A stretch of DNA of 64,000 bases from Pseudomonadota bacterium (GTDB lineage Bacteria; Pseudomonadota; Alphaproteobacteria; Rhodospirillales; Magnetospirillaceae), in NCBI GenBank assembly GCA_021848545.1, contig JAJZUL010000002.1, positions 62,001 through 126,000 on the forward strand, written 5' to 3'. Position numbers and translations under genes: made by a program. This document shows positions 1-64,000 of this stretch, one piece after another. Below the pieces are notes generated by a model. It was given only the letters and a program-made list of their open reading frames with translations, searched no databases and had not been told where the DNA came from. The stretch's first letter is position 1, and each line of letters begins with the position of its first letter.

Positions 1-770
1 GGTTCCACCAGGGGTCCGGGCGCGACGTCCGGCGCGGGCGGGCTGTCGAACGGCGCCTCGTCCTCATCGATGGGATCGGTGGTGGGTACGAAAATCTCAT
101 CTTTTCGAACCGTCGGCTCCCGCCGCGACAGATCGACGGTCATCCGCCCCAGGGCGACGGCCCCGCTGCCGGCGGCCGCGGTCACGCTCATCGGTCCCCG
201 GCTCAGACGGCGCCATTCGCCGAGGCTGAGCCCCAAAGCCGGCACCGAGCAGGCCAGGGCGAGCACAGCGGCCACCACCGCCGGAACCCAGTTCAGGCCC
301 CCGCCCAGCAGCCCCGCCAAAGTTGAATCGACCAGATGCCCGAAGGCGCCGCCCGCCCCGGCGGGCAGGCCGGAATCGATCGGCAGGGGGGCCAGGGCCA
401 CGGTCCAGGCCAGGAATCCGCCGCCCAGCGCCGCCAGCCGCCACCGCCATCGGGACGGCGGCGCGGCCGTGACCAGGATGCGCAAACCCCAGATGGTGAT
501 CGCCAAGGCCGGCAGGATGGCGGCCAGACCCCAACCCTGGAAGGACAGATCGGCCAGATCGGCGCCGAGCCGGCCCAGCGCGTTGGCCACCGGACCCTCG
601 ACGGCGGTGTCGAAACTGGGATCGGTGCTTTTTGCGGTGACCAGGGCGGCCAGCAGGGCGATGCCGGCGCAGGCCAACACCAGGCCGCCCGACCGCGCCG
701 CCAGCCGGCGCAGGGTTTCCGCCGATCCTTCGGGAAGGAAGGGTTGGTGCCCGGTTTCCTTGCGCGCCAT
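1..770 (-). CDS. ftsK: DNA translocase FtsK, N-terminal part (runs off the window)
   Basis: This is the 5' end of a long open frame that leaves the window at base 1; about 256 codons are visible. The product begins MARKETGHQPF and has several hydrophobic stretches in its first 190 residues, including one reading ACAGIALLAALVTA followed by DPSFDTA, which fits the four-helix membrane domain of FtsK. An acidic, proline-rich linker follows (DPIDEDEAPFDSPP). FtsK anchors at the division septum and pumps chromosome termini through it; the motor domain lies outside the window. A strong ribosome site (TAAGGAGG) precedes the ATG, only 15 nt after the stop of the upstream aminotransferase gene, so the two are probably co-transcribed. 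Confidence 0.9.
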   Translation of the reverse strand, partial: MARKETGHQPFLPEGSAETLRRLAARSGGLVLACAGIALLAALVTAKSTDPSFDTAVEGPVANALGRLGADLADLSFQGWGLAAILPALAITIWGLRILVTAAPPSRWRWRLAALGGGFLAWTVALAPLPIDSGLPAGAGGAFGHLVDSTLAGLLGGGLNWVPAVVAAVLALACSVPALGLSLGEWRRLSRGPMSVTAAAGSGAVALGRMTVDLSRREPTVRKDEIFVPTTDPIDEDEAPFDSPPAPDVAPGPLVE

Positions 771-785
771 GGTCGTGCCGCCTCC

Positions 786-1964
786 TTACAGGATTTGAGC
801 CATTCGACCCAGCGCCCGTTCGGTGGTGGCGAGATCGTGAACCAGCGCCACCCGGATGAAAGGACGACCGGGATTGTCGCCATTGATGCCGTCGTCGGCA
901 AGATAGGCGCCCGGTAGGACCCGGATGCGGGCTTCGCGCCACAGGGCCGTCGCCGCTGCCTCGCCGTCGCCGACATCGAGCCACAGGAAAAAGCCGCCCT
1001 CCGGCCGGCGAAAGCCGAACCGCCCACCCAGCAAGCGTTCCGCCGCGTCGATCTTGGCGCGGTACAGCGCCCGGTTTTCGATGACATGGGTCTCGTCCCG
1101 CCACAGGGCGGAGGCGGCCGCCAGAACGGGAAGCGGCGTGGCGGCGCCGCCATAGGCCCGCAGGCGGCCGAAAGCGGCGATCAGCGCCGGATCGCCGGCG
1201 ACGAAGCCCGAGCGCAGGCCGGGAACGCTGGATCGTTTCGATAAAGAATTGAAAACCAGAACCTGATCCAACCGCCCGTCCAGGGCGGCGCAGGCGGCAA
1301 GCGCGCCCGACGGTTCCTCCCGGTCCCAGATTTCCGAATAACATTCGTCGGCGGCCAGGATGAAATCGAACCGCCGCGCCGTTTCTATGGTCCGGGCCAG
1401 CAGGCCGGGATCGGCGACGGCGCCTTGCGGATTGGCCGGGCTGCACAGATAGGCCATGACCGTGCGGGCCAGCAGCGAGTCCGGCAGGGCGGAAAAATCG
1501 GGCTGGCTGGCCGGTCCATCCATGCCCGGCACCAGCACCGGTTCGGCGCCGGCCATGATCGCCGCCCCGGCATAGACCTGATAGAAGGGATTGGGCAGCA
1601 GCACCGCCGGCGGCGCCCCGTCCGCGCCGCCCCGCCGCGCCAGTTGCGCGGCCAGATACAGGGCTTCGCGGGTGCCGGCCACCGGCAGGATCATCCGGTG
1701 GGGATCGATCAGACCCGACGGCAGTCGAAACCGCCGGACCAGCCAGTCGGCCACCGCTTCGCGGAAATCGGCGGTGCCATTGCCGGGCGGATATTTGTTC
1801 CACGAACCGGCATGGGCGGCCAGCTGCTCGGCCACCAGGGGCGGCGCCGGGTGTTGAGGTTCGCCGATCGACATGACGATGGCGTCCCCGGTCACCTCGC
1901 CCAGCAGGGCGGCGAGACGGGCGAATGGATAATCGGCGAGGCGGTCGAGGCGGGAATTGAGCAT
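786..1964 (-). CDS. dapC: PLP-dependent aminotransferase, DapC-like (N-succinyldiaminopimelate aminotransferase family)
   Basis: The 392-residue protein is a class I/II fold-type I aminotransferase. It shows the substrate-side motif SWNKYPPGNGT (about residues 54-64), the cofactor Asp in AADECYSEIW (D206), the Schiff-base lysine in SLSKRSSVPGLRSG (K243) and the following phosphate-binding Arg. It resembles alphaproteobacterial DapC, which makes N-succinyl-LL-diaminopimelate for lysine and peptidoglycan. The exact substrate cannot be fixed from sequence alone; aspartate- or ArgD-like specificity is possible. It lies directly upstream of ftsK with a 15-nt gap, an arrangement I recall from other Rhodospirillales. 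Confidence 0.85.
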   Translation of the reverse strand: MLNSRLDRLADYPFARLAALLGEVTGDAIVMSIGEPQHPAPPLVAEQLAAHAGSWNKYPPGNGTADFREAVADWLVRRFRLPSGLIDPHRMILPVAGTREALYLAAQLARRGGADGAPPAVLLPNPFYQVYAGAAIMAGAEPVLVPGMDGPASQPDFSALPDSLLARTVMAYLCSPANPQGAVADPGLLARTIETARRFDFILAADECYSEIWDREEPSGALAACAALDGRLDQVLVFNSLSKRSSVPGLRSGFVAGDPALIAAFGRLRAYGGAATPLPVLAAASALWRDETHVIENRALYRAKIDAAERLLGGRFGFRRPEGGFFLWLDVGDGEAAATALWREARIRVLPGAYLADDGINGDNPGRPFIRVALVHDLATTERALGRMAQIL

Positions 1965-2035
1965 GACGAGGCTGAAGCGATTTCACCCTGTTGTAGCGCA
2001 ATCGGCGCCGCGGCCCCATGAGAAATGAAACACGG

Positions 2036-2070
2036 GAAATAAAAAGGGGCGCGGGATAAACCCGCGCCCC
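2036..2070 (-). terminator. Rho-independent terminator of amtB
   Basis: On the minus strand a perfect 10-bp GC stem (GGGGCGCGGG / CCCGCGCCCC, loop TTTAT, bases 2046-2070) is followed by TTTTT and an AT-rich run. It lies 31 nt after the amtB stop, which fits a strong intrinsic terminator for the glnK-amtB locus. Confidence 0.9.
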
Positions 2071-2100
2071 GATCCCTCTTTTCCGTTTTCCGACCAGAGG

Positions 2101-3417
2101 TCAGGGGACGGATTCCCCGTGGAGGGCAAGGTCGAGACCCTCGGTCTCCTGTTCCGGCGTGACCCGCAGACCCATGATCGCCTGGACGACCTTGAGAATG
2201 ATGAAGGTCATGACGGCGTCATAGGCGATGGTGGTGCCGACGCCGACGGCCTGGATCCACAGCTGGTTCAGGTTGCCTTCCAGCACGCCCTTGGTGCCGC
2301 CGATGGCGGTGACCGCGAACACGCCGGTCAGCAGGGCGCCGACGATGCCGCCCACCGCATGCACGCCGAAGGCGTCCAGCGAGTCGTCATAGCCGAAGAA
2401 GTGCTTGAGAGCGGTGGCGCTCCAGAAACAGACGGCGCCGGCGATCAGACCGATGATCAGCGAGCCCATCGGATCGACGAAGCCCGAAGCCGGGGTGATG
2501 GCGACCAAGCCGGCGACGGCGCCCGACAGGATGCCCAGAACCGACGGCTTCTTGCGGATCACCCATTCGACGAACATCCAGGACAGGCCGGCGGCGGCGG
2601 TGGCGATCTGGGTCACGGCCATGGCCATGCCGGCACGGCCGTTCGAGGCCACGGCGGACCCGGCGTTGAAGCCGAACCAGCCCACCCACAGCAGCGAGGC
2701 GCCGATCATGGTCAGAGTCAGGTTATGGGGGGCCATGTTCTCATGGGGATAACCTTTGCGCTTGCCCAGCACCAAGGCGGTGACCAGACCGGCGACGCCG
2801 GCATCGATATGGACGACGGTACCGCCGGCGAAGTCGAGAACGCCCATATGGGCCAGGAAGCCGTTGGTCGACCATACCCAGTGGGCGATCGGCGAATAGA
2901 CCACCAGCGACCAGATGGTCATGAACACCAGCATCGACGAGAACTTCATGCGATCGGCGAAGGCGCCGGTGATCAGCGCCGGCGTGATGATCGCGAAGGT
3001 CATCTGGAACATCATGAACACGGATTCCGGGATCGTGGTACCCGGCGCCAGATCGTTCATGCCCATGCCGTTGAGGAACAGGCGGTCCATGCCGGGGAAG
3101 TAGGGGCTGGCGCCCCGGAAGGCGAAGCTGTATCCCGCGATCATCCACACCACGGTCACGACGCAGGTGATGGCGAAGTTCTGCATCAGCATCGCCAGCA
3201 CGTTCTTTTTGCGGACCATACCGCCATAGAACAGCGCCAGACCCGGCACCGTCATCATCAGAACCAGCGCGGTGGACGTCAGCATCCACGCGGTGTCACC
3301 CGAATTGAGCGTCGGCGCGGGTGCCGCCGTCTGCGCCATGGCGGCCGGCGCCGCGAGCAGCGTCAGGCCGAGTGCCGAACCTGCGGCATAAAGAAATGGT
3401 TTAAAACGGTTATTCAT
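2101..3417 (-). CDS. amtB: Ammonium transporter AmtB
   Basis: This 438-residue inner-membrane channel begins with a cleavable signal peptide ending near AAPAAMAQ. It has the repeated hydrophobic helices of the Amt/Rh family. Both pore histidine motifs are visible: GGTVVHIDAG and FGVHAVGGIVGALLTG. The conserved ITPALITGAFADRMKF stretch is also present. It conducts ammonia/ammonium and is blocked by PII protein under nitrogen excess. The ATG at 3417 is chosen because it starts the signal peptide and is preceded by GGGGGT; a longer in-frame extension has no signal peptide. A PII gene lies 370 bp upstream, and a separate sigma-54 promoter match sits about 80-95 bp upstream of the start. Confidence 0.96.
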   Translation of the reverse strand: MNNRFKPFLYAAGSALGLTLLAAPAAMAQTAAPAPTLNSGDTAWMLTSTALVLMMTVPGLALFYGGMVRKKNVLAMLMQNFAITCVVTVVWMIAGYSFAFRGASPYFPGMDRLFLNGMGMNDLAPGTTIPESVFMMFQMTFAIITPALITGAFADRMKFSSMLVFMTIWSLVVYSPIAHWVWSTNGFLAHMGVLDFAGGTVVHIDAGVAGLVTALVLGKRKGYPHENMAPHNLTLTMIGASLLWVGWFGFNAGSAVASNGRAGMAMAVTQIATAAAGLSWMFVEWVIRKKPSVLGILSGAVAGLVAITPASGFVDPMGSLIIGLIAGAVCFWSATALKHFFGYDDSLDAFGVHAVGGIVGALLTGVFAVTAIGGTKGVLEGNLNQLWIQAVGVGTTIAYDAVMTFIILKVVQAIMGLRVTPEQETEGLDLALHGESVP

Positions 3418-3494
3418 GATGTACCCCCGAAGCGGCTCAGCATATCGTTCGTGCCGGCGGCTCGGACATGAGCCCCTACGGCGCGCCCCTTCAG

Positions 3495-3511
3495 TAACAA
3501 GAACCGTGCCA
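3495..3511 (-). promoter_or_regulatory. Predicted sigma-54 promoter of amtB
   Basis: On the minus strand the sequence TGGCACGGTTCTTGTTA matches the sigma-54 consensus TGGCACG-N4-TTGCW with one mismatch (TTGT for TTGC). The GG and TTG elements have the correct spacing. A start site near 3486 would give a leader of about 70 nt before amtB. This would let NtrC and RpoN drive amtB independently of glnK; that regulation is inferred from known family behaviour. Confidence 0.75.
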
Positions 3512-3674
3512 AACCACCGTAACCCTCGATTTTCCGCCTTCGCGTCCCTCCGGTCCCGCCGATGGGGGCCGATCACGGCCCGCCCGTGATAAAATTTTGG
3601 GCAATGCCGGGATTTGAAGCGCAAAGGCTAGGCATGGGTCAAATCATGGCCCGATGGGGGGACGCAAACACGAC

Positions 3675-3713
3675 AAAGCCCGAATGGTGTCGTCGGACAC
3701 CATCCGGGCTTTG
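3675..3713 (-). terminator. Long hairpin between glnK and amtB (possible attenuator or mRNA-end stabiliser)
   Basis: An inverted repeat with 17-nt arms (AAAGCCCG.ATGGTGTC, one mismatch) and a short GTCG-type loop lies 75 nt downstream of the glnK stop. The U-run after it is only about three bases, so termination is probably partial. In the 370-bp glnK-amtB gap the only other structure I see is the amtB sigma-54 promoter. Confidence 0.6.
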
Positions 3714-3787
3714 CCCGCATCGTCACAGCGCCGGGATTGCCATCGGGCGAAGACCCGACGGCATCCCGGTCTGAAAGCAAAGGCCGC

Positions 3788-4255
<468 letters not shown>

Positions 4256-4263
4256 TCATTGAT

Positions 4264-4280
4264 ATTCAAGCATCGTGCCG
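4264..4280 (-). promoter_or_regulatory. Predicted sigma-54 promoter of glnK
   Basis: The minus-strand sequence CGGCACGATGCTTGAAT matches TGGCACG-N4-TTGCW at all but two positions, with correct spacing. The start site would fall near 4256, about 130 nt before glnK. I found no convincing NtrC-binding dyad by eye, but this is the usual promoter class for glnK-amtB loci. Confidence 0.7.
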
Positions 4281-4290
4281 AACGTTCGTC

Positions 4291-4317
4291 ACCGCCGAAT
4301 AGCGGCGGTTTTTTTTT
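4291..4317 (+). terminator. Orphan intrinsic terminator in the glnK-ubiH divergent gap
   Basis: The stem ACCGCCG/CGGCGGT with loop AATAG is followed by nine T on the plus strand. No plus-strand gene ends here. The 321-bp gap between divergent glnK and the hydroxylase gene otherwise holds only the glnK promoter and leader. The terminator could end a short plus-strand RNA or attenuate the hydroxylase gene. Confidence 0.7.
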
Positions 4318-4447
4318 CACATCCCCTCGATTCAGCTCGATACTGCCTATTTTGCGGGCGCCCTGGATGGGCCATTGCCCGTTTCCAGGGCGTTGCCGGG
4401 CCTTCCCCCTATCTTCTTTATGCGGCTCTTGCGCGGCGGCCCCGTCG

Positions 4448-5695
4448 ATGGCAGAAAATCGCATGTCCCGTCCGCTCCCCTCCCCCGTTCTGTCGGTCGA
4501 TGTGCTGGTGATCGGCGCCGGTCCCATCGGCGCGTTGACCGCTATCCTGTTGGCTCAGGCCGGATTCGACGTGGCGGTGGTGGAAGCCGGCGACCCGGAC
4601 CGGCTGGCCCGTCCGGGCAGTGACGGCCGCGCCATCGCGCTGGCCCTGTCCGCCCAGCGGGCGGTGGTGGCCGCCGGATTGTGGGACCGTTTGGCGCCGG
4701 TTGCCGAACCGATCCTGGATATTCAGGTGACCGACGGAAAGGCGCCGGTTTTTCTGCATTACGATCATACCGCCATCGGCGACGATCCGTTCGGCTGGAT
4801 CATCGAAAACGAAGAGATACGCGGCGCGACTTTGGCCCGGCTGGAGGCGCTGGACCGGGTCCGGTTGCTGGCGCCGGCGCGGGTGACGGCCTGGAATTTC
4901 GACGGCGCCCGGGTTACGGCCGACCTTGCCGACGGACGGACGATCCGCGCCGCTTTGGCGGTCGCCGCCGACGGACGGCCGTCGCCGACCCGTCAGGCGG
5001 CGGGGATCGGCATCACCAATTGGGATTACCGGCAAAGCGGCATCGTCTGCGCCATCGGCCACGAAAAGCCCCATAACGGCATCGCCCACGAACGGTTTCT
5101 GCCGGCGGGTCCCTTCGCCATATTGCCGATGACCGGCAACCGATCCGGCATCGTCTGGACCGAGCGGAGCGATTTGGCGCCCGCCATCGTCGCCCAGGAC
5201 GAGGATTTGTTTCTGGCCGAATTGTCGGAACGGGTCGGCGGTTTTTTAGGCAAATTGCGTTTGGCCAGTCCGCGCCACTTCTATCCCCTGTCCCTGCAGA
5301 TGGCGGATCGGATCACCGCGCCCCGTCTGGCGCTGGTGGGCGACGCCGCCCACGGCATGCATCCCATCGCCGGCCAGGGGCTCAATCTCGGCATTCGCGA
5401 CGTGGCCGCCCTGGTCGAGGCGGTGGTCGATGCCGGCCGGATCGGCCTTGATCCGGGTTCACCGGACGTGCTGGATCGTTACGGGCGCTGGCGGCGGTTC
5501 GACACCGTGACCATGCTGACGGTGACCGATGGTCTCAACCGCCTGTTTTCCAATCAGGTCGTACCGCTGCGTTTGGCCCGCGATGCCGGCCTGGCGGCGG
5601 TCGAACACCTTCCCGCGGCCAAACGCCTGTTCATGCGCCACGCCATGGGCGTGGTCGGCGATCTGCCGCGTCTGTTGCGGGGCGAGGCCCTGTAG
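4448..5695 (+). CDS. FAD-dependent ubiquinone-biosynthesis hydroxylase (UbiH/UbiF/Coq6 family)
   Basis: The product of about 415 residues is a group A flavin monooxygenase. It has the N-terminal dinucleotide fold (VLVIGAGPIGALTA), the central DG motif (AVAADGRPSPTRQAAGI) and the ribityl-binding GDAAHGMHPIAGQGLNLGIRD near residue 300. Members hydroxylate the ring of ubiquinone precursors using O2 and NAD(P)H at the inner membrane face. The ring position (UbiH, UbiF, UbiI or UbiL) cannot be assigned here. Starts at 4448 (MAENRMSRP) or 4463 (MSRP) are both possible. A hairpin that could terminate transcription follows the stop. Confidence 0.88.
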   Translation: MAENRMSRPLPSPVLSVDVLVIGAGPIGALTAILLAQAGFDVAVVEAGDPDRLARPGSDGRAIALALSAQRAVVAAGLWDRLAPVAEPILDIQVTDGKAPVFLHYDHTAIGDDPFGWIIENEEIRGATLARLEALDRVRLLAPARVTAWNFDGARVTADLADGRTIRAALAVAADGRPSPTRQAAGIGITNWDYRQSGIVCAIGHEKPHNGIAHERFLPAGPFAILPMTGNRSGIVWTERSDLAPAIVAQDEDLFLAELSERVGGFLGKLRLASPRHFYPLSLQMADRITAPRLALVGDAAHGMHPIAGQGLNLGIRDVAALVEAVVDAGRIGLDPGSPDVLDRYGRWRRFDTVTMLTVTDGLNRLFSNQVVPLRLARDAGLAAVEHLPAAKRLFMRHAMGVVGDLPRLLRGEAL

Positions 5696-5698
5696 AAA

Positions 5699-5725
5699 GG
5701 GCGCGGGTTTCATCCCGCGCCCCTT
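5699..5725. terminator. Hairpin between convergent genes
   Basis: The perfect 9-bp stem GGGCGCGGG/CCCGCGCCC, loop TTTCAT, lies four bases after the hydroxylase stop and before the convergent DUF971 stop. Flanking T/A runs are short, so it is probably a weak bidirectional terminator. Confidence 0.6.
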
Positions 5726-5733
5726 ATCTCACA

Positions 5734-6177
5734 TCAATGGGCGATGGACTTGGCCCCGCCGCATCCGCCCTTGGTGATCGCCCCGGTGTCGTCGGCCACC
5801 GTATTGGGGTGGCGGGACAGGCCGGCCGCATCCAGGGCCGCTTCGTAATCGGCCCAGATCTGGGCCTGATTTTCGCCCAGGTGATACAGGTAATCCCAGG
5901 TGTAGATGCCGGAATCATGCAGATCGTCGAAGGTGATGCCGATGGCGTAGTTGCCCACGGGGTCGATCTTGATGAAACCGACGTTGCTGCGGCCGGAAAC
6001 CAGCGTCTTTTCTTCGGGGCTGTGGCCCTGAACCTCGGCCGAGGGGCTTTCGACGCGCAGCAATTCCGCGGGCAGTTCAAAAGTCTTGCCGTCCTCGAAG
6101 GTGACGGCCAGAATTTTTTCCGCCTTGCGAACGGCGATTTCCTTGGCGGTATGACGGCTGCCATACGTCGTGGTCAT
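5734..6177 (-). CDS. DUF971 family protein
   Basis: The 147-residue product has the DUF971 pattern. Its core includes FEDGKTFELPAELLRVESPSAEV and VGNYAIGITFDDLHDSGIYTWDYLYHLG. This fold also forms the N-terminal domain of gamma-butyrobetaine hydroxylases and is often associated with iron-sulfur carrier ApbC/Mrp genes; its own biochemical role is unsettled. The C-terminal GGCGG is cysteine-poor. The ATG at 6177 is chosen for its strong AAGGAG ribosome site nine bases upstream; upstream in-frame codons lack family similarity. Confidence 0.85.
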   Translation of the reverse strand: MTTTYGSRHTAKEIAVRKAEKILAVTFEDGKTFELPAELLRVESPSAEVQGHSPEEKTLVSGRSNVGFIKIDPVGNYAIGITFDDLHDSGIYTWDYLYHLGENQAQIWADYEAALDAAGLSRHPNTVADDTGAITKGGCGGAKSIAH

Positions 6178-6232
6178 GAAAGTGCTCCTTGATCTCACGG
6201 GTGCGATATTGGGATCGCCCCCGTCGCGTTGA

Positions 6233-6436
6233 TTAGGGCCGGGTGTTGTCCGGCTCCAGGGGCCGCGCCTCATCGGGCAGCATGATGGGAATGCCGTCGC
6301 GGATGGGATAGGCCAGACCGGCCTTTTCGCTGATCAGTTCCTGGCGGTCGGGGTCGAAGCGCAACGGCCCCCGCGACACCGGACAGACCAGGATTTCCAT
6401 CAGCTTGGGATCAATGCCCGGAACCCGATCGGTCAT
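6233..6436 (-). CDS. Trm112/YcaR family small protein
   Basis: The 67-residue protein contains [21 protein letters not shown] and [20 protein letters not shown], the Trm112/UPF0434 signature. Only the first zinc-type cysteine is kept (CPVS), as in many bacterial members. Eukaryotic Trm112 activates methyltransferases; the bacterial role is uncertain. The ATG at 6436 has GAGG about nine bases upstream; a GTG three codons earlier is an alternative. It follows the LonN gene by 20 nt and is probably last in the cnoX-lonN operon. Confidence 0.87.
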
Positions 6437-6456
6437 CGACGGCACCTCGTTCTAGG

Positions 6457-7113
6457 TTAATGTAATGTGGAGCTGCCGCCCCGATCCAACAACTCCCTTT
6501 GAATGATGCCGATCATCAATCGGCACCGTTCGGCCTGGGTGGGCGCTTCCAGCAAGACCTGTTTGTCCTCGGCGGGGAAGGGACAAACCATGGCCATGCG
6601 GTCGGTCAATTCACCGTCGGGCAGCACCCCCAGGGCCTCTATATCGGTATCGAGTCCCAGATCGCCAAGACGGGCGCGCACCAGCGCCATCAAACGGTCG
6701 CGCTCGGGCAGGGTCACCGGACGGTTTTCGAAATCGTAATCATAGGGGGCGTAATCGACGGCGACCCGCCGATAGCCGCCGCGCCCCTCCGTCTCGCCGG
6801 TCACCCGGAAACGGCACAGACCCGACGCGGTGATCAGATAGCGGCCGTCCCCGGTTTCGCCAAACGCGCTGATCCGGGCCAAAGTGCCCACCGGATGCAG
6901 ACCCTCGACCGGCCGGGAAATGCCGTCATGGGGCTGCACCAGACCGAACAGCCGGCCGGCGCCCAGCGCATCGTCCACCAGGGCGATATAGCGGGGTTCG
7001 AAAACGATCAGCGGCAGATGCCCGCCGGGCAGCAGAATCGCGCCGGGAACGGCGAAAACCGGCACCACGTCCGGCAGCGATTCCCGGGAAGGGGCGGGAC
7101 CGGCTTTGCGCAT
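6457..7113 (-). CDS. LON substrate-binding domain protein (LonN, no protease domain)
   Basis: The 218-residue protein has the stand-alone PUA-like LON domain: VVPVFAVPGAILLPGGHLPLIVFEPRYIALVDDAL at the start, LFGLVQP, then a helical C-terminal part. There is no AAA or protease domain. Such proteins are common next to cnoX/ybbN in Alphaproteobacteria, and a role in substrate recognition or protein quality control is inferred from that. It starts 7 nt after the cnoX stop, so the two are clearly co-transcribed. Confidence 0.88.
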   Translation of the reverse strand: MRKAGPAPSRESLPDVVPVFAVPGAILLPGGHLPLIVFEPRYIALVDDALGAGRLFGLVQPHDGISRPVEGLHPVGTLARISAFGETGDGRYLITASGLCRFRVTGETEGRGGYRRVAVDYAPYDYDFENRPVTLPERDRLMALVRARLGDLGLDTDIEALGVLPDGELTDRMAMVCPFPAEDKQVLLEAPTQAERCRLMIGIIQRELLDRGGSSTLH

Positions 7114-7120
7114 GCCGGGC

Positions 7121-8050
7121 TCAGGCGAACAGCAAAGTGGACAGGCGGCGGCGCCCCGACACCGTCAGCGCATGGGTGGGGCCCAGCGCTTCGAACATCT
7201 TCAGCAATTGCTTGCGGGCGGCATCGTCGTTCCAGGCGCGGTCGCGTTTGACGATGTCGAGCAATTCGTCCATCGCCGCCTCCGGCTCGTTACCGGCGTA
7301 ATAGGCCATGGCGAGATCGAAGCGGGCGCCGAGATCGTCGGGATCGTTGGCCACCTTGCGCCGCAATTCCGCCGCCGGTCCCACGGCCTGGGCGCTGTCC
7401 TGGAGGTCGAGGGCGGTCTTCACCGCCGCCACGTCGGCATGCTTGGCGACCTCGGGAGGCAAGGCCTCCAGCAGGCGTTTGGCCCCGGCGACGTCGCCCA
7501 GCGCCATCAGACAGCGCAACAGCCCGGCATGGGCGGGACCGTTGGCGGGCTCCTCGTCCAGAACCTGCTGAAAAACCTCGGCCGCCGCGTGGGGATCGCC
7601 CTCGCCCAAAAGGGCGTGGCCGGATTCCAGCAGATCGGCGATGGAGGGCGGCGCCTCCACGCCGGCGGTCAAACGCTGAATGAAGGTGCGGATCTGGCTT
7701 TCGGGCAGGGCGCCGACAAAGGCGTCCACCGGGCGGCCGTCCTTGAAGGCATAGACCATGGGCACCGATTGCACGCGCAATTGCGCCGCCAGATCCTGGT
7801 TCTGATCCACATCGATCTTGACCATGCGGACGGCGCCGCGCATGTCGCGCACCACCTTTTCCAAGGTCGGACCCAGCTGCTTGCACGGTCCGCACCATGT
7901 GGCCCAGAAATCGACGATGACCGGCTGGGTGCGCGACGCTTCGATCACGTCGGCCACGAAGGTCTGGGTCGATCCTTCGCGGATCAAATCACTGCCACCG
8001 CCGGCCGGACTTTGCGGTTTTCCGCCCTTGCCACCGAAAATCAGATCCAT
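7121..8050 (-). CDS. cnoX: Thioredoxin-TPR co-chaperone CnoX (YbbN)
   Basis: The 309-residue protein has an N-terminal thioredoxin domain with a complete WCGPC active site (C53, C56) and cis-proline region SVPMVYAF. It is followed by about 180 residues of TPR-like helices (DPHAAAEVFQQVLDEEPANGPAHAGLLRCL). CnoX proteins protect substrates from over-oxidation and hand them to GroEL or DnaK. The retained CXXC means it may also reduce disulfides, unlike E. coli YbbN. It is the first gene of the operon with lonN and trm112. The ATG at 8050 opens the conserved part; longer starts add only non-conserved sequence. Confidence 0.9.
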   Translation of the reverse strand: MDLIFGGKGGKPQSPAGGGSDLIREGSTQTFVADVIEASRTQPVIVDFWATWCGPCKQLGPTLEKVVRDMRGAVRMVKIDVDQNQDLAAQLRVQSVPMVYAFKDGRPVDAFVGALPESQIRTFIQRLTAGVEAPPSIADLLESGHALLGEGDPHAAAEVFQQVLDEEPANGPAHAGLLRCLMALGDVAGAKRLLEALPPEVAKHADVAAVKTALDLQDSAQAVGPAAELRRKVANDPDDLGARFDLAMAYYAGNEPEAAMDELLDIVKRDRAWNDDAARKQLLKMFEALGPTHALTVSGRRRLSTLLFA

Positions 8051-8241
8051 GGTTTTCGTCCCGTTTTGGGAAATATCGGACCAGCAATAGATGGACCGTC
8101 CCCGGCCGGCTGGCAAGGACAAACGGGCGGCCCGGCGCGCGGTCGCCGGCCCGTGCGGAAAAAGTGCTTGCGCCCCCCGGCGCTTTGCGTATTATCCGGG
8201 GCCTCCGGCGCGGCTGCCTTGTCGTCGCCGGGCCCTAGGAA

Positions 8242-8316
8242 GCGGGCGTAGCTCAGGGGTAGAGCACAACCTTGCCAAGGTTGGGGTCGAGGGTTCGAAT
8301 CCCTTCGCCCGCTCCA
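8242..8316 (+). tRNA. tRNA-Gly (GCC anticodon)
   Basis: All cloverleaf parts are visible: acceptor GCGGGCG/CGCCCGC, D-arm GCTCAGGGGTAGAGC, anticodon stem CAACC/GGTTG with loop TTGCCAA (anticodon GCC at 8274-8276), T-arm with GGTTCGAATCC and an encoded CCA end. Confidence 0.98.
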
Positions 8317-8404
8317 AAATTCTCTCGGAAAAATCGAGCGGTTACGAAACGGGCCGGGTTCTGTGCCCGGCTTGTCGTTTCGGCCAATCCAAAAGGCTCC
8401 ACCT

Positions 8405-8590
8405 CAGGGTAATCGGGTGAAGGCGCGTTGGAGCGGAGCGACTAGGCCGTTGAGGCCGCCGCAGCGTGCGGAGAGGCTCCATCGGGGCCTCGGAGCGCAA
8501 GCGAGGATAGCCAAGGGCGCGGACGCGCCCGCCCGGCGATTGAGGGAAATATACATAATGCAGGGGAAGCGGGTTCACCCGATTCCCCTG
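8405..8590. mobile_element. 186-bp MITE-like element, copy 1
   Basis: The element begins CAGGGTAATCGGGTGA and ends with its inverted complement (16 bp, one mismatch). It is flanked by the identical 10-bp direct repeat GGCTCCACCT (8395-8404 and 8591-8600), a target-site duplication. It has no coding capacity and is full of internal inverted repeats. A near-identical 186-bp copy lies at 63088. The rest of the 342-bp gap between the tRNA and the next gene shows nothing else. Confidence 0.88.
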
Positions 8591-8658
8591 GGCTCCACCT
8601 CGACAACCGATCATTGAGCGGGAATACTATCCATCCTGCACAATCCAAGGGGGAAGCC

Positions 8659-9411
8659 ATGCGCAAGATCCTGATCGGTGTCGCCGTTCTGATCGTGGTC
8701 ATCGCCGGGGCCGTCTATTTCCTATGGTCCAATCTGGACAGCCTGGTGAAGACCGCCATCGAGGAGGTCGGCACCAAGGTGGCCGGCGTGACGGTGAAGG
8801 TGGACACGGTCCATATCTCGCTGACCAAGGGTACCGGGACCATTTCCGGCCTGACCGTGGCCAATCCCCCGGGCTTCAAGGCCCCCGCCGCCATTTCCCT
8901 GGGGTCCGTCAGCGTCGCCATCGATACCGGCAGCGTCACCGGCAACCCGGTGGTGATCAAGACCGTCACCGTCGCCGCGCCGGCCGTGACCTACGAGCTG
9001 GGCCAGAACGGCAGCAACATCGCCGTCATCCAGCACAACGTCCAATCCTTTGCCGCCAAAAAGGGCAATGGCGGCGGCAAGACCACGACCGCTGGCGGTT
9101 CTGCGAACGCCGGATCGGGCAAGAAACTGGTCATCGACCGTCTGGTGATGACCGGCGGCAAGGTCACCCTGGCCACGCCTGTTCCCGGCGCCAAGGCCAG
9201 CGTGGATTTGCCGCCCATCCGTCTCAGCAATATCGGCAGGGCCGGCGGCGGCGCCACGCCGGCGGTGGTGGCCGAGACGATTCTTCAGGCCTTGTCCACC
9301 AGCGCCGTCAACGCCAGCGCCAATCTGGGGGTCGGCAAGGTGCTCGACAATCTGAAGACCACATCGCCGTCCTCGGCGGTCAATGCGATCAAGGGCCTGC
9401 TTGGAAAATAG
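8659..9411 (+). CDS. AsmA-like membrane-anchored protein
   Basis: The 250-residue product has one N-terminal transmembrane helix (ILIGVAVLIVVIAGAVYFLW) followed by a secreted domain rich in beta strands (VKVDTVHISLTKGTGTISGLTVANPPGFKAP). This resembles the N-terminal strand repeats of AsmA/DUF748 proteins, which relate to bridge-like lipid transporters. A Gly/Lys/Thr-rich low-complexity linker occupies about residues 135-155. It is far shorter than true AsmA (about 600 residues), so function is unknown. The ATG at 8659 follows GGGGGAAGCC. The next gene starts 5 nt after the stop. Confidence 0.6.
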   Translation: MRKILIGVAVLIVVIAGAVYFLWSNLDSLVKTAIEEVGTKVAGVTVKVDTVHISLTKGTGTISGLTVANPPGFKAPAAISLGSVSVAIDTGSVTGNPVVIKTVTVAAPAVTYELGQNGSNIAVIQHNVQSFAAKKGNGGGKTTTAGGSANAGSGKKLVIDRLVMTGGKVTLATPVPGAKASVDLPPIRLSNIGRAGGGATPAVVAETILQALSTSAVNASANLGVGKVLDNLKTTSPSSAVNAIKGLLGK

Positions 9412-9415
9412 GCCC

Positions 9416-9868
9416 ATGCGCATTTTCGTCGATTCCGACGCCTGCCCGGTCAAGGACGAGGTGCTGCGGGTGGCCGCGCGCCACGGCCTTGCCGTCACCC
9501 TGATCGGCAACAGCTGGATGCGCGGTCTGGACGGGCCGCTGGTGGATCAGGAAGTGGTGGCCGAAGGGTTGGACGCGGCCGACGACCGCATCGTCGAACG
9601 GATCGAGGCCGGGGATATCGTGGTGACCGGCGATATCCCCCTGGCCGCCCGCTGCCTGGAAAAGGGGGCGACCGGAATCGACCATCGCGGCAAGATTTTC
9701 GATGCCGAATCCATCGGCATGGCGTCGGCCATGCGCGATTTGATGACCCATTTGCGCGACAGCGGCCAGATTCAGGGCGGTGGACCCAAATCCTATGGCA
9801 AACAGGATCGGTCGCGTTTTCTCGACGGGCTGGAACGATTGGTTCAGGCGATGAGGCGTCGCCGCTGA
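9416..9868 (+). CDS. YaiI/YqxD (DUF188, UPF0178) family protein
   Basis: The 150-residue protein matches the YaiI/YqxD family along its whole length. The conserved stretches are MRIFVDSDACPVKDEVLRVA, DIVVTGDIPLAARCLEKGA and the lysine/arginine-rich tail GGPKSYGKQDRSRF. The fold is PIN-like with acidic residues that could bind metal, but no activity is established. The 5-nt gap from the AsmA-like gene suggests one transcript. Confidence 0.9.
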   Translation: MRIFVDSDACPVKDEVLRVAARHGLAVTLIGNSWMRGLDGPLVDQEVVAEGLDAADDRIVERIEAGDIVVTGDIPLAARCLEKGATGIDHRGKIFDAESIGMASAMRDLMTHLRDSGQIQGGGPKSYGKQDRSRFLDGLERLVQAMRRRR

Positions 9869-10001
9869 TCCGACCGGGGGACAGGGCCTTTGGGTTAACC
9901 CGAATGCCCTGAGATATTATTCTTAATCGCCCATGGCCCGTCCGTCGAAACCTCCGTATGCTGTTCTCTTATAAATAGCAGCAGAAAAGGCGTCGCCATT
10001 C

Positions 10002-12095
10002 ATGACCGCGACGGATACCGCTTCGTCTGCCCCGTCCTCCTTCCCTCCGATATCGGCCGACCAGTGGTACGCGCGGGCGATGGAACGTCTGGTGGAGGTG
10101 ATCCAGGCGCTGTCCCTGGCCAGCGATCTGCCGGCGATCATGGATGTCGTCCGGCGCGCGGCGCGGGCGTTGACCGGTGCCGATGGCGCGACTTTCGTGT
10201 TGCGGGACGGCGACAAATGCTTCTACGCCGAGGAAGACGCGATCGCGCCGCTGTGGAAGGGGCAGCGTTTTCCTCTGACCCTGTGCATCAGCGGCTGGAC
10301 GATGCTTAACCGCCAGCCGGCGGTCATCGAAGACATCTACGCCGATCCCCGTATTCCCGCCGACGCCTACCGTCCGACCTTCGTCCGCAGCCTGGCGATG
10401 GTTCCGATCCGAACCCAAAAACCGGTGGGCGCGATCGGGACCTATTGGGCTACCCGCCGCAATCCCACCCCCGAGGAGGTCAAGGTGTTGTCGGCGCTGG
10501 CCGACACGACGGCGGTGGCCATGGAGCATGTCCGGCTCTATTCGGAACTGGAACGGCGGGCCCGCGACATGGCGGTCCTGACCGAGGCCGCGCCGCTGCC
10601 CATCGTCGCCCTCGACACCGATGGCGACGTGTTGTCCTGGAATTCGGCGGCGCAGCACGTCTTCGGGCGGGATGCGGCCACGGTGATGGGACATCCCATG
10701 CCCGGAATCGACGCCGAATCCGCAAAGGCGTTTTCGGACATGGCAACCGCCATCCGGACCGGCCATCCGGTCAAGGGACAGACCTTGAAGGGACGGCATG
10801 CCGGCGGCGCTCCGATCGACCTTCGCCTGTCGGGCGCACCGGTCCATAACGAAGACGGCACTCTGCGCGGGTTATTGTTCGTGGCGCAGGATGAAACCGA
10901 ACGGAACCGGTTCGAGCGTCAATTCCTGCACGCCCAGAAAATGGAGGCCGTCGGCCAGTTGACCGGCGGCATCGCCCACGATTTCAACAATCTTCTCGGG
11001 GTTCTGATCGGCAATCTCGATCTGGTCCGCGAACGGGTCGACGCCGATACCGACGCCATGGAGCTGATCGACACCGCGCTCGATGCCGCCTTGCGCGGCG
11101 CCGATCTCAACAAACGGCTTTTGGCGTTTTCACGGCGTCAGGCGCTTCAGCCCCAGGAGGTGGACATCAACGCGGCGCTAAGCGGCATGGTCAAGCTTTT
11201 GCGCCGCGTCCTGGGCGAGCGGACGGATATCCGCCTGTCCTGCGGGTCCGCCATCTGGCCGGTGACGGTCGACCCGGTGCAGTTCGAAACGGCGGTGATG
11301 AATCTCAGCGTCAACGCTCGTGACGCCATGCCCGAAGGCGGCATCCTCACGCTTGAGACCGCCAATGTCGCCATCGACGAGACCTATGCCGCGGCTCACG
11401 AGGAATTGTCCCCCGGCGATTACGTCATGGTCGCGGTTTCGGATACCGGCGAGGGTATCGCCCCCGAGACCCTCGCCCGCGTGTTCGACCCCTTTTTCAC
11501 CACCAAGCCGATGGGCAAGGGCACCGGACTCGGATTGTCCATGGTTTACGGCTTTCTGAAGCAGTCCGGGGGGCACGTGAACATTTATTCCGAGCTGGGT
11601 CGTGGAACCACCGTCCGTCTTTATCTTCCCCGCCTCGCCGGCGAGGGCGATATTTCGGCGCCTCCGCCGCCACCCCCGCCGCCGGTGGCCGTAACCGGCG
11701 GGGGACTGGTTCTGGTGGTCGAGGACAATCCGGACATGCGGCGGGTGGCCGTCCGCCAGATTCGCGAACTGGGCTATGAGGTCCGGGAGGCGGAAACCGG
11801 CGATCAGGCGATGGTTTTGATCGAGGACGGCCTCGTCCCCGACCTTTTGTTCGCCGACGTTCTGATGCCCGGCATCGATGGCATCGAGCTCGCCGACCGG
11901 GTGCGGGCGCGGATGCCCGACGTGGCGGTGTTGCTGAGTTCGGGATTCACCGAACGCGCCGCCCTGGACGGATGGAAACGCCACGGCCGGTCGGTGGAGT
12001 ATCCTCTTTTGGCCAAACCCTATCGAAAGGACGATCTCGCCCGCGCCCTGAGGCAGGTCACCGAGGCGGCAACGGGACAGGGCAATTCGCAATGA
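10002..12095 (+). CDS. Hybrid sensor histidine kinase (GAF-PAS-HisKA-HATPase-REC)
   Basis: The 697-residue cytoplasmic kinase has a GAF domain (about 40-180), a PAS domain (about 190-305), HisKA with phospho-acceptor H326 ([12 protein letters not shown]), HATPase with DTGEGI and [11 protein letters not shown], a poly-proline hinge (about 557-564) and a C-terminal receiver with phospho-acceptor D619 ([11 protein letters not shown]). There is no transmembrane segment, so the signal is probably intracellular. It is the first gene of a four-gene signalling operon and overlaps the next start by four bases (ATGA). The downstream REC-EAL and REC proteins are the likely phosphorelay partners. Confidence 0.93.
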
Positions 12096-13231
12096 AAAGT
12101 CTGATCATCGCCGATGACGAGCCGGCCTTCGCCCAGTTCGTCGTCAAGGTCGCCAACGGCATGGGGTACTGGGCCGCCGCGCCGGAATCCCTGTCCGATC
12201 TGTGGCGGCGGGTCGACGAGGAATGGCCCACGGTTCTGATGGTCGATCTGCAGATGCCGGAAATGGACGGGGTCGAACTGCTTCGCGAACTGGGGCAGCG
12301 GCGTTGTCCGTCCAAGGTGGTGGTGGTCAGCGGCCTCGATTCCCGGGTGCTGGCTTCGGCCAGCCAGTTGGGCAGCGAACTTGGTTTGGCCATGGAGGGC
12401 ATCATTCAAAAGCCGGTCCGCGCGGCCGAGTTGCGGACCCTGCTGGCGGGCCTGGGCGCCGACGGCGCCCATCCCACGGCCGAAGCGCTGTCGGGGGCCA
12501 TGGATGACGGCCGGTTGTTTCTTATGTACCAGCCGCAGATCGATATCCGGACCCGGCGTATGACCGGTGTCGAGGCGCTGGTGCGCTGGCGCGGGGAGGA
12601 CGGCCGGGTCATTCCCCCCGACGCCTTCATTCCCCTGGCCGAGGAATGCGGCCTGATCGGCCGCCTGACCGACATCGTGGTGGACAGCGCCTTCGCCCAG
12701 GCCGGAACCTGGTTGCGTCAGGGATTGGATCTGCGGGTATCGGTCAATCTGTCCGCCCGCAACATTCACGATCGCCAATTGCCCGATCGTCTGGCGGCGC
12801 GCTGTCGGGCCGAGAACCTTCCGCCCGACCGTATCACCCTGGAATTGACCGAAAGCGCGGCAAACCGCGATGGCGCCGCCCTGCTGGACATCCTCAGCCG
12901 CTTTCGCATCAAGGGTTTCAACCTGTCCACCGACGATTTCGGCATCGGCTATTCCTCGGTCGCTCAATTGTTGAAGCTCCCTTTTTCCGAACTCAAAGTG
13001 GACAAATCCTTCGCTTCCGGCATCGGCCAGTCCCATGAATCGACGGTCATCTCCAAGACCCTGATCGACATGGCCCGTAATCTGAACCTGTTGACCGTCG
13101 CCGAAGGCGTCGAAACCGAGGACGTCTTTCAGACCCTGGCCGGCTGGGGCTGCGATCTGGCGCAGGGATATCTGTTTTCCAGACCCGTCGAGGCCGAAGC
13201 GATCCAGGCCCAGGCGTCATCGTCGATATAG
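12092..13231 (+). CDS. Response regulator with EAL c-di-GMP phosphodiesterase domain
   Basis: The 379-residue protein has an N-terminal receiver (D52 in MVDLQMPEMDG, about 1-122) and a C-terminal EAL domain (about 135-375). The catalytic signature looks intact: EALVRW (E161), SVNLSARN, ELTES, DDFGIGYSSV, the KVDKSF lysine and AEGVE. It should hydrolyse c-di-GMP under control of phosphorylation. The start overlaps the kinase stop (ATGA), which indicates translational coupling; a longer upstream frame lies inside the kinase gene and was rejected. Confidence 0.93.
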   Translation: MKSLIIADDEPAFAQFVVKVANGMGYWAAAPESLSDLWRRVDEEWPTVLMVDLQMPEMDGVELLRELGQRRCPSKVVVVSGLDSRVLASASQLGSELGLAMEGIIQKPVRAAELRTLLAGLGADGAHPTAEALSGAMDDGRLFLMYQPQIDIRTRRMTGVEALVRWRGEDGRVIPPDAFIPLAEECGLIGRLTDIVVDSAFAQAGTWLRQGLDLRVSVNLSARNIHDRQLPDRLAARCRAENLPPDRITLELTESAANRDGAALLDILSRFRIKGFNLSTDDFGIGYSSVAQLLKLPFSELKVDKSFASGIGQSHESTVISKTLIDMARNLNLLTVAEGVETEDVFQTLAGWGCDLAQGYLFSRPVEAEAIQAQASSSI

Positions 13232-13240
13232 GGGGAAGCG

Positions 13241-13630
13241 ATGGCGGCGATTCTGGTCGCGGATGACGGGAAAGGCATGCGGGATCTGATCCGTATGGTC
13301 CTGGAGCGGGCGGGCCATCAGGTGGTCGAGGCGATCAACGGCAACGAAGCCCTGGCGGCGGTTCGTCGCGTGGCGCTGGATCTGGTGGTGACCGACATCA
13401 TCATGCCCGATTGCGACGGCATCGAGGCCATAACCCTGATCAAACGGGAAAAGCCCGCGATCAAGATTCTCGCCATTTCCGGCGGTGGCCAGGCTCATGC
13501 CATGGATCTGCTGACCCTGGCGCCGATGGCGGGCGCGGATGCGACGCTCGCCAAGCCGTTTCGCACCGCCGCCTTGTTGAACATCATCGACCAGCTGGTC
13601 GGAACGGCAGGGACGGCGGATGAAGAGTGA
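13241..13630 (+). CDS. Single-domain response regulator (CheY-like)
   Basis: The 129-residue protein is a stand-alone receiver: acidic pair ADDG near residue 8, phospho-acceptor D52 (VVTDIIMPDCDGIEA) and the conserved Lys in LAKPF. No output domain is present. It lies 9 nt after the REC-EAL gene and overlaps the next gene by 11 nt. It may shuttle phosphate within this operon's relay or contact the downstream protein directly. Confidence 0.92.
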   Translation: MAAILVADDGKGMRDLIRMVLERAGHQVVEAINGNEALAAVRRVALDLVVTDIIMPDCDGIEAITLIKREKPAIKILAISGGGQAHAMDLLTLAPMAGADATLAKPFRTAALLNIIDQLVGTAGTADEE

Positions 13631-15146
13631 GATACGGGAAAGCGGCACCTTCTGGGCGCGGGTCGGACTGCTGGCGCAGCGTCTGGCGGTGAAATCGCCC
13701 CCGGCACCCGGCGCGCCGCCCAAAGCCGGCGCCCGCGCCGCGCCGTCGCCGCCGCCCACCGATATCGCCGCCAGCTTCGTCCGTCGGTTGCGGCAAATCG
13801 TCGATTCCGGCGGCGCCTCGGCGGTCGGTGCCGTTCATGTCATCAGCCTCGCCGACATGCGGACCGTTCTGGAAAAACAGGGACGCTGGCAAATGCTGGC
13901 GCCCCGGGTCGAAGCCGTGTGCGCGGCGGTCATCGGCCAGCGGCTTGATGGCGCCGATGTCATGCAGCCTCTGCCCGGCCCCGCTTTTTTCATCGCCTTC
14001 GCGCGGGTAAGTCCCGACGCCGCCCGTGCCAAATGCGCTCTGATCGCCCAGGAGATCGAACGCCGTCTGTTGGGGGATGACCCGGCCTTGGACGGCGTCC
14101 ATGTGACCGCCGGGGTGCTGAGGCTCGACCAGGACGAGGTCACCATCGACGATATCGATCATGGCGCCGGCATGGGTGACCTTGCGGCCCGGGCCGACAC
14201 CACAATCGTCGGGGCGCCGGCCGTGGCCCTGCCGTCCGGCCCGTCCGGCGAACCGGAATCCCCCGGCAACGACGATCCCTTGTGGCGGTCGCTGGAACGG
14301 GAAAATTACGCGTTCGACAATCCCTGGGTGGTGCGGATCGGGCGGACCGACGGCGTCGCGGCCAAAGAAAAGGGCGATTGGTATTACGAGGGCGTGCCGT
14401 CCACCTGCCCGGTGGGATTGACCTATGTTTACGTTCCGATGTGGCATGTGCGCGACCGCGCGGTCGGAACCTATCTTTGTCTGCCGGCCATTCCCGTGTC
14501 CGACGAGGACATGCTGGTGGGTGACGCCATCTACGCCGCGGCGCCGCCCCTGCTGGTCTGCAAGGTCGATATCGATATCCTGCTCAAGGTCGAAGAAGAC
14601 GTCACCGCCCTCCTGCAAAAGGGTCAGCGGGCGATTCTGTCGGTGCCGGTTCATTTCGAGACCCTGGCCCGCCCGCGGGAACGGCGGGCTTATCTCGCCG
14701 CCTGCGCCGGCCTTTCCGACGAGGTTCAGCGCCATATCGCCATCGAATTGGTGGATCTTCCCGAAGGCGCTCCGGCCGGGCGAATCGCCGAATTGCTGGC
14801 CTATCTCTACCCCTTTACGGCGCGGGTCGGGGTGCGGACCTCGTTGTCACAATCGCGCTTCGACCTCTTCAGCGCCGCCCGGATTTTCGCCGTCGGCGTC
14901 GCCATCGGCCGCGAGCCGGGTTCGGAAACCGAGATCATTTCCCGGATGAACAGTTTCGTGCACATGGCCGAACGGGCGAAATTGCCGACCTACGCCTTTG
15001 AAATCGGCACCCGCAGTCTCGCGGTCGCCGCGCGGGGCGCCGGTTTCAACTACATATCGGGTTCGACCATCGGCGCCGCCATGGAATCGCCCGAGGCGGC
15101 CTATCGCTTCGAGACGCTGGATCTGTTCGCCGGCCTTTTGGCCTGA
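13620..15146 (+). CDS. Unrecognised signalling protein, possibly a degenerate GGDEF-EAL pair
   Basis: I do not recognise this 508-residue protein as a named family. After a proline-rich N-terminus (about 20-45), residues 60-190 resemble a GGDEF fold without the signature (ADVMQPLPGPAFFIAFARV, then AKCALIAQEIERRLLG). Residues 290-505 follow the order of an EAL barrel: SVPVHFETL in place of SVNLS, IAIELVDLP in place of the LEITE strand, and GAGFNYISGSTIGAAMESPE in place of the GxDxxQGY segment. The catalytic EAL and DDFG motifs are missing, so it would be a c-di-GMP receptor or scaffold, not an enzyme. It is the last gene of the signalling operon and overlaps the receiver gene by 11 nt. Confidence 0.5.
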   Translation: MKSEIRESGTFWARVGLLAQRLAVKSPPAPGAPPKAGARAAPSPPPTDIAASFVRRLRQIVDSGGASAVGAVHVISLADMRTVLEKQGRWQMLAPRVEAVCAAVIGQRLDGADVMQPLPGPAFFIAFARVSPDAARAKCALIAQEIERRLLGDDPALDGVHVTAGVLRLDQDEVTIDDIDHGAGMGDLAARADTTIVGAPAVALPSGPSGEPESPGNDDPLWRSLERENYAFDNPWVVRIGRTDGVAAKEKGDWYYEGVPSTCPVGLTYVYVPMWHVRDRAVGTYLCLPAIPVSDEDMLVGDAIYAAAPPLLVCKVDIDILLKVEEDVTALLQKGQRAILSVPVHFETLARPRERRAYLAACAGLSDEVQRHIAIELVDLPEGAPAGRIAELLAYLYPFTARVGVRTSLSQSRFDLFSAARIFAVGVAIGREPGSETEIISRMNSFVHMAERAKLPTYAFEIGTRSLAVAARGAGFNYISGSTIGAAMESPEAAYRFETLDLFAGLLA

Positions 15147-15177
15147 GGCCGGCGTCGGCGCCCACCCGGATTTGGTC

Positions 15178-15336
15178 TTAGAGCGACGCGCCTGAAATCT
15201 GAGCGTCCGGCTAAATCTTGGACGCGTCGCTCCGGCGAGCATTGAGCGAGCGGCCAAGCGCGCGGACGCGCGCGCCCGGCGAGGGAAAAACAAAACGGCT
15301 TGGAGTGTGATGCACATTAGGGCATCACACTCTAAG
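15178..15336. repeat. Multi-hairpin interspersed repeat (family B), copy 1
   Basis: The element has three parts: a hairpin GAGCGACGCG (15181-15190) with CGCGTCGCTC (15223-15232), a GC-rich palindromic block (GCGCGCGGACGCGCGCGC type, about 15257-15276), and a hairpin AGTGTGATGC (15304-15313) with GCATCACACT (15322-15331). It fills the gap between convergent genes, and its right end contains the TAG stop of gdhB. It probably works as a bidirectional terminator. Confidence 0.8.
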
Positions 15337-18300
15337 GTCCCAACGCCCGCAACCGATGACTGGCGACGGCCAACATGGCCAGATCGATCTGACCGGCGGC
15401 GCCGATTTCGGCCAGCATGGTGTCGGTCTGTTCCACCGCCACCTGTTTGGTCTCGATCCACGCGGCCAGGGCGTCGGCGGCGGTCCGGGTCGGAAAGGCG
15501 CCAGCCACGGTGTCGGTGATATCGCGCTGATGGCCGTACAGATCCTCGATCACCGCCGCCGCCGCCAGTTTTTCCCAATGACCACGCACCGACAGGGTTT
15601 CGGCCGCCGCCCGCAGGCGACCCAAACCGAACCGGGCGCCGACGGCGAAATACAGGGCGCCGGCGGTCTCGACCTCCAGACGATGGCGGGCGGCGACGCG
15701 GACGATGTCGGCGGCCGAGGCCAGCACGATCAGATTGCCCACGCGCCGGGCGACGGCATCGGGTACGCCGCGCTTGATGTAGCCGGCGGTGCGGGTGGCC
15801 AGGGCATCGTCCAGATGGGGCGGCAGCAGCCCGTCCAGGGCCGCCTCCAGGGTCTGGATGCCGCTCGCCAGATCGCCGATGGCGCCGCCGATATCCAGGG
15901 GCGCCGGCATGAAACGCAGAACCCAGGCGGTCGCCCGTTCCAACAGCCGGTTGGCCTCGATCAGCATGTCGGTGCGGGTGGCTGCGTCCACACCGACCCC
16001 CGCATTTTCGATGGAATCCCAGACTTCGGGCAGGCGATAGGCATCGCGGGCGACGATAAAGGCCCCGGCGATATCGGCGGGTTGGTGGCCCGTCTTTTCC
16101 ATCATTTCCGATACGAAGACGATGCCGACCCGGTTGATCATGTCGTTGGTCACCGCCGTCGCCGCCAGCTCGCGGCGCAACCGGTGGCGCGGCACGCTGG
16201 CCTCGAACCGCTCGCGGATGGCGGTGGGGAAATAACGGATGACGTCGCCGGCGAGATAGGGATCATCCGGCAGGTCCGACGGCAGAATGGCGTCATGCAG
16301 CCAGATCTTGGCATAGGCCAGCAGCACCGCCAGTTCGGGACGGACCAATCCCCGCCGGGCTGCCGCGCGCCGCGTCAGGGTTTCGTCGTCGGGCAGGAAT
16401 TCCAGCGTCCGGTCCAGCCGCCCCGACTTTTCCAACAGGCGCATGAAGCGGGCCCCGGCATCCAGAAGATCGGGAGCCTGCGCCTCCATGACCGACAGGG
16501 CCTGGGTCTGCAGGATGTTGTCGCGCAGCACCAGATGCCCGATCTCGTCGGTCATGGCGACCAGAAGCGCGTCGCGCTGTTTGGTGGGCAAGTCGCCCTC
16601 GGCGACCAGACCGTCCAGCAGGATCTTGATGTTGACCTCGTGATCCGAGGTATCGACGCCGGCGGAATTGTCGATGGCGTCGGTGTTCAGGCGACCCCCC
16701 GCCAGCGCGAATTCGATTCGGCCCAATTGGGTCAGGGCGAGATTGGCGCCCTCGCCCACCACCCGGGCCTTGAGATCGCGGCCGTCCACCCGCACCCGGT
16801 CGTTGGCGCGGTCGCCGGCGTCCAGGTGGCTTTCGGTATGGGCTTTGACATAGGTGCCGACGCCACCGAAAAACAGCAGATCGACCGGCGCCCGCAACAA
16901 GGCGCGGATCAGGGCGTCGGGCGTGACGGTCTCGCCGTCGAGCCCGAACCGCGCCCGCATTTCCGGCGAAACCGGGATGGTCTTGGCCGAACGGGCGAAA
17001 ACGCCGCCGCCCGGCGATATCAGGGCCGTGTCGTAATCGGGCCAGGACCGGACGGCCCGGAACAGCCGCTCGCGTTCGACGAAGCTGCGTTCGGGGTCGG
17101 GATTGGGGTCGATGAAGATGTGGGCGTGATTGAAGGCGCCGACCAGACGGGTCGCGCGCGACCGCAGCATGCCGTTGCCGAAGACGTCGCCAGACATGTC
17201 GCCGACGCCGACCGCCGTGAACGGTTCGGTCTGGCAATCGACGCCCAATTCCTGGAAATGGCGCCGTACCGCCTTCCACGCGCCGCGGGCGGTGATGCCC
17301 ATGGCCTTGTGATCATACCCATGGCTGCCCCCCGACGCGAAGGCGTCGCCCAGCCAGAAACCGTATTCTGCGGAAATGCCGTTGGCGATGTCCGAGAACG
17401 AAGCGGTCCCCTTGTCGGCCGCCACCACCAGATAGGGGTCGTCGCCGTCATGGCATACCGTATCGGTGGGCGGAACCACCCGGTCGCCAACCAGATTGTC
17501 GGTCAAATCCAGCAATCCCCGCATCATGACGCGGTAGCAGGCGATGGCTTCGGCCTGCATCGCCTCGCGGTCGCCGGCCGCGGGGGGCCGCTTGATCACG
17601 AAGCCGCCCTTGGCGCCCACCGGCACGATGACCGCGTTCTTCACCATCTGCGCCTTCATCAGACCCAGGATCTCGGTGCGGAAATCCTCGCGACGGTCGG
17701 ACCAGCGGATGCCGCCGCGCGCCACCCGGCCGCCGCGCAGATGGACGGCCTCGACTTGCGGGCTGCAGACCCAGATTTCCACCAGCGGCCGCGGCAAAGG
17801 CAGATCGTCGATCGCCCGCGAATCCAGCTTGAGGGACAAATAGGGCTTATGTCCGCCATCGGTTCCGGTCTGAAAGTAATTGGTTCTCAGGGTGGCCCGG
17901 ATCAGGGTCAGGAACCGGCGCAATATGCGGTCGTCATCGGCGCCGTCGACCGCCGCCAAGGCCGTTTCGGCCTTGGTCACGGCCTGGGAATCGTCGCCGG
18001 TGGCGGGATCGAACCGCGCCAGGAACACCGCCATCAGGGCGGCGGCCACCGCCGGATTTTTGGCCAGCGCGCGGGCGATGTAATCCTGGCTGTAGGCCGA
18101 CCCGATCTGGCGCATATATTTGGAATAGGCGCGCAGCACCGCCACCTGACGCCCGTCGAGGCCGGCATTCAGCACCAGCCGGTTGAGGCCGTCGCTTTCC
18201 GCCTCGCCCCGGGCGATCCGGATCAGGGCGGTTTCGAAAGCGGGTCCCCGGCTTTCCAGATCGATGGGCGCGCGCGTCGGGCTTTCGACTTCGAAATCAT

Positions 18301-20143
18301 GCAGCCAGACCACGGTGCCGCTGTCGGCCGGGCGGATGGCGTGGGGGACCTCGGCGATGATGGTCAGGCCCATGGCTTCCAGCATCGGCAGGACGTCGGA
18401 CAGCACCACCCGGCCGCGGGCGTGATAAAGCTTGAGACGGGCCTCGAAGGGGGCGGCCTCGATGGGGCGTGACAGGCCCAGGGCGAAATCCTCGCCCTTC
18501 GCCACCCGCTCGATGCGCTCGATATCGGCCAGGGCCGCCAGCGGGGGATAGCGTTCCATGTAGGACGCGGGAAAAGCGTCGGCGTAGCGCCGCGCCAGAC
18601 CCAGGCCGGCGGTTTCGCCATGGGCCTGGACCAGGGCGATGCGCAAATGGTCCGACCAGGACCTGGCCGCGTCGGCGATGCGGTTTTCGATGTCGCGTTC
18701 ATTGACCTCGGGGACCGGGCCGGTAACGCGGACGATCATGTGCAGCCGCGCCAAAGGCCGGTCCGACACCTGGGTCCGGTGGACGACCAGGGTGCCGCCG
18801 AACGCGGTTTCCAGCAGCCCCTGGATGGTCAGGCGCAGCGGCGTGTCGTAGCGGTCGCGGGGCACGAAGACCAGACACGACACGAACCGGCGGAATTCGT
18901 CGTGACGGACGAACAGGGCCGCGCGGGGCCGGTCCGTCAAATGAAGGATGCCCAGCGCGATGGTGAACAGGGTGTCGGGATCGATCTGGAACAATTCGTC
19001 GCGGGGATAGGTCTCCAGGATGTTGCCCAGCACCTTGGCATCGTGGCTCAAAGGCGGAAATCCGGCCCGCGCCAGGGTTTGCGCCACTTTCCGCCGCAAT
19101 AGCGGAATCTGCATGGGATTGACCGTATAGGCCGCCGACGTGAACAAACCGACGAAAGTGGTGAGTCCGATCACCTTTCCGTCGGAATCGAACTTTTTGA
19201 CGCCGATGACGTCCATATGGACGGGGCGATGGACGGTCGAATATCCCGCCGATTTGGTGATCAACAGCAGATCGGGACGCCGCAAAAAGGCGTGAACCTC
19301 GTCGGGCATGGCGGCCAGGGGCAGGGATTCGTCGAAGACATGGGCGTCGGGATCGCGCAAAACGCCCAGGCCGGGGCCTTCGATGCGGGCGTCGGGGGAA
19401 TCGTCCGCCCCGGAAAAGGCGAAATAACGCGCTCCCAGAAAGGTGAACCGCTCGTCGCACAGCCAGTCGAGAAAAGCCCGCGCCTCGGCATCGGCGTCGT
19501 CGTCGCCGCTTCGTCCCGTCCCCTTGTCCAATGCCGCGGTCGCCGCGGCGATGACGTCCTGCATGGCCGCCCAATCGGTCACGGCGGCCCGCACGTCGCG
19601 CAGAATGACGGTCAGACGGGCCGCCAGATCGGCGCGCCCGGAATCGTCCTGGCGGTCGATCTCCACATGCATCCAGGATTCGACCCGCATGCCCTCGGTG
19701 CCGGCGTTCGCGGCACCGATCTCCGCAAGGCGGCCGTTCTTATCGCGCCGCACCGCCAGAATCGGGTGGACCAACAGATGAACGGCGATGCCGCGGCGCG
19801 ACAATTCCCCCGAAATCGAATCCACCAGAAACGGCATGTCGTCATTGACGATTTCGATCACCGAATGGCGCGACGCCCATCCGTTCCGTTCGGGGTCGGG
19901 ATTGTAGAGGTGGATCGCCGCGCTCTCCGCCGGACGGTCGGCGGCGGTCGCCGACAGACTCATCACCGCGCCATAGATGGTCTCGGCGTCGGCGGTCTCC
20001 AGATCGGCGGTCTCGATGCCGTCCAGATAGGCCGCAAGCAGCCGTATGGCCCCGACCGAGCGCGTCTCGTCCAGGTGGGCCCGCAGCAAGGCGCCCACTT
20101 CCTCAGTCAGGCGCGTCCTCAAGAAATCGGACGTTTGGATCAT
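15332..20143 (-). CDS. gdhB: NAD-specific glutamate dehydrogenase, large 180-kDa class
   Basis: At 1,603 residues this matches the GDH-2 (L_180) class. It has a long N-terminal regulatory region (about 1-700) with ACT-like stretches such as VNDDMPFLVDSISGEL. A central catalytic core shows GGIRWSDRREDFRTEILGL and KNAVIVPVGAKGGFV, then the nucleotide-binding region DMSGDVFGNGML. The C-terminal part is helical. It oxidises glutamate to 2-oxoglutarate plus ammonia with NAD, mainly for glutamate catabolism. It stands alone as a transcription unit. Its TAG stop lies inside the adjacent family B hairpin. Confidence 0.96.
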   Translation of the reverse strand: MIQTSDFLRTRLTEEVGALLRAHLDETRSVGAIRLLAAYLDGIETADLETADAETIYGAVMSLSATAADRPAESAAIHLYNPDPERNGWASRHSVIEIVNDDMPFLVDSISGELSRRGIAVHLLVHPILAVRRDKNGRLAEIGAANAGTEGMRVESWMHVEIDRQDDSGRADLAARLTVILRDVRAAVTDWAAMQDVIAAATAALDKGTGRSGDDDADAEARAFLDWLCDERFTFLGARYFAFSGADDSPDARIEGPGLGVLRDPDAHVFDESLPLAAMPDEVHAFLRRPDLLLITKSAGYSTVHRPVHMDVIGVKKFDSDGKVIGLTTFVGLFTSAAYTVNPMQIPLLRRKVAQTLARAGFPPLSHDAKVLGNILETYPRDELFQIDPDTLFTIALGILHLTDRPRAALFVRHDEFRRFVSCLVFVPRDRYDTPLRLTIQGLLETAFGGTLVVHRTQVSDRPLARLHMIVRVTGPVPEVNERDIENRIADAARSWSDHLRIALVQAHGETAGLGLARRYADAFPASYMERYPPLAALADIERIERVAKGEDFALGLSRPIEAAPFEARLKLYHARGRVVLSDVLPMLEAMGLTIIAEVPHAIRPADSGTVVWLHDFEVESPTRAPIDLESRGPAFETALIRIARGEAESDGLNRLVLNAGLDGRQVAVLRAYSKYMRQIGSAYSQDYIARALAKNPAVAAALMAVFLARFDPATGDDSQAVTKAETALAAVDGADDDRILRRFLTLIRATLRTNYFQTGTDGGHKPYLSLKLDSRAIDDLPLPRPLVEIWVCSPQVEAVHLRGGRVARGGIRWSDRREDFRTEILGLMKAQMVKNAVIVPVGAKGGFVIKRPPAAGDREAMQAEAIACYRVMMRGLLDLTDNLVGDRVVPPTDTVCHDGDDPYLVVAADKGTASFSDIANGISAEYGFWLGDAFASGGSHGYDHKAMGITARGAWKAVRRHFQELGVDCQTEPFTAVGVGDMSGDVFGNGMLRSRATRLVGAFNHAHIFIDPNPDPERSFVERERLFRAVRSWPDYDTALISPGGGVFARSAKTIPVSPEMRARFGLDGETVTPDALIRALLRAPVDLLFFGGVGTYVKAHTESHLDAGDRANDRVRVDGRDLKARVVGEGANLALTQLGRIEFALAGGRLNTDAIDNSAGVDTSDHEVNIKILLDGLVAEGDLPTKQRDALLVAMTDEIGHLVLRDNILQTQALSVMEAQAPDLLDAGARFMRLLEKSGRLDRTLEFLPDDETLTRRAAARRGLVRPELAVLLAYAKIWLHDAILPSDLPDDPYLAGDVIRYFPTAIRERFEASVPRHRLRRELAATAVTNDMINRVGIVFVSEMMEKTGHQPADIAGAFIVARDAYRLPEVWDSIENAGVGVDAATRTDMLIEANRLLERATAWVLRFMPAPLDIGGAIGDLASGIQTLEAALDGLLPPHLDDALATRTAGYIKRGVPDAVARRVGNLIVLASAADIVRVAARHRLEVETAGALYFAVGARFGLGRLRAAAETLSVRGHWEKLAAAAVIEDLYGHQRDITDTVAGAFPTRTAADALAAWIETKQVAVEQTDTMLAEIGAAGQIDLAMLAVASHRLRALGP

Positions 20144-20222
20144 TCCGCCTCTCCCTGCGAAATTTCTCGCTTCCCGTACGGAATTATGGGCGCCGGCGCC
20201 GTTACGGTGAATTTAACACAAG

Positions 20223-20585
20223 TTATAAATCGGCATGGTCCTTCAGGATTGCCAGCAGACGCAGGATCGTTTCATCGGGCAAATCGCGGATGGACCGTGC
20301 CAGGCGGTTGGCCAATTCGGTGCGTGCCGGATCGGTGGCGGCGGTATCGATGGTGACCTTGGGGTGCGACAGATCGGCCAGAAGCTTCAGATCCTCGGCC
20401 TCGTCCCAGATGCAGCCCAGATAGCCGGCGATCTGCATCACCAGGCCGGGGGCGGGCCGGCCGCGATTGCCGTGTTCCAGGGCCGACAGATAGGCGGCGG
20501 ACACATGGAGATCGGCGGCCATACGCTTCAACGGAATGGCCCGCGTCTGACGCAACGCCCGCACTTTCGCGCCGAACGGGGTCAT
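20223..20585 (-). CDS. XRE-family helix-turn-helix regulator
   Basis: The 120-residue protein has an N-terminal Cro/CI-type HTH (about residues 5-65: KVRALRQTRAIPLKRMAADLHVSAAYLSALEHGNRGRP) and a helical C-terminus (LANRLARSIRDLPDETILRLLAIL). Its targets are unknown. It overlaps the smr gene by four bases (ATGA), which indicates translational coupling, and this smr-xre pairing is common in Rhodospirillales. Confidence 0.9.
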   Translation of the reverse strand: MTPFGAKVRALRQTRAIPLKRMAADLHVSAAYLSALEHGNRGRPAPGLVMQIAGYLGCIWDEAEDLKLLADLSHPKVTIDTAATDPARTELANRLARSIRDLPDETILRLLAILKDHADL

Positions 20586-21139
20586 CGCCGACGCTTGATC
20601 AGGATGTAAAGGGCGCCGTCGCCGCCATGCTGTGGCCGGGCGGCGGCAAAGGACAGGATTCGTTCACGCAACGGCGGCTGATTCAACCAGCGCGGCACCT
20701 GGCGACGCAAAACGCCCTCGCCGCCATGGCCCTTGCCGGTGATCACCAGCAGACAGCGCCGCCCGGTGTCGAAGGCGCGGCCGATGGTGGTCGAAAGGGC
20801 GGCATGGGCGGAATCCTGGGTCATGCCGTGCAGGTCGAGGCGCTGATCGATGGCCATTTCCCCCCGCCGCAACCGGTCCGCGGTCCGCCGGTCCACCCCC
20901 GGCGCGCGACCCGGCGCCAGAGGCGCCGGAATCGGACCCGTCACCGGCCGGGATCGCGGTATCGCCGGCGCCGGGTGGACCGGCGCAACAGGCTGGGGCG
21001 GCGGAATTTCCGGCGGGTCTTCGACCGCGCCATGGTCGGTCCTGCCGGACAGGGGCGTGACGTCGCGGGTCACCGCCCGCCAGATGCGCGCCTCCTCCGC
21101 CGAAACGGTTCGCCGCCGCCGTGGGGGCTCACCGGCCAT
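20582..21139 (-). CDS. Smr domain protein
   Basis: The 185-residue protein has a basic, proline-rich N-terminal half and a C-terminal Smr domain. The domain shows LDLHGMTQDSAHAAL, LLVITGKGHGGEGVLRRQVPRWL and the final FAAARPQHGGDGALYILIKR. Smr domains are nicking nucleases related to the MutS2 C-terminus; some act in RNA cleavage and ribosome rescue. The ATG at 21139 overlaps the end of the upstream membrane-protein gene by 11 nt; a longer start would extend well into that gene. Confidence 0.9.
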   Translation of the reverse strand: MAGEPPRRRRTVSAEEARIWRAVTRDVTPLSGRTDHGAVEDPPEIPPPQPVAPVHPAPAIPRSRPVTGPIPAPLAPGRAPGVDRRTADRLRRGEMAIDQRLDLHGMTQDSAHAALSTTIGRAFDTGRRCLLVITGKGHGGEGVLRRQVPRWLNQPPLRERILSFAAARPQHGGDGALYILIKRRR

Positions 21140-21761
21140 CGTCGGTGATGTCCAGTGGCGTATAGGCGGGCCGCGGTTCGGCCTCGGCCTCCGCCTCCCG
21201 CTGCTCTTCCGCTTCCGGAACAATCACTTCGGGAATGGGTTGTGGTTGCGGCGGCGGCGGTGGCGGCGGCTCGGGTTCGCGCGGGGGCAGGGGTTCGGCT
21301 TCGGTGCGCAGATTGCGCCGCGCGAATTTGCGCCAATCGCCCAGCGGCGCGAAACAGGGCAGTTCGCCGCTGCCTTTCAGCAGGATGCCCACGCCGCCCC
21401 GCTCCCACACCGCCTGCCAATGGGCGACGCTTTCGACCATATAGGCCAAGGTTCGCCGCTGAATCTGCCAGGCGACGAAATAGCGGGTCAGGGTCAGGTG
21501 CAGCAGGGCGCCGATGGTCATGGCGACGATGCCGAAAGCCATGCCCGCCGACAGCAAAATCACCAGAGCCAGCAGCATCAGGATCAGCAGCGGCGCCAGA
21601 TTGTCCCAGGGCGAATGAACCGGCGATCCCTGCACGTCGAGCACGCGGGCGTCGGTGGCCAGAACCACCTTGCCTTCGGCGATGGCGGTGGCGATCTGTT
21701 CATGCAACAGCGCCGCCTCTTCGGCCTTGCGGGATTGCCATTCGGCGATGATCGAACCCAT
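21129..21761 (-). CDS. Two-helix membrane protein with proline-rich tail, function unknown
   Basis: I do not recognise a named family for this 210-residue protein. Two close hydrophobic helices (about 57-95: LAPLLILMLLALVILLSAGMAFGIVAMTIGALLHL) are followed by a cytoplasmic part with the motif AWQIQRRTLAYMVESVAHWQAVW. The last 60 residues are rich in Pro and Glu (PPREPEPPPPPPPQPQP). It lies between mltA (96-nt gap) and smr (11-nt overlap) and is probably in the same operon as smr and xre. Confidence 0.7.
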   Translation of the reverse strand: MGSIIAEWQSRKAEEAALLHEQIATAIAEGKVVLATDARVLDVQGSPVHSPWDNLAPLLILMLLALVILLSAGMAFGIVAMTIGALLHLTLTRYFVAWQIQRRTLAYMVESVAHWQAVWERGGVGILLKGSGELPCFAPLGDWRKFARRNLRTEAEPLPPREPEPPPPPPPQPQPIPEVIVPEAEEQREAEAEAEPRPAYTPLDITDDGR

Positions 21762-21857
21762 GCGCGTCGCTATGTTCTTTTTATCATATCGAATAGCAGG
21801 ATGGCGGCGAACGCGCCGCCGCGCAAGAGGATGGGAAGGGCGGGCCGGCGCCTGGGC

Positions 21858-23030
21858 TCACCGCTTGGGCAGCAGCAGCCAATAGCGTCCCGGCGCCTTC
21901 ATCCGGCCGGCCTGGGAAAACGCGGCCTCGCCGATTCCCCAGAACAGATCGCCGCGCACGGGGCCCTTGATGGCGCCGCCGGTATCCTGGGCGACGACCA
22001 GACGGCGGATGGGCTTGCCGCCGGGGGCGGTGGTATCCAGCCATAGCGGCGTGCCCAGGGCGATATAGCGGGGATCGACCGCCAGCGACCGGCCGGGGGT
22101 CAGAACCACGCCTTCGGTGCCGACCGGACCCTTGTGCGGCATCAGGCGGTAGAAGACGTAACGCGGATTGGCGTCGAGAACCGATTTCGCCTGTCGCGGA
22201 TGGGCGCGCAGCCAATCCCGGATGGCGGGCATGTCGGGCGCGACGTGGATGCCGCGTTCCGCCAGGATGCGGCCCGGTCCGACGAATTCGCGGCCGTTGG
22301 TGGCGGCCACCCCCACCTGGCGCACGGTTCCGTCGGGCAGCGCGATCAGGCCCGATCCCTGAATCTGGAGGATGGCGGCGGCCACCGGGTCCTCCAGCCA
22401 GAACAGAGGCCGCGCCCGCCGCCCCAGGGCGCCGGCTTCGATCCGGGCGCGGGTGGGATAGGGGACCAACCGGCCGTCCTCGACCCGGCCCACCAGCCGC
22501 CGATGATCGAACCCTTTGTGGAAACGCGCCGGATCGACGGTGACGAGATCGCTGGGCCGCGCCAAAAGCGGGACGGTATAGGGACCGTGACGATGGCGCG
22601 CGCCTTTTATTTCAGGTTCGTAATAGGCGGTGAACAGGCCGGTCGCCGACCCATTGGCGGTGACCAGATAGGGACGGAACCAATGTTCGAAGAAATGCCG
22701 CGCCGCCTGCCGGTCTTCCGGTTTCAGACGGCTGATCGCGGCGCAGGCGCCGCGCCAGCCGGCGGCGGCTTTCGACCGCAGCAAGGGGGGGCAGGATTTG
22801 GCCAGGGCCGGCACGGCGTCGGCAAGAACGTCCCGCCGCCAGCCGGGCAGATCGGCGAATCGGGCCGGTTCCAGGCGCAGGCGGCCGGTGCCCGGCGGCG
22901 GAACCGAAGGGTGGGCGCAACCGGCCAGCGCCAGCAGGGCCAGCGCCGGCAGGGCCCGGCTCAGGCCGAACGGGTGGCGACCAGCAGCCAATTGGGATCG
23001 GGGGAACGGACGTCGCGTTGAAAGGTCCAC
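21858..23030 (-). CDS. mltA: Membrane-bound lytic murein transglycosylase A
   Basis: The lipoprotein (up to 390 residues) has a lipobox (ALLALAGC) about 37 residues from the ATG. The MltA domain includes PYLVTANGSATGLFTAYYEPEIKG, the PTRARIE segment, and the C-terminal 3D domain VVAQDTGGAIKGPVRGDLFWG with the catalytic Asp. It cleaves peptidoglycan to 1,6-anhydromuropeptides at the outer membrane. The ATG at 23030 overlaps the tim44 gene by 70 nt; an in-frame TTG about 20 codons later would still leave the signal peptide intact, so the start is uncertain. Confidence 0.92.
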   Translation of the reverse strand: MDLSTRRPFPRSQLAAGRHPFGLSRALPALALLALAGCAHPSVPPPGTGRLRLEPARFADLPGWRRDVLADAVPALAKSCPPLLRSKAAAGWRGACAAISRLKPEDRQAARHFFEHWFRPYLVTANGSATGLFTAYYEPEIKGARHRHGPYTVPLLARPSDLVTVDPARFHKGFDHRRLVGRVEDGRLVPYPTRARIEAGALGRRARPLFWLEDPVAAAILQIQGSGLIALPDGTVRQVGVAATNGREFVGPGRILAERGIHVAPDMPAIRDWLRAHPRQAKSVLDANPRYVFYRLMPHKGPVGTEGVVLTPGRSLAVDPRYIALGTPLWLDTTAPGGKPIRRLVVAQDTGGAIKGPVRGDLFWGIGEAAFSQAGRMKAPGRYWLLLPKR

Positions 23031-23626
23031 TCGTCGACGACTTCGGTAACGCGATCAGGGTCGCCCTCGATGATGCGACCTTCCCGGTCTTTCAGAACGT
23101 TGGTCTGTTCGCTGGTGAATCGCACGGTGACCCGGGCGGTGGACCCGGTCAACCCGCCCTCGACGATCTCGGCGGCGCGGATGCCGACCAGCCGTGTGTC
23201 CAGCTGGTCCCCGGCTTGAGTGCGCGCGTCGATGGCGCCGGCGAAATTGCCGAAAACGTCATCCGACAAAAGCGGCCGCAAGGTCTGCTTGTCGCCGGTG
23301 GTGAAGGCGCCCAAAATCATTTCGAAAGCGGAACTTGCGCCGCCGACGAAGGAGTCCGGCGAAAAGCTGCGATCGGCCTGGGCGATGGCCGCAAGGTTGC
23401 GGCCAAGCGGCGTATCGGGGACGGGCTCGGCCTTGCGCACCGGCGTAAGGTCGATGACGTTGCCCTTATCCTGGGCGGGATGGCGACCGTTCTCCGACGA
23501 ATTCCAGCCCGGCGGCGGGCGTTCGTTGCCGGTACGCCGACCCAGGACGCTGCGCAGGCGCAGAATCAGGAATGCCGCCACCAGAGCGAAAAAAACGATG
23601 TCTATATAATGAAAACCGCCGCCCAT
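22961..23626 (-). CDS. Tim44/TimA domain protein
   Basis: The 221-residue protein has one N-terminal membrane helix (YIDIVFFALVAAFLILRL) and a C-terminal Tim44-like domain (about 80-220) with FVGGASSAFEMILGAFTTGDKQTLRPLLSDDVFGNFAGAI and DEWTFQRDV. Bacterial relatives are inner-membrane proteins, possibly linked to envelope protein handling. It starts an operon with mltA and is divergent from fxsA across a 159-bp gap, the usual alphaproteobacterial arrangement. Confidence 0.9.
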   Translation of the reverse strand: MGGGFHYIDIVFFALVAAFLILRLRSVLGRRTGNERPPPGWNSSENGRHPAQDKGNVIDLTPVRKAEPVPDTPLGRNLAAIAQADRSFSPDSFVGGASSAFEMILGAFTTGDKQTLRPLLSDDVFGNFAGAIDARTQAGDQLDTRLVGIRAAEIVEGGLTGSTARVTVRFTSEQTNVLKDREGRIIEGDPDRVTEVVDEWTFQRDVRSPDPNWLLVATRSA

Positions 23627-23785
23627 GGTCCCACTTTGCCTTAGATCTTACGAAGACGATGAGTCCTGCTCGCGACCGAATTCCCGTCCTTGCGATCCGA
23701 TTGTGCGCCGGATAAGGCTCGGCGGATGGTGAAGTCGTGATAGGGTACCCGCCACAGATAGGGCGGAAAAGGAAAAAGGACAAGT

Positions 23786-24250
23786 ATGGGCTGGCTGGTC
23801 CTCTTGGGTTTGATCGCCTTGCCGGTGATCGAAATCGCGCTATTCATCAAGTCGGCCGAGGCGATCGGCGTTCTGGCGACGGTGGTGGTGGCGGTTCTGG
23901 CCGGTATCGGCGGCATCGCCCTGCTGCAACGCCAGGGATTGTCGACCATCTGGCGCGCGCGCGAGATGATGGCCCGCGGCGAGACGCCGGTCGCCGAGGT
24001 GTTCGACGGGCTGTGTCTGGGCTTGGCCGGTCTGTTGCTGGTTCTGCCCGGCTTCCTGACCGATGCCGTCGCCCTGCTGCTGCTGCTGCCCCCGGTCCGC
24101 GCGCTGTTGTGGCGGTGGCTGGGGGGACGGCTGACGAATGCGAGTGCTGACGGCGGCGGCCGGCGGGCTTCGCCGACGGTGATCGAAACCGAATATCGGG
24201 TGGTTCGGCCGGATCAGGACGAGCAGCCGGACCGGGATGAGAGGCGGTGA
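23786..24250 (+). CDS. fxsA: FxsA family membrane protein
   Basis: The 154-residue protein fits FxsA: WLVLLGLIALPVIEIALFIK, then a second helix TVVVAVLAGIGGIALLQRQG, then a third hydrophobic segment LCLGLAGLLLVLPGFLTDAVALLLLLPP, and a charged cytoplasmic tail. In E. coli FxsA affects phage T7 exclusion by the F plasmid; its normal role is unknown. It is divergent from tim44 and 93 nt upstream of secB. Confidence 0.9.
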   Translation: MGWLVLLGLIALPVIEIALFIKSAEAIGVLATVVVAVLAGIGGIALLQRQGLSTIWRAREMMARGETPVAEVFDGLCLGLAGLLLVLPGFLTDAVALLLLLPPVRALLWRWLGGRLTNASADGGGRRASPTVIETEYRVVRPDQDEQPDRDERR

Positions 24251-24343
24251 TTGCTCCGCCCCTTTGATCCGTGTTAGTGGGGGTCGCCGCTTGATCGCAG
24301 ATCATCCGTGATCGCGCCCGGGATGAAACAGGAGACCGAAGAC

Positions 24344-24811
24344 ATGACCGACGCCGCCCAGGACCAGGAATTGGCGCCATTCACCGTTAATGGCCAGTAT
24401 ATCAAGGACTTGTCATTCGAGGTTCCCGGCGCGCCCGCCATTTTCGGCGAGATGAACGCCAACCCGGAAATCCCGATTCATGTGGACGTCACCGTCAATC
24501 CCTTGAGCGAAAACGTGTTCGAGGTGGTTCTGCACCTCAAGATCGACGCCAATATCGAGGGACGGCCGGTGTTCATCGTCGAACTGGCCTATGGCGGCGT
24601 GTTCACCCTGAACGTCCCGGAAGAACATGTTCATCCGATGCTGCTGATCGAATGTCCGCGGCTGCTGTTCCCCTTCGCCCGGACCATCGTCGCCGACGCC
24701 ACGCGCGACGGCGGTTTTCCGCCGCTGATGATCCAGCCCATTGATTTCGTCCAATTGTATCAAAGCCGGGTCGAAGCCGCCGGCGAAGAGGGCGTGGCGG
24801 GTCACGCCTGA
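24344..24811 (+). CDS. secB: Protein-export chaperone SecB
   Basis: The 155-residue protein has all SecB landmarks: QYIKDLSFEVPGAP, IHVDVTVNPLSENVFEVVLHL, VELAYGGVFTLNVPEEHVHPMLLIECPRLLFPFAR and GGFPPLMIQPIDFVQLYQ. SecB keeps preproteins unfolded and delivers them to SecA. The ATG at 24344 is chosen for the AGGAGA site ten bases upstream and for alignment with the family start. The stop overlaps the convergent regulator gene by 10 nt. Confidence 0.96.
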   Translation: MTDAAQDQELAPFTVNGQYIKDLSFEVPGAPAIFGEMNANPEIPIHVDVTVNPLSENVFEVVLHLKIDANIEGRPVFIVELAYGGVFTLNVPEEHVHPMLLIECPRLLFPFARTIVADATRDGGFPPLMIQPIDFVQLYQSRVEAAGEEGVAGHA

Positions 24812-25446
24812 CTCTCGTCGCGATTGAGGCGATAGCCGCCCGGCTCGGTGACCAGAAGACGGGCCTGGGACGGGTCGGGCTCGATCTTGCGCCGCAGGCG
24901 GTAGATATGGGTTTCCAGGGTGTGGGTGGCGACGGCGCCGGAATAGCCCCACACCGCGGCCAGCAGACGCTCGCGGGGCACGGCGCCGGAATTGGCGCCG
25001 AGATAGGTCAGGATCGCCGTCTCCTTGTCGGTCAGCCGCACCAGGCGGCCGTTGCCGTCGTCGAGCCGGCGGGCATCGGAATCGAACCGCCATGGCCCGA
25101 TGACGGACCAGGCTTGGCGTTGGCGCAAAAGATCGTCAAGGGCGGCCATCACCTGACCCAGACGGACCGGTTTGCGCAGCGAAATGTCGGCATCGGCGAC
25201 CGCATTGGCGCCGATGGCGATGACCGGGACGTTCGGAGCGGCGGCCTTCAGCGCGTCGCAGGTCTGGGACGGTGCCGGCCGGGCGGCGTCGGAATCGAGA
25301 ATGGCGACATCGACCGTCTCGGCGCTCCAATCGGCGTCGGCGGGCCCATCGGTCACGGCGAAGCCGGACGCTCTGAGACCATCGGCCAGGGCCTGGCGAA
25401 ACAGGGCGTCATCGCCGATAAGTAGGAGCCGGTATTCGGTTTCCAT
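24802..25446 (-). CDS. OmpR/PhoB-type response regulator
   Basis: The 214-residue protein has a short receiver (about 1-115) with IGDDALF, a likely acceptor in AILDSDA and the conserved Lys in LRKPV, but little else of the consensus. A typical winged-helix output follows (about 125-210: LTDKETAILTYL, HTLETHIYRLRRKIEPDPSQARLLVTEPGGYRL). No histidine kinase gene is adjacent, so it is an orphan here. The gene overlaps the 3' end of convergent secB by 10 nt. Confidence 0.88.
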   Translation of the reverse strand: METEYRLLLIGDDALFRQALADGLRASGFAVTDGPADADWSAETVDVAILDSDAARPAPSQTCDALKAAAPNVPVIAIGANAVADADISLRKPVRLGQVMAALDDLLRQRQAWSVIGPWRFDSDARRLDDGNGRLVRLTDKETAILTYLGANSGAVPRERLLAAVWGYSGAVATHTLETHIYRLRRKIEPDPSQARLLVTEPGGYRLNRDESQA

Positions 25447-25624
25447 GGCGGTTCGACCGGAAATGAGCATAAACATTCATATAATACATGGAAGCCGGTC
25501 GGGAAACCGCCGGGCGCAGGCACCGCGCCCGGCGCATGAGGGCCAGGGCCATCTGCCCCGTCGGCAGCCTTTCATGGATGTTTAAAAGCGGGTATGGTGC
25601 CGCCCTTTATCAGGCATAGCGAAA

Positions 25625-26755
25625 ATGACGAGGCATCTCGACCTCACGTCCCGTCCCGCCGAGCCCGCTCCGGCACCCCTGGTCGCGGTTGATCGCGCCA
25701 TCGCCGAATTGCGCCGTGGCGGCATCGTCGCCGTGACCGGCGATGGCGGAGCCACGCTGGTTCTGGCGGCCGAAGCGGTCACCGACGACATGCTGTCGCG
25801 TCTGGCCCACGCGTCGGGCGCCGCGCCGGCTTTGGCGGTGACCGGACGGCGCGCCGCCGTGCTGGGGCTGGTGCCGGGCGACGGCAGCGCCGCGGTGGTT
25901 CGCCTTACGACCGAGGGGGGACTTACGGCCGGTGACGTGGCTCGTCTGTCGGACCCCTGCGCCGCCGGGTCCGAGGAGGCGCGCACCCTGTTGACGGCGC
26001 TTGTCGCGACGCCCGCCGCCGATGGCGGGATGGTCGCCGCCATCGCCCTGACCAAGCTGGCCCGCCTGTTGCCGGCGGCGCTTGTCGCGCCTTGCGGCGG
26101 ATCGGGGTGCGGCGGAGTGCCGACGGCGACCGAGGCCGAGATCACCGGCTATCAGCAGGCCGCGGCCCGCACCCTGCGGGTGGTCAGCGAGGCCCGGGTG
26201 CCGCTCCAGGACGCCGAAAACACCCGCATCGTCGCCTTTCGGCCCGCCGATGGCGGGATCGAGCATCTGGCCATCGTCATCGGTGAACCCGATCCCGATC
26301 AGCCGGTCCTGACCCGCCTGCATTCCGAATGTTTCACCGGCGATCTTCTGGGCAGTCTGCGGTGCGATTGCGGCGACCAGTTGCGCGGCGCCATCGGCGA
26401 AATCGCGCGGGCCGGCAGCGGCGTTCTGCTGTATCTGGCCCAGGAGGGGCGCGGCATCGGTCTGGTCAACAAACTGCGCGCCTACCAGCTACAGGACGAG
26501 GGTTTCGATACCCTGGACGCCAATCTTCAGCTCGGCTTCGACGATGACGAGCGGATTTACCAGCCGGCCGCCCAGATGCTGCGGCTGTTGGGCGTGGGCC
26601 GGGTGCGATTGATGACCAACAATCCGGCCAAGGTCGAAGCCCTGGCGCGGCACGGCATCGAAGTCGCCGAGCGCGTCCCCCATGTGTTTCCGGCCAACGA
26701 CCACAACGCCCTTTACCTGCGCACCAAGGCCACCCGCAGCGGCCACCTGTTCTGA
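25625..26755 (+). CDS. ribA: GTP cyclohydrolase II with degenerate N-terminal domain
   Basis: The 376-residue protein has a complete C-terminal GTP cyclohydrolase II domain (about 195-376). Zinc cysteines are C236, C247 and C249 (HSECFTGD, GSLRCDCGDQL), followed by AQEGRGIGLVNKLRAYQLQD and the catalytic RLMTNNPAK region. It opens the GTP ring for riboflavin synthesis. The N-terminal 190 residues have the layout of a dihydroxybutanone-phosphate synthase (AIAELRRGGIVAVTGDGGATLVLAAEAV) but lack its acidic catalytic motif, so that half looks inactive. It is monocistronic as far as visible. Confidence 0.93.
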   Translation: MTRHLDLTSRPAEPAPAPLVAVDRAIAELRRGGIVAVTGDGGATLVLAAEAVTDDMLSRLAHASGAAPALAVTGRRAAVLGLVPGDGSAAVVRLTTEGGLTAGDVARLSDPCAAGSEEARTLLTALVATPAADGGMVAAIALTKLARLLPAALVAPCGGSGCGGVPTATEAEITGYQQAAARTLRVVSEARVPLQDAENTRIVAFRPADGGIEHLAIVIGEPDPDQPVLTRLHSECFTGDLLGSLRCDCGDQLRGAIGEIARAGSGVLLYLAQEGRGIGLVNKLRAYQLQDEGFDTLDANLQLGFDDDERIYQPAAQMLRLLGVGRVRLMTNNPAKVEALARHGIEVAERVPHVFPANDHNALYLRTKATRSGHLF

Positions 26756-26833
26756 GAGCCCGACCCGAAAGCCGCCATTTTCGGCTCACCCTGCCGACTT
26801 TCGGGGTGGGCTCCAGGGATTTTGGCGGGCAAA

Positions 26834-26902
26834 TTATGCCGCGACGCGGTTGATCTTGCCGCCCATCCCGGCCCGCGCTTCCGGGCGTTTTCGGCGGCAT
26901 AA
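26834..26902. other. Inverted-repeat structure in the ribA downstream gap
   Basis: TTATGCCGC (26834-26842) and GCGGCATAA (26894-26902) are exact complements enclosing a smaller CCCGG/CCGGG hairpin. This could be a structured RNA or a weak terminator. The rest of the 262-bp gap to the next gene is AT-rich just before the start codon and shows no recognised element. Confidence 0.35.
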
Positions 26903-27017
26903 ACTATAACTATCTGATTTTTAAATCGAAATAGAATTTCGAGACACAGGCGCATGTCGCGCCGCGTTCTGGCATCATGCTTGCGTAATCATCGGCTGCC
27001 GTTGAAAGGATTTGCCG

Positions 27018-28130
27018 ATGACTCTTGCCCCAATCAGCAATGTGCCGCTTCCGGCCGGCGATCATCACCAGCCGGTCGACACCACGTCGAGCAAGCCGGT
27101 CGTCCACCATTTGCCCGTGTTCGGGGACGGCCACGGCCCGTCCTTCAAGGATGTCCTCGATATCATCAATCCGCTTCTGCATATCCCGATCATCAGCACC
27201 ATCTATCAGGATTTGACCGGGGACGTGCCGGGCGTGGCGGCGCGGATCGCCGGCGGGGCCCTGTACGGCGGGCCGATCGGGGCGGTGGCCGCGTTCATCA
27301 ACAGCGCTATCGACGACCATACCGGTAAAACCATCGGCGGTTACGTGGTATCGGGGGTCGAGCATCTGTATGCCGATCTGACCGGTGAAGAATCCGGAAG
27401 CAAGACCGAACTGGCGGCGGCCCATACAAGCAAATCCAAGCAGGCGGCCAATTCCAACGATTCCGCCAAGCCCGTGGCGGTGGCCATGGCCAAGGCGGCG
27501 AAAGCGCCGGTGCCGGTCGCCGGCACGCCCGCCCCCGCGGCGAACGGTCTGGTGGTCGCCGAAGCGCCGTCACCGGCGCCCGTGCATCGTCCGGTGGTCA
27601 CCAGCGCACCCCTGGCCCCGCTTTCCGGCAACACTCCCGGCCGAAACGCCGCCGCCACGGTCGCCACGGCTAAAAGTGCCGCCGCCAAGCCCGCGACGGT
27701 TACGCCCGATCTCCACGCCATCGCCGCCGCCAATGACAAAATGATGGCCCTGCACGGCAAAGAGCATTTCATGCCGGTTCCCGCCCGTCACAATTTCGAT
27801 CCGGTTCAGCCGCCGATGATCGCCGTGCCCCTGTCCACCAACGGCGAACAATCGAACGTGCCGGTCGTCGGCCAATACACGCCGCCGGCCTATGTGCCCC
27901 CCGCGATTCCGGCGAAGGCCGCGCCGGCCGGCGTCACCCCGGCGACCGAAAGCCATGCCGAACCCCTGGCGCCGGCGGCATCGCCGGATCTGCCGAAACC
28001 CGGCAAGGGCGATGCCGGCACCTGGTTCACCTCGGCGATGATGGCGAATTTGCGCAAATACGAGAAAATGAACCAGCTGACCAAATCCCCGGCCGCGCCC
28101 GCCGCGCCGCCGCGTCCGTCGAACACGTAA
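27018..28130 (+). CDS. Ala/Pro-rich protein of unknown function
   Basis: I do not recognise this 370-residue protein. Residues about 35-115 form the only ordered region, with DVLDIINPLLHIPIISTIYQ, then IAGGALYGGPIGAVAAFINSAIDDHTGKTIGGYVVSGVEHLY. The glycine-rich stretch could be an amphipathic or membrane-inserting segment. The remainder is low-complexity Ala/Pro/Lys. There is no signal peptide. The ATG at 27018 follows AAGGA; an in-frame TTG two codons earlier is less likely. The transpeptidase gene starts 7 nt after the stop. Confidence 0.75.
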   Translation: MTLAPISNVPLPAGDHHQPVDTTSSKPVVHHLPVFGDGHGPSFKDVLDIINPLLHIPIISTIYQDLTGDVPGVAARIAGGALYGGPIGAVAAFINSAIDDHTGKTIGGYVVSGVEHLYADLTGEESGSKTELAAAHTSKSKQAANSNDSAKPVAVAMAKAAKAPVPVAGTPAPAANGLVVAEAPSPAPVHRPVVTSAPLAPLSGNTPGRNAAATVATAKSAAAKPATVTPDLHAIAAANDKMMALHGKEHFMPVPARHNFDPVQPPMIAVPLSTNGEQSNVPVVGQYTPPAYVPPAIPAKAAPAGVTPATESHAEPLAPAASPDLPKPGKGDAGTWFTSAMMANLRKYEKMNQLTKSPAAPAAPPRPSNT

Positions 28131-28136
28131 AATCAG

Positions 28137-28649
28137 GTGGATATCCAGGTTTTCGCCGATGGATGGGTGGAATGGCCGGGTACGGACGGGACGGTCCGCG
28201 CCCGTTGCGCTTTGGGCCGGGGTGGCGTCGCGCCGACCAAGCGCGAGGGGGACGGGGTCACGCCGGTGGGATGTTTCCCGGTGCGCTCGGTGCTGTACCG
28301 GCCCGACCGGGGACCGCCGCCGGCGACGGCCCTGGCGGTGGCGTCCCTGACGCCCGCATCCGGCTGGTGCGACGACCCCGCCCATGGCGATTACAACCGC
28401 GCCGTCACCCTGCCCCATCCGGCCCGCTGTGAAACCCTGTGGCGGGACGACGCCCTGTACGACGTGATTCTGGTTCTCGGCTATAACGACGATCCCCCCG
28501 TCGCCGGGCTGGGCAGCGCCATTTTCGTCCATCGCGCGCGGGACGCTTACGCCCCGACCGAGGGCTGCGTCGCCCTGGCGCCCCCCGATCTTGCCGCCAT
28601 GCTGGCGGCCTTGCGGCCCGGTGATCGCGTCTGCATCAACCCGCAATGA
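28137..28649 (+). CDS. L,D-transpeptidase (YkuD) family protein
   Basis: The 170-residue protein has the YkuD catalytic signature HRARDAYAPTEGCVAL, with the nucleophilic Cys in EGCVAL and the upstream His. The N-terminal part includes TKREGDGVTPVGCFPV. YkuD enzymes form 3-3 peptidoglycan cross-links or attach lipoproteins. No signal peptide is visible, so the export route is unclear; this matches a small-subfamily YkuD protein common in Alphaproteobacteria. The GTG start lies 7 nt after the preceding gene. Confidence 0.88.
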   Translation: MDIQVFADGWVEWPGTDGTVRARCALGRGGVAPTKREGDGVTPVGCFPVRSVLYRPDRGPPPATALAVASLTPASGWCDDPAHGDYNRAVTLPHPARCETLWRDDALYDVILVLGYNDDPPVAGLGSAIFVHRARDAYAPTEGCVALAPPDLAAMLAALRPGDRVCINPQ

Positions 28650-28670
28650 CCTCCTCAGGCCGGAATATGC

Positions 28671-28794
28671 TGGAGCGGCCCGCCGCTCTTGCGCCCATTG
28701 AGGGCGCGGCCAAGCGCGCGGACGCGCGCGCCCGGCGAGGGCCAAATATACGGTTTAGAGTGTGATGCCCATTGAGGGCATCACACTCTAAACG
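28671..28794. repeat. Multi-hairpin interspersed repeat (family B), copy 2
   Basis: It carries the GC-rich palindromic block followed by a perfect 18-bp hairpin starting GTTTAGAGTGTGATGCCC (28753-28770 and 28776-28793, loop ATTGA). The right arm contains the TAG stop of the convergent GT41 gene. It fills the gap between the transpeptidase and GT41 genes. Confidence 0.85.
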
Positions 28795-30545
28795 GCGAAG
28801 GCCTCGGGCGGCTGGCCCCGGCAATAGCTGTCCCACATGCGGGCCAGGGCCGTTTCGACGGCGCGGGTAAAGGCGGGGGTATCGAACAGGGGGGCGGTAT
28901 CCCGGGTTTCGGTCAGGCGCCGGCGCAAGGCGGCCAAGGCCGCGGGGTCGGCCAGCAGCGCGTTCGCGCGGGCTTCGTAATCCTCGAGGGTTTCGGTCAC
29001 CAGTTCGTCCATCCCGACCGCGTGCAGCAGGCTGGCCCCGACCCGTCCGGCAAAGGTGGCGCCGCGGCAGGTGATCAGCGGGCAACCCATCCACAAGGAA
29101 TCGCTGCCGGTGGTGTGGGCGTTATAAGGCAGGGTATCCAGCGTCAGATCGGCCAGGGCGTAGCGGGCCAGATGCTCCCGAAGCGGGCGGATCGGCGCGA
29201 AGATCAGCCGCTCTCCGGCAATGCCGCGGCGTTCGGCCTCGGCGCGCAGGGTCCGTTCGACGGCCTCCCCCTCCGACAGCAGCCACAGCACCGCGTCGGG
29301 CCGCGCCGCCAGTAATCGCATCCAGATCGAGAACAGGGCCGGGCTGATCTTGTAGGCGGCGTTGAAACAGGCCAGCACCGGCCCCTCCGCCGGCAGGCCG
29401 CTTTCGGCGCGGCCGGGGGCGGCCGGCCGGGGGCGCTGGCGGTCGTTGACCTGATAGCACCAGGGCAGGTGGATGATGCGCTCGGTATAATCGGCCTGGC
29501 ATGCCATGGGCAGGACCACCGGATCGGCCAGGATGTAATCGACGGCGTCCAGTCCCATGCTGCCGGGATAGCCGAGATAGGCGACCTGGATGGGCGCCGG
29601 TCGCAGGGCGACCACGTCGGGCCGGGCGTCGCGGGTATGGCCCTTGAGATCGATCAGGATATCCACGCCGTCGGCGCGCATCTGCCCGGCGATTTCGGCC
29701 GCCGGCCAGTCGGGCAGGTGGCGGAAGACATCGAATCCGGCCTCCAGTCGCCGGCGGATGTCGCTGCCGTCGTCGGGACCGGTGGAATAGGCGATGGGGC
29801 GGACCTTGGTCCGGTCGTGCAATTCGAACAGTTCGGCGGCGAGATAGGCGGTGGCGTGGCTGTGGAAATCGGCCGACAGATAGCCGACGGTCAGCACCTT
29901 GCCCGCCATCGGTTCGGGGAACGGCGCGGCGCGGGTGGCGCCGAGGCGGGCGCTCCAGCTTTTGGCGCAGCGGGCGAGCACATCCTCGGCGCAATCGACC
30001 GACAGCATGCGAAAGGGTTGCACCCCGGCGCCGCGCCCGCTTTTCACCAATTCCACCAGCCGGGCGGCCAGCTCGTCCAGTCCGGCCCAATCGCACAGGG
30101 CCTGCTTGCGGGCGACCAGCGCGCTCAGGATGGTCGGATCGTCGGGCGCCCGCTTGTGGGCGTGGTCGTAACAGACCACGGCTTCGTCCTGCCGGTCCAG
30201 CCGGCGCAGGACATTGCCGAGATTGAACCAGGCCGGGGCCGACGGGCTTAGGGATACCACCCGGTACCAGGCTTTTTCCGCCTTGTCCAGTTGGCCCAAT
30301 TCCTCGTACAGGCTGGCCAGGAAGCCGGCCGCCTGGATGAAATCGGGGCGTCGCGCCAGCGCCTTTTCCAACTCCCGCGCCGCCGCTTGCCGGCGTCCGC
30401 CGCGATACAGGATCTGGGCCAGCAGGGTCAGAAGATCGGGTTGGCCGGGCCGGGCCTTCATCGCCCGCCGGCACGCCGCCTCGGCCTCGTCCGTTCGTCC
30501 GGCATGCAGCAACGCCTGGGCCTGAACGGCGAAATCCCCGGCCAA
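28788..30545 (-). CDS. TPR protein with GT41 (SPINDLY/O-GlcNAc transferase-like) domain
   Basis: The 585-residue protein starts with several TPR motifs (about 1-140: AEAACRRAMKARPGQPDLLTLLAQILYRGGR and ARRPDFIQAAGFLASLYEELGQLDKAE). The C-terminal GT41 region (about 210-575) includes ILIDLKGHTRDARPDVVALRPAPIQVAYLGYPGSMGLDAVDYI and YNAHTTGSDSLWMGCPLITCRG. Bacterial relatives are UDP-sugar glycosyltransferases acting on proteins; the acceptor is unknown. It begins 3 nt after the ychJ-like stop, at the end of a minus-strand operon. Confidence 0.9.
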   Translation of the reverse strand: MAGDFAVQAQALLHAGRTDEAEAACRRAMKARPGQPDLLTLLAQILYRGGRRQAAARELEKALARRPDFIQAAGFLASLYEELGQLDKAEKAWYRVVSLSPSAPAWFNLGNVLRRLDRQDEAVVCYDHAHKRAPDDPTILSALVARKQALCDWAGLDELAARLVELVKSGRGAGVQPFRMLSVDCAEDVLARCAKSWSARLGATRAAPFPEPMAGKVLTVGYLSADFHSHATAYLAAELFELHDRTKVRPIAYSTGPDDGSDIRRRLEAGFDVFRHLPDWPAAEIAGQMRADGVDILIDLKGHTRDARPDVVALRPAPIQVAYLGYPGSMGLDAVDYILADPVVLPMACQADYTERIIHLPWCYQVNDRQRPRPAAPGRAESGLPAEGPVLACFNAAYKISPALFSIWMRLLAARPDAVLWLLSEGEAVERTLRAEAERRGIAGERLIFAPIRPLREHLARYALADLTLDTLPYNAHTTGSDSLWMGCPLITCRGATFAGRVGASLLHAVGMDELVTETLEDYEARANALLADPAALAALRRRLTETRDTAPLFDTPAFTRAVETALARMWDSYCRGQPPEAFAV

Positions 30546-30548
30546 CGC

Positions 30549-31049
30549 CTAGGCCCCGCAGCAGACTTTGTATTTGCGGCCCGATCCGCAGGGGCAGGGA
30601 TCGTTGCGGCCCACCTTGGCGGTGACGCGGGGCGGCGCCTTGGGGTTGATCACGCCGTCGGCATAGATCCAGCGTCCGTCGCGATGGATGAAGCTGGCCA
30701 GTTCGTGATGGGCGAACAGCTTGCCGCGAAAGCGGTAGCGGGCCACGAACTCGACGGTGCCGCGACCGCCGGCGGTGTCGGTGGAAGCGGCCAGAATCTC
30801 AAGGCCCCGCCAATCGGCTTCCCTGGCCCAGGTTTCGGTTTCGTTGCGGTCGAAGCCGTCGCGGGATTCCGCCGCCAGGGTGCGGTCCAGATAATCGATA
30901 TCGGCCAGGGTGAAGGCCGAGTAGCGTGACCGCATCAGCGCCTCGGGTCCGGCGGCGGGGGCGCCGGCCAGCAGGGGGGCGCAACAATCGCCGAACGGGC
31001 GGCCGGTTCCGCAGGGGCAGGGCGTCGAAGGGGACGGGGATTCGGTCAT
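30549..31049 (-). CDS. YchJ family protein with two SEC-C zinc motifs
   Basis: The 166-residue protein has an N-terminal SEC-C motif ([13 protein letters not shown]), a central domain with [22 protein letters not shown] and FHAR-type strands, and a C-terminal SEC-C motif ([17 protein letters not shown]). The family is widespread with no fixed function. The start overlaps the preceding small membrane-protein gene by four bases (ATGA). Confidence 0.92.
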
Positions 31050-31399
31050 GGCGCGACGATCCGGGACAGAACCAGCAGGCCGGCCACCGCCGCCACGTAA
31101 AAGGAGCCCCCCAACCCAAGCAGGAACAGCATGTTTCCGGCGGTGCGCAACGGAAACATCCGCCGTTCCCGGGACAGGCGGTCGAGCCCCCGTTTGTCCA
31201 TGCCGCCGACGATGGTCAGGAAATAGCGCTGGCGGGAAAACGGCACCGGGATGGTCAGGCGCAAATTGACCGGGTGGCGACGCCAGGTCATCGGCTTGCC
31301 CGCCTGCCACAAGGCCGCCCTTTGTTCGGGTGTGAACGATTCGAAAATATCCGCCGGCAGGCGGTCCAGAACCGTATCGAACGACGCATCCATGGCCAT
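31046..31399 (-). CDS. Small membrane protein of unknown function
   Basis: The 117-residue protein has a soluble N-terminal half ([22 protein letters not shown]; then [17 protein letters not shown]) and a hydrophobic C-terminal helix ([24 protein letters not shown]). I do not recognise a family. Several in-frame ATGs exist; 31399 is chosen because GGGGGA sits six bases upstream. It overlaps the ychJ-like gene by four bases. Confidence 0.7.
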
Positions 31400-31483
31400 C
31401 GCGTTTCCCCCGACTGTTCCCATGTCAATTCTGCAATAGCCGCCCATGATGCGACGCCGCCGGCCCGGAATCCAGCCCCGCCG

Positions 31484-32413
31484 TCATCGCGGACCGTGGC
31501 CGGCCATCGCCGCCAGGCCGGCATCAAGGCTCAAAGGTGGTATCCAGCCCAGCGCCCGCAACGGACCGTCATCGACCGTCAGCGATCCCGTCAGCCGGGC
31601 GACGGCCGCCTGCCGGCCCAGCAGCCATCCCCCCGCCCGCAGCAGCGGGGGGGGCACCGGCAGCAGCAAAGCGGGCCGGCCCATGGCCGTTCCCAGTCGC
31701 CGAACAAGATCCGGGGTCGAAACGTCCTCGCCGTCGCGGATCATATAGGTGTTGCCGATGGTGTCCGGGCGGGCGAGGCAAAAGCAAATGGCGTCGGCAA
31801 GGTTGGCCAGCCCCACCAGCGAGCGGCGGTTGTTGATGGCGCCCACCGGCAAGGGCAGACGGCGGCGGATGGCCGCCATCAATGTGGCCAGATTTCCCTT
31901 GGCGCCGGGACCGTGGATCAAGGGCGGCCGCAGGATGGTGGCCGACAGGCCCGCGATCGCCCGCAGGCCCCGTTCCGCCTCCGCCTTGGACAGGCCATAG
32001 GGATCGGCCGGCGCCGGCGGGTCGTCGGCCCTGAACGGCCGGTCGGAAGGGGTCGTCTCGCCATTGACCTTGACCGAACTGAGGAAGATCAGCCGCGCCG
32101 GGCCCGTTTCGGCCATGCGTCGCGCCAAACCAAGGGTGCCGTCGCGATTGACCGCCCGGTAGACCGCCAGCGGATCGCCTTCGGTTTCCGTCATGACGTG
32201 GGCGCGGGCGGCGAGATGGACCACCGCGTCGATGCCGGCCAGGGCCCGCGTCCAATCGGTGGTGCCGTCGATCCCGCCCACCGAACGGGGTTCGGTTCCC
32301 GGCGGTCCCTCTCCCCGGCGCAGCGCGGCCGCCACCTGATGGCCGTCGGCCAGCAATCGCCGGCAGAGTGCCTGGCCGACGAAGCCGGTGGCGCCGGTCA
32401 CCAGCACCTTCAT
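31484..32413 (-). CDS. NAD-dependent sugar epimerase/dehydratase
   Basis: The 309-residue protein is an extended short-chain reductase: GATGFVGQ nucleotide motif, SSVKVNGE strand, and the catalytic YGLSK (Tyr-x3-Lys). It resembles UDP-sugar 4-epimerase/reductases that pair with WecA-like transferases in O-antigen synthesis, supplying an unusual N-acetyl-sugar. The ATG at 32413 overlaps the transferase stop by four bases, so the two are coupled. Confidence 0.88.
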   Translation of the reverse strand: MKVLVTGATGFVGQALCRRLLADGHQVAAALRRGEGPPGTEPRSVGGIDGTTDWTRALAGIDAVVHLAARAHVMTETEGDPLAVYRAVNRDGTLGLARRMAETGPARLIFLSSVKVNGETTPSDRPFRADDPPAPADPYGLSKAEAERGLRAIAGLSATILRPPLIHGPGAKGNLATLMAAIRRRLPLPVGAINNRRSLVGLANLADAICFCLARPDTIGNTYMIRDGEDVSTPDLVRRLGTAMGRPALLLPVPPPLLRAGGWLLGRQAAVARLTGSLTVDDGPLRALGWIPPLSLDAGLAAMAGHGPR

Positions 32414-33438
32414 GGCTCGGTCTGTCCCCAGCGCTGGAACAGGATCAACACGCCGATGACGATGACGGCGGCGGCGGCGGCGGCGAAAGCCGGCCGGTCG
32501 ATGGCGATCAGGGCGGCGGCGATCAGGGCGGCATTGGCGATCAGAATGACGCGCGCCACTTGGTCGTGGCCGTACCCGGCCTTGACCGGCTGCTGATAGA
32601 AATGCTGGCGGTGGGCCTGCCAGATCGCCTCGCCCCGCGCCAGGCGGCGAACCAAGGTGATGGAGGTGTCGGCCAGATAGATCGCGGGCAGAATCAAAGC
32701 GGCCGTCAGCAGACCCGCCGTCGCCAGATGAACCAGCAAGCCACCCAGTATGAATCCCAGGGGAATGCTGCCGACATCGCCCAGGAACACCCGGGCCGGG
32801 TGCCAGTTCCAGGCTAAAAAGGCCAAACCGGCGGCGCCGGTGGCCGCGGCGAAGGGGATCAAGCCCATGGCGGCGCCGGAAAAGACGGCGACCAGGACGA
32901 TGCCCAGCCCCAAAGAAAATGTTTCGATACCGGTTATACCGTCGATGCCGTCCATGAAATTGAACAGATTGACGAACCACAGCCAGACCAGTCCGGTCAG
33001 GATGCGGTCGATCGGCATGGGCACCCAGGCGGGCAGAACATGGGCTCCAGCGGGCAGGGCCGCCACCGCCATGCCCACCATGGCCGCCTGCAAAAGGAGG
33101 CGCGGCAAGGCGGGCAGGGAGCGGCGGTCGTCCAGCCACGAGGCGGCCATCAGCACGGCCGCGCCCCCCATGATCCGCCATGCCCAGCCGGCGCCGGGTC
33201 CGGTGGCGGCCAAACCGGCCCAAACCACCAGCAACGGCGGCACCACCCCCAGGCCGCCGCCGCGCGGGGTGGGGATGGTATGGCTGGACCGGTCGTTGGG
33301 CCGGTCCAGCAGTTGGTGGCGTTGCAGATAGGCCAGCGCCGTCCGCGTCGCCGACAGGGCGCCGGCGCCGGCGACCAGGGTGGCCGCACAGGTCACCAGC
33401 CACAGGCTGGCACCCGTATCCGTCCAACCGGCGATCAT
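32410..33438 (-). CDS. WecA/MraY-family undecaprenyl-phosphate sugar-1-phosphate transferase
   Basis: The 342-residue integral membrane protein has about ten hydrophobic helices. The family motifs are [16 protein letters not shown] (acidic pair), [24 protein letters not shown] and the cytoplasmic HRQHFYQ. It links a UDP-N-acetyl-sugar to undecaprenyl phosphate to start O-antigen or exopolysaccharide. It is closer to WecA/WbpL than to MraY, given the epimerase partner. The ATG at 33438 is preferred over a TTG two codons upstream. Confidence 0.9.
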
Positions 33439-33566
33439 CGGCAAACACCCGTCATCTTTTTTCCAGGCGACTATATAGGGGCAAGCGGCGGCGGCGGAAA
33501 AGAGGTAAGTATGAGGCGAGCGACGCCGAAAATCCTTATGGACATCGGCCCCAAGGAGACTTGCCC

Positions 33567-34142
33567 ATGGACCCGTCCCTTCTTCTTGCCGCCCAGATGG
33601 ATGAACACGCCGAAGTCCTGGCGGCGACGCGCCGGGCGGTGGCCGGCCCCTTCGCCCGTCTGGCCGATCTGTGCGGCAGGTCGCTGGCCGGCGGCGGCAA
33701 AATCCTGTTTTTCGGCAATGGCGGCAGCGCCGCCGACGCCCAGCATCTGGCGGCGGAACTGGTGGTGCGCTATCGGGTCAACCGGCGGGCGCTGGCCGCG
33801 ATCGCCCTGACCACCGATACCTCGATTCTGACGGCGGCGGCCAACGATCTGTCCTTCGACGATATTTTCGCCCGCCAGATCGAGGCCCTGGCCCGGCCGG
33901 GCGACGTGGTCATCGGCATATCCACCTCGGGCCGCAGTCCCAACGTGTTGAAGGGTCTGGCGGCGGCGCAATCCATCGGTGCCGTCGCCGCCGGCCTGGC
34001 CGGGCGCGACGGGGGATTGATGGCCGGACAATGCGATCCGCTGATCGTGGTCCCGTCGGAGGTCACCGCCCGCATCCAGGAAATGCATATCCTGATCGGC
34101 CACAGCCTGTGCGATCACCTGGAGAAACTGGCCGCGTCGTGA
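33567..34142 (+). CDS. gmhA: Phosphoheptose isomerase GmhA
   Basis: The 191-residue SIS-domain protein has the GmhA pattern: [22 protein letters not shown], then [31 protein letters not shown] and the C-terminal [15 protein letters not shown]. It converts sedoheptulose 7-phosphate to D-glycero-D-manno-heptose 7-phosphate, the first step to LPS or S-layer heptose. AAGGAG lies ten bases before the ATG. Partners appear elsewhere in the window: a HddC-like gene at 49.5 kb and gmhB at 52.5 kb. Confidence 0.94.
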
Positions 34143-34145
34143 GGG

Positions 34146-34265
34146 TTAGAGCGACGCGCCTGAAATCTGAACGTCCGGCTAAATCTTGGACGCGTCGCTC
34201 CGGCGAGCATTGAGCGAGCGGCTAAGCGCGCGGACGCGCGCGCTTAGGCAGAGGGCCAAATATAA
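34146..34265. repeat. Family B repeat, copy 3, left part (interrupted by a transposon)
   Basis: It starts TTAGAGCGACGCGCC four bases after the gmhA stop. It has the same GAGCGACGCG/CGCGTCGCTC hairpin and GC block as the copy at 15178. It stops at CCAAATATAA, where the transposon enters. The missing right part resumes at 36679. Confidence 0.85.
34258..34265. repeat. Target-site duplication, left (AAATATAA)
   Basis: This 8-bp sequence directly precedes the left inverted repeat and is repeated exactly at 36679-36686 after the right one. Eight bases is the normal IS1595-family duplication. Confidence 0.9.
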
Positions 34266-34293
34266 GGCGTTTATATATTTTACAAACCCATAT

Positions 34294-34512
34294 TTATTTA
34301 TGGAGCGCCTCTAGATCAATCCAGCGCTCTGTATCTGCATCCCATCTACATAGTCCAATCCATTTAAAGCGCCCAGCACTTAAAAGAACTTTCGCACGTT
34401 CACGTAATGTCTCAATGTTATCGCTATATTCGCATTGGTCTGGGAGTGATGTGCTGTCGGCGTCTTCCCATAGTTCGAGCGCATATTGGCCGTCATTATG
34501 GTTTATCCGCAT
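34294..34512 (-). CDS. Small transposon passenger protein, unknown
   Basis: The 72-residue product (MRINHNDGQYALELWEDAD to DTERWIDLEALHK) is acidic and Trp-rich, with no recognised domain. It is the last passenger gene. It overlaps the 3' end of the 58-residue gene by 17 nt; an upstream ATG at 34539 would add nine residues. No clear ribosome site precedes either start, so translation may depend on coupling. Confidence 0.5.
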   Translation of the reverse strand: MRINHNDGQYALELWEDADSTSLPDQCEYSDNIETLRERAKVLLSAGRFKWIGLCRWDADTERWIDLEALHK

Positions 34513-34672
34513 CGGATGGCGGTTTACCGGCATCGGCATTTTCCTGATCTCGTGTGGGATTCGCCTTGGCAATCTTCCGCAGCTTGTCCTCAAAGGCGCG
34601 CTCGTTCTCGTCGCAACCGGCCTCGCGGGCGGCGCTCACGAACTTATCAAATTGCTTTTTCTCTTCTCTCAT
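34496..34672 (-). CDS. 58-residue charged passenger protein
   Basis: The frame encodes MREEKKQFDKFVSAAREAGC, a very charged helical protein ending in SDADKP. Its ATG overlaps the stop of the PIN gene by one base (TAATG), a typical coupling arrangement, which supports it being real despite its size. No family is recognised. Confidence 0.6.
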   Translation of the reverse strand: MREEKKQFDKFVSAAREAGCDENERAFEDKLRKIAKANPTRDQENADAGKPPSDADKP

Positions 34673-35124
34673 TAAAACAACCGTGGTTGCGATGGCGGCA
34701 AGGGCTTCCTGATTAGAAGAGGCGGCGTCCCCACCTTGCCGTTCTTGGAAATTAAACCGTCATCGAAGGTTTCAATGGTCGGGATTTTTGCTTCTAATGC
34801 CGTCGCCACGTGAATGGCGTCCTTTGGCCTGATGCCGTTGTCCCAGACCAGCGTCTGAGCTTCTTCGGAGATGAAACGGGTTACGTTCCGTAGGCGTATT
34901 ATCGAGCGTCGGAAAAATTTTCTAACGATTTCAGCGCGATCTTTTGGGATCGGCGGCGCATTTCTCAGCCAAAGGCACTCTGCAAGAGTAAGCGTCGAGG
35001 TGACAATAAGAATATCGCCTGTTTCTGCCCGCTCCAATGTGGCTCGACAGGGGCCGACTCTATCGGCTTCCTCTTGGAAATAAGCAAGAAAGCAAACGCT
35101 GTCCCAGTAGACCAGTTCCGTCAT
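34672..35124 (-). CDS. PIN-domain protein (VapC-like putative ribonuclease toxin)
   Basis: The 150-residue protein has the full acidic set of a PIN nuclease: D8 (YWDSVCFLAYF), E49 (TLAECLWL), D102 (RPKDAIHVATAL) and D121/D122 (TFDDGLI). VapC-type PIN proteins cut tRNA or rRNA and are normally held by a co-encoded antitoxin. Its start overlaps the 251-codon upstream gene by four bases (ATGA), so that protein is the natural antitoxin candidate, although it does not look like a usual VapB. Carried on a transposon, the operon could aid retention or phage defence. Confidence 0.82.
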   Translation of the reverse strand: MTELVYWDSVCFLAYFQEEADRVGPCRATLERAETGDILIVTSTLTLAECLWLRNAPPIPKDRAEIVRKFFRRSIIRLRNVTRFISEEAQTLVWDNGIRPKDAIHVATALEAKIPTIETFDDGLISKNGKVGTPPLLIRKPLPPSQPRLF

Positions 35125-35867
35125 GCGGACATCCTTAGAATGCCGCGCACGTCATCGATACCTGGAAGGTCATCGTCGTCAGGGAGTGGTTCGATCTTGC
35201 TAACTTCGATGCTTATGGGTGCCCCGTTCTTTCTATAATGAATATTTCCATGCACCTCGACGCGCCTGCGGAAATTCCCAAGCGCATCTTTCAACATTTC
35301 ATCTGGGATATAGCATCGCACGGTCTGGCGAAGAAGCGCGTCGCGTATGCGGAGCTGAAGGTTTCCATGATCCTGAATTGCCTCAAGGCGACCTTCAACG
35401 GTGCCAAAATCATTGTAGTCAGCCTTCCAATCTTCGCGAATTATCTTCGCGATGGTCGGCTCAAGTTGATTTGGCTTCTTGCAGACCCATAGCTTCATCG
35501 CAACGGGCTTTCCCCTAACGCCCTCTGCAAACTCAGACAGCGTCTTTAGATGCTTTAACGCGGGCTCAGAGAGCCCGGCCTCATCAACATCACCGGACGC
35601 CAATCGCGCAATCCCGTGGTTGACGCGCGCATAAACCGCCTTAACGACTTCTACGGGAACAGTTGCCCCAGGGTCAACACCGATCAGTTGACTGCCCTCA
35701 CGCAACCGCACAACCCATTGAGGAGGAGTGCCGTCCGGAGAGGCGGATTTACCAACTTCTTCTATGTACCCAAAGAATGCGCGCGCAGCGGCCATGAACC
35801 TGTCAGGGGAGAGGTTCTCGCTAATCTCTAGCGTCAGGTCGCTCGGTATCTGTTCTGGCGTAGCCAT
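35121..35867 (-). CDS. Unrecognised protein upstream of the PIN gene (candidate antitoxin or partner)
   Basis: This protein of 248 residues from the ATG at 35867 matches no family I know. It has a helical N-terminus (LSPDRFMAAARAFFGYIEEVGKS), a central VVRLREGSQLIGVDPG, and a C-terminal strand-rich part (EGRLEAIQDHGNLQLRIRD, then RRRVEVHGNIHYRKNGAPISIEVSKIEPL) resembling a nucleic-acid-binding barrel only in a loose sense. It overlaps the PIN start by four bases and begins 26 nt after the transposase stop. At this size it is much larger than ordinary type II antitoxins. Confidence 0.7.
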   Translation of the reverse strand: MATPEQIPSDLTLEISENLSPDRFMAAARAFFGYIEEVGKSASPDGTPPQWVVRLREGSQLIGVDPGATVPVEVVKAVYARVNHGIARLASGDVDEAGLSEPALKHLKTLSEFAEGVRGKPVAMKLWVCKKPNQLEPTIAKIIREDWKADYNDFGTVEGRLEAIQDHGNLQLRIRDALLRQTVRCYIPDEMLKDALGNFRRRVEVHGNIHYRKNGAPISIEVSKIEPLPDDDDLPGIDDVRGILRMSA

Positions 35868-35893
35868 CCAACGCACTCCGGTTCGTTGAGAGT

Positions 35894-36613
35894 CTACGCC
35901 CCCGACGAGTCCCTGTACATCAACCTTTTTCCAACGATTCCAGCCAGTGCGATGGCGGAGCGCTCACCATCGGACGCATCCCGTTCGTTGTAGCGGAAAT
36001 TGAACTCAGCTACGTAGCGATGCAGATGCTTCTTGGCGCAGTGCTGGTAGACGCCCTTCATGCCGCGCTTGAAGATGCTGAAATAGCCCTCGATGGTGTT
36101 GGTATGCGTCTCGCCCCGGCCGTATTCGCCGATGCCATGGCGGACAACGCCATGGCCGTTGAAGTGCCGGCCCAGATGGACGTACTGCCCGGCTTCGTCC
36201 GTGTTGACGGTCGTCTCCTTGGCGATGTTTTCGGCCAGGATCGGCATAAGAGTCATGGCCTCGCGCAAACGGTGCGCCATGAACCAGGCCGTCTTGTAGG
36301 TCACCTCTAGCACCCGATGAAGCTGGTGGGCGCTGATACCCTTCTTGCTGCTGCACAGCAGATAGGCCGCCTGAAACCACTTATGCAGCGGAACATGGCT
36401 GGACTCGAAGACGGTTCCGACTTTGACGGTGAACTGTTTACGGCAATGACCGCACTTCTTGAGGCCGATGCGCGTGCTGTTGCCTTTCAGATCATAGATA
36501 CGATCAACCGCGCCGCAGTGCGGACAGGTCGGGCCTTCCGGCCAAATGATCTCTTCCAGCTTCGCTACTGCGGCGGTTTCATCGTGGAAGTAGGGTTTGC
36601 TCAAAACGCTCAT
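35894..36613 (-). CDS. IS1595-family (ISXO2-like) transposase with internal in-frame deletion
   Basis: The 239-residue protein starts with a zinc ribbon (C30, C33, C54, C57) and the HKWFQAAYLLCSSKKGISAHQLHR region. It ends with the DDE part: D139 (NTDEAGQY) and E175 (HTNTIEGYFSIFKRGMKGVYQHC). Full-length relatives, as I remember them, are about 300-330 residues and carry the first catalytic Asp in a DETYIG-type motif after REAM. Here REAM (residue 120) runs straight into TLMPILAENI, so roughly 80 residues and that Asp are missing. The frame is open, but the enzyme is probably inactive. GGAGA precedes the ATG. Confidence 0.88.
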   Translation of the reverse strand: MSVLSKPYFHDETAAVAKLEEIIWPEGPTCPHCGAVDRIYDLKGNSTRIGLKKCGHCRKQFTVKVGTVFESSHVPLHKWFQAAYLLCSSKKGISAHQLHRVLEVTYKTAWFMAHRLREAMTLMPILAENIAKETTVNTDEAGQYVHLGRHFNGHGVVRHGIGEYGRGETHTNTIEGYFSIFKRGMKGVYQHCAKKHLHRYVAEFNFRYNERDASDGERSAIALAGIVGKRLMYRDSSGA

Positions 36614-36678
36614 CGGGCGATCTCCTAATATGGAGATTCTACCGCCGGTGCGTTGGGTTTGTAAAGTATATAATCGCC

Positions 36679-36731
36679 AAATATAAAGCCTTTAGACCGT
36701 GATGCAGATTTTCTGCGTCACGGTCTAAAGG
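36679..36731. repeat. Family B repeat, copy 3, right part, with target duplication
   Basis: It starts with AAATATAA (36679-36686, the right target duplication) and continues to a hairpin with 18-nt arms: TTTAGACCGTGATGCAGA (36691-36708) and its near-exact complement (36712-36729). The right arm contains the TAG stop of the TPR/ATP-grasp gene. Confidence 0.85.
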
Positions 36732-38947
36732 CCGGCGGTGCGGGCCAGCAGGGCGTCGAACGCCCGCTTGATTTGCGCCACATGGGGGTCTTTGTAAGGC
36801 AGGGCGCGGTTGTGGCCGTGGATCAGCATGGTGGCGTTGACCTCGAACACCACCACCCGGCCCCCCCCGTCCACGGCGCAATCGATGCCGAAAAATTCCA
36901 GTCCGACGATGCGGCGGATTTCGGCCAGGGCGGCCATGGCGGCGGGACCGAACACGGTGCCGGGATCGGCGAGGAAGCGCTTTTCCTCCTCCTGCATCCA
37001 GGGCGTGGTTTCCATTTCGGTGCGGTAATGATGGACCTTCCACTGGTCGGCGATGGCCAGATGATAGGGCAGGATCTCGTCGCCCACGAAGATCATCCGG
37101 TATTTGCGCACGAACCCGTCGGCCGAGCGGCAATCGACGAAATCGCTGAGATAGTAGGATTGGTCCGGCTGCCGGCCGACAAAGGCGGCCAGCGCGGCGC
37201 GATCCTCGATCTTTTCGAAATCGTCGCCGCCGTGGCTGCCCGCCAGACGCACAAGGAAGGGAAAGGCGAAACCGGTCGTCGCATGCCCGTCGGACAGCAG
37301 TTGCGATCCGGTGCGCCGCGCGACGCGGGGGACCCGGCATCCGGGGATGTCGGCCAGCAGACGGGCGATGGTTTCGCGATCGGTGACGGCGATCCGGTCG
37401 GGGTGATTGATGACCGGCCGGTCCAGGCGGCCGATCAGATCGGCCGCCATCTTCAGGGATTCAGCGCTTTTGTCGGGGTCGGAGATCAGATTGACCACCA
37501 CATCGCACCCGGCCTGCGCCGCCGCCGGTTCCGGGTCGCGGCCGGACAGCAGGGCCAGGAAATGGGCGTCATAGGCATCGCGGCCCACCAGGTATTCGGC
37601 AGGCGTGTTGCCGGCGCCCGGCGCGTTGAGCAGCAGCACGGAAAAAGCCGACGGCTGCAACGCCGCCGGCCAGGTGACCAGGGGTCGCTTGTCCATAACG
37701 AGATCGAAATAGACCTTGGCCTCGGTGATCCGGCCCAATTGGTGCAGCGTGTTGCCCAATTCCATCAGATAGGTGGGCTCGTCGGGGTGAAGCTCGGCGG
37801 CCTGGGCGAAATCGAGCGCGGCTTCGGCCAGACGGCCGGCGCCGGCCAAGGCGGCGCCGCGCTTGTAATGGGCGGCGGCGAAATCCGGTCGCAGGGCAAG
37901 GCAGCGGCTCAGGGTGGCGATGGCCGCGTCCATATCTTCCAGGGCGGTTTCGGCGGCGCCCAGGATGTAAAGCAGCCCGGCATGGGCGGGGTCGGACGTC
38001 TCCCCCAGGCCGTCCGCCAGGGCCACCACGTCGTCATGGCGTTCGCATTCCAGCAGCAGGGCCGCCAATTGGGTCCGGGTGTCGGCGTGGCCGGGCCTCA
38101 GCGCCAGGGCTTGGCGATAGGCGTTCTCGGCCTCCGCCGCCCGGTGCCGGCCATGGTGCAGGCGGCCGATGGCCAGCCGGGTGTCGGCATCGTCCGGCGC
38201 CAGGGCGGCGACACGGTTCAACACGCTCAACGCCCGATCCTCGCGGCCGGCGGCCGCCGAAGCGGCGGCCAGCCGGCGCAGCAGTTCGGCGTCGTCCGGA
38301 GCCGTCGCCACCAGACGCTCCAGATGGCCGGCGACGACTTCATAAGCGGCGCGGGCCTCGTCCCAGCGGCCCAGGGTCGCCAGCAGGCGCGCCATGTTGG
38401 CGGTGGCGTCGGCATGATCGGGGGCCAGGGCCAGGGCCTTGCGGCAGGCGGCGATCCCGTCTTCGATGCGACCCGCCGCCGCGTATCCATAGGCCAGATT
38501 GTTCCAGCCATCGACATCGTCGGGCCGCAAGGTAAGGGCGGTTTCATAGGCGGCGACGGCCGCGGCCGGTTGACCGGCCAGCAGCATCACCAACCCCAGG
38601 CCGGCATGGGGATCGGCCTGGGTCGGGTCCAGCGTCACGGCTCGTTCATAGGCGGCGCGGGCGGAATCCAGGTGGCCCAGGGCCCGTTCGGCATCGCCCA
38701 GGCCGCTGAACAGCACGGCATGGGCGGGCGCGGCTGAGGATTCCACCAGGGTGGCCGCCCGTCGCAGCAACGGCGCTGCTTCGTGCGGGCGGCCGGAATC
38801 GAGATACAAACGCCCCAGAAGGTGCCGGGCGTTGGCATCGTCCGGGGCGGTGTCCAGAACCTGGCGATACCGGGTTTCGGCCGCCGCCAGATCGCCTTTC
38901 TGGTGAAAAGCCAGCGCGTCGAGAAGCACGGGATCCGGCGACGACAT
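36725..38947 (-). CDS. TPR protein with C-terminal ATP-grasp domain
   Basis: The 740-residue protein has about 11 TPR repeats (1-430; for example PTQADPHAGLGLVMLLAGQPAAAVAAYETALTLRPDD) joined to an ATP-grasp-like domain (about 440-735). The latter shows INHPDRIAVTDRETIARLL, FPFLVRLAGSHGGDDFEKI, and the metal-binding end FFGIDCAVDGGGRVVVFEVNATM. ATP-grasp enzymes ligate carboxylates to amines; the TPRs would present a protein or peptide substrate. The product is unknown. GGGGAGG precedes the ATG, and the stop codon is inside a family B hairpin. Confidence 0.8.
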   Translation of the reverse strand: MSSPDPVLLDALAFHQKGDLAAAETRYRQVLDTAPDDANARHLLGRLYLDSGRPHEAAPLLRRAATLVESSAAPAHAVLFSGLGDAERALGHLDSARAAYERAVTLDPTQADPHAGLGLVMLLAGQPAAAVAAYETALTLRPDDVDGWNNLAYGYAAAGRIEDGIAACRKALALAPDHADATANMARLLATLGRWDEARAAYEVVAGHLERLVATAPDDAELLRRLAAASAAAGREDRALSVLNRVAALAPDDADTRLAIGRLHHGRHRAAEAENAYRQALALRPGHADTRTQLAALLLECERHDDVVALADGLGETSDPAHAGLLYILGAAETALEDMDAAIATLSRCLALRPDFAAAHYKRGAALAGAGRLAEAALDFAQAAELHPDEPTYLMELGNTLHQLGRITEAKVYFDLVMDKRPLVTWPAALQPSAFSVLLLNAPGAGNTPAEYLVGRDAYDAHFLALLSGRDPEPAAAQAGCDVVVNLISDPDKSAESLKMAADLIGRLDRPVINHPDRIAVTDRETIARLLADIPGCRVPRVARRTGSQLLSDGHATTGFAFPFLVRLAGSHGGDDFEKIEDRAALAAFVGRQPDQSYYLSDFVDCRSADGFVRKYRMIFVGDEILPYHLAIADQWKVHHYRTEMETTPWMQEEEKRFLADPGTVFGPAAMAALAEIRRIVGLEFFGIDCAVDGGGRVVVFEVNATMLIHGHNRALPYKDPHVAQIKRAFDALLARTAGL

Positions 38948-39163
38948 GATTCCTCCCCTTTCAGTCGGACGGGACCGGCCTTGGAAATGATTATGCCTCG
39001 CCCTATGGTTCCGGCAAAGGCCGGCCTTTCGCCCGGCCGGCTGGCGGCCGACCGAAATCTTCACCGGCGGGGACGGGCCGAAAATAAATGATACGAACGG
39101 CGCTGGTGTCGGTCTGGCCGAGCACTTAGATTAAGGCCAAATCGCGATAATGGCAGGTGGTTC

Positions 39164-39844
39164 ATGAGTGGGTTGGATTTGGGGTACGAGGGTGTGGTCT
39201 TCGATCTGGACGGGACCCTGATCGACAGCGTTCCGGATTTGGCCGACGCGGTGAATCGCATGCTGGCCGCCGAAGGGCGCAACCCCCTGCCCGAGGGGGA
39301 AGTGGCGTTGATGGTGGGCGACGGGGTGGCGACTCTGGTGGCCCGCGCCTTCGACGCCGCCGGCGGTCCGCCGGCTGGCGATATCGCGCCCCGTGTGGCT
39401 CGCTTCATCGCCGATTACGAAAAGAACGCGGCTCTCAGAACCCGGCCCTGGCCCCATGTGGTGGACACGCTGGAGGATTTGCGCCGGTCCGGCCTGCGGC
39501 TGGCGGTCTGCACCAACAAGGTGCGCGGGGCGACGGTGAACATATTGGACGGTCTGGGCATGACCTCCCTGTTCGACGCGGTGGTGGGATGCGACGACAC
39601 GCCGGCGCCGAAGCCCGACCCCCGGCATGTGCTGGTCACCCTGGACCGGATGGGGGTGACGCCGGACCGCGCCGTTTATGTGGGCGATTCGCCCAACGAC
39701 GTGGCGGCGGCCAAGGCGGCGGGGGTGCTCTGCGTGGTGGTGTCGTTCGGCTATACCCGCGTACCGCCGGCGGAACTGGGCGCCGACCGGGTGATCGACG
39801 ATTTCGCCGATCTGCCGGCGGCGTTGCGCGACCTGTCGGCGTGA
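39164..39844 (+). CDS. gph: Phosphoglycolate phosphatase
   Basis: The 226-residue HAD hydrolase has motif I FDLDGTLIDS, motif II CTNKVRG region and motif IV YVGDSPNDVAAAKAAG with the Gph-type cap domain. It removes phosphate from 2-phosphoglycolate, made during DNA repair or by RuBisCO oxygenation. It is convergent with holA, 14 bp apart. Confidence 0.9.
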   Translation: MSGLDLGYEGVVFDLDGTLIDSVPDLADAVNRMLAAEGRNPLPEGEVALMVGDGVATLVARAFDAAGGPPAGDIAPRVARFIADYEKNAALRTRPWPHVVDTLEDLRRSGLRLAVCTNKVRGATVNILDGLGMTSLFDAVVGCDDTPAPKPDPRHVLVTLDRMGVTPDRAVYVGDSPNDVAAAKAAGVLCVVVSFGYTRVPPAELGADRVIDDFADLPAALRDLSA

Positions 39845-39858
39845 TTTGATTTTTGGCC

Positions 39859-40893
39859 CTATCGCCCCCGCGAACGGGGCGGGGCGGCGGCGCGGGCGAT
39901 CTGCATCAGGGCCCGCGCGGCGACCGCCTGCGCCGGCATGCCGGTGGTCTTGCAGGTTGTTTCCGCGTCGATCAGCATGTCGAGCGCCCGGCCCAGCCGG
40001 TCGGCGGGCCAGTGTCCGACCTGGCGCTTGAACCGGTCGGCGACCTTGAAAATCACCGGCGGCTTCAAGGCGCCCACCGCCTGATCGATGGATTTTCCCC
40101 GGCTCACCAGGCCGGCGGTCAGATGCAGGCGCTGGAAATGGCGGGCGACCGCCCGCAACACGGTGATCGGTTGCGCGCCGGTCAGGCGGTCGAGCAGGCG
40201 CTGGACCGCCTTCTGATCGCCATCCGCGACCGCCAGCGCCAGATCGTCCAGGGACAAAGCGGCGCCGTCGCCGACGCAGGCGCTGGCGTCGGTAAGACCG
40301 ACCCGGCCGCCTTCCTCGCCCATGAACAGGATCAGCTTGGTCAGCTCGGCGCGGGTCAGGCGGCGGTCGCCACCGAGATGGGCGACCAGATAGGCGGTGG
40401 CGTCCTGATCGGCGGTCAGGCCCGCCGCGCTCAGCTCTTCGCGGATCAGCCCGGCCAGACTGGCCGCGTCGTCGGCATAACAGGCGATGGCGGCGGCATT
40501 GTCGGCGCCCTCGAACAATTTGCGCAGGGACGAGCGGGAATTCAGCTCTCCGGCCTCGACCACCACCAGCGCGTCGCCCACGGGTTGGGACAGAAAACGC
40601 TCCAAGACGGGGGTGACGCCGTCGCCGGCATCGCGCAGCAAAACCACGCGCCGTCCGCCGGTCAGCGCCAGGGCGGCGGCCTCGTCGGCCAGACGGGCCG
40701 GGTCCTCCTTCAAGGAGGCGGGAGTCAGTTCGGCGACCCGGAACGGGTCCTTGAGATCCCCCGCCACATGGACCGCCAGCCGGTCGGCCCGTTCGCGGGC
40801 CAGACCGCCATCGGGCCCGTAGACCAGGATCGCCCGCATGGCGCCGTCGGGGGTTCGGACGAAACCGTCGGCCCGCGACGCGCTGATTTTCAT
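39859..40893 (-). CDS. holA: DNA polymerase III delta subunit
   Basis: The 344-residue protein fits HolA: AILVYGPDGGLARERADRLA at the start, the ALTGGRRVVLLRDAGD region, LNSRSSLRKLFE, and the collar-domain stretch HLGGDRRLTRAELTKLILFMG. Delta opens the beta clamp in the clamp loader. Its start overlaps the lptE stop by four bases, the standard leuS-lptE-holA order. Confidence 0.94.
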   Translation of the reverse strand: MKISASRADGFVRTPDGAMRAILVYGPDGGLARERADRLAVHVAGDLKDPFRVAELTPASLKEDPARLADEAAALALTGGRRVVLLRDAGDGVTPVLERFLSQPVGDALVVVEAGELNSRSSLRKLFEGADNAAAIACYADDAASLAGLIREELSAAGLTADQDATAYLVAHLGGDRRLTRAELTKLILFMGEEGGRVGLTDASACVGDGAALSLDDLALAVADGDQKAVQRLLDRLTGAQPITVLRAVARHFQRLHLTAGLVSRGKSIDQAVGALKPPVIFKVADRFKRQVGHWPADRLGRALDMLIDAETTCKTTGMPAQAVAARALMQIARAAAPPRSRGR

Positions 40894-41495
40894 TGCGGGC
40901 CGTCCGGCCGGGTTACGGCCCCGTGGTATAAATAGGTGGCCAGCCGGTCTTGAAGGGAATCGGCGAGCTGGGTCAGCGCCTGATTTTCCGCGTCGCGTTC
41001 CGCCGCGACGCTGGCATAACGCGCTCCCAGATAATTGACGCTGATCACCGAGGCGGCCGACCCGCCATAGGTGGCGTTGTTGGCCGTGTTGCGAAGGGTG
41101 TAGGCGGCGACCAGGGTCAATTCGCCGCCCGAAGCGGTGGCATCCTTCTGGTAGGCGATGCCCGACATCTGCCGGGTCAGATGAACCGACAGCACATAGC
41201 GGGGATGGAGCGGTTCGCCATCGGGATTGAGACGTTCCAGCAGCAGGTTGCGCAGAATCTGACCGTCGCGATCGGCGATGCCGTCGATGCGGATCGAAGC
41301 GAATTCCTTCGCGATCGGCGAGGCGGCATCGCCGCGCGACTGGTAGAGCGGATGGAAACCGCACGCCGACAGCGCCAGCACCGCGGCCAGGACGGCCCAC
41401 CGCCGCGCCGGCAACAGCCGCTTAAGGCGCCCTGAAAGCGGCGCCGGCCGCTTAGACCACCACGGCAGCGGCGCCGGCCGCTTAGACCACCACAT
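40890..41495 (-). CDS. lptE: LPS-assembly lipoprotein LptE
   Basis: The protein (201 residues from this ATG) has a lipoprotein signal ending in [13 protein letters not shown] and the LptE-type fold signature ([30 protein letters not shown]). It plugs the LptD barrel that inserts LPS in the outer membrane. The first 20 residues contain a tandem repeat WWSKRPAPL created by a 30-bp DNA duplication across the leuS stop; translation may really start at an in-frame TTG about 30 codons later (LPARRWAVL). The gene overlaps leuS by 14 nt. Confidence 0.88.
41437..41493. repeat. 30-bp tandem duplication spanning the leuS stop
   Basis: AGCGGCGCCGGCCGCTTAGA and the next seven bases occur at 41437-41463 and again at 41467-41493, a period of 30 bp. 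The second copy holds the true leuS stop (41482-41484); the first is a relic of the same stop in the LptE leader. Confidence 0.85.
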
Positions 41496-44052
41496 TGACG
41501 ATCCGGTTGGGCACGACGATCACCTTGCGCGGGGGTTTTCCCGACATTGCCGCGCCGACCTGCGGTTGGGCAAGGGCGATGCGCTCGGCGGTGGCGGCAT
41601 CGGCGTCCTTGGGCAGCGAGACGGTGGCGCGCAGCTTGCCGTTGACCTGAACCGCGACGGTCACCGTATCCTCCACCAGCAGGGCGGGTTGCGCTTCGGG
41701 CCAGGCGGTTTCGGAAACCAGCGTATCGTGGCCCAGCGCCTGCCACATCTCCTCGGCCAGATGGGGCATCATCGGCGCCGCCAGCAGCACCGCCGTCTCC
41801 AGACCTTCGCGCAAAACCCAGGCCGAATCGGCGCCGCCCTTCAACTCGCCCAAGGCGTTGGTCAATTCGCGGATGCGTGCGACCGCCTTGTTGAAATGGA
41901 ACCGTTCGATATCTTCGCCCACCGCGGCGATGGTGCGATGGATCAGGCGCCGCACCTCTTCCGCCTCGGCGCCCAGCGCCGGCATCGGCGTTCCCAAAGG
42001 CGGCAGGGGCAGGTTGGGCACGGCCACCATCCGCCACAGGCGGTTGACATAGCGCCAGGCGCCGTCGATGCCCGCCTCGGTCCAGTCCAGATCCCGTTCC
42101 GGCGGCGAATCGGACAGCATGAACAGCCGCGCCGTATCGGCGCCATAGGTGGCGATGATATGGGCGGGGTCGACGACGTTCCGTTTCGACTTCGACATTT
42201 TTTCCGAACGGCCGACGATGGCCGGCCGGCCGGTTTTGGTTTCAAGGGCGCCGTCGGCGCCCGTGGTCACCTCGTCGGGATAAAGCCAGCCGCCACCCTC
42301 GGATTTATAGGTCTCGTGACAGACCATCCCCTGGGTCAGCAATCCGTCGAACGGTTCGCGGATGCCGACGATGCCGCAATCGGCCAGCGCCCGGGTGAAG
42401 AAGCGCGAATAGAGCAGATGCAGCACGGCATGTTCGATGCCGCCCACATACTGGTCCACCGGCAGCCAGGCATCGGCCTGGGCGCGGTCGACGGCGACAT
42501 CCTCGCGATCGGGCGAACAGAAGCGGGCGAAATACCACGAGGATTCGAAAAAGGTGTCGAAGGTGTCGGTCTCGCGCCGGGCCTCGGCCCCGCAGGTCGG
42601 ACAGGTGGTCCGCGACCAGTGGGGATGGTGGTCCAACGGATTGCCCGGCCGGTCGAAGGTGACGTCCTCGGGCAGCTTCACCGGCAGATCGGCATCGGGA
42701 ACCGGCACCACGCCGCAATCGGGGCAGTGGATCACCGGAATGGGGCATCCCCAATACCGTTGCCGCGACACGCCCCAGTCGCGCAGGCGGTAATTGACGG
42801 TGCGCTGGCCGTTTCCGTCCGCCTCGATGCGTTGGATGGCGGCTTTCTTGGCGTCCTCGACGCTCATGCCGTCAAGAAAGGCCGAGTTGAACAGGGTGCC
42901 GGTCTCGGTATAGGCCACGTCGCCGATGGCGAAGCCGGCGGGATCGCCGCCCGGCGGCAACACCACCGGCACCACCGGCAAACGGTATTTGCGGGCGAAG
43001 TCGAGATCGCGCTGGTCATGGGCGGGGCAGCCGAACACGGCGCCGGTGCCGTATTCCATCAGCACGAAATTGGCGACGTAAACCGGAACCGTGCGATCGG
43101 GATCAAGGGGGTGGATGGCGGAAAGGCCGGTGTCCCAGCCCTTCTTTTCCGCCGCCTCGACCACCGCTTCCGAGGTGCCCATGCGGTTGCATTCGGCGAT
43201 GAAGGCGGCCAGTTCCCCGTTTCCGGCGGCCAGTTCGGCGGCCAGCGGATGGTTGGGCGAAATGGCGCAAAAAGCGGCGCCGAACAGGGTGTCGGGGCGG
43301 GTGGTGAAAATCTCCAGCCGGTCGGTGCGCCCCTGCAATCGCCAGGACAGACGCAGACCTTCGGAGCGGCCGATCCAGTTCTCCTGCATGGCCCGCACCC
43401 GTTCCGGCCAGCGCTCCAGCCCGGCCAGTCCGGTCAGCAATTCCTCGCCATAGGCGGTGATCTTGAGGAACCATTGCGACAGCAGCCGCTTTTCCACCGG
43501 CGCGCCCGACCGCCAGCCGCAGCCGTCGATCACCTGTTCGTTGGCCAGCACCGTATTTTCGACCGGGTCCCAATTGACCCAGGATTCCTTGCGATAGACC
43601 AGACCGGCTTTCAGGAAATCCAGGAACATCTTTTGTTCATGGCGGTAATAGCCGGGATCGCAGGTGGCGAATTCGCGGCGCCAATCGTAGCTGAGCCCCA
43701 TGGATTTGAGCTGGCCGCGCATGGCGGCGATATTGTCCCTGGTCCAGGTCGCCGGATGAATGCCCCGTTCGATGGCGGCGTTTTCCGCCGGCAGCCCGAA
43801 CGCGTCCCAACCCATGGGATGCAGGACGGCGAAACCCTTGGCCCGCTTGTAGCGCGCCACCACGTCGCCCAGAGTGTAATTGCGGACATGGCCCATATGG
43901 ATGCGCCCCGACGGATAGGGGAACATCTCCAGCACATAATATTTGGGCCGTCCCTTGGGATCGTCGGCGGCGAAACAGCCGCGTTCGTCCCAAATCCGCT
44001 GCCATTTGGCTTCGGTTTCACCGGCATTGTAACGGTCGTCGATACGCGCCAT
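41482..44052 (-). CDS. leuS: Leucyl-tRNA synthetase
   Basis: The 856-residue class I synthetase has the HIGH-type motif as HMGH ([15 protein letters not shown]), the editing domain ([12 protein letters not shown], with the conserved Thr-rich site), a zinc-finger-like CPTCGAEA insert and the KMSKS loop ([14 protein letters not shown]). It charges tRNA-Leu. It is downstream of a DUF3576 lipoprotein gene and upstream of lptE and holA, the conserved alphaproteobacterial order. Confidence 0.97.
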
Positions 44053-44100
44053 CGTCTGAATCGCCGCACTTTTTTTGAAAGGAACCGGCCGGCGCCGTCC

Positions 44101-44634
44101 TTATTTCGAGACGATGCGCAATTGCCGGGCGCGGGTCAGGATGGCGTCTTCGATCTCGACCGCCATCTTGGGGCTGACCGCCGTGTCCTTCCATTGGCCG
44201 TCGGGGCCGCGCACCTGTTTGAACACCGAAACCTTGACGCCATCGGCGCGAAGCGCCCGGCCGACGATGAAGACGTTCAGCTTGAACCGTTGATCGTGGG
44301 TTCCCGGCAATTCATACCAATCGGTCAGGATGGTCCCGCCGAAGGGATCGGCGCTGGCCAGCGGCATGAAGGACAGGGTGTCGAGAGAGGCGCGCCACAG
44401 GAACGAATTGACGCCGATGCCGGCTTCGGCGCCGGTGCCGCCGTTCTTGCCGCCGTTGCCGCTGCCGAACAGGCCGCCGGGACCGAAGATGGTCTCCCGC
44501 TTCTGGGGACCCATGGCCGGAGCGGTTCTGTGCAAGCCGCTGTCGCTGGGATAGATGTCCTTTCCCACGCCGCAGCCGGATAGCAATCCTCCCGCCGCCA
44601 GCACCATGACCACCGCCGCAAACCGTATCCTCAT
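44101..44634 (-). CDS. DUF3576 lipoprotein
   Basis: The 177-residue product has a lipoprotein signal (AAGGLLSGCG) and matches DUF3576: GVNSFLWRASLDTLSFMPLASADPFGGTILTDWYE followed by LNVFIVGRALRADGVKVSVFKQ. The family is confined mostly to Alphaproteobacteria and sits next to leuS; an envelope role is inferred. The central region is Gly/Asn-rich. The gap to leuS is 48 nt. Confidence 0.9.
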   Translation of the reverse strand: MRIRFAAVVMVLAAGGLLSGCGVGKDIYPSDSGLHRTAPAMGPQKRETIFGPGGLFGSGNGGKNGGTGAEAGIGVNSFLWRASLDTLSFMPLASADPFGGTILTDWYELPGTHDQRFKLNVFIVGRALRADGVKVSVFKQVRGPDGQWKDTAVSPKMAVEIEDAILTRARQLRIVSK

Positions 44635-44669
44635 CGCTTCAGCATTCCTTATGCCTGCGCCACATAGTT

Positions 44670-44763
44670 TGGCCTCTGCCTAAGCGCGCGCGTCCGCGCG
44701 CTTGGCCGCTCGCTCAATGCTCGCATAAGAGCGTGATTCAACGTCGTTTCATCCCGCTCTAGG
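44670..44763. repeat. Family B repeat, copy 4 (reverse orientation)
   Basis: Read on the minus strand it runs CTAGAGCGGGATG, a hairpin partner ATCACGCTCTTA, GCGAGCATTGAGCGAGCGG, and the GC palindrome (GCGCGCGGACGCGCGCGC). It differs from the other copies in its hairpin sequence and lies in a divergent gap, not a convergent one. It is the main content of the 263-bp gap. Confidence 0.75.
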
Positions 44764-44897
44764 GCGGGAGAATGCACCGCGGCCGCCGCCCAGGACAAGA
44801 GGTGAATTGGTCCGGAGGCCCGGCGGCCGCGGAAAAGGCCGGTTCGCGGCTCGCCGCCCTGTTGCTATGATGGCCCATCGACCGGACGGGACGGGGC

Positions 44898-46376
44898 ATG
44901 ACCGACAGTGTGAACGCTTACGACGCGGTGCCGTATGTGGCGCAGGTCATCGAAGGCAGCAATCCGGCCTATCTGCATGCCGTGGCCCGCCTGTTCGGGG
45001 TGCGGCCGCCCGATTACCGGCGGGGGCGGGTCCTCGAACTGGGATGCGCCGGCGGTCTCAATCTCGTCGCCCTGGCCGAAGGAATTCCCGACGCGTCCTG
45101 TGTCGGCATCGACCTGTCGGCCGGCCAGATCGATCAGGCCCGCTCCCTGGCCGCCGCGGCCGGCATCGCCAATGCCGTCTTTCACCAGGCCGATATCATG
45201 GAGATGGCGGTCGAACCGCAATCCGCCGACCTTATAATATGTCACGGCGTGCTGTCCTGGGTGGGGCCGGCGGTCCAGGAGCGGATTTTCCAGATCCTCG
45301 GCACCGCTCTGGCGCCGGGGGGGCTGGCGCTGCTCAGCTACAACACCCTGCCCGGCTGGCACCGGGTGCGGGCGGTGCGGGACATGATGCGGTTCCACTG
45401 CGCCCGCTTTTCCGATCCCGAAACCAAGGTGGCCGAAGCGATCCGCCTGCTCGAAGCGGTGGAGGCCGCGACCCCCGAGGACGAGGCCGGCTATCGTGAA
45501 CTGGTGGCGGCCGAACTGGCCCTGCTGCGCACGCGTGAGGCCGGCTACATTCTTCACGATCACCTCGAAGAGGAAAACCACCAGTTCTACGTCACCGACG
45601 TCATCGCCCGGGCCGAACAGGCCGGTTTGCAATACGTCGCCGACGTGCAGCTTCCCACCATGGCCGACACCAAGGCCGCCGAACCCATCGCCACCCTGCT
45701 GGGCGGCGCCGAAACCCTGGTCCAGCGCGAGCAATATTACGATTTCCTGCGCAACCGCCGGTTTCGCAGCACCCTGTTGTGCCGGGCCGGCGCGCCGCTG
45801 GTCCGCGATCCCGATGCCGGGGCGCTGTCGGACATGCATGTGGCGTCGCGGCTGACCCTGGTCGAAGCGCCCGACCGCCGCCGGCCCGACCGCCCTTACG
45901 CCTTTCGCGGCCTGTCAGGCGGCACCCTGGTCAGCCGCAATCCCGGTCTGACCGCTTTGTGCCTGGGTCTGGTGGAATCGGCCGGCCGCCCGGTGGCGGT
46001 CGGCGCGCTGATGACCGCCGCGTCGCTCCGCGCCCGCGTCCCCATCGCCCAGATCCGCCACCTGTTCGCCGAACTGGGCATGAAGCTGGTGTTCGACGGC
46101 GCCCTGACCCCCCTGTCCTGGGGATCGCCCGAGGTGGCGGCGGTCAGCGCCCGGCCGCGCGCGACGGCCGCCGCCCGGGCGGTCTGCGGCCGCGCCGCCA
46201 CCGCGCCCAACGCCCGCCACCACAACATCCCCCTGACCGCGCCCCAGCGGGCGGTTCTCGCCCTGTGCGACGGAAGCCGCGATCCGGCCGCCATCGCCGC
46301 CGCCATTCCGGCGCCCCAGGGCCAGGTGACGGAGACGTTACGCGCCCTGTGCGCCCGCGGTTTTCTGGTCGCGTGA
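44898..46376 (+). CDS. SAM-dependent methyltransferase with methyltransferase regulatory domain
   Basis: The 492-residue protein has an N-terminal class I methyltransferase (VLELGCAGGLNLVALAEGIPDASCVGIDLSAGQI, DLIICHGVLSW, about 20-210), then the regulatory domain typical of this family (about 215-300), and a C-terminal winged-helix-like part (VLALCDGSRDPAAIAAAIPAPQGQV). Relatives are found near polysaccharide or flagellar-glycosylation loci; the acceptor is unknown. The ATG is taken at MTDSVNAYDAVPYVAQ, a conserved family start. Confidence 0.88.
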   Translation: MTDSVNAYDAVPYVAQVIEGSNPAYLHAVARLFGVRPPDYRRGRVLELGCAGGLNLVALAEGIPDASCVGIDLSAGQIDQARSLAAAAGIANAVFHQADIMEMAVEPQSADLIICHGVLSWVGPAVQERIFQILGTALAPGGLALLSYNTLPGWHRVRAVRDMMRFHCARFSDPETKVAEAIRLLEAVEAATPEDEAGYRELVAAELALLRTREAGYILHDHLEEENHQFYVTDVIARAEQAGLQYVADVQLPTMADTKAAEPIATLLGGAETLVQREQYYDFLRNRRFRSTLLCRAGAPLVRDPDAGALSDMHVASRLTLVEAPDRRRPDRPYAFRGLSGGTLVSRNPGLTALCLGLVESAGRPVAVGALMTAASLRARVPIAQIRHLFAELGMKLVFDGALTPLSWGSPEVAAVSARPRATAAARAVCGRAATAPNARHHNIPLTAPQRAVLALCDGSRDPAAIAAAIPAPQGQVTETLRALCARGFLVA

Positions 46377-46569
46377 ACCAATAAATACTGCGTTTGCCGC
46401 CGATCTGTTGCGGACGGGCAACACTGCGCGGCTTTCGTCACAGACTTCACCCCCCATTGCTTGACTTGCTCTGCCGGACATGGCTCGATCACGCCACATT
46501 CATACGGTTTGGAGTTGGGGGACTCCTGGGCATTCGCCCGGATTCCTTGACCAGAGAGAGGAGATCCCG

Positions 46570-47829
46570 ATGAAGAAGATTCTTTTCGCCAGCACGGCGC
46601 TGGTGGCGGCGGGTCTGCTGACCGCCGGCAACGCGTCCGCGTCCAGCAAGATCCACCTGCAGCTGGGTGGTCATTCGCAATGGTGGGTGGTCGGCGCCTG
46701 GGAAAGCAATGCCTTCCTGTCGGCCAATAACTATGCCATCCCGAACGTCGACGTGAAGGGCGAAAACGCCATCGACATGTCGGGCAGCACCACCCTCGAC
46801 AACGGCATCAAGGTCGGCGCCAAGTTCGAGTTCCGCGGCGGCGACATCTCGAAGACCACCACCGACTCCATCGACCAGTCGTTCGCCTGGGTCGAGGGCG
46901 GCTTCGGCAAGTTCCTGATCGGCAGCGACAAGAGCGTGAACTACCAGATGGGCGTCACCGCCCCGGTCGCCAACGGCCAGTGGAACGAAGGCGGTCTGCT
47001 GACCGGCGACTTCGTCCTGTTCAAGCCGGGCACCGACAACATCATGGCGGGCGGCAACACCACCAAGATCGATACCCTGGATCACGCCACCCACATCCAG
47101 TACCAGACGCCCAGCCTGTACGGCTTCACCCTCGGCCTCGGCTATACCCCGCAGTACAGCGAGGATAACCGCAACCCGATCAACCTGAACAACAGCTACA
47201 GCCTGTCGGGCGCTGGCCAGGAAGTCGCTTCCAACAGCTCCGCCGGTTACTCCGAGCCGGTGCAGCAGTCCTATGAAGGCAACCTGCTCTACGTCAATTC
47301 CTTCAACGGGATCGGCGTGAAGGCCGACGCCGGCGTGTTGCAGGCCAAGCTGGGCCGGGTTTCCGGCGGCGGCGCGTCGAGCTGGCTGGAACAGCAGTAC
47401 GGTGCCCAGCTCTCCTATGCCGGCATCACCATCGGCGGTTCCTATCGTCACCAGATGGCGAACTACACCGAAACCACCAGCGCCGATCTCGCCACCCTGG
47501 GTGGGATCACCAGCGCCTCCGGCGGTTCGATGGGTCGCGGTTCCGCCTATGACGCCGGTGTCCAGTACGCCACCGGTCCCTATGGGGTCAGCTTCTCGTA
47601 CTTCCATTCGGCGGTTTCCAACTGCGATCTGTCGAATGCGTGCAGCGCGTCTCATCCGTCGGGCAACGACGTGACCAAGTTCTACGAACTGGCCGGCAAG
47701 TACAACCTCGGCCCGGGCGTGGACATTCTCACCACCGCCGGCTATGGCGAATACAACAGCGCCCTGAGCGGTGCCAAGTACAGCAACTCCGGTTGGGTCG
47801 CGATGAGCGGTCTGAATCTGGCGTTCTGA
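46570..47829 (+). CDS. Outer-membrane porin
   Basis: The 419-residue protein has a classic signal peptide (KKILFASTALVAAGLLTAGNASA) and 16-strand porin-like repeats with aromatic girdles, ending in the outer-membrane signature F (SGLNLAF). The L3-like region includes GGLLTGDFVLFKPGTDN. It is similar to alphaproteobacterial general porins (Gram-negative porin family). AGAGAGGAG precedes the ATG, and codon use is strongly biased, indicating high expression. Confidence 0.92.
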   Translation: MKKILFASTALVAAGLLTAGNASASSKIHLQLGGHSQWWVVGAWESNAFLSANNYAIPNVDVKGENAIDMSGSTTLDNGIKVGAKFEFRGGDISKTTTDSIDQSFAWVEGGFGKFLIGSDKSVNYQMGVTAPVANGQWNEGGLLTGDFVLFKPGTDNIMAGGNTTKIDTLDHATHIQYQTPSLYGFTLGLGYTPQYSEDNRNPINLNNSYSLSGAGQEVASNSSAGYSEPVQQSYEGNLLYVNSFNGIGVKADAGVLQAKLGRVSGGGASSWLEQQYGAQLSYAGITIGGSYRHQMANYTETTSADLATLGGITSASGGSMGRGSAYDAGVQYATGPYGVSFSYFHSAVSNCDLSNACSASHPSGNDVTKFYELAGKYNLGPGVDILTTAGYGEYNSALSGAKYSNSGWVAMSGLNLAF

Positions 47830-47852
47830 TCGAACGACAGCCAAGGTGTTGG

Positions 47853-47883
47853 AGAGGGGCGGCTTCGGCCGCCCCTCTTTTTT
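47853..47883 (+). terminator. Porin rho-independent terminator
   Basis: An 11-bp stem (AGAGGGGCGGC/GCCGCCCCTCT) closed by a stable TTCG tetraloop is followed by TTTTT, 23 bp after the porin stop. Confidence 0.95.
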
Positions 47884-47916
47884 ATTGGCTCCGTATGGAT
47901 ACGACCAAGCTTCCGG

Positions 47917-47947
47917 CGTCATGGCCGGGACAAGCCCGGCCATGACG
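47917..47947. repeat. CGTCATGGCCGGG palindrome, copy 1
   Basis: The arms CGTCATGGCCGGG and CCCGGCCATGACG enclose the loop ACAAG. The same palindrome recurs at 49371. Similar sequences are common intergenic repeats in Alphaproteobacteria. Confidence 0.8.
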
Positions 47948-47978
47948 ACAAGACGGATTCTCTATCAAGTGAATCTTA

Positions 47979-48024
47979 AGTTTAGCGGCGCAAGGCGTGG
48001 ATTTTAGTTTAGCGGCGCAAGGCG
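47979..48024. repeat. 27-bp tandem duplication spanning the thiE-like stop
   Basis: AGTTTAGCGGCGCAAGGCG occurs at 47979-47997 and 48006-48024. The second copy contains the stop codon of the minus-strand gene (48009-48011). Confidence 0.8.
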
Positions 48025-48617
48025 CCGATGGCCGCGAATCCCGCCGCGAAGCGGATTTGGCGGGCGGTGATTGCGGTCACGCCGCCCAGGGCATGGACCG
48101 GCAGGCCGGCCCGCCGCGCCCATGTGGCGAAACGGAACGCCCCCAGACCGGCGGCGCCGGGATGGCTGGCGGTGGTGAAAACCGGCGACAGCAGGGCGGC
48201 GTTCAATCCCATTTTGGCGGCCAGTCCCAGCGCGTGTCGGCCGTGACAGGCGCCGGTGGTCAGACGATGGCGGCGCCGCGCCCAGCCCAGCGGCGGGGCC
48301 AGCCGGCCCGAGCGCAACAGCGATTCCGGCAGATGAACGCCGTCGGCGCCGACCCTGGCGGCCAGACGCCAATCGCCGCCCACCAGCAGGACCAGACGGC
48401 GCCGGCGCGCGACCGCCTTCAGACGCCGGGCCAGACCGGCCCGGTCCGGGTCATGGTAATGACGCAGCAAAATCGCCGCGCCCACGGGCAGGCGGGCGGC
48501 GGCGGCCACGGGGTCGGGCAGCCGGCTTTCGTCGGTCACCAGAATCAACGGCGGCAGCCCGCGCCCATGGCGCCGGCGGCGCGCGTTGAGGTGGAGGGCA
48601 AGGTTTGCTAGGGTCAC
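48009..48617 (-). CDS. Thiamine-phosphate synthase-like protein (ThiE/TenI family)
   Basis: The 202-residue protein is a TIM-barrel of the ThiE/TenI type: LILVTDESRLPDP at the start, GADGVHLPE, LLSPVFTTASHPGAAGLG and HALGGVTA. It lacks parts of the ThiE active site, for example the arginine-rich loop looks altered, so it could be TenI-like. No thiamine genes or TPP riboswitch are nearby. It is divergent from yggS, with starts only about 30 bp apart. Confidence 0.75.
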   Translation of the reverse strand: MTLANLALHLNARRRRHGRGLPPLILVTDESRLPDPVAAAARLPVGAAILLRHYHDPDRAGLARRLKAVARRRRLVLLVGGDWRLAARVGADGVHLPESLLRSGRLAPPLGWARRRHRLTTGACHGRHALGLAAKMGLNAALLSPVFTTASHPGAAGLGAFRFATWARRAGLPVHALGGVTAITARQIRFAAGFAAIGALRR

Positions 48618-48646
48618 CCGGCCATCATACAGCCCGCGAAGGCTCC

Positions 48647-49327
48647 GTGTCCGATTCCTCCGTCATCGCCGCCAACCTCGCCCTGATCCGGGAACGGATC
48701 GCCCGCGCCGCCCTTGCGAGCGGCCGCGATCCCGCCGCCATCGAACTGGTCGCGGTCAGCAAGACCCACCCTGCCGAGGCGGCGGCGGCGGCGCTGGCGG
48801 CCGGCCAGCGCGTCTTCGGCGAAAACCGGGTGCAGGAGGCCAAGGCCAAATGGCCGGATTTGCGCCATTCCTTTCCCGATCTCCGCCTGCATCTGATCGG
48901 CCCGTTGCAGACCAACAAGGTCCGCGACGCGGTGGCCCTGTTCGACGTCATCGAGACCGTCGATCGGCCCAAACTGGCGGCGGCCCTGGCCCATGAAATG
49001 GCCCGCGCCCATCGCCGGCCGCTGTGCCTGATCCAGGTCAATACCGGCCGCGAGCCCCAGAAGGCGGGGGTCGATCCCGATCAGGCCGGGCGCCTGATCG
49101 CGCTGGCCCGCGACGAATACGGCCTGCCGGTGGCGGGCGTGATGGGCATACCGCCGGCCGGCGAGGACCCCACCCCTCATTTCCGCCTGCTGGCCGAACT
49201 GGCCGCCCGCGCCGGGCTGGCCATGGTCAGCATGGGGATGAGCGGCGATTTCGAACAGGCCATCGCGTGTGGAGCGACCCACGTGCGGGTCGGATCGGCG
49301 ATTTTCGGCGCCAGGGAGGCTCCGTGA
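48647..49327 (+). CDS. YggS/PLPBP family pyridoxal-phosphate homeostasis protein
   Basis: The 226-residue protein fits YggS: VAVSKTHPAEAAAAAL (PLP lysine in VSK), GENRVQEAKAKW, HLIGPLQTNKVRDAVALFDVIETVD and MGMSGDFEQAI with VRVGSAIFG at the end. It buffers free PLP. The GTG at 48647 matches the family start and is preceded by AAGG. Confidence 0.93.
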   Translation: MSDSSVIAANLALIRERIARAALASGRDPAAIELVAVSKTHPAEAAAAALAAGQRVFGENRVQEAKAKWPDLRHSFPDLRLHLIGPLQTNKVRDAVALFDVIETVDRPKLAAALAHEMARAHRRPLCLIQVNTGREPQKAGVDPDQAGRLIALARDEYGLPVAGVMGIPPAGEDPTPHFRLLAELAARAGLAMVSMGMSGDFEQAIACGATHVRVGSAIFGAREAP

Positions 49328-49370
49328 TCCCGGCTAATTTCAATATGGCAAAAAACGGCATTTTCAGTTT

Positions 49371-49411
49371 GTTGTCGTCATGGCCGGGCTTGTCCCGGCC
49401 ATGACGACAAC
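49371..49411. repeat. CGTCATGGCCGGG palindrome, copy 2
   Basis: The arms GTTGTCGTCATGGCCGGG (49371-49388) and its exact complement (49394-49411) enclose the loop CTTGT. It lies between convergent yggS and the nucleotidyltransferase gene and could terminate both. Confidence 0.85.
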
Positions 49412-49456
49412 ATATTGATACAGAACGATTATTTTATTGAATAAACCGTTTTGCAC

Positions 49457-50173
49457 TTAGCCCACCACCGAATCCGCCTCCCCCAGGCTTTCGGGGGTGC
49501 CGATATCGATGAAGGTCGCGCCCCGGGCGACATGGCAATGGATGGCGCCTTCGGGCAGGGTCGCCAGAAAATCCCGCTCCAGAGACGGCGCTTCGCCTTT
49601 CAGACCGGCGAGCAGGGCCAGGGCGGCGGGTTCGAACAGATAGATCCCGCCATTGATCAGGCCGGCGCCCCGGTAATCCGGGTCCTTTTCGACGAACCGG
49701 GCAAGACCGCCGTCGGGGGCGCGGACGACCCGGCCGTAGCGGGCGCAATCGGGCACCTCGACGCAAAGCAGCGATACCGGCCGCCCCGCCTGGCGGTGAT
49801 CGGCGAGAAAGGTCCCGAGATCGGCATCCACCCAGGTGTCGCCGTTCATCACCAGCACGGTTCCGCCGCCCAGGCGCGGCAGCGTCAGACGCAGGGCGCC
49901 GCCGGTGCCCATGGGACGGGGTTCGACCACGGCCAGGACCGGCAGGGGTTCGTCGCGCTGTTCCAGATGGCGCAGCACCCGGCCGGCCAGATGGCCCAGG
50001 GACAGCACGACGCGTCCGGCCCCCGCCGCCGCCAACCGGTCGATCAGGTGGTCGAGAAACGGGCGGCCCGCCACCGGCGCCAGCACCTTGGGCGTATCGC
50101 CGAGCACGGCGCGAATGCGGGTGCCCAGGCCCCCGGCCAGAATCACCACGTCGATACCGTCAAGATCGGCCAT
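49457..50173 (-). CDS. Sugar-phosphate nucleotidyltransferase, HddC-like
   Basis: The 238-residue protein has the nucleotidyltransferase signature GGLGTRI with TPKVLAPVAGRPFLDHLIDRL, the MGTGGALRL segment, and the metal site NGDTWVD. It is close to D-glycero-alpha-D-manno-heptose-1-phosphate guanylyltransferase (HddC). With gmhA and gmhB in the same window, a GDP-heptose route is plausible, but mannose- or glucose-1-phosphate specificity is not excluded. It is divergent from htpX. Confidence 0.8.
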   Translation of the reverse strand: MADLDGIDVVILAGGLGTRIRAVLGDTPKVLAPVAGRPFLDHLIDRLAAAGAGRVVLSLGHLAGRVLRHLEQRDEPLPVLAVVEPRPMGTGGALRLTLPRLGGGTVLVMNGDTWVDADLGTFLADHRQAGRPVSLLCVEVPDCARYGRVVRAPDGGLARFVEKDPDYRGAGLINGGIYLFEPAALALLAGLKGEAPSLERDFLATLPEGAIHCHVARGATFIDIGTPESLGEADSVVG

Positions 50174-50221
50174 TCCATCGCCCCTTGCGCCACCACCAAA
50201 GCCTCCTAATTCAAATAGGCG

Positions 50222-51100
50222 ATGAGCACGATCCGCACCACTTTATTATTGGCGGCCATGACCGCCCTGTTTCTCGCCGTCGGCTGGCTGATCGGCGGCC
50301 GGGGCGGCATGATCGTGGCGCTGGTCGCCGCGCTGGCCATGAACGGTTTCGCCTATTGGAATTCCGACCGCATGGTGCTGGCCCTGTACCGGGCGGTGCC
50401 GGCGGACCGGCGCACGGCGCCCTTCCTGTTCGCGGCGGTCGAGCGCCTGGCGGCCCGCGCCGGCATTCCCACCCCCGCGCTCTATGTCATCGACGAGAAC
50501 CAGCCCAACGCCTTCGCCACCGGCCGCGATCCCGCCCATGCGTCCGTGGCGGTCACCAGCGGCTTGCTGCGCCATCTGGCGCCCGAGGAGGTCGAAGGGG
50601 TTCTCGCCCACGAAATGGCCCATGTGGTTCATCGCGACACCCTGACCATGACCGTCACCGCGACCCTGGCCGGGGCCATCGGCATGCTGGCCAGTTTCGG
50701 CCTGTTCTTCGGCGGGCGCCGCGACAATGACAACGGGATCGGCGCCCTGGTGGCGGCGCTGCTGGCGCCGCTGGCCGCGACCCTGGTGCAATTGGCGATC
50801 TCGCGCGGCCGCGAATATGCCGCCGATGCCCAAGGGGCGCGCCTGTGCGGCAATCCCCTGTGGCTGGCTTCGGCGTTGGGACGCCTGGAAACCGTCGGCC
50901 ATGCCGCCCCCAACCACTTGGCCGAGGCCCATCCCGCCACCGCCCATCTGTTCATCGTCAATCCCCTGACCGGGCACGGGATCGATTCCCTGTTTTCGAC
51001 CCATCCCTCGACCGCCGATCGCGTCGCCCGCCTGCGTCAATTGGCGGCCGGACCGGCGCCGACGGCGCCCGCGCGGCCCTGGGGCGGACCCTGGGGGTGA
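50222..51100 (+). CDS. htpX: Membrane zinc metalloprotease HtpX
   Basis: The 292-residue protein has two N-terminal helices, the active site [19 protein letters not shown] (HEMAH zinc motif), two further helices and the third ligand in [15 protein letters not shown]. It degrades misfolded inner-membrane proteins. It is followed by rsmB after 46 nt. Confidence 0.93.
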
Positions 51101-51146
51101 TGAAGGACGGTTTGACGGAGGGCGGAACTGGGTTAAGAGTTCGTCC

Positions 51147-52487
51147 ATGACCACCGCCCGCCCGTCCCGCCGCCCCCCCTCCCGTTCCGCGCAACCGGGG
51201 CTGGCGACCCGCGCCGCCGCCGCCGCCCTGCTGTCCGAGGTTCTCGTCCGCCATCGTCTGCTGGACGAGGCGTTCGAATCCGATCCCGACGTCGCCGCCC
51301 TGGCCGGGCGCGACCGCGCCTTCGTCCGGCTGCTCACGGCGACCACCTTGCGCCACCTGGGGCGCATCGACGATCTTCTGGATCGCTGTCTGGAACGGCC
51401 TCTGCCGCCGGCCGCCGCCCGCATCCGCACTCTGCTGCGGCTGGGGGTCTGCCAGTTGGTGTTTCTCGACACGCCGCCCCATGCGGCGATCTCCACCGCC
51501 GTCGATCTGGTCAAGCACGGCCCGCTGGCCGGCTATGGGGGGCTGATCAACGCGGTGCTGCGCCGCATCGACCGCGACGGGCGGGATTGGGCCGCCGCCC
51601 AGGACGGCGTTCGTCTCGATATCCCCGATTGGCTGTGGCAATCCTGGGTTTCGGCCTATGGCGAGGATCTGGCCCGGAAAATCGCCGAGGCCGGCGGCAA
51701 CGAGGCCCCCACCGACATCACCGTGGCCAATGATCCCGCCGTTTGGGCCGAGGCGCTGGAGGCCGAAATCCTGCCCACCGGCACCTTGCGCCGTCGTCAG
51801 CCGGGCGATGTCTCGGCCCTGCCCGGTTTCCAGGACGGAGCCTGGTGGGTGCAGGACGCCGCCGCCGCCCTGCCGGCGCGGCTGCTGGGTCCGGTGGCGG
51901 GGCGCGCCGTCGCCGATCTGTGCGCGGCGCCCGGCGGCAAGACCCTGCAACTGGCCGCCGCCGGTGCCCGGGTCACCGCGCTCGACCGCTCCGCCGCCCG
52001 CCTGGGGCGGCTGGAGGACAATCTGCGCCGCACCGGCCTCGCCGCCCGGCTGGTGACCGCCGACGCGGTCCAATGGCGGCCCGAGGAATTGTTCGACGCG
52101 GTGCTGGTGGACGCGCCCTGCACGGCGACCGGGACCCTGCGCCGCCATCCCGACGGCCTGCATCTGAAACAGCCGGGCGACGTCGCGCGCCTGACCGGCC
52201 TGCAGACCCGCCTGTTGCGGGCTGCCGCCGACATGGTCGCGCCCGATGGATGTCTGGTCTATTGCGTCTGCTCCCTGCAACCCGAGGAGGGAATCGATAT
52301 CGTCCGGGCGTTTCTGGCCGAACGGCCGGATTTCGTCCGCCGACCGGTGGCGCCCGCCGAGGTGGGGGGATTGGCCGAGCTCGTCACGCCGGATGGCGAT
52401 CTGCGCACTTTACCCTGTCATCTCGGCCCCCTGGGCGGCATGGATGCCTTTTTCGCCGCCCGCCTTGAACGGAAGAAGGATTCATGA
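51147..52487 (+). CDS. rsmB: 16S rRNA m5C967 methyltransferase RsmB
   Basis: The 446-residue protein has an N-terminal NusB-like helical domain (about 20-150: RHLGRIDDLLDRCLERPLPP) and a methyltransferase domain with the SAM motif VADLCAAPGGKTLQLAA, the releasing cysteine in DAPCTATGTLRRHPD and the nucleophilic cysteine in VYCVCSLQPEEG. Its stop overlaps the gmhB start by four bases. Confidence 0.93.
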   Translation: MTTARPSRRPPSRSAQPGLATRAAAAALLSEVLVRHRLLDEAFESDPDVAALAGRDRAFVRLLTATTLRHLGRIDDLLDRCLERPLPPAAARIRTLLRLGVCQLVFLDTPPHAAISTAVDLVKHGPLAGYGGLINAVLRRIDRDGRDWAAAQDGVRLDIPDWLWQSWVSAYGEDLARKIAEAGGNEAPTDITVANDPAVWAEALEAEILPTGTLRRRQPGDVSALPGFQDGAWWVQDAAAALPARLLGPVAGRAVADLCAAPGGKTLQLAAAGARVTALDRSAARLGRLEDNLRRTGLAARLVTADAVQWRPEELFDAVLVDAPCTATGTLRRHPDGLHLKQPGDVARLTGLQTRLLRAAADMVAPDGCLVYCVCSLQPEEGIDIVRAFLAERPDFVRRPVAPAEVGGLAELVTPDGDLRTLPCHLGPLGGMDAFFAARLERKKDS

Positions 52488-53023
52488 CCGCACCGCGCCG
52501 CTTTGTTCTCATCGACCGGGACGGGACCCTCAACGTCGAAAAACATTATTTGTCCGACCCCGATCAGCTTGAGCTGACCCCCGGCGCCGGGGCGGCGATC
52601 CGCCGCCTGCGCGAGGCCGGATTCGGAATTTGCGTGGTCACCAACCAATCGGGGATCGCCCGGGGCTATTTCGGTCTGGACCGGCTGGCGGAAATTCATG
52701 AACGGTTGACCGCCATGCTGGCGGCCGAAGGGGCCGTGATCGACGGCATCTATATTTGTCCCCATGGCCCCGAGGAGGAGTGCGCCTGTCGCAAGCCCTT
52801 GCCGGGCATGATCGAGCAGGCCGCCGCCGAGCACGGCTTCGATCCCGCCGCCGCCTTCGTCATCGGCGACAAGCCGGCGGACGTGGATATGGGCCGGGCG
52901 GTCGGCGCCACCACCTTTCTGGTGCGTACCGGCTATGGCCGCCGCCACGAGGCCGATACCAAGGCCGATTACGTGGTCGATACCCTGGCGGCGGCGGCGG
53001 ACGTCATCCTGTCGCAGGCGTAG
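52484..53023 (+). CDS. gmhB: D-glycero-beta-D-manno-heptose 1,7-bisphosphate 7-phosphatase
   Basis: The 179-residue HAD phosphatase has IDRDGTLN (nucleophile and acid), VVTNQSGIARGYF, the GmhB zinc loop with CPHGPEEECACRKP, and FVIGDKPADVDMG. It supplies heptose 1-phosphate for LPS or S-layer sugars. The ATGA overlap with rsmB suggests coupling; the functional partners gmhA and hddC-like lie at 33.6 and 49.5 kb. Confidence 0.93.
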   Translation: MTAPRRFVLIDRDGTLNVEKHYLSDPDQLELTPGAGAAIRRLREAGFGICVVTNQSGIARGYFGLDRLAEIHERLTAMLAAEGAVIDGIYICPHGPEEECACRKPLPGMIEQAAAEHGFDPAAAFVIGDKPADVDMGRAVGATTFLVRTGYGRRHEADTKADYVVDTLAAAADVILSQA

Positions 53024-53032
53024 CGCCGGATG

Positions 53033-53190
53033 CGATCGGGTGAAGGCGACTTGGAGCGGAGCGACTAGGCCGTTGAGGCCGCCGCAGCGCAAGCGAGGAT
53101 AGCCCAGGGAGCGGACGCGACCGCCCGGCGATTGAGGGAAATATACATAATGCAAGGGAAACGGGTTTACCCGTTTCCCCGGGGGCCGGC
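53033..53190. repeat. Diverged, shorter copy of the 186-bp element
   Basis: It shares the core (GGAGCGGAGCGACTAGGCCG to GATTGAGGGAAATATACATA) with the copies at 8405 and 63088 but lacks about 30 bp in the middle. Its ends have changed, with no clear target duplication. It lies between gmhB and the dehydrogenase gene and is the main content of that 235-bp gap. Confidence 0.75.
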
Positions 53191-53258
53191 TGCGGCTTGA
53201 CTTTGCCGGGGCGCTATTGCTTTCTCATTATTGGAATTCCCGAACGATAGGCCGCGTC

Positions 53259-54527
53259 ATGACCCACACGCCCTCCATCGTCGTTATCGGCCTCGGCTAT
53301 GTCGGCCTGCCATTGGCGGTAGCCCTCGCACGGCATTTTCCCACCACCGGTTTCGATATTGCCGTCGAACGGGTGGCCGAATTGGCCGGCGGTCACGATC
53401 GTACCGGCGAGGTCGAGGCGGATAAGCTGGCGGCCAGCTCCCTGGCATTGACCGCCGACCTTGGCGACATCGCGGCCAAGGACGTCTATATCGTCACCGT
53501 GCCCACGCCGGTCGATCTGGAAAACCGCCCCGATCTCACGCCGGTGCTGAAGGCGTGCGCCACCGTCGGCCGGGCCATGGCCAAGGGCGCGGTGGTGGTG
53601 TTCGAAAGCACGGTCTATCCCGGCGTGACCGAGGATCTGTGCGGGCCGGAGCTGGAACGGGCCTCGGGCCTGGTCTGCGGCCAGGATTTCTTCCTCGGCT
53701 ATTCGCCGGAACGGATCAATCCCGGCGATCGCGAACACACGGTGGAGCGCATCACCAAGGTGGTGGCCGGCCAGACCCCGGACGTCGCCGACCTGCTGGC
53801 CCGCGTCTACGGCGCGGTGACCACCGGCGGCGTCTTTCCCGCCGCCTCGATCCGGGCGGCGGAGGCCGCCAAGGTGATCGAGAACGCCCAGCGCGACCTC
53901 AACATCGCCTTCATCAACGAAATCACCATGATCTTCCAGCGCATGGGCCTGTCGATCTACGATGTGCTCGACGCGTCGGCGACCAAATGGAACTTCCTCA
54001 ATTTCAAGCCGGGGCTGGTGGGCGGCCATTGCATCGGCGTCGATCCCTTTTACCTTGCCACCTGCGCCCTCAATCATGGCCACAATCCGGAAATCATCCT
54101 GGCCGGCCGGCGCATCAACGACAATATGGGGGGCTGGATCGCCGCGCGCATCGCCGAGCATATGGGTCGTCCGGGGCGCATCCTGGTGCTGGGCCTGACC
54201 TTCAAGGAAAACGTGCCCGATTTGCGCAACAGCAAGGTGATCGACGTGATCCACGGCTTGCAACGGCGCGGCCACACGGTCGAAATCCACGATCCTTTCG
54301 CCGACCCGGTCGAGGCCAAGCATGAATACGGCGTGGCGTTGCGGCCCGGAATCGACGGGGCCGGTCCCTATGATTGCGTGGTGGGGGCGGTGTCCCATGC
54401 GCCCTATGCGGCCATGGATGCCGACGCTTTGGCGAAATTGTTGACGCCGGACGGGCTGATCGCCGACGTCAAAGGCATGTGGCGCGATCTGCGCCCCGTC
54501 GCCGGGAACCGCTTGTGGCGGTTATGA
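53259..54527 (+). CDS. UDP-N-acetyl-sugar 6-dehydrogenase (TviB/WbpO family)
   Basis: The 422-residue protein has the N-terminal dinucleotide motif GLGYVGLPLA, the TVPTP strand, ESTVYPGVTEDLCGP, the catalytic cysteine in GGHCIGVDPFYL and a C-terminal UDP-binding domain (FKENVPDLRNSKV). It oxidises a UDP-N-acetylhexosamine to its uronic acid for capsule or O-antigen. The heptosyltransferase-like gene starts 7 nt after the stop. Confidence 0.9.
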   Translation: MTHTPSIVVIGLGYVGLPLAVALARHFPTTGFDIAVERVAELAGGHDRTGEVEADKLAASSLALTADLGDIAAKDVYIVTVPTPVDLENRPDLTPVLKACATVGRAMAKGAVVVFESTVYPGVTEDLCGPELERASGLVCGQDFFLGYSPERINPGDREHTVERITKVVAGQTPDVADLLARVYGAVTTGGVFPAASIRAAEAAKVIENAQRDLNIAFINEITMIFQRMGLSIYDVLDASATKWNFLNFKPGLVGGHCIGVDPFYLATCALNHGHNPEIILAGRRINDNMGGWIAARIAEHMGRPGRILVLGLTFKENVPDLRNSKVIDVIHGLQRRGHTVEIHDPFADPVEAKHEYGVALRPGIDGAGPYDCVVGAVSHAPYAAMDADALAKLLTPDGLIADVKGMWRDLRPVAGNRLWRL

Positions 54528-54534
54528 CGAACCG

Positions 54535-55497
54535 TTGAAAATCCTGTTCATCAGCGCCGGGCGCATCGGCGACGCCGTTCTGTCCACCGGACTTCTGGCC
54601 CATCTGGCCGAATGCCATCCCGAGGCGCGCTTCACCGTCGCCTGCGGCCCCGCGCCGGCGGCTTTGTTCCGGCCGGCGCCGTTCGTCGAGCGGGTCATTC
54701 CCATGCCCAAGCGCCGCCGGGCCGGTCACTGGTTCGATCTGTGGCGGGCGGTGGCGGGCACGCAATGGTCGCAGGTCGTCGATCTGCGCGGCTCGGCCCT
54801 GAGCTATCTGGTGCTGGCCGGGCGACGGCGGGTGCTGAAATCCTCGTGGGAGCCCAAGCACCGGCTGTTGCATCTGGCGTCGGTTCTGGGGCTCGATCGG
54901 CCCTGTCCGCCGCGGTTGTGGGCGACGCCCGAACAGGAAGCGGAGGCGGACCGCCTGGCGCCGCCGGGAGAACCGATTCTGGCCCTGGGGCCGACCGCCA
55001 ATTGGGGCGGCAAGCAATGGCCGGCGGAACGGTTCCGGGCGGTGGCCGAACGCCTGACGGGACCCGGCGGTATCCTTGCCGGCGCCCGGCTGGCGGTGTT
55101 CGGCGGTCCCGGCGAGTGCGACGTCGCCGCGCCGGTGTTCGAGGCGGTACCCCAGGAGCGGCGCATCGATGCGGTGGGCGCCGTCGATCTGCCGGTGGCC
55201 TATGCCCTGCTCAAGCGCTGCGCCCTTTATATCGGCAACGATTCCGGATTGATGCATGTGGCGGCGGCCTCGGGCATTCCCACCCTGGGGCTGTTCGGCC
55301 CGTCGCCGGAAGTCTTCTACGGCCCGTGGGGGGCGCGCTGCGCCACCGTGCGGGGGCCGCGCAGTTACGAGGATATCTGCCACGCCCCCGATTTCGATTA
55401 CCGGTCCCAGGATTGTCTGATGCTCGATCTCGATATCGGGCGGGTGACCGACGCCGCCATCCGCCTGTGGCGCGAAAAAGGCCTCGATCCAGGTTAA
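54535..55497 (+). CDS. GT9-family heptosyltransferase-like protein
   Basis: The 320-residue protein resembles LPS heptosyltransferases: ILFISAGRIGDAVLSTGLLAHL, ALGPTANWGGKQWPAERF, and the nucleotide-binding YIGNDSGLMHVAAASGIPTLGLFGPS. It probably transfers heptose from a nucleotide-activated donor to lipid A core. The TTG start is the only one in frame near the dehydrogenase stop. Its stop overlaps the convergent rlmI-like gene by four bases. Confidence 0.88.
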   Translation: MKILFISAGRIGDAVLSTGLLAHLAECHPEARFTVACGPAPAALFRPAPFVERVIPMPKRRRAGHWFDLWRAVAGTQWSQVVDLRGSALSYLVLAGRRRVLKSSWEPKHRLLHLASVLGLDRPCPPRLWATPEQEAEADRLAPPGEPILALGPTANWGGKQWPAERFRAVAERLTGPGGILAGARLAVFGGPGECDVAAPVFEAVPQERRIDAVGAVDLPVAYALLKRCALYIGNDSGLMHVAAASGIPTLGLFGPSPEVFYGPWGARCATVRGPRSYEDICHAPDFDYRSQDCLMLDLDIGRVTDAAIRLWREKGLDPG

Positions 55498-56702
55498 TCC
55501 AACTGCAACGTCAGCGATTTGAGATAGGCGCTTTCCGGCAGATGGGGGTGCAGGGGGTGGTCCGGCCCGGCGCCGGCGCTTCTTAGGATTCGTCCCCCGC
55601 GCCCGGCCAGGGACAGACCGTGGGCGACCTCCTCGGCGAAACGGTCGGCCGGCATGTGGTGCGAACACGAGGCGACGAACAGGATTCCGCCCGGCGCCAC
55701 CAGGGATGCGGCCAGGCGGGTCATCTTGCGATAGCCCTTGGCGCCGCTGGCCAGATCCTTTTTCGATTTGACGAAAGCGGGGGGGTCGGCCACCACCACG
55801 CCGAAGGTTTCGCCGGCGGCGGCCAGACGGGCCATTTCGGCGAAGGCCTCGGCCCGCACGGCGGTGATCGCCACCCCGTTCAGCGCCGCCGCCCGTTCGG
55901 CCGTGGCCAGGGCGTCGGCCGAACGGTCGATGGCGGTGACCGAAACGGCGCCGGCGACCGCCGCCTGGATGGCGAAGCCGCCGCCATAGGTGTACAGGTC
56001 CAGCATCCGTTCCCCCCGCGCCAGGCCGGCGACGAAGGCCCGGTTGTCGCGCTGATCGAAGAACCAGCCGGTTTTCTGGCCGTGGGCGAGGTCGGCGACG
56101 AAGCGGGCGCCGTTCTCTTCGATCTCCACCGGTCCGTCCAGCGTGCCCTTGGCGACGGCATGATACTGCTCCAACCCTTCCAGGGTCCGGGCGGGGGTAT
56201 CGTTTCTCAGCACCACGGTGGCGGGCGCGATCACCCGGTCGAGGGCGCCAAGCAACAGCGGCGTCAGGCGTTCCATGCCGGCGGTGTTGACCTGAAGGGC
56301 GACGGTATCGCCATAACGGTCCAGGATCAGGCCGGGCAGCCCGTCCGCCTCGGAATGGATCAGCCGGTAAAAGGGGCGGTCGAACAGGCGGGAGCGCAAG
56401 GCCAGGGCGCGGGTCAGGCGATCCTCGAAAAACGCTTCGTCGATGGCCCGTCCGGGATCGGCGGACAGCAGGCGGGCGGCGATCAGCGAATGGGGGTTGA
56501 AGGTGGCCGCGCCCAGCTTTTCGCCGCCGGCATCTTCGAGCGTGACCACGCTGCCGGGGGTCAGCGCGCGGGTCCGGGGCTCCATCTCGATTTCGTTGGA
56601 AAAAACCCAGGGGTGGCCGGTGCGCAGGCGTCGCGACCGTCCCTTGGCCAGGCGGATCACGGGTCTGGAATCGTCGGCCGGAATCGAAGAGGGGTTTGTC
56701 AT
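55494..56702 (-). CDS. 23S rRNA m5C methyltransferase, RlmI-like
   Basis: The 402-residue protein starts with a PUA domain (RLAKGRSRRLRTGHPWVFSNEIE), then an EEHEE-type linker with HSEADGLPGLILDRYGD, and a methyltransferase domain with LDLYTYGGGFAIQAA, DPPAFVKSKKD and the cysteine in FVASCSHHM. E. coli RlmI makes m5C1962. It is monocistronic here. Confidence 0.9.
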   Translation of the reverse strand: MTNPSSIPADDSRPVIRLAKGRSRRLRTGHPWVFSNEIEMEPRTRALTPGSVVTLEDAGGEKLGAATFNPHSLIAARLLSADPGRAIDEAFFEDRLTRALALRSRLFDRPFYRLIHSEADGLPGLILDRYGDTVALQVNTAGMERLTPLLLGALDRVIAPATVVLRNDTPARTLEGLEQYHAVAKGTLDGPVEIEENGARFVADLAHGQKTGWFFDQRDNRAFVAGLARGERMLDLYTYGGGFAIQAAVAGAVSVTAIDRSADALATAERAAALNGVAITAVRAEAFAEMARLAAAGETFGVVVADPPAFVKSKKDLASGAKGYRKMTRLAASLVAPGGILFVASCSHHMPADRFAEEVAHGLSLAGRGGRILRSAGAGPDHPLHPHLPESAYLKSLTLQLD

Positions 56703-56926
56703 CGCCGCACCATAATCGAGGCCGGGGGGCGGAGCAAATACAGGTTATGGTCCCGCAAGCCGGCCCGGCATCGCTCGTGTAAGCGCCAATTGCAATGTCA
56801 ACCGCTTCACTGGTAGTTATGACTTATGCCTTACGCCTGTTCTGCGAGAGGGTATATGGGGGGAGTGTCGATGCTGATTTTGGTGGCCCGCGGGCCGGCC
56901 TGGCGCGGCGGTTGAGGTTTCGGCCC

Positions 56927-57694
56927 ATGGGTCTGCCGCTTCCGTTCACCGAGGCTGGTCGCCGCTCCACGGGCCGCGTGGCGGGACCGGCGCGCGACGC
57001 GGCCCATCCCTGCCGCCGTTGCGAGGCCGTGCGCGACGCCGCTTTGTGCGGCGCGCTGACGGCGGATGATTTCCAACGCCTGACCGCTTTGCGCTGTCAT
57101 GCCGAATTGCGGGCCGACATCACCGTCTTTCGCGAAGGCGACATCGCCGACCACCTCTATTCGGTGTCGTCGGGGACGATGAAACTGTACAAGCTGCTGA
57201 GCGACGGGCGCCGCCAGATCATCGGGTTCCTGTTTCCCGGCGACCTGTTCGGTCTGGCCATCGGTGGCGGCTATGCCTATACGGCGGAAACGGTGACCGC
57301 GTGTCAGGTCTGCCGATTCTCCTATCGCAAATTCGCCATGCTGACCGAACGGCTGCCCGGGGTCGAACGCAACATGCTGTCGATCGCGGTCAAGGATCTG
57401 GTGGCGGCGCAGGAACAGATGCTGCTGCTGGGCCGCAAGACCGCCCGCGAGAAGCTGGCCTCCTTCCTGTTGAAGCTGTCGCGGCGTAAGCGGGACCGGG
57501 GGTTGGACGGCGGGGTGGTGGAACTGCCCATGAGCCGGGCCGATATCGCCGATTACCTGGGGCTGACCATCGAAACCGTCAGCCGGACCTTCACCCATTT
57601 CAAGCGCGACGGCATCATCGGTCTGCCCAGCCACGATCAGGTGGTGATCGCCGATAACGCCGCTTTGGAGCATGTGGCCGAAAGCGATCATTAA
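56927..57694 (+). CDS. FNR-type Crp-family oxygen regulator
   Basis: The 255-residue protein has the cysteine set of an iron-sulfur FNR: C29, C32, C41 near the N-terminus ([13 protein letters not shown]) and C129 in the effector domain (ACQVCRFS). The cAMP-fold domain shows [19 protein letters not shown] and [11 protein letters not shown]. The C-terminal HTH reads [27 protein letters not shown], with the E-x2-SR recognition helix that reads TTGAT-N4-ATCAA sites. An earlier in-frame ATG (56795) adds 44 non-conserved residues; 56927 fits the family length. The 224-bp upstream gap shows no FNR box by eye. Confidence 0.88.
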
Positions 57695-57777
57695 GGCGCG
57701 CGCCTCGCATTTGGTTTGACAGCCGGGTCCGGCCGTGGAAAACCGGCAGCCGTATCGAAGCCGGCCGGGAGATTCCG

Positions 57778-58623
57778 TTGAGCACCCAGACCGCGCGCAG
57801 CCAGCGCCTCACCACCAGCGATATCCGCGCCCGCAAGGGCGGGGTGCCGCTTGTCGTGCTGACGGCCTATACCGCTTCGGTCGCCGCTCTGCTCGATGCC
57901 GAAGTGGACATCCTCATGGTCGGGGATTCGCTGGGTATGGTGGTGTACGGCATGGACACCACGCTGGGCGTGACCCTGGACATGATGATCAATCATGGCC
58001 GCGCGGTGGTGCGCGGCAGCAAGCGGGCCTGCGTCGTCGTCGACATGCCGTTCGGCAGCTATCAGGAAAGCCCCGCGCAAGCCTTCGCCAACGCCGCCCG
58101 GCTGCTGGTGGAAACCGGTGCCGCCGCGGTCAAGCTGGAAGGCGGGGTGGAAATGGCCGAGACCATCGCCTTTCTGGTGGCCCGCGGCATACCGGTCATG
58201 GGCCATGTGGGTCTGCGGCCGCAATCGGTGCATGTCACCGGCGGCTTCCGCGCCCAGGGACGCGACGAGGCGGGCGGGCGCGCCATCCTGGCCGACGCCA
58301 GGGCGGTGGCCGAGGCCGGCGCCTTCGCCCTGGTGGTCGAAGGAACGATCGAGCCGGTGGCCCGCACCATCGCCGGCGAGATCACGGTTCCCGTCATCGG
58401 CATCGGCGCTTCGCCCGCCTGCGACGGTCAGGTGCTGGTCATCGACGATGTGGTCGGCCTGTTCACCGAATTCACCCCGAAATTCGTCAAACGCTACGCC
58501 GATCTGGCGCCCCAGATCGCTGAAGCCGCCCGCCGCTTCGCCGCCGATGTGCGGTCGCGGGCCTTTCCCGCCACTGAACATTGTTTCACCGCCAAGCCGG
58601 CTTCGGGACGGTCCCGGCGGTGA
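57778..58623 (+). CDS. panB: 3-methyl-2-oxobutanoate hydroxymethyltransferase
   Basis: The 281-residue protein has the PanB metal and substrate motifs: [47 protein letters not shown] and [17 protein letters not shown]. It makes ketopantoate for pantothenate and CoA. The TTG start follows a GGGAGA-like site. The stop overlaps the panC GTG (GTGA). Confidence 0.95.
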
Positions 58624-59504
58624 GCGATCCATCCGCTTTCGGGCCATTCGCCATCTTGCGGACCGCCGCCGACCTGAGCGGCCGGGTGACCCGGTGGCGC
58701 CGGCAGGGGCGGCGGGTCGCCCTGGTGCCGACCATGGGCGCGCTCCATGACGGGCATCTGGCTTTGATCAGGGCGGCGCGGAGCGCCGCCGACCGGGTGG
58801 TGGCGTCGATCTTCGTCAATCCCACCCAGTTCGCCGAGGGCGAGGATTTCGACCGCTATCCCCGGCAGGAGGCCGAGGATGCCGCCCTGCTGGCCGAGGC
58901 GGGCTGCGACGTGCTGTTCGCGCCCCCGGTCGCCGAAATCTATCCGTCCGGTTTCGCCACCACCGTGACCGTCGCCGGCCTGTCCGAGGATTTGTGCGGC
59001 GCCGTCCGCCCCGGTCATTTCGCCGGCGTGGCGACGGTGGTCGCCCGCCTGCTGCTGTTGTGCCGGCCCGATACGGCGCTGTTCGGCGAAAAGGATTACC
59101 AGCAGCTCGCCGTCATTCGTCGCATGGTGCGTGATCTCGCCATTCCGGTGGATATCGAGGGCGTGCCGACGATCCGCGACATTGATGGTCTGGCCCTGTC
59201 GTCGCGCAACCGCTACCTGTCGGCGTCCGAGCGCGACATCGCCCCGGCGCTGTATCGCATCCTGGGCGAGGTGGCGTCGGGTCTGGCGGAAGGCCGCGAC
59301 GCGGCGTCCCTATGCGATCGCGCCGTCCTGGCGCTGAAATCCGCCGGCTTCGGCTCCGTCGATTACGTGGCGGTGCGCGATGCCGGAACCCTGGACCCGG
59401 TTTCGCGTCTGGCCGACCGGCCCTTGCGGATTCTCGCCGCCGCCCATCTGGGCCGCGCGCGGTTGATCGACAATATCGGCGTCGATCCCGATTCGGCGTC
59501 CTGA
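58620..59504 (+). CDS. panC: Pantothenate synthetase
   Basis: The 294-residue protein has the PanC signatures: [15 protein letters not shown] (HIGH-like), [46 protein letters not shown] and LSSRNRYLS. It joins pantoate and beta-alanine with ATP. The GTG at 58620 overlaps the panB stop, indicating a coupled operon. Confidence 0.95.
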
Positions 59505-59546
59505 TCGCCCGATCGACATAAATCAATAACAGCGCACTGTAATATT

Positions 59547-59574
59547 AGAGAGAGGTAATGCTCGTCTCTTTTTT
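59547..59574 (+). terminator. Probable panBC terminator
   Basis: An AGAGAGAG/CTCGTCTCT hairpin with one bulged base is followed by six T, 42 bp after the panC stop. The rest of the 231-bp gap to the chemoreceptor gene is AT-rich around 59606-59630, where a promoter could lie. Confidence 0.75.
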
Positions 59575-59735
59575 CACGGCTTGATGTCAGCTTTCATGTG
59601 ACCTGTGCGCATAAATACAAATATATTTACGGGAGTTGCCATCCGCGGCGGGCGGCGCGGATGGGGAAAGACCGTGGTTTGCGTTTGGGGCCGACAAGGC
59701 GATGCGCGATCCGGCCTGCCAGGAGGAGAGCCATC

Positions 59736-62219
59736 ATGGACGCCATCTCTACCGTTCCTTTCGGAATTGAGGAGGATTTTCTGACGGGAATCGACGCCCT
59801 TGATGCCGATCACCGCCGGCTGGCCGAATTGATCGCCCGGGCCGACGCCCCATGGGTCGGGTACAAGGATCTGCGGTTGCTCTGCGACGAAGTGGTCGAG
59901 TACGTCAAACTCCACTTCCGGCGCGAGGAAAGCCTGCTGGCCGTCTGCCGCTATCCCGATCTGGCGGCTCACCGACAGGAACACGCCGGGTTCGAGGCGC
60001 GCCTGGCGGCCTTCATGGATCGTCTGACGCCGGAATCCCCGCCTTCCGCCGCGACCGAATTGTCGGGACTGCTTCACGATTGGTTCGACACCCACGTCCG
60101 GGGCGCCGATCAGGCCTGCGTGCCGCTGTTGCGCGCCCGTCTGCGGGTGGGCTGGCTGGGCCGTCTCAGGGTGGCGCGTCTGCTTCCCGCCTTGATCGCC
60201 CTGGTGGCGGTACCGCTGATCGCTTTGGCCGGCGTGTCCCTGTCCCATGCCGTCGATCGCATGCGCCAGGCCTCGCTGTCCACCCGGGCCAATCAGGTGA
60301 TCGATCGGGCCATCACCTTTGTCGGCGATGTTCAGGCCGAACGCGACATGGCCGTCGCCGCCCTGACCCAATCCAGGATCGGGGCGCCGTCGGGGCTGGC
60401 CGCCCGCCGGGCGGCGACCGACGTTGCCTATCGGACCCTTGTCGTCTCGATGCGCGGCATGGCCCGGGCGCCGTCGGTCACCAAGGCCCTGGCGGCGGCG
60501 CGCAAGAATTTCGTGGCCTCCCGGACTGAAATCGACGCCGGATTCAAACAGACCTTGGCGGCGCGGCCCTGGTCGCTGGTCGGTGATTGGCTGAATGCCG
60601 CCGATCAGATGAACGATACCGTCACCCGGGGCAGTGAAACCCTGGTCCTGGGCGCCGTCAGCGGGCCTTTGGCCACCCTGATTCAGGCCCGCCATATGGC
60701 CGGCATCCTGGGGGGCCTGATCGGTCGCGAACGGTTGCAGATCGCCAAGATCCTGCAGGCCGGCGCGGCGGTGACCCCCGCCGATCTGCCGTCTCTGGTT
60801 CTGTTGGCCGGCCGAATGAAGACCGCCTGGCAGGCGGTTCTGGCCGGTCGCAGCGCCGGGGTCTATTCCCCGGCGGTGAACGCGGCCCTGGCCAAGGCGG
60901 ATACCGCCCTGGCCAAGCTCGATTCCATGCGCCGCACGGTCTGGGCCTCGGCCAATGACGGCATGCCGCCCTTCATCGGCGCCAAGGATTGGGTGGCCGG
61001 GTCGAAAGCGACGGCGTCGGCCGTCGCCGGTGTGGTGGCGGCGCTGGGCCAACAGGCCGATGACGCCGCCGCCGGACAGCGTCGCGGCGCCACCGAGGCG
61101 CTGCTGGTGACCGTGATCCTGGGGGTTCTCGGCGTTGTCGCCGCCCTGTACGCGCTGGTGGTGATGGTGCGCCGGGTGGCGCGCCCCATGGACCAGCTGA
61201 CCGGGGCGATGAGCGCGCTGGCCGGCGGTGACGTCGATGCCAGTTTCGCCACCCGCCATCCCGACGAATTGGGGGTTCTGGCCGAAGCCTTTTTGCGGTT
61301 CAAGGAGGCTTTCGTCCGCAATCGCCATGAAAAACTGGCCAAGGAATTGGAGGCCGACGAGCAAAGCGCCGGCCGCCGGCGGACCGATAGTCTGGCCGGC
61401 CGGTTCGAGACCACCATGCAATCGGTGCTGGCGGCCATGGACGGCGCCGTGGAAACCCTGCATCAATCGGCCCAATCCATGTCGGGCAATGCCCAGGAAA
61501 CCGACCGCCGGACGGCGGCGGTCCTGACCGCCACCGAACAGGCCAACGACAACATCCAGACCGTGGCCCGTGCCGGCGGCGAGCTGCGTTCGTCGATTGA
61601 GGAAATCAGCGCCCAGGTCGGCCGTTCCGCCGATGTGGCGCGGGACGCCGCGGCCGAAACCGAAGCCGTCGACAGCCGTATCGCCCGTCTGGCCGAATCG
61701 GTGGGGCGAATCGGCGAAATCGTCGAGTTGATCAACGGCATCGCCGCCCAGACCAATCTTCTGGCCCTGAACGCCACCATCGAGGCGGCGCGGGCCGGCG
61801 AAGCCGGCAAGGGCTTCGCCGTGGTCGCCGGCGAGGTCAAGGGGCTGGCCAACCAGACCGGCAAGGCCACCGAGGAGATCGCCGCCCAGATCGCCGATAT
61901 TCAAAAGGAAACGGACGGCACCGTCGACGCCATCCGCTCGGTGTCCCAGACCATCCGCTCCTTGAGCGAAATGGCCACCGGCCTGGCCGGCGCGGTCGAG
62001 GAGCAATCGGCCGCCACCGCCGAAATCGCCCGCAATGTGGAGCATGCCTCGGCCATGACCGCCGAAGTCGCGGACAATGTGGCCCAGGTGGCGACGGCGG
62101 CGGGCGAAACCGGACGGATGGCCGGCGAGGTGTTCGAAGCGACCGACCGGCTGGCCGCCGAAAGCCGGCATATGGCGGAGGAAGTGGCGGAATTCCTGAC
62201 GGGCATGCGCTCGATCTGA
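59736..62219 (+). CDS. Methyl-accepting chemotaxis protein with N-terminal hemerythrin and NIT-like domains
   Basis: The 827-residue receptor starts with a cytoplasmic bacteriohemerythrin domain (1-130) that has all seven iron ligands: H26, H60, E64, H79, H83, H120 and D125. A membrane helix (about 149-171) leads to a periplasmic helical region (about 175-450) resembling the NIT nitrate/nitrite-sensing domain ([22 protein letters not shown]). The second helix is at about 456-478, then HAMP, then the signalling domain with hairpin tip [42 protein letters not shown]. It could combine oxygen and nitrogen-oxide signals for taxis. AGGAGGAG precedes the ATG; upstream in-frame codons are rejected. 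Confidence 0.9.
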
Positions 62220-62234
62220 ACTTTTATTTCGGAT

Positions 62235-62313
62235 GGCCGCTCGTTCAATGCGCGCCGGAGCGACGCGTCCAAGATTGAGCCAGACGTTTCAGATTTCAGG
62301 CGCGTCGCTCTAA
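62235..62313. repeat. Family B repeat, copy 5 (reverse orientation, short)
   Basis: The GAGCGACGCG (62258-62267) and CGCGTCGCTC (62301-62310) arms enclose about 33 bases. It fills the gap between convergent chemoreceptor and TetR genes, and the TetR TAG stop lies at its end. Confidence 0.85.
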
Positions 62314-63005
62314 GCGGATTTTTCGGGCCCGTAGGCGCGGACCATGACGTCGACGGCGGCCATCACGGTGGTGACGGCGTCGCGGCCTTGGGGCAGCGGC
62401 AGGCCCAGCAGCTCGCGGTTGAAGATTTCGGCCCGCATCATGGCGGCGAACTGGTCGGCGGCGACCCATGGATCGGGCACCGACAGCGCCCCGCGCCGGG
62501 TCAGTTCCGCGAACATCGCCGCCAAACGGGTCTTGCCCTGACCCGGCCCCACCTCCCAGAAGGCGCGGGCGAGGTCGGGATGGCGGGCCGCCTCGGCCAC
62601 CACCACCCGATAGGTGGCCAGGGTTTCGGGCGCCATCAGAAACGCCATCAGGCGGGTGCCGACCATGGTGAGAACGGTGCGGGCGTCGCCGACCGGCCAC
62701 GAATCGGGAACGATCGGGTCGCGGTCGCAGCGCCGATTGATGACGGCGGCGAACAAATCGTCCTTGCCGGCGAAATGGGCGTAGATCGTCGCCTTGGACA
62801 CGCCCGCGCGGCTGGCGACCAGATCCATGCTGGTGGCGGCGTATCCCAAATCGAGAAAACAAGTCTGCGCCGCATCCAGAACCGCTTCGCGTTTACGGCT
62901 GGGCCGGCAGCATGAATGGCGGGTCCCGGCGTCGCCTTGCGCTGTGGACTCGCCGTGCGCTGTGGACTCACCTTGCGCTGTGGAATCGCGTGTCGCAATC
63001 TGCAT
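62310..63005 (-). CDS. TetR/AcrR-family regulator
   Basis: The 231-residue protein has a TetR HTH (about 38-85: REAVLDAAQTCFLDLGYAATSMDLVASRAGVSKATIYAHFAGKDDLF) and a helical ligand domain with the AefR-like pattern (TYRVVVAEAARHPDLARAFWEVGP). The ligand and targets are unknown. The N-terminus contains three 6-residue repeats (STAQGE/STAHGE/STAQGD) from an 18-bp minisatellite. Confidence 0.88.
   Translation of the reverse strand: MQIATRDSTAQGESTAHGESTAQGDAGTRHSCCRPSRKREAVLDAAQTCFLDLGYAATSMDLVASRAGVSKATIYAHFAGKDDLFAAVINRRCDRDPIVPDSWPVGDARTVLTMVGTRLMAFLMAPETLATYRVVVAEAARHPDLARAFWEVGPGQGKTRLAAMFAELTRRGALSVPDPWVAADQFAAMMRAEIFNRELLGLPLPQGRDAVTTVMAAVDVMVRAYGPEKSA
62935..62988. repeat. Three 18-bp tandem repeats in the TetR coding start
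   Basis: Three consecutive units of the form CCTTGCGCTGTGGACTCG, differing at one to three positions, encode the hexapeptide repeats near the TetR N-terminus. Copy-number change would keep frame. Confidence 0.85.
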
Positions 63006-63087
63006 AAGGTCAAGCCTAACCCATGGATGATCCAGGGGGAACGGCAAAGATGACAGATCAGGTGAAGGCGACTTGGAGCGGAGCCCC

Positions 63088-63273
63088 CAGGGTAATCGGG
63101 TGAAGGCGCGTTGGAGCGGAGCGACTAGGCCGTTGAGGCCGCCGCAGCGTGCGGAGAGGCTCCATCGGGGCCTCGGAGCGCAAGCGAGGATAGCCAAGGG
63201 CGCGGACGCGCCCGCCCGGCGATTGAGGGAAATAGACATAATGCAGGGGAAGCGGGGTCACCCGATTCCCCTG
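63088..63273. mobile_element. 186-bp MITE-like element, copy 2
   Basis: It is the same length and nearly the same sequence as the element at 8405, with ends CAGGGTAATCGGGTGA and its inverted complement. It is flanked by the 10-bp duplication GCGGAGCCCC (63078-63087 and 63274-63283). The bases just left of it (63058-63083) look like the start of an older copy, so the insertion may be nested. It is most of the 322-bp gap before hprK. Confidence 0.9.
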
Positions 63274-63327
63274 GCGGAGCCCCAGGCCGCGATTGACTTG
63301 GCCCCCGGACGGTACCACTCTGCCGGC

Positions 63328-63771
63328 ATGCTGCTTGTGCATGGCACCACGGTCGCATTGGGACCGAAGGGCGTTCTGATCCGCGGCCCCTCGGGCAGCG
63401 GAAAGTCCGACCTGGCCCTGCGGCTGATCGACGGCGGCGCCGTCCTGGTGGCCGACGACCAGACCGAGATCGTCCTTGAGGGCGGCATACCGGCGGCGCG
63501 GCCGCCTTCTGTCTTGGCCGGACTTCTGGAGGTCCGCGGTATGGGGATCGTTCGCATGGCCTATCTGGCGTCGGTGCCGCTGGCGCTTGTCGTCGATCTG
63601 GTTCCGGCAACCCAGGTGGACCGCATGCCCGGCCCCGCCGCCGCGGATCTGCTCGGCGTGGCGGTGCCATCCTTGCATCTGGCGGCGTTCGAGGCGGCCA
63701 CCCCCGCCAAGATTCGCCTGGCGGCGCGAAATCCGGTCGTGATCGACGATTTGGAAAGCGATCCCCGATGA
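63328..63771 (+). CDS. hprK: HPr kinase/phosphorylase, short alphaproteobacterial form
   Basis: The 147-residue protein is the catalytic domain only: Walker A GPSGSGKSDLALRLID, ADDQTEI, then LEVRGMGIVRM and the HprK C-terminal segment. The N-terminal domain of Firmicute HprK is absent, as usual in Alphaproteobacteria, where it modifies a PTS-like HPr that affects carbon and nitrogen signalling. The ATG at 63328 is chosen because upstream codons fall in the 186-bp element. It overlaps rapZ by four bases. Confidence 0.9.
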   Translation: MLLVHGTTVALGPKGVLIRGPSGSGKSDLALRLIDGGAVLVADDQTEIVLEGGIPAARPPSVLAGLLEVRGMGIVRMAYLASVPLALVVDLVPATQVDRMPGPAAADLLGVAVPSLHLAAFEAATPAKIRLAARNPVVIDDLESDPR

Positions 63772-64000
63772 CACCATCCGACGTGACGAACGGCCCCGCC
63801 AGCGAGGCCGGACGGCTGATCATCGTCACCGGCATGTCGGGCGCCGGCAAGACCCTGGCCCTGAAGGCGCTGGAGGATATGGGATTCGAGGCGGTGGACA
63901 ATCTGCCGCTGTCGCTTCTGGGAAATCTGGTCCGCCCGGAAGGCGACATGCCGCGCCGGCTGGCCATCGGCATCGACATCCGCACCCGCGATTTCGGCGT
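63768..64000 (+). CDS. rapZ: RNase adapter/nucleotide-binding protein RapZ (partial)
   Basis: The first 77 codons are visible: an N-terminal Walker A GMSGAGKT with LALKALEDMGFEAVDNLPLSLL, then IGIDIRTRDFG. RapZ family proteins bind small RNAs or sugar phosphates and GTP; in E. coli RapZ directs RNase E to GlmZ. The start overlaps the hprK stop (ATGA), the common hprK-rapZ order. The gene continues past the window. Confidence 0.93.
   Translation, partial: MTPSDVTNGPASEAGRLIIVTGMSGAGKTLALKALEDMGFEAVDNLPLSLLGNLVRPEGDMPRRLAIGIDIRTRDFG

What the first reader, a model, noticed from the sequence alone, without database searches (positions are those of the whole stretch)
34258..36686. Complete IS1595-family transposon carrying a four-gene PIN-domain operon
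The sequence directly shows 25-bp inverted repeats (23/25 identical), an exact 8-bp target duplication AAATATAA, an ISXO2-like transposase and four co-directional, overlapping passenger genes: a 248-residue unknown, a PIN nuclease with full acidic set, and 58- and 72-residue unknowns. IS1595 members are known to take passengers, but I do not recognise this cargo. The chain of 1- and 4-nt overlaps suggests a single functional module (toxin-antitoxin or defence) spread by transposition.
Basis: partly seen in the sequence, partly recalled or inferred. Interest (0 to 1): 0.85.

Follow-up and report, generated by a model that had tools for sequence, protein, structure and literature searches.

The report
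Jumping gene carrying toxin-type gene pair
This is a real bacterial transposon carrying a gene pair that looks like a toxin and its antidote; related transposons carry the same kind of pair or other cargo, much of it of self-defence type, although this particular copy has lost part of its own jumping enzyme.

Summary
In detail: an IS1595-family transposon (34266-36678), with 25-bp ends matching at 23/25 and an exact 8-bp duplication. Other copies of the repeat it landed in, in the same genome, show the uninterrupted site. It is not functionally complete: the transposase lacks 67 residues, including the first catalytic Asp that all ten aligned relatives keep. No other transposase at E 1e-40 or better was found in this genome.

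The cargo recurs. Seven further transposons carry an A (248 aa) + PIN pair of the same family between ends with exact 8-bp duplications. A and PIN overlap in 30 of 30 loci and diverge in step (r=0.98), but not with the transposase (r=0.27): an exchangeable two-gene cassette. The 58-aa gene tracks the transposon (0 of 17 pairs outside transposons have it); the 72-aa gene does not recur. A is predicted as an unassigned domain plus an OB fold; PIN keeps four acidic residues.

Best reading: a toxin-antitoxin-type cassette read through from the transposase promoter. Related elements carry other cargo, much of it toxin-antitoxin or defence-type. Function is inferred, not shown. New variant of a known kind.

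The parts
34258..34265 (.). 8-bp target duplication, AAATATAA (left copy)
   Evidence: single uninterrupted copy in other repeats of the same genome
34266..34290 (+). terminal inverted repeat, cargo-side end
   Evidence: 23/25 to the other end
34294..34512 (-). 72-aa ORF; no relative among 71 fetched loci; probably not part of the conserved module
   Evidence: no Pfam; tblastn and phmmer, no match at E 1
34496..34672 (-). 58-aa small protein, a gene of the transposon rather than of the A-PIN cassette
34672..35124 (-). PIN-domain protein (150 aa), probable ribonuclease toxin; D8, E49, D102, D121 invariant in 27 of 27 aligned
35121..35867 (-). protein A (248 aa): N-terminal alpha/beta domain + OB fold (about 149-232) + conserved C-terminal tail; probable antitoxin or regulator of PIN
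35894..36613 (-). IS1595-family transposase (239 aa) with an in-frame core gap of 67 residues that takes away the first catalytic Asp; probably inactive
36636..36665 (-). promoter-like pair TTTACA-18-TAGAAT reading into the transposase (consensus match only)
   Evidence: 1 found, 1.9 expected in shuffles
36654..36678 (-). terminal inverted repeat, transposase-side end
36679..36686 (.). 8-bp target duplication, AAATATAA (right copy)
34144..34257 (.). left part of the interspersed repeat into which the element inserted (many copies in this genome); it resumes at 36687

Best explanation
An IS1595-family transposon inserted into one copy of a genomic repeat, duplicating 8 bp. Behind its transposase gene it carries a two-gene toxin-antitoxin-type cassette: PIN, a probable RNase toxin, and A, an OB-fold partner that probably binds and restrains PIN, perhaps through its conserved C-terminal tail. 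The cassette is probably read through from the promoter at the transposase-side end, so cells that hold the element make the pair and would suffer if they lost it. The cassette is exchangeable between transposons of this clade, whereas the 58-aa gene is the transposon's own. The transposase of this copy has lost part of its catalytic core, so the copy is probably stranded while its cargo reading frames stay intact. Shown by sequence: insertion, ends, duplication, recurrence, A-PIN linkage and co-divergence, cassette exchange, core gap. Inferred: toxicity, neutralisation, read-through, addiction.
For: Insertion. Family: NF033547 137.7 bits against a cut-off of 75, PF12762 80.9 against 27. Recurrence: 7 other A-PIN transposons with exact 8-bp duplications (L037, L041, L055, L063, L064, L067, L069). 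PIN: PF01850 in 27 of 27 aligned, four acidic residues invariant. A and PIN overlap by 1-17 nt in 30 of 30 loci (start codons picked by script); distances correlate r=0.98 (p=0.0001, 11 elements) and 0.97 (p=0.001, 28 loci). Exchange: transposases of L037 and L039 are 82% identical, their A proteins 20%; Tnp-A r=0.27, p=0.13. Read-through: A starts 23-32 nt after the transposase stop in 9 of 10 elements (L051: overlap of 4). A without a working PIN: L042 and L046 (PIN interrupted), L044 (none found), L022 (PIN split); every A hit (4 of 4; 11 of 11, own genome in both) is free of stops. A Pseudomonas phage has A+PIN about 100 nt behind an annotated repressor gene, same strand.
Against: No toxicity or neutralisation was tested. 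A matches no antitoxin family by sequence (the nearest thing to a DNA-binding domain is one winged-helix family at E 0.062 in 1 of 30), so autoregulation is unsupported. A (248 aa) is long for an antitoxin. A-led searches find A by design, so intact-A/broken-PIN counts are small and biased. PIN as effector of a phage-sensing system fits the same data. The one promoter-like site is no more than shuffles give. A-PIN is a minority cargo: among transposase loci examined in the order it is in 3 (window, G066, G053), and 0 of the 36 further loci fetched have it.
Confidence: 0.66

Rival explanations
1. A-PIN is an anti-phage (abortive infection) system: A senses a phage or foreign nucleic-acid signal through its OB fold or N-terminal domain and releases PIN, which stops growth. 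The transposon spreads it as useful cargo, not as an addiction device.
For: Other cargo of the clade includes AIPR, a C-5 DNA methylase, a GmrSD-type and SocA_Panacea proteins. A+PIN lies behind the repressor in a Pseudomonas phage. The fold of A matches three phage proteins over most of the chain, E 1.7e-8 to 7.2e-8, one named DUF6575. PADLOC candidate PDC-M32A matches 2 of 30 A proteins weakly.
Against: No PADLOC model matches the window proteins at E 0.1; PDC-M32A matches are weak (best E 0.00014). The phage fold matches have rmsd 9.6-11.2 and TM 0.43-0.48 of the query. Defence-island context was not tested. Does not exclude the leading reading: toxin-antitoxin pairs can defend.
Confidence: 0.24
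2. A, PIN and the small protein are part of the transposition machinery itself (regulation, target choice or mRNA decay of the transposase) rather than cargo.
For: Tight spacing behind the transposase; constant gene order and strand; the small protein tracks the transposase (r=0.65, p=0.0001) and lies within 2 kb of one in 11 of 12 hits.
Against: A+PIN occurs without a clear transposase in 17 of 32 loci, does not co-diverge with it, and the 36 related loci fetched have other cargo. The objection does not apply to the small protein.
Confidence: 0.06
3. An ordinary VapBC toxin-antitoxin pair picked up by chance.
For: PIN toxin with an upstream overlapping partner; VapC is the one solved relative found by the PIN profile at E 0.001 (7by2, E 0.00045).
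Against: Partner is not a VapB by sequence: no Pfam antitoxin domain in any of 30 members at E 0.1; OB fold predicted instead. The pair recurs in related transposons.
Confidence: 0.03
4. Decaying passenger DNA with no present function in this genome.
For: Transposase core is deleted; single copy; no other close transposase. Some relatives are decayed (L044, L061, L066, L165).
Against: A and PIN frames are intact with all four acidic residues kept, at 57% (A) and 72% (PIN) identity to L037.
Confidence: 0.08

Closest known systems
IS1595 family transposons with passenger genes (NCBIfam NF033547; Pfam PF12762/PF12760)
   Same: Transposase family, zinc ribbon, inverted ends, 8-bp duplication, passengers between transposase and far end. 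That IS1595 members can carry passengers and make 8-bp duplications is recalled.
   Different: Cargo here is a PIN pair. IS1595 with 'defense systems' and 'cargo' gave 0 papers; IS1595 family with toxin-antitoxin gave 11 papers, none about such cargo by title or shown abstract start. Transposase core is deleted.
Toxin-antitoxin pairs in Tn3-family transposons (Lima-Mendez et al. 2020, PMC7157771; abstract, passages and the Discussion section read)
   Same: Pairs including PIN toxins beside the transposition genes, several acquisitions; 'take me or die' proposed there.
   Different: Tn3 pairs sit by the resolution site with classical antitoxins (RHH, Phd/YefM, AbrB/MazE, HTH, MNT); here there is a small DDE element, no resolvase, an OB-fold partner, and the pair lies directly downstream of the transposase.
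Defence and toxin-antitoxin cargo of Tn7-like transposons (Benler et al. 2021, PMC8649781; passages read)
   Same: Transposons carrying diverse defence and toxin genes, PIN toxins among them (Table 1 there).
   Different: Tn7-like elements use several transposition proteins (recalled); here one small transposase and elements of about 2-4 kb holding few genes.
VapBC
   Same: PIN-domain protein encoded downstream of and overlapping a partner.
   Different: Partner has no recognised VapB domain; it is longer than the toxin and has a predicted OB fold.
PDC-M32 (PADLOC candidate; in a Sinorhizobium prophage, PMC12429752, passages read) and DUF6575-type phage proteins
   Same: Weak profile match to 2 of 30 A proteins; fold match over most of the chain in BFVD.
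   Different: PDC-M32A profile 375 positions, phage proteins 370, 381 and 270 aa, against 248; PDC-M32B was not matched by any of 27 PIN proteins.

Membership tests
IS1595-family transposon | IS1595 transposase above curated cut-off | tested here: met
   NF033547 137.7/75 bits; PF12762 80.9/27; PF12760 41.6/25.4
IS1595-family transposon | Inverted ends and 8-bp target duplication | tested here: met
   empty site
IS1595-family transposon | Complete catalytic core | tested here: not met
   First Asp region absent from the window copy, present in 10 of 10 aligned relatives
Type II toxin-antitoxin system | Two overlapping genes that stay together | tested here: met
   Overlap 30 of 30, r=0.97-0.98
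Type II toxin-antitoxin system | Toxin domain with intact active site | tested here: met
   PF01850 27 of 27 aligned; D8, E49, D102, D121 invariant; broken PIN in L022, L042, L046, not aligned
Type II toxin-antitoxin system | Toxicity, and neutralisation by the partner protein | not testable with these tools
   needs expression tests
VapBC | VapB-type antitoxin domain (RHH, AbrB, Phd, HTH) | tested here: not met
   No such Pfam family in 30 members at E 0.1, apart from one unrelated winged-helix family at E 0.062 in 1 member; predicted OB fold
VapBC | VapC-like PIN | tested here: met
PDC-M32 candidate defence system | PDC-M32A and PDC-M32B both matched | tested here: not met
   A: 2 of 30 weak; B: 0 of 27 PIN proteins
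DUF6575-type phage proteins | Same fold over the whole chain | tested here: inconclusive
   Foldseek E 1.7e-8 but TM 0.43-0.48 and rmsd about 10; DUF6575 not among the families
Tn3-type transposon with toxin-antitoxin pair | Tn3 transposase and resolvase | tested here: not met
   Only an IS1595 transposase was found; no resolvase among the five proteins

The most novel reading that the evidence does not exclude
A whole clade of IS1595 transposons works as a shuttle for interchangeable toxin-antitoxin and defence cassettes. Many of its elements have one transposase, one tiny element-specific protein of about 50 aa (two families that were never found together) and one slot for a cassette. Where the cassette lies directly behind the transposase, as A-PIN does, a burst of transposase makes toxin and antidote, giving a minimal 'take me or die' element. 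A would found a class of OB-fold antitoxins that may bind the tRNA-like substrate of the PIN nuclease or the nuclease itself.
Probability: 0.3. Interest if true: 0.82.

Novelty: new variant of a known kind. Interest (0 to 1): 0.62.

Why it matters
It shows that small one-transposase elements, not only Tn3 and Tn7-like ones, carry and exchange toxin-antitoxin-type genes. The A-PIN pair has a partner of no named antitoxin family. Because the pair sits 23-32 nt behind the transposase in 9 of 10 of its elements, the open question of whether transposon-borne toxin-antitoxin pairs help invasion by coupling to transposase expression becomes testable in an element of about 2.4 kb. The tiny element-linked proteins are a new handle on how this clade transposes.

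Tried and rejected
Single-sequence scan of genome contigs with A found nothing; the alignment scan found 18 (three are the loci L037, L041, L042 again and were dropped from counts). No A relative in viral contigs or in plasmids with four queries; PIN gave none in plasmids at E 1e-10. The phage collection was searched only with the A of L050 and the phage A (one record), not with the window's A. PDB by sequence gave nothing usable for A and nothing for the L117 and L110 cargo. For the whole A model Foldseek found no PDB match at E 0.001 (best 0.0021). The N-terminal domain predicted alone (pLDDT 92) had no convincing PDB match: best Foldseek E 0.083, best Z 5.4; this does not show the fold is new. 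DrmC matches 1 of 27 PIN proteins weakly (E 0.0059) and was not pursued.

A 4-gene operon as one module was considered and rejected. In one search the comparison with the 72-aa protein did not run (its file was not there); it was run properly (71 loci, three of them duplicates, no match at E 1). Single capture of A-PIN by the clade is not excluded: the tree needs 4 changes, starred branches force only 1. A shared 8-mer upstream of the transposase and at its stop was looked for as a cassette boundary and not found: 0 of 33. Weaker PIN relatives (L020, L021, L023-L036) have no A at E 1. The PIN pair of L105 has a partner with no detectable similarity to A, though by eye its layout is similar.

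Selection of rows: PIN alignment A9 leaves out L042, L046 (broken PIN), L043 (contig edge) and L044 (no PIN found). The correlation over 28 leaves out the same four and L022. The transposase tree uses 34 of the 36 fetched loci (L120, L129 with broken transposases left out) plus 11 A-PIN rows. The 45 cargo proteins were picked by eye from the ORF lists, the first of them partly cut; ORFs that looked antisense or spurious were dropped, and a second ORF of L131 was dropped because it was cut. Labels such as HEPN-like, KilA-like or GIY (L103 matched no Pfam family) on the tree are my reading of motifs. One search gives family counts, not which protein; the assignment to loci is by eye.
Full report
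WHAT IS THERE. The element runs from 34266 to 36678. Its 25-bp ends match at 23 of 25 positions and AAATATAA flanks both sides. The insertion can be shown directly: it lies in an interspersed repeat with many copies in this genome (32 matches to the left-flank query in G000, its own included). The two flanks joined match other copies with a single uninterrupted AAATATAA, for example L145 at 96% over 162 columns; L148, L151 and L152 also read through, L146 with one change inside the 8 bases; L142 and L150 have small insertions there, and the remaining copies fetched did not align across the junction or diverge there (12 copies fetched). The genome holds one copy of the element.

THE TRANSPOSASE. 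It is IS1595 family by curated cut-offs. Compared with its nearest aligned relative in L037 (76% identical) it lacks 67 consecutive residues in frame. In an alignment of 11, the other ten carry the DET motif with the first catalytic Asp; the window copy does not. The role of that Asp in DDE transposases is established knowledge. In this genome no other transposase reaches E 1e-40 against L037's (the two matches are the two halves of this gene). The copy is therefore probably stranded. An assembly error cannot be excluded.

THE CASSETTE RECURS. A-family proteins were found in 4 of 297 genomes of the order and 11 of 385 of the class, the own genome in both, and at 18 loci of the public genome collection, three Nitrospinota/Nitrospinae assemblies among them. 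Seven other elements have A+PIN, a transposase, matching ends and an exact 8-bp duplication: L037 TTTTTTTG, L041 AAATATTT, L055 CGCAAAAC, L063 AAAATGAA, L064 CAAAAATA, L067 AAAAAATA, L069 CAACAAAA. L039, L044 and L051 have one mismatch in the duplication (L044 has a broken transposase and no PIN found); in L050 the flanking octamers do not match and the transposase is split. L051 has a divergent A as well. 17 of 32 A loci have no clear transposase in the stretch held (L048 and L056 have only weak matches and are counted there).

A AND PIN ARE ONE UNIT, THE OTHERS ARE NOT. The genes overlap in 30 of 30 loci (start codons picked by script). Pairwise distances of A and PIN correlate at 0.98 (11 elements) and 0.97 (28 loci), those of transposase and A at 0.27 (p 0.13), transposase and PIN at 0.24 (p 0.16). 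L037 and L039 have transposases 82% identical but A proteins 20% identical, so the cassette has been exchanged. The small protein is found in 13 of 15 A loci with a transposase or a clear piece of one (not L043, at a contig edge, nor decayed L044) and in 0 of 17 without (the profile was built from loci that hold it, so presence is partly by construction, absence is not). It also lies in seven loci with other cargo: L101, L104, L107, L116, L125, L127, L130. A search of 297 genomes gave 12 hits, three of them loci that went into the query; 11 of 12 (8 of the 9 new ones) lie within 2 kb of and on the same strand as a transposase, and the twelfth, L165, lies beside PIN fragments with no transposase found. 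Its distances correlate with the transposase (0.65, p 0.0001) and less with A (0.49, p 0.006). The 72-aa protein has no relative in the 71 loci compared.

WHAT A AND PIN LOOK LIKE. All 27 PIN proteins aligned match PF01850; D8, E49, D102 and D121 are invariant. A was modelled at mean pLDDT 88: an alpha/beta N-terminal domain, an OB fold at about 149-232 matching SSB, PriB and aspartyl-tRNA synthetase OB domains (rows at Z 8.0-8.4: rmsd 2.4-4.2 over 66-80 residues, a modest score; Foldseek itself gives no PDB match at E 0.001), and a tail ending in LP..DVRG in most of the near group and in an LR.G stretch in several distant members. Four of 30 members match the OB-fold tRNA_anti-codon family weakly (best E 0.0025). 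That the tail resembles the arginine-bearing tails of known PIN antitoxins is recalled and untested. Three phage proteins match A along most of the chain, with poor superposition (rmsd 9.6-11.2), one named DUF6575.

HOW IT PROBABLY WORKS. A starts 23-32 nt behind the transposase stop in 9 of 10 elements, and overlaps it by 4 in L051 (L050, with its split transposase, not counted). The only promoter-like site found in the element lies in the transposase-side end (no better than shuffles). So A and PIN are probably made from the transposase transcript (inferred). PIN as an RNase toxin held by A is the reading that best fits linkage, overlap, conserved active site and the cases with A intact but PIN broken or not found (L022, L042, L044, L046). 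An abortive-infection role for the same pair is the main rival.

THE WIDER CLADE. Of the further transposase places, 36 were fetched; the weaker ones were not. 24 of 36 have ends with at most 6 of 22 mismatches and an exact 8-bp duplication, against 0 of 103 when left and right sides of different loci were paired. None of the 36 has A or this PIN family. In 45 cargo proteins from these loci (some from loci without found ends) Pfam finds at E 0.01 DUF3800 (5), RhuM (2), SocA_Panacea (2), HNH (2), MtlR (2), DUF4145 (2), and once each C-5 methylase, AIPR, IrrE-type peptidase, PIN_10, DUF4160, GmrSD_N, DUF5615, PIN, DUF433, GIY-YIG and a few others. Many of these are toxin-antitoxin or defence-type families (recalled); enrichment was not tested against a control. 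A second small family occurs in 11 of these 36 loci (8 of them used to build its profile), never with the first. On the transposase tree of 45 rows A-PIN carriers are clustered (4 changes, shuffled mean 10.1) but mixed with other cargo; the nearest rows to the window are L037, L039, L041 and L130, the last with a partial transposase and a DUF433/PIN_10-type pair (assignment by eye).

LITERATURE. Toxin-antitoxin pairs in Tn3 elements (PMC7157771; abstract, passages, Discussion) and defence and toxin cargo in Tn7-like elements (PMC8649781; passages) are the closest described ideas. Searches with IS1595 plus passenger genes, toxin-antitoxin, defense systems/cargo, and ISNwi1 (in one search 15 of 21 papers listed), with OB-fold plus antitoxin plus VapC or PIN domain, and two broader ones on PIN/transposon cargo showed no paper on this cassette by title or shown abstract start. 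Passages on IS1595 in PMC11092175 (elements of 1000 bp with one ORF) and PMC7371123 mention no such cargo. Only open-licence papers are held, and the founding IS1595 paper was not read.

VERDICT. Real, correctly delimited, and more interesting than a single element, but the four-gene-module and complete-element claims fall. New variant of a known kind (transposon-borne toxin-antitoxin cargo), with function inferred.

Noticed in passing
window 34144-34257 and 36687-36732: Interspersed repeat with many copies in this genome (32 matches to the left-flank query in G000, own copy included) and a near-perfect hairpin at 36688-36732; nature not examined.
   Followed up: partly
L108, L110-L113, L115, L117, L119, L122, L124, L126: A second family of tiny proteins (RRDEVLKRMLNTPPKPH-type), 11 of 36 IS1595 loci, not found together with the first family; in the eight seen on the strand opposite to the transposase.
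   Followed up: partly
L070 3959-5318 (phage PQ349086.1): A+PIN pair about 100 nt downstream of and on the same strand as an annotated repressor gene in Pseudomonas phage vB_PaeS_AV001; the PIN gene is annotated there as a repressor protein.
   Followed up: partly
window 35889-35896 and the same place in L037, L041, L055, L063, L064, L067, L069: TAGAHTCY motif at the transposase stop in 8 of 10 A-PIN elements and in none of 23 other elements; could be a -10 box or a cassette boundary.
   Followed up: no
L130 1171-2849: DUF433 + PIN_10/DUF5615-type pair, small protein and DUF4160-type gene (by eye, families) behind a partial transposase close to the window's; element ends not found.
   Followed up: no
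L131 3212-4417: C-5 DNA methylase with a possible nuclease gene behind an IS1595 transposase; element ends not found.
   Followed up: no
L110 1807-3582: AIPR (abortive infection) protein inside an IS1595 element with ends and exact 8-bp duplication CTTGCGGG (assignment by eye).
   Followed up: partly
L055 5854-6219: Mrr_N-type protein as an extra last gene in an A-PIN element (Pfam E 1.3e-11); what follows the small gene differs between the elements looked at.
   Followed up: no
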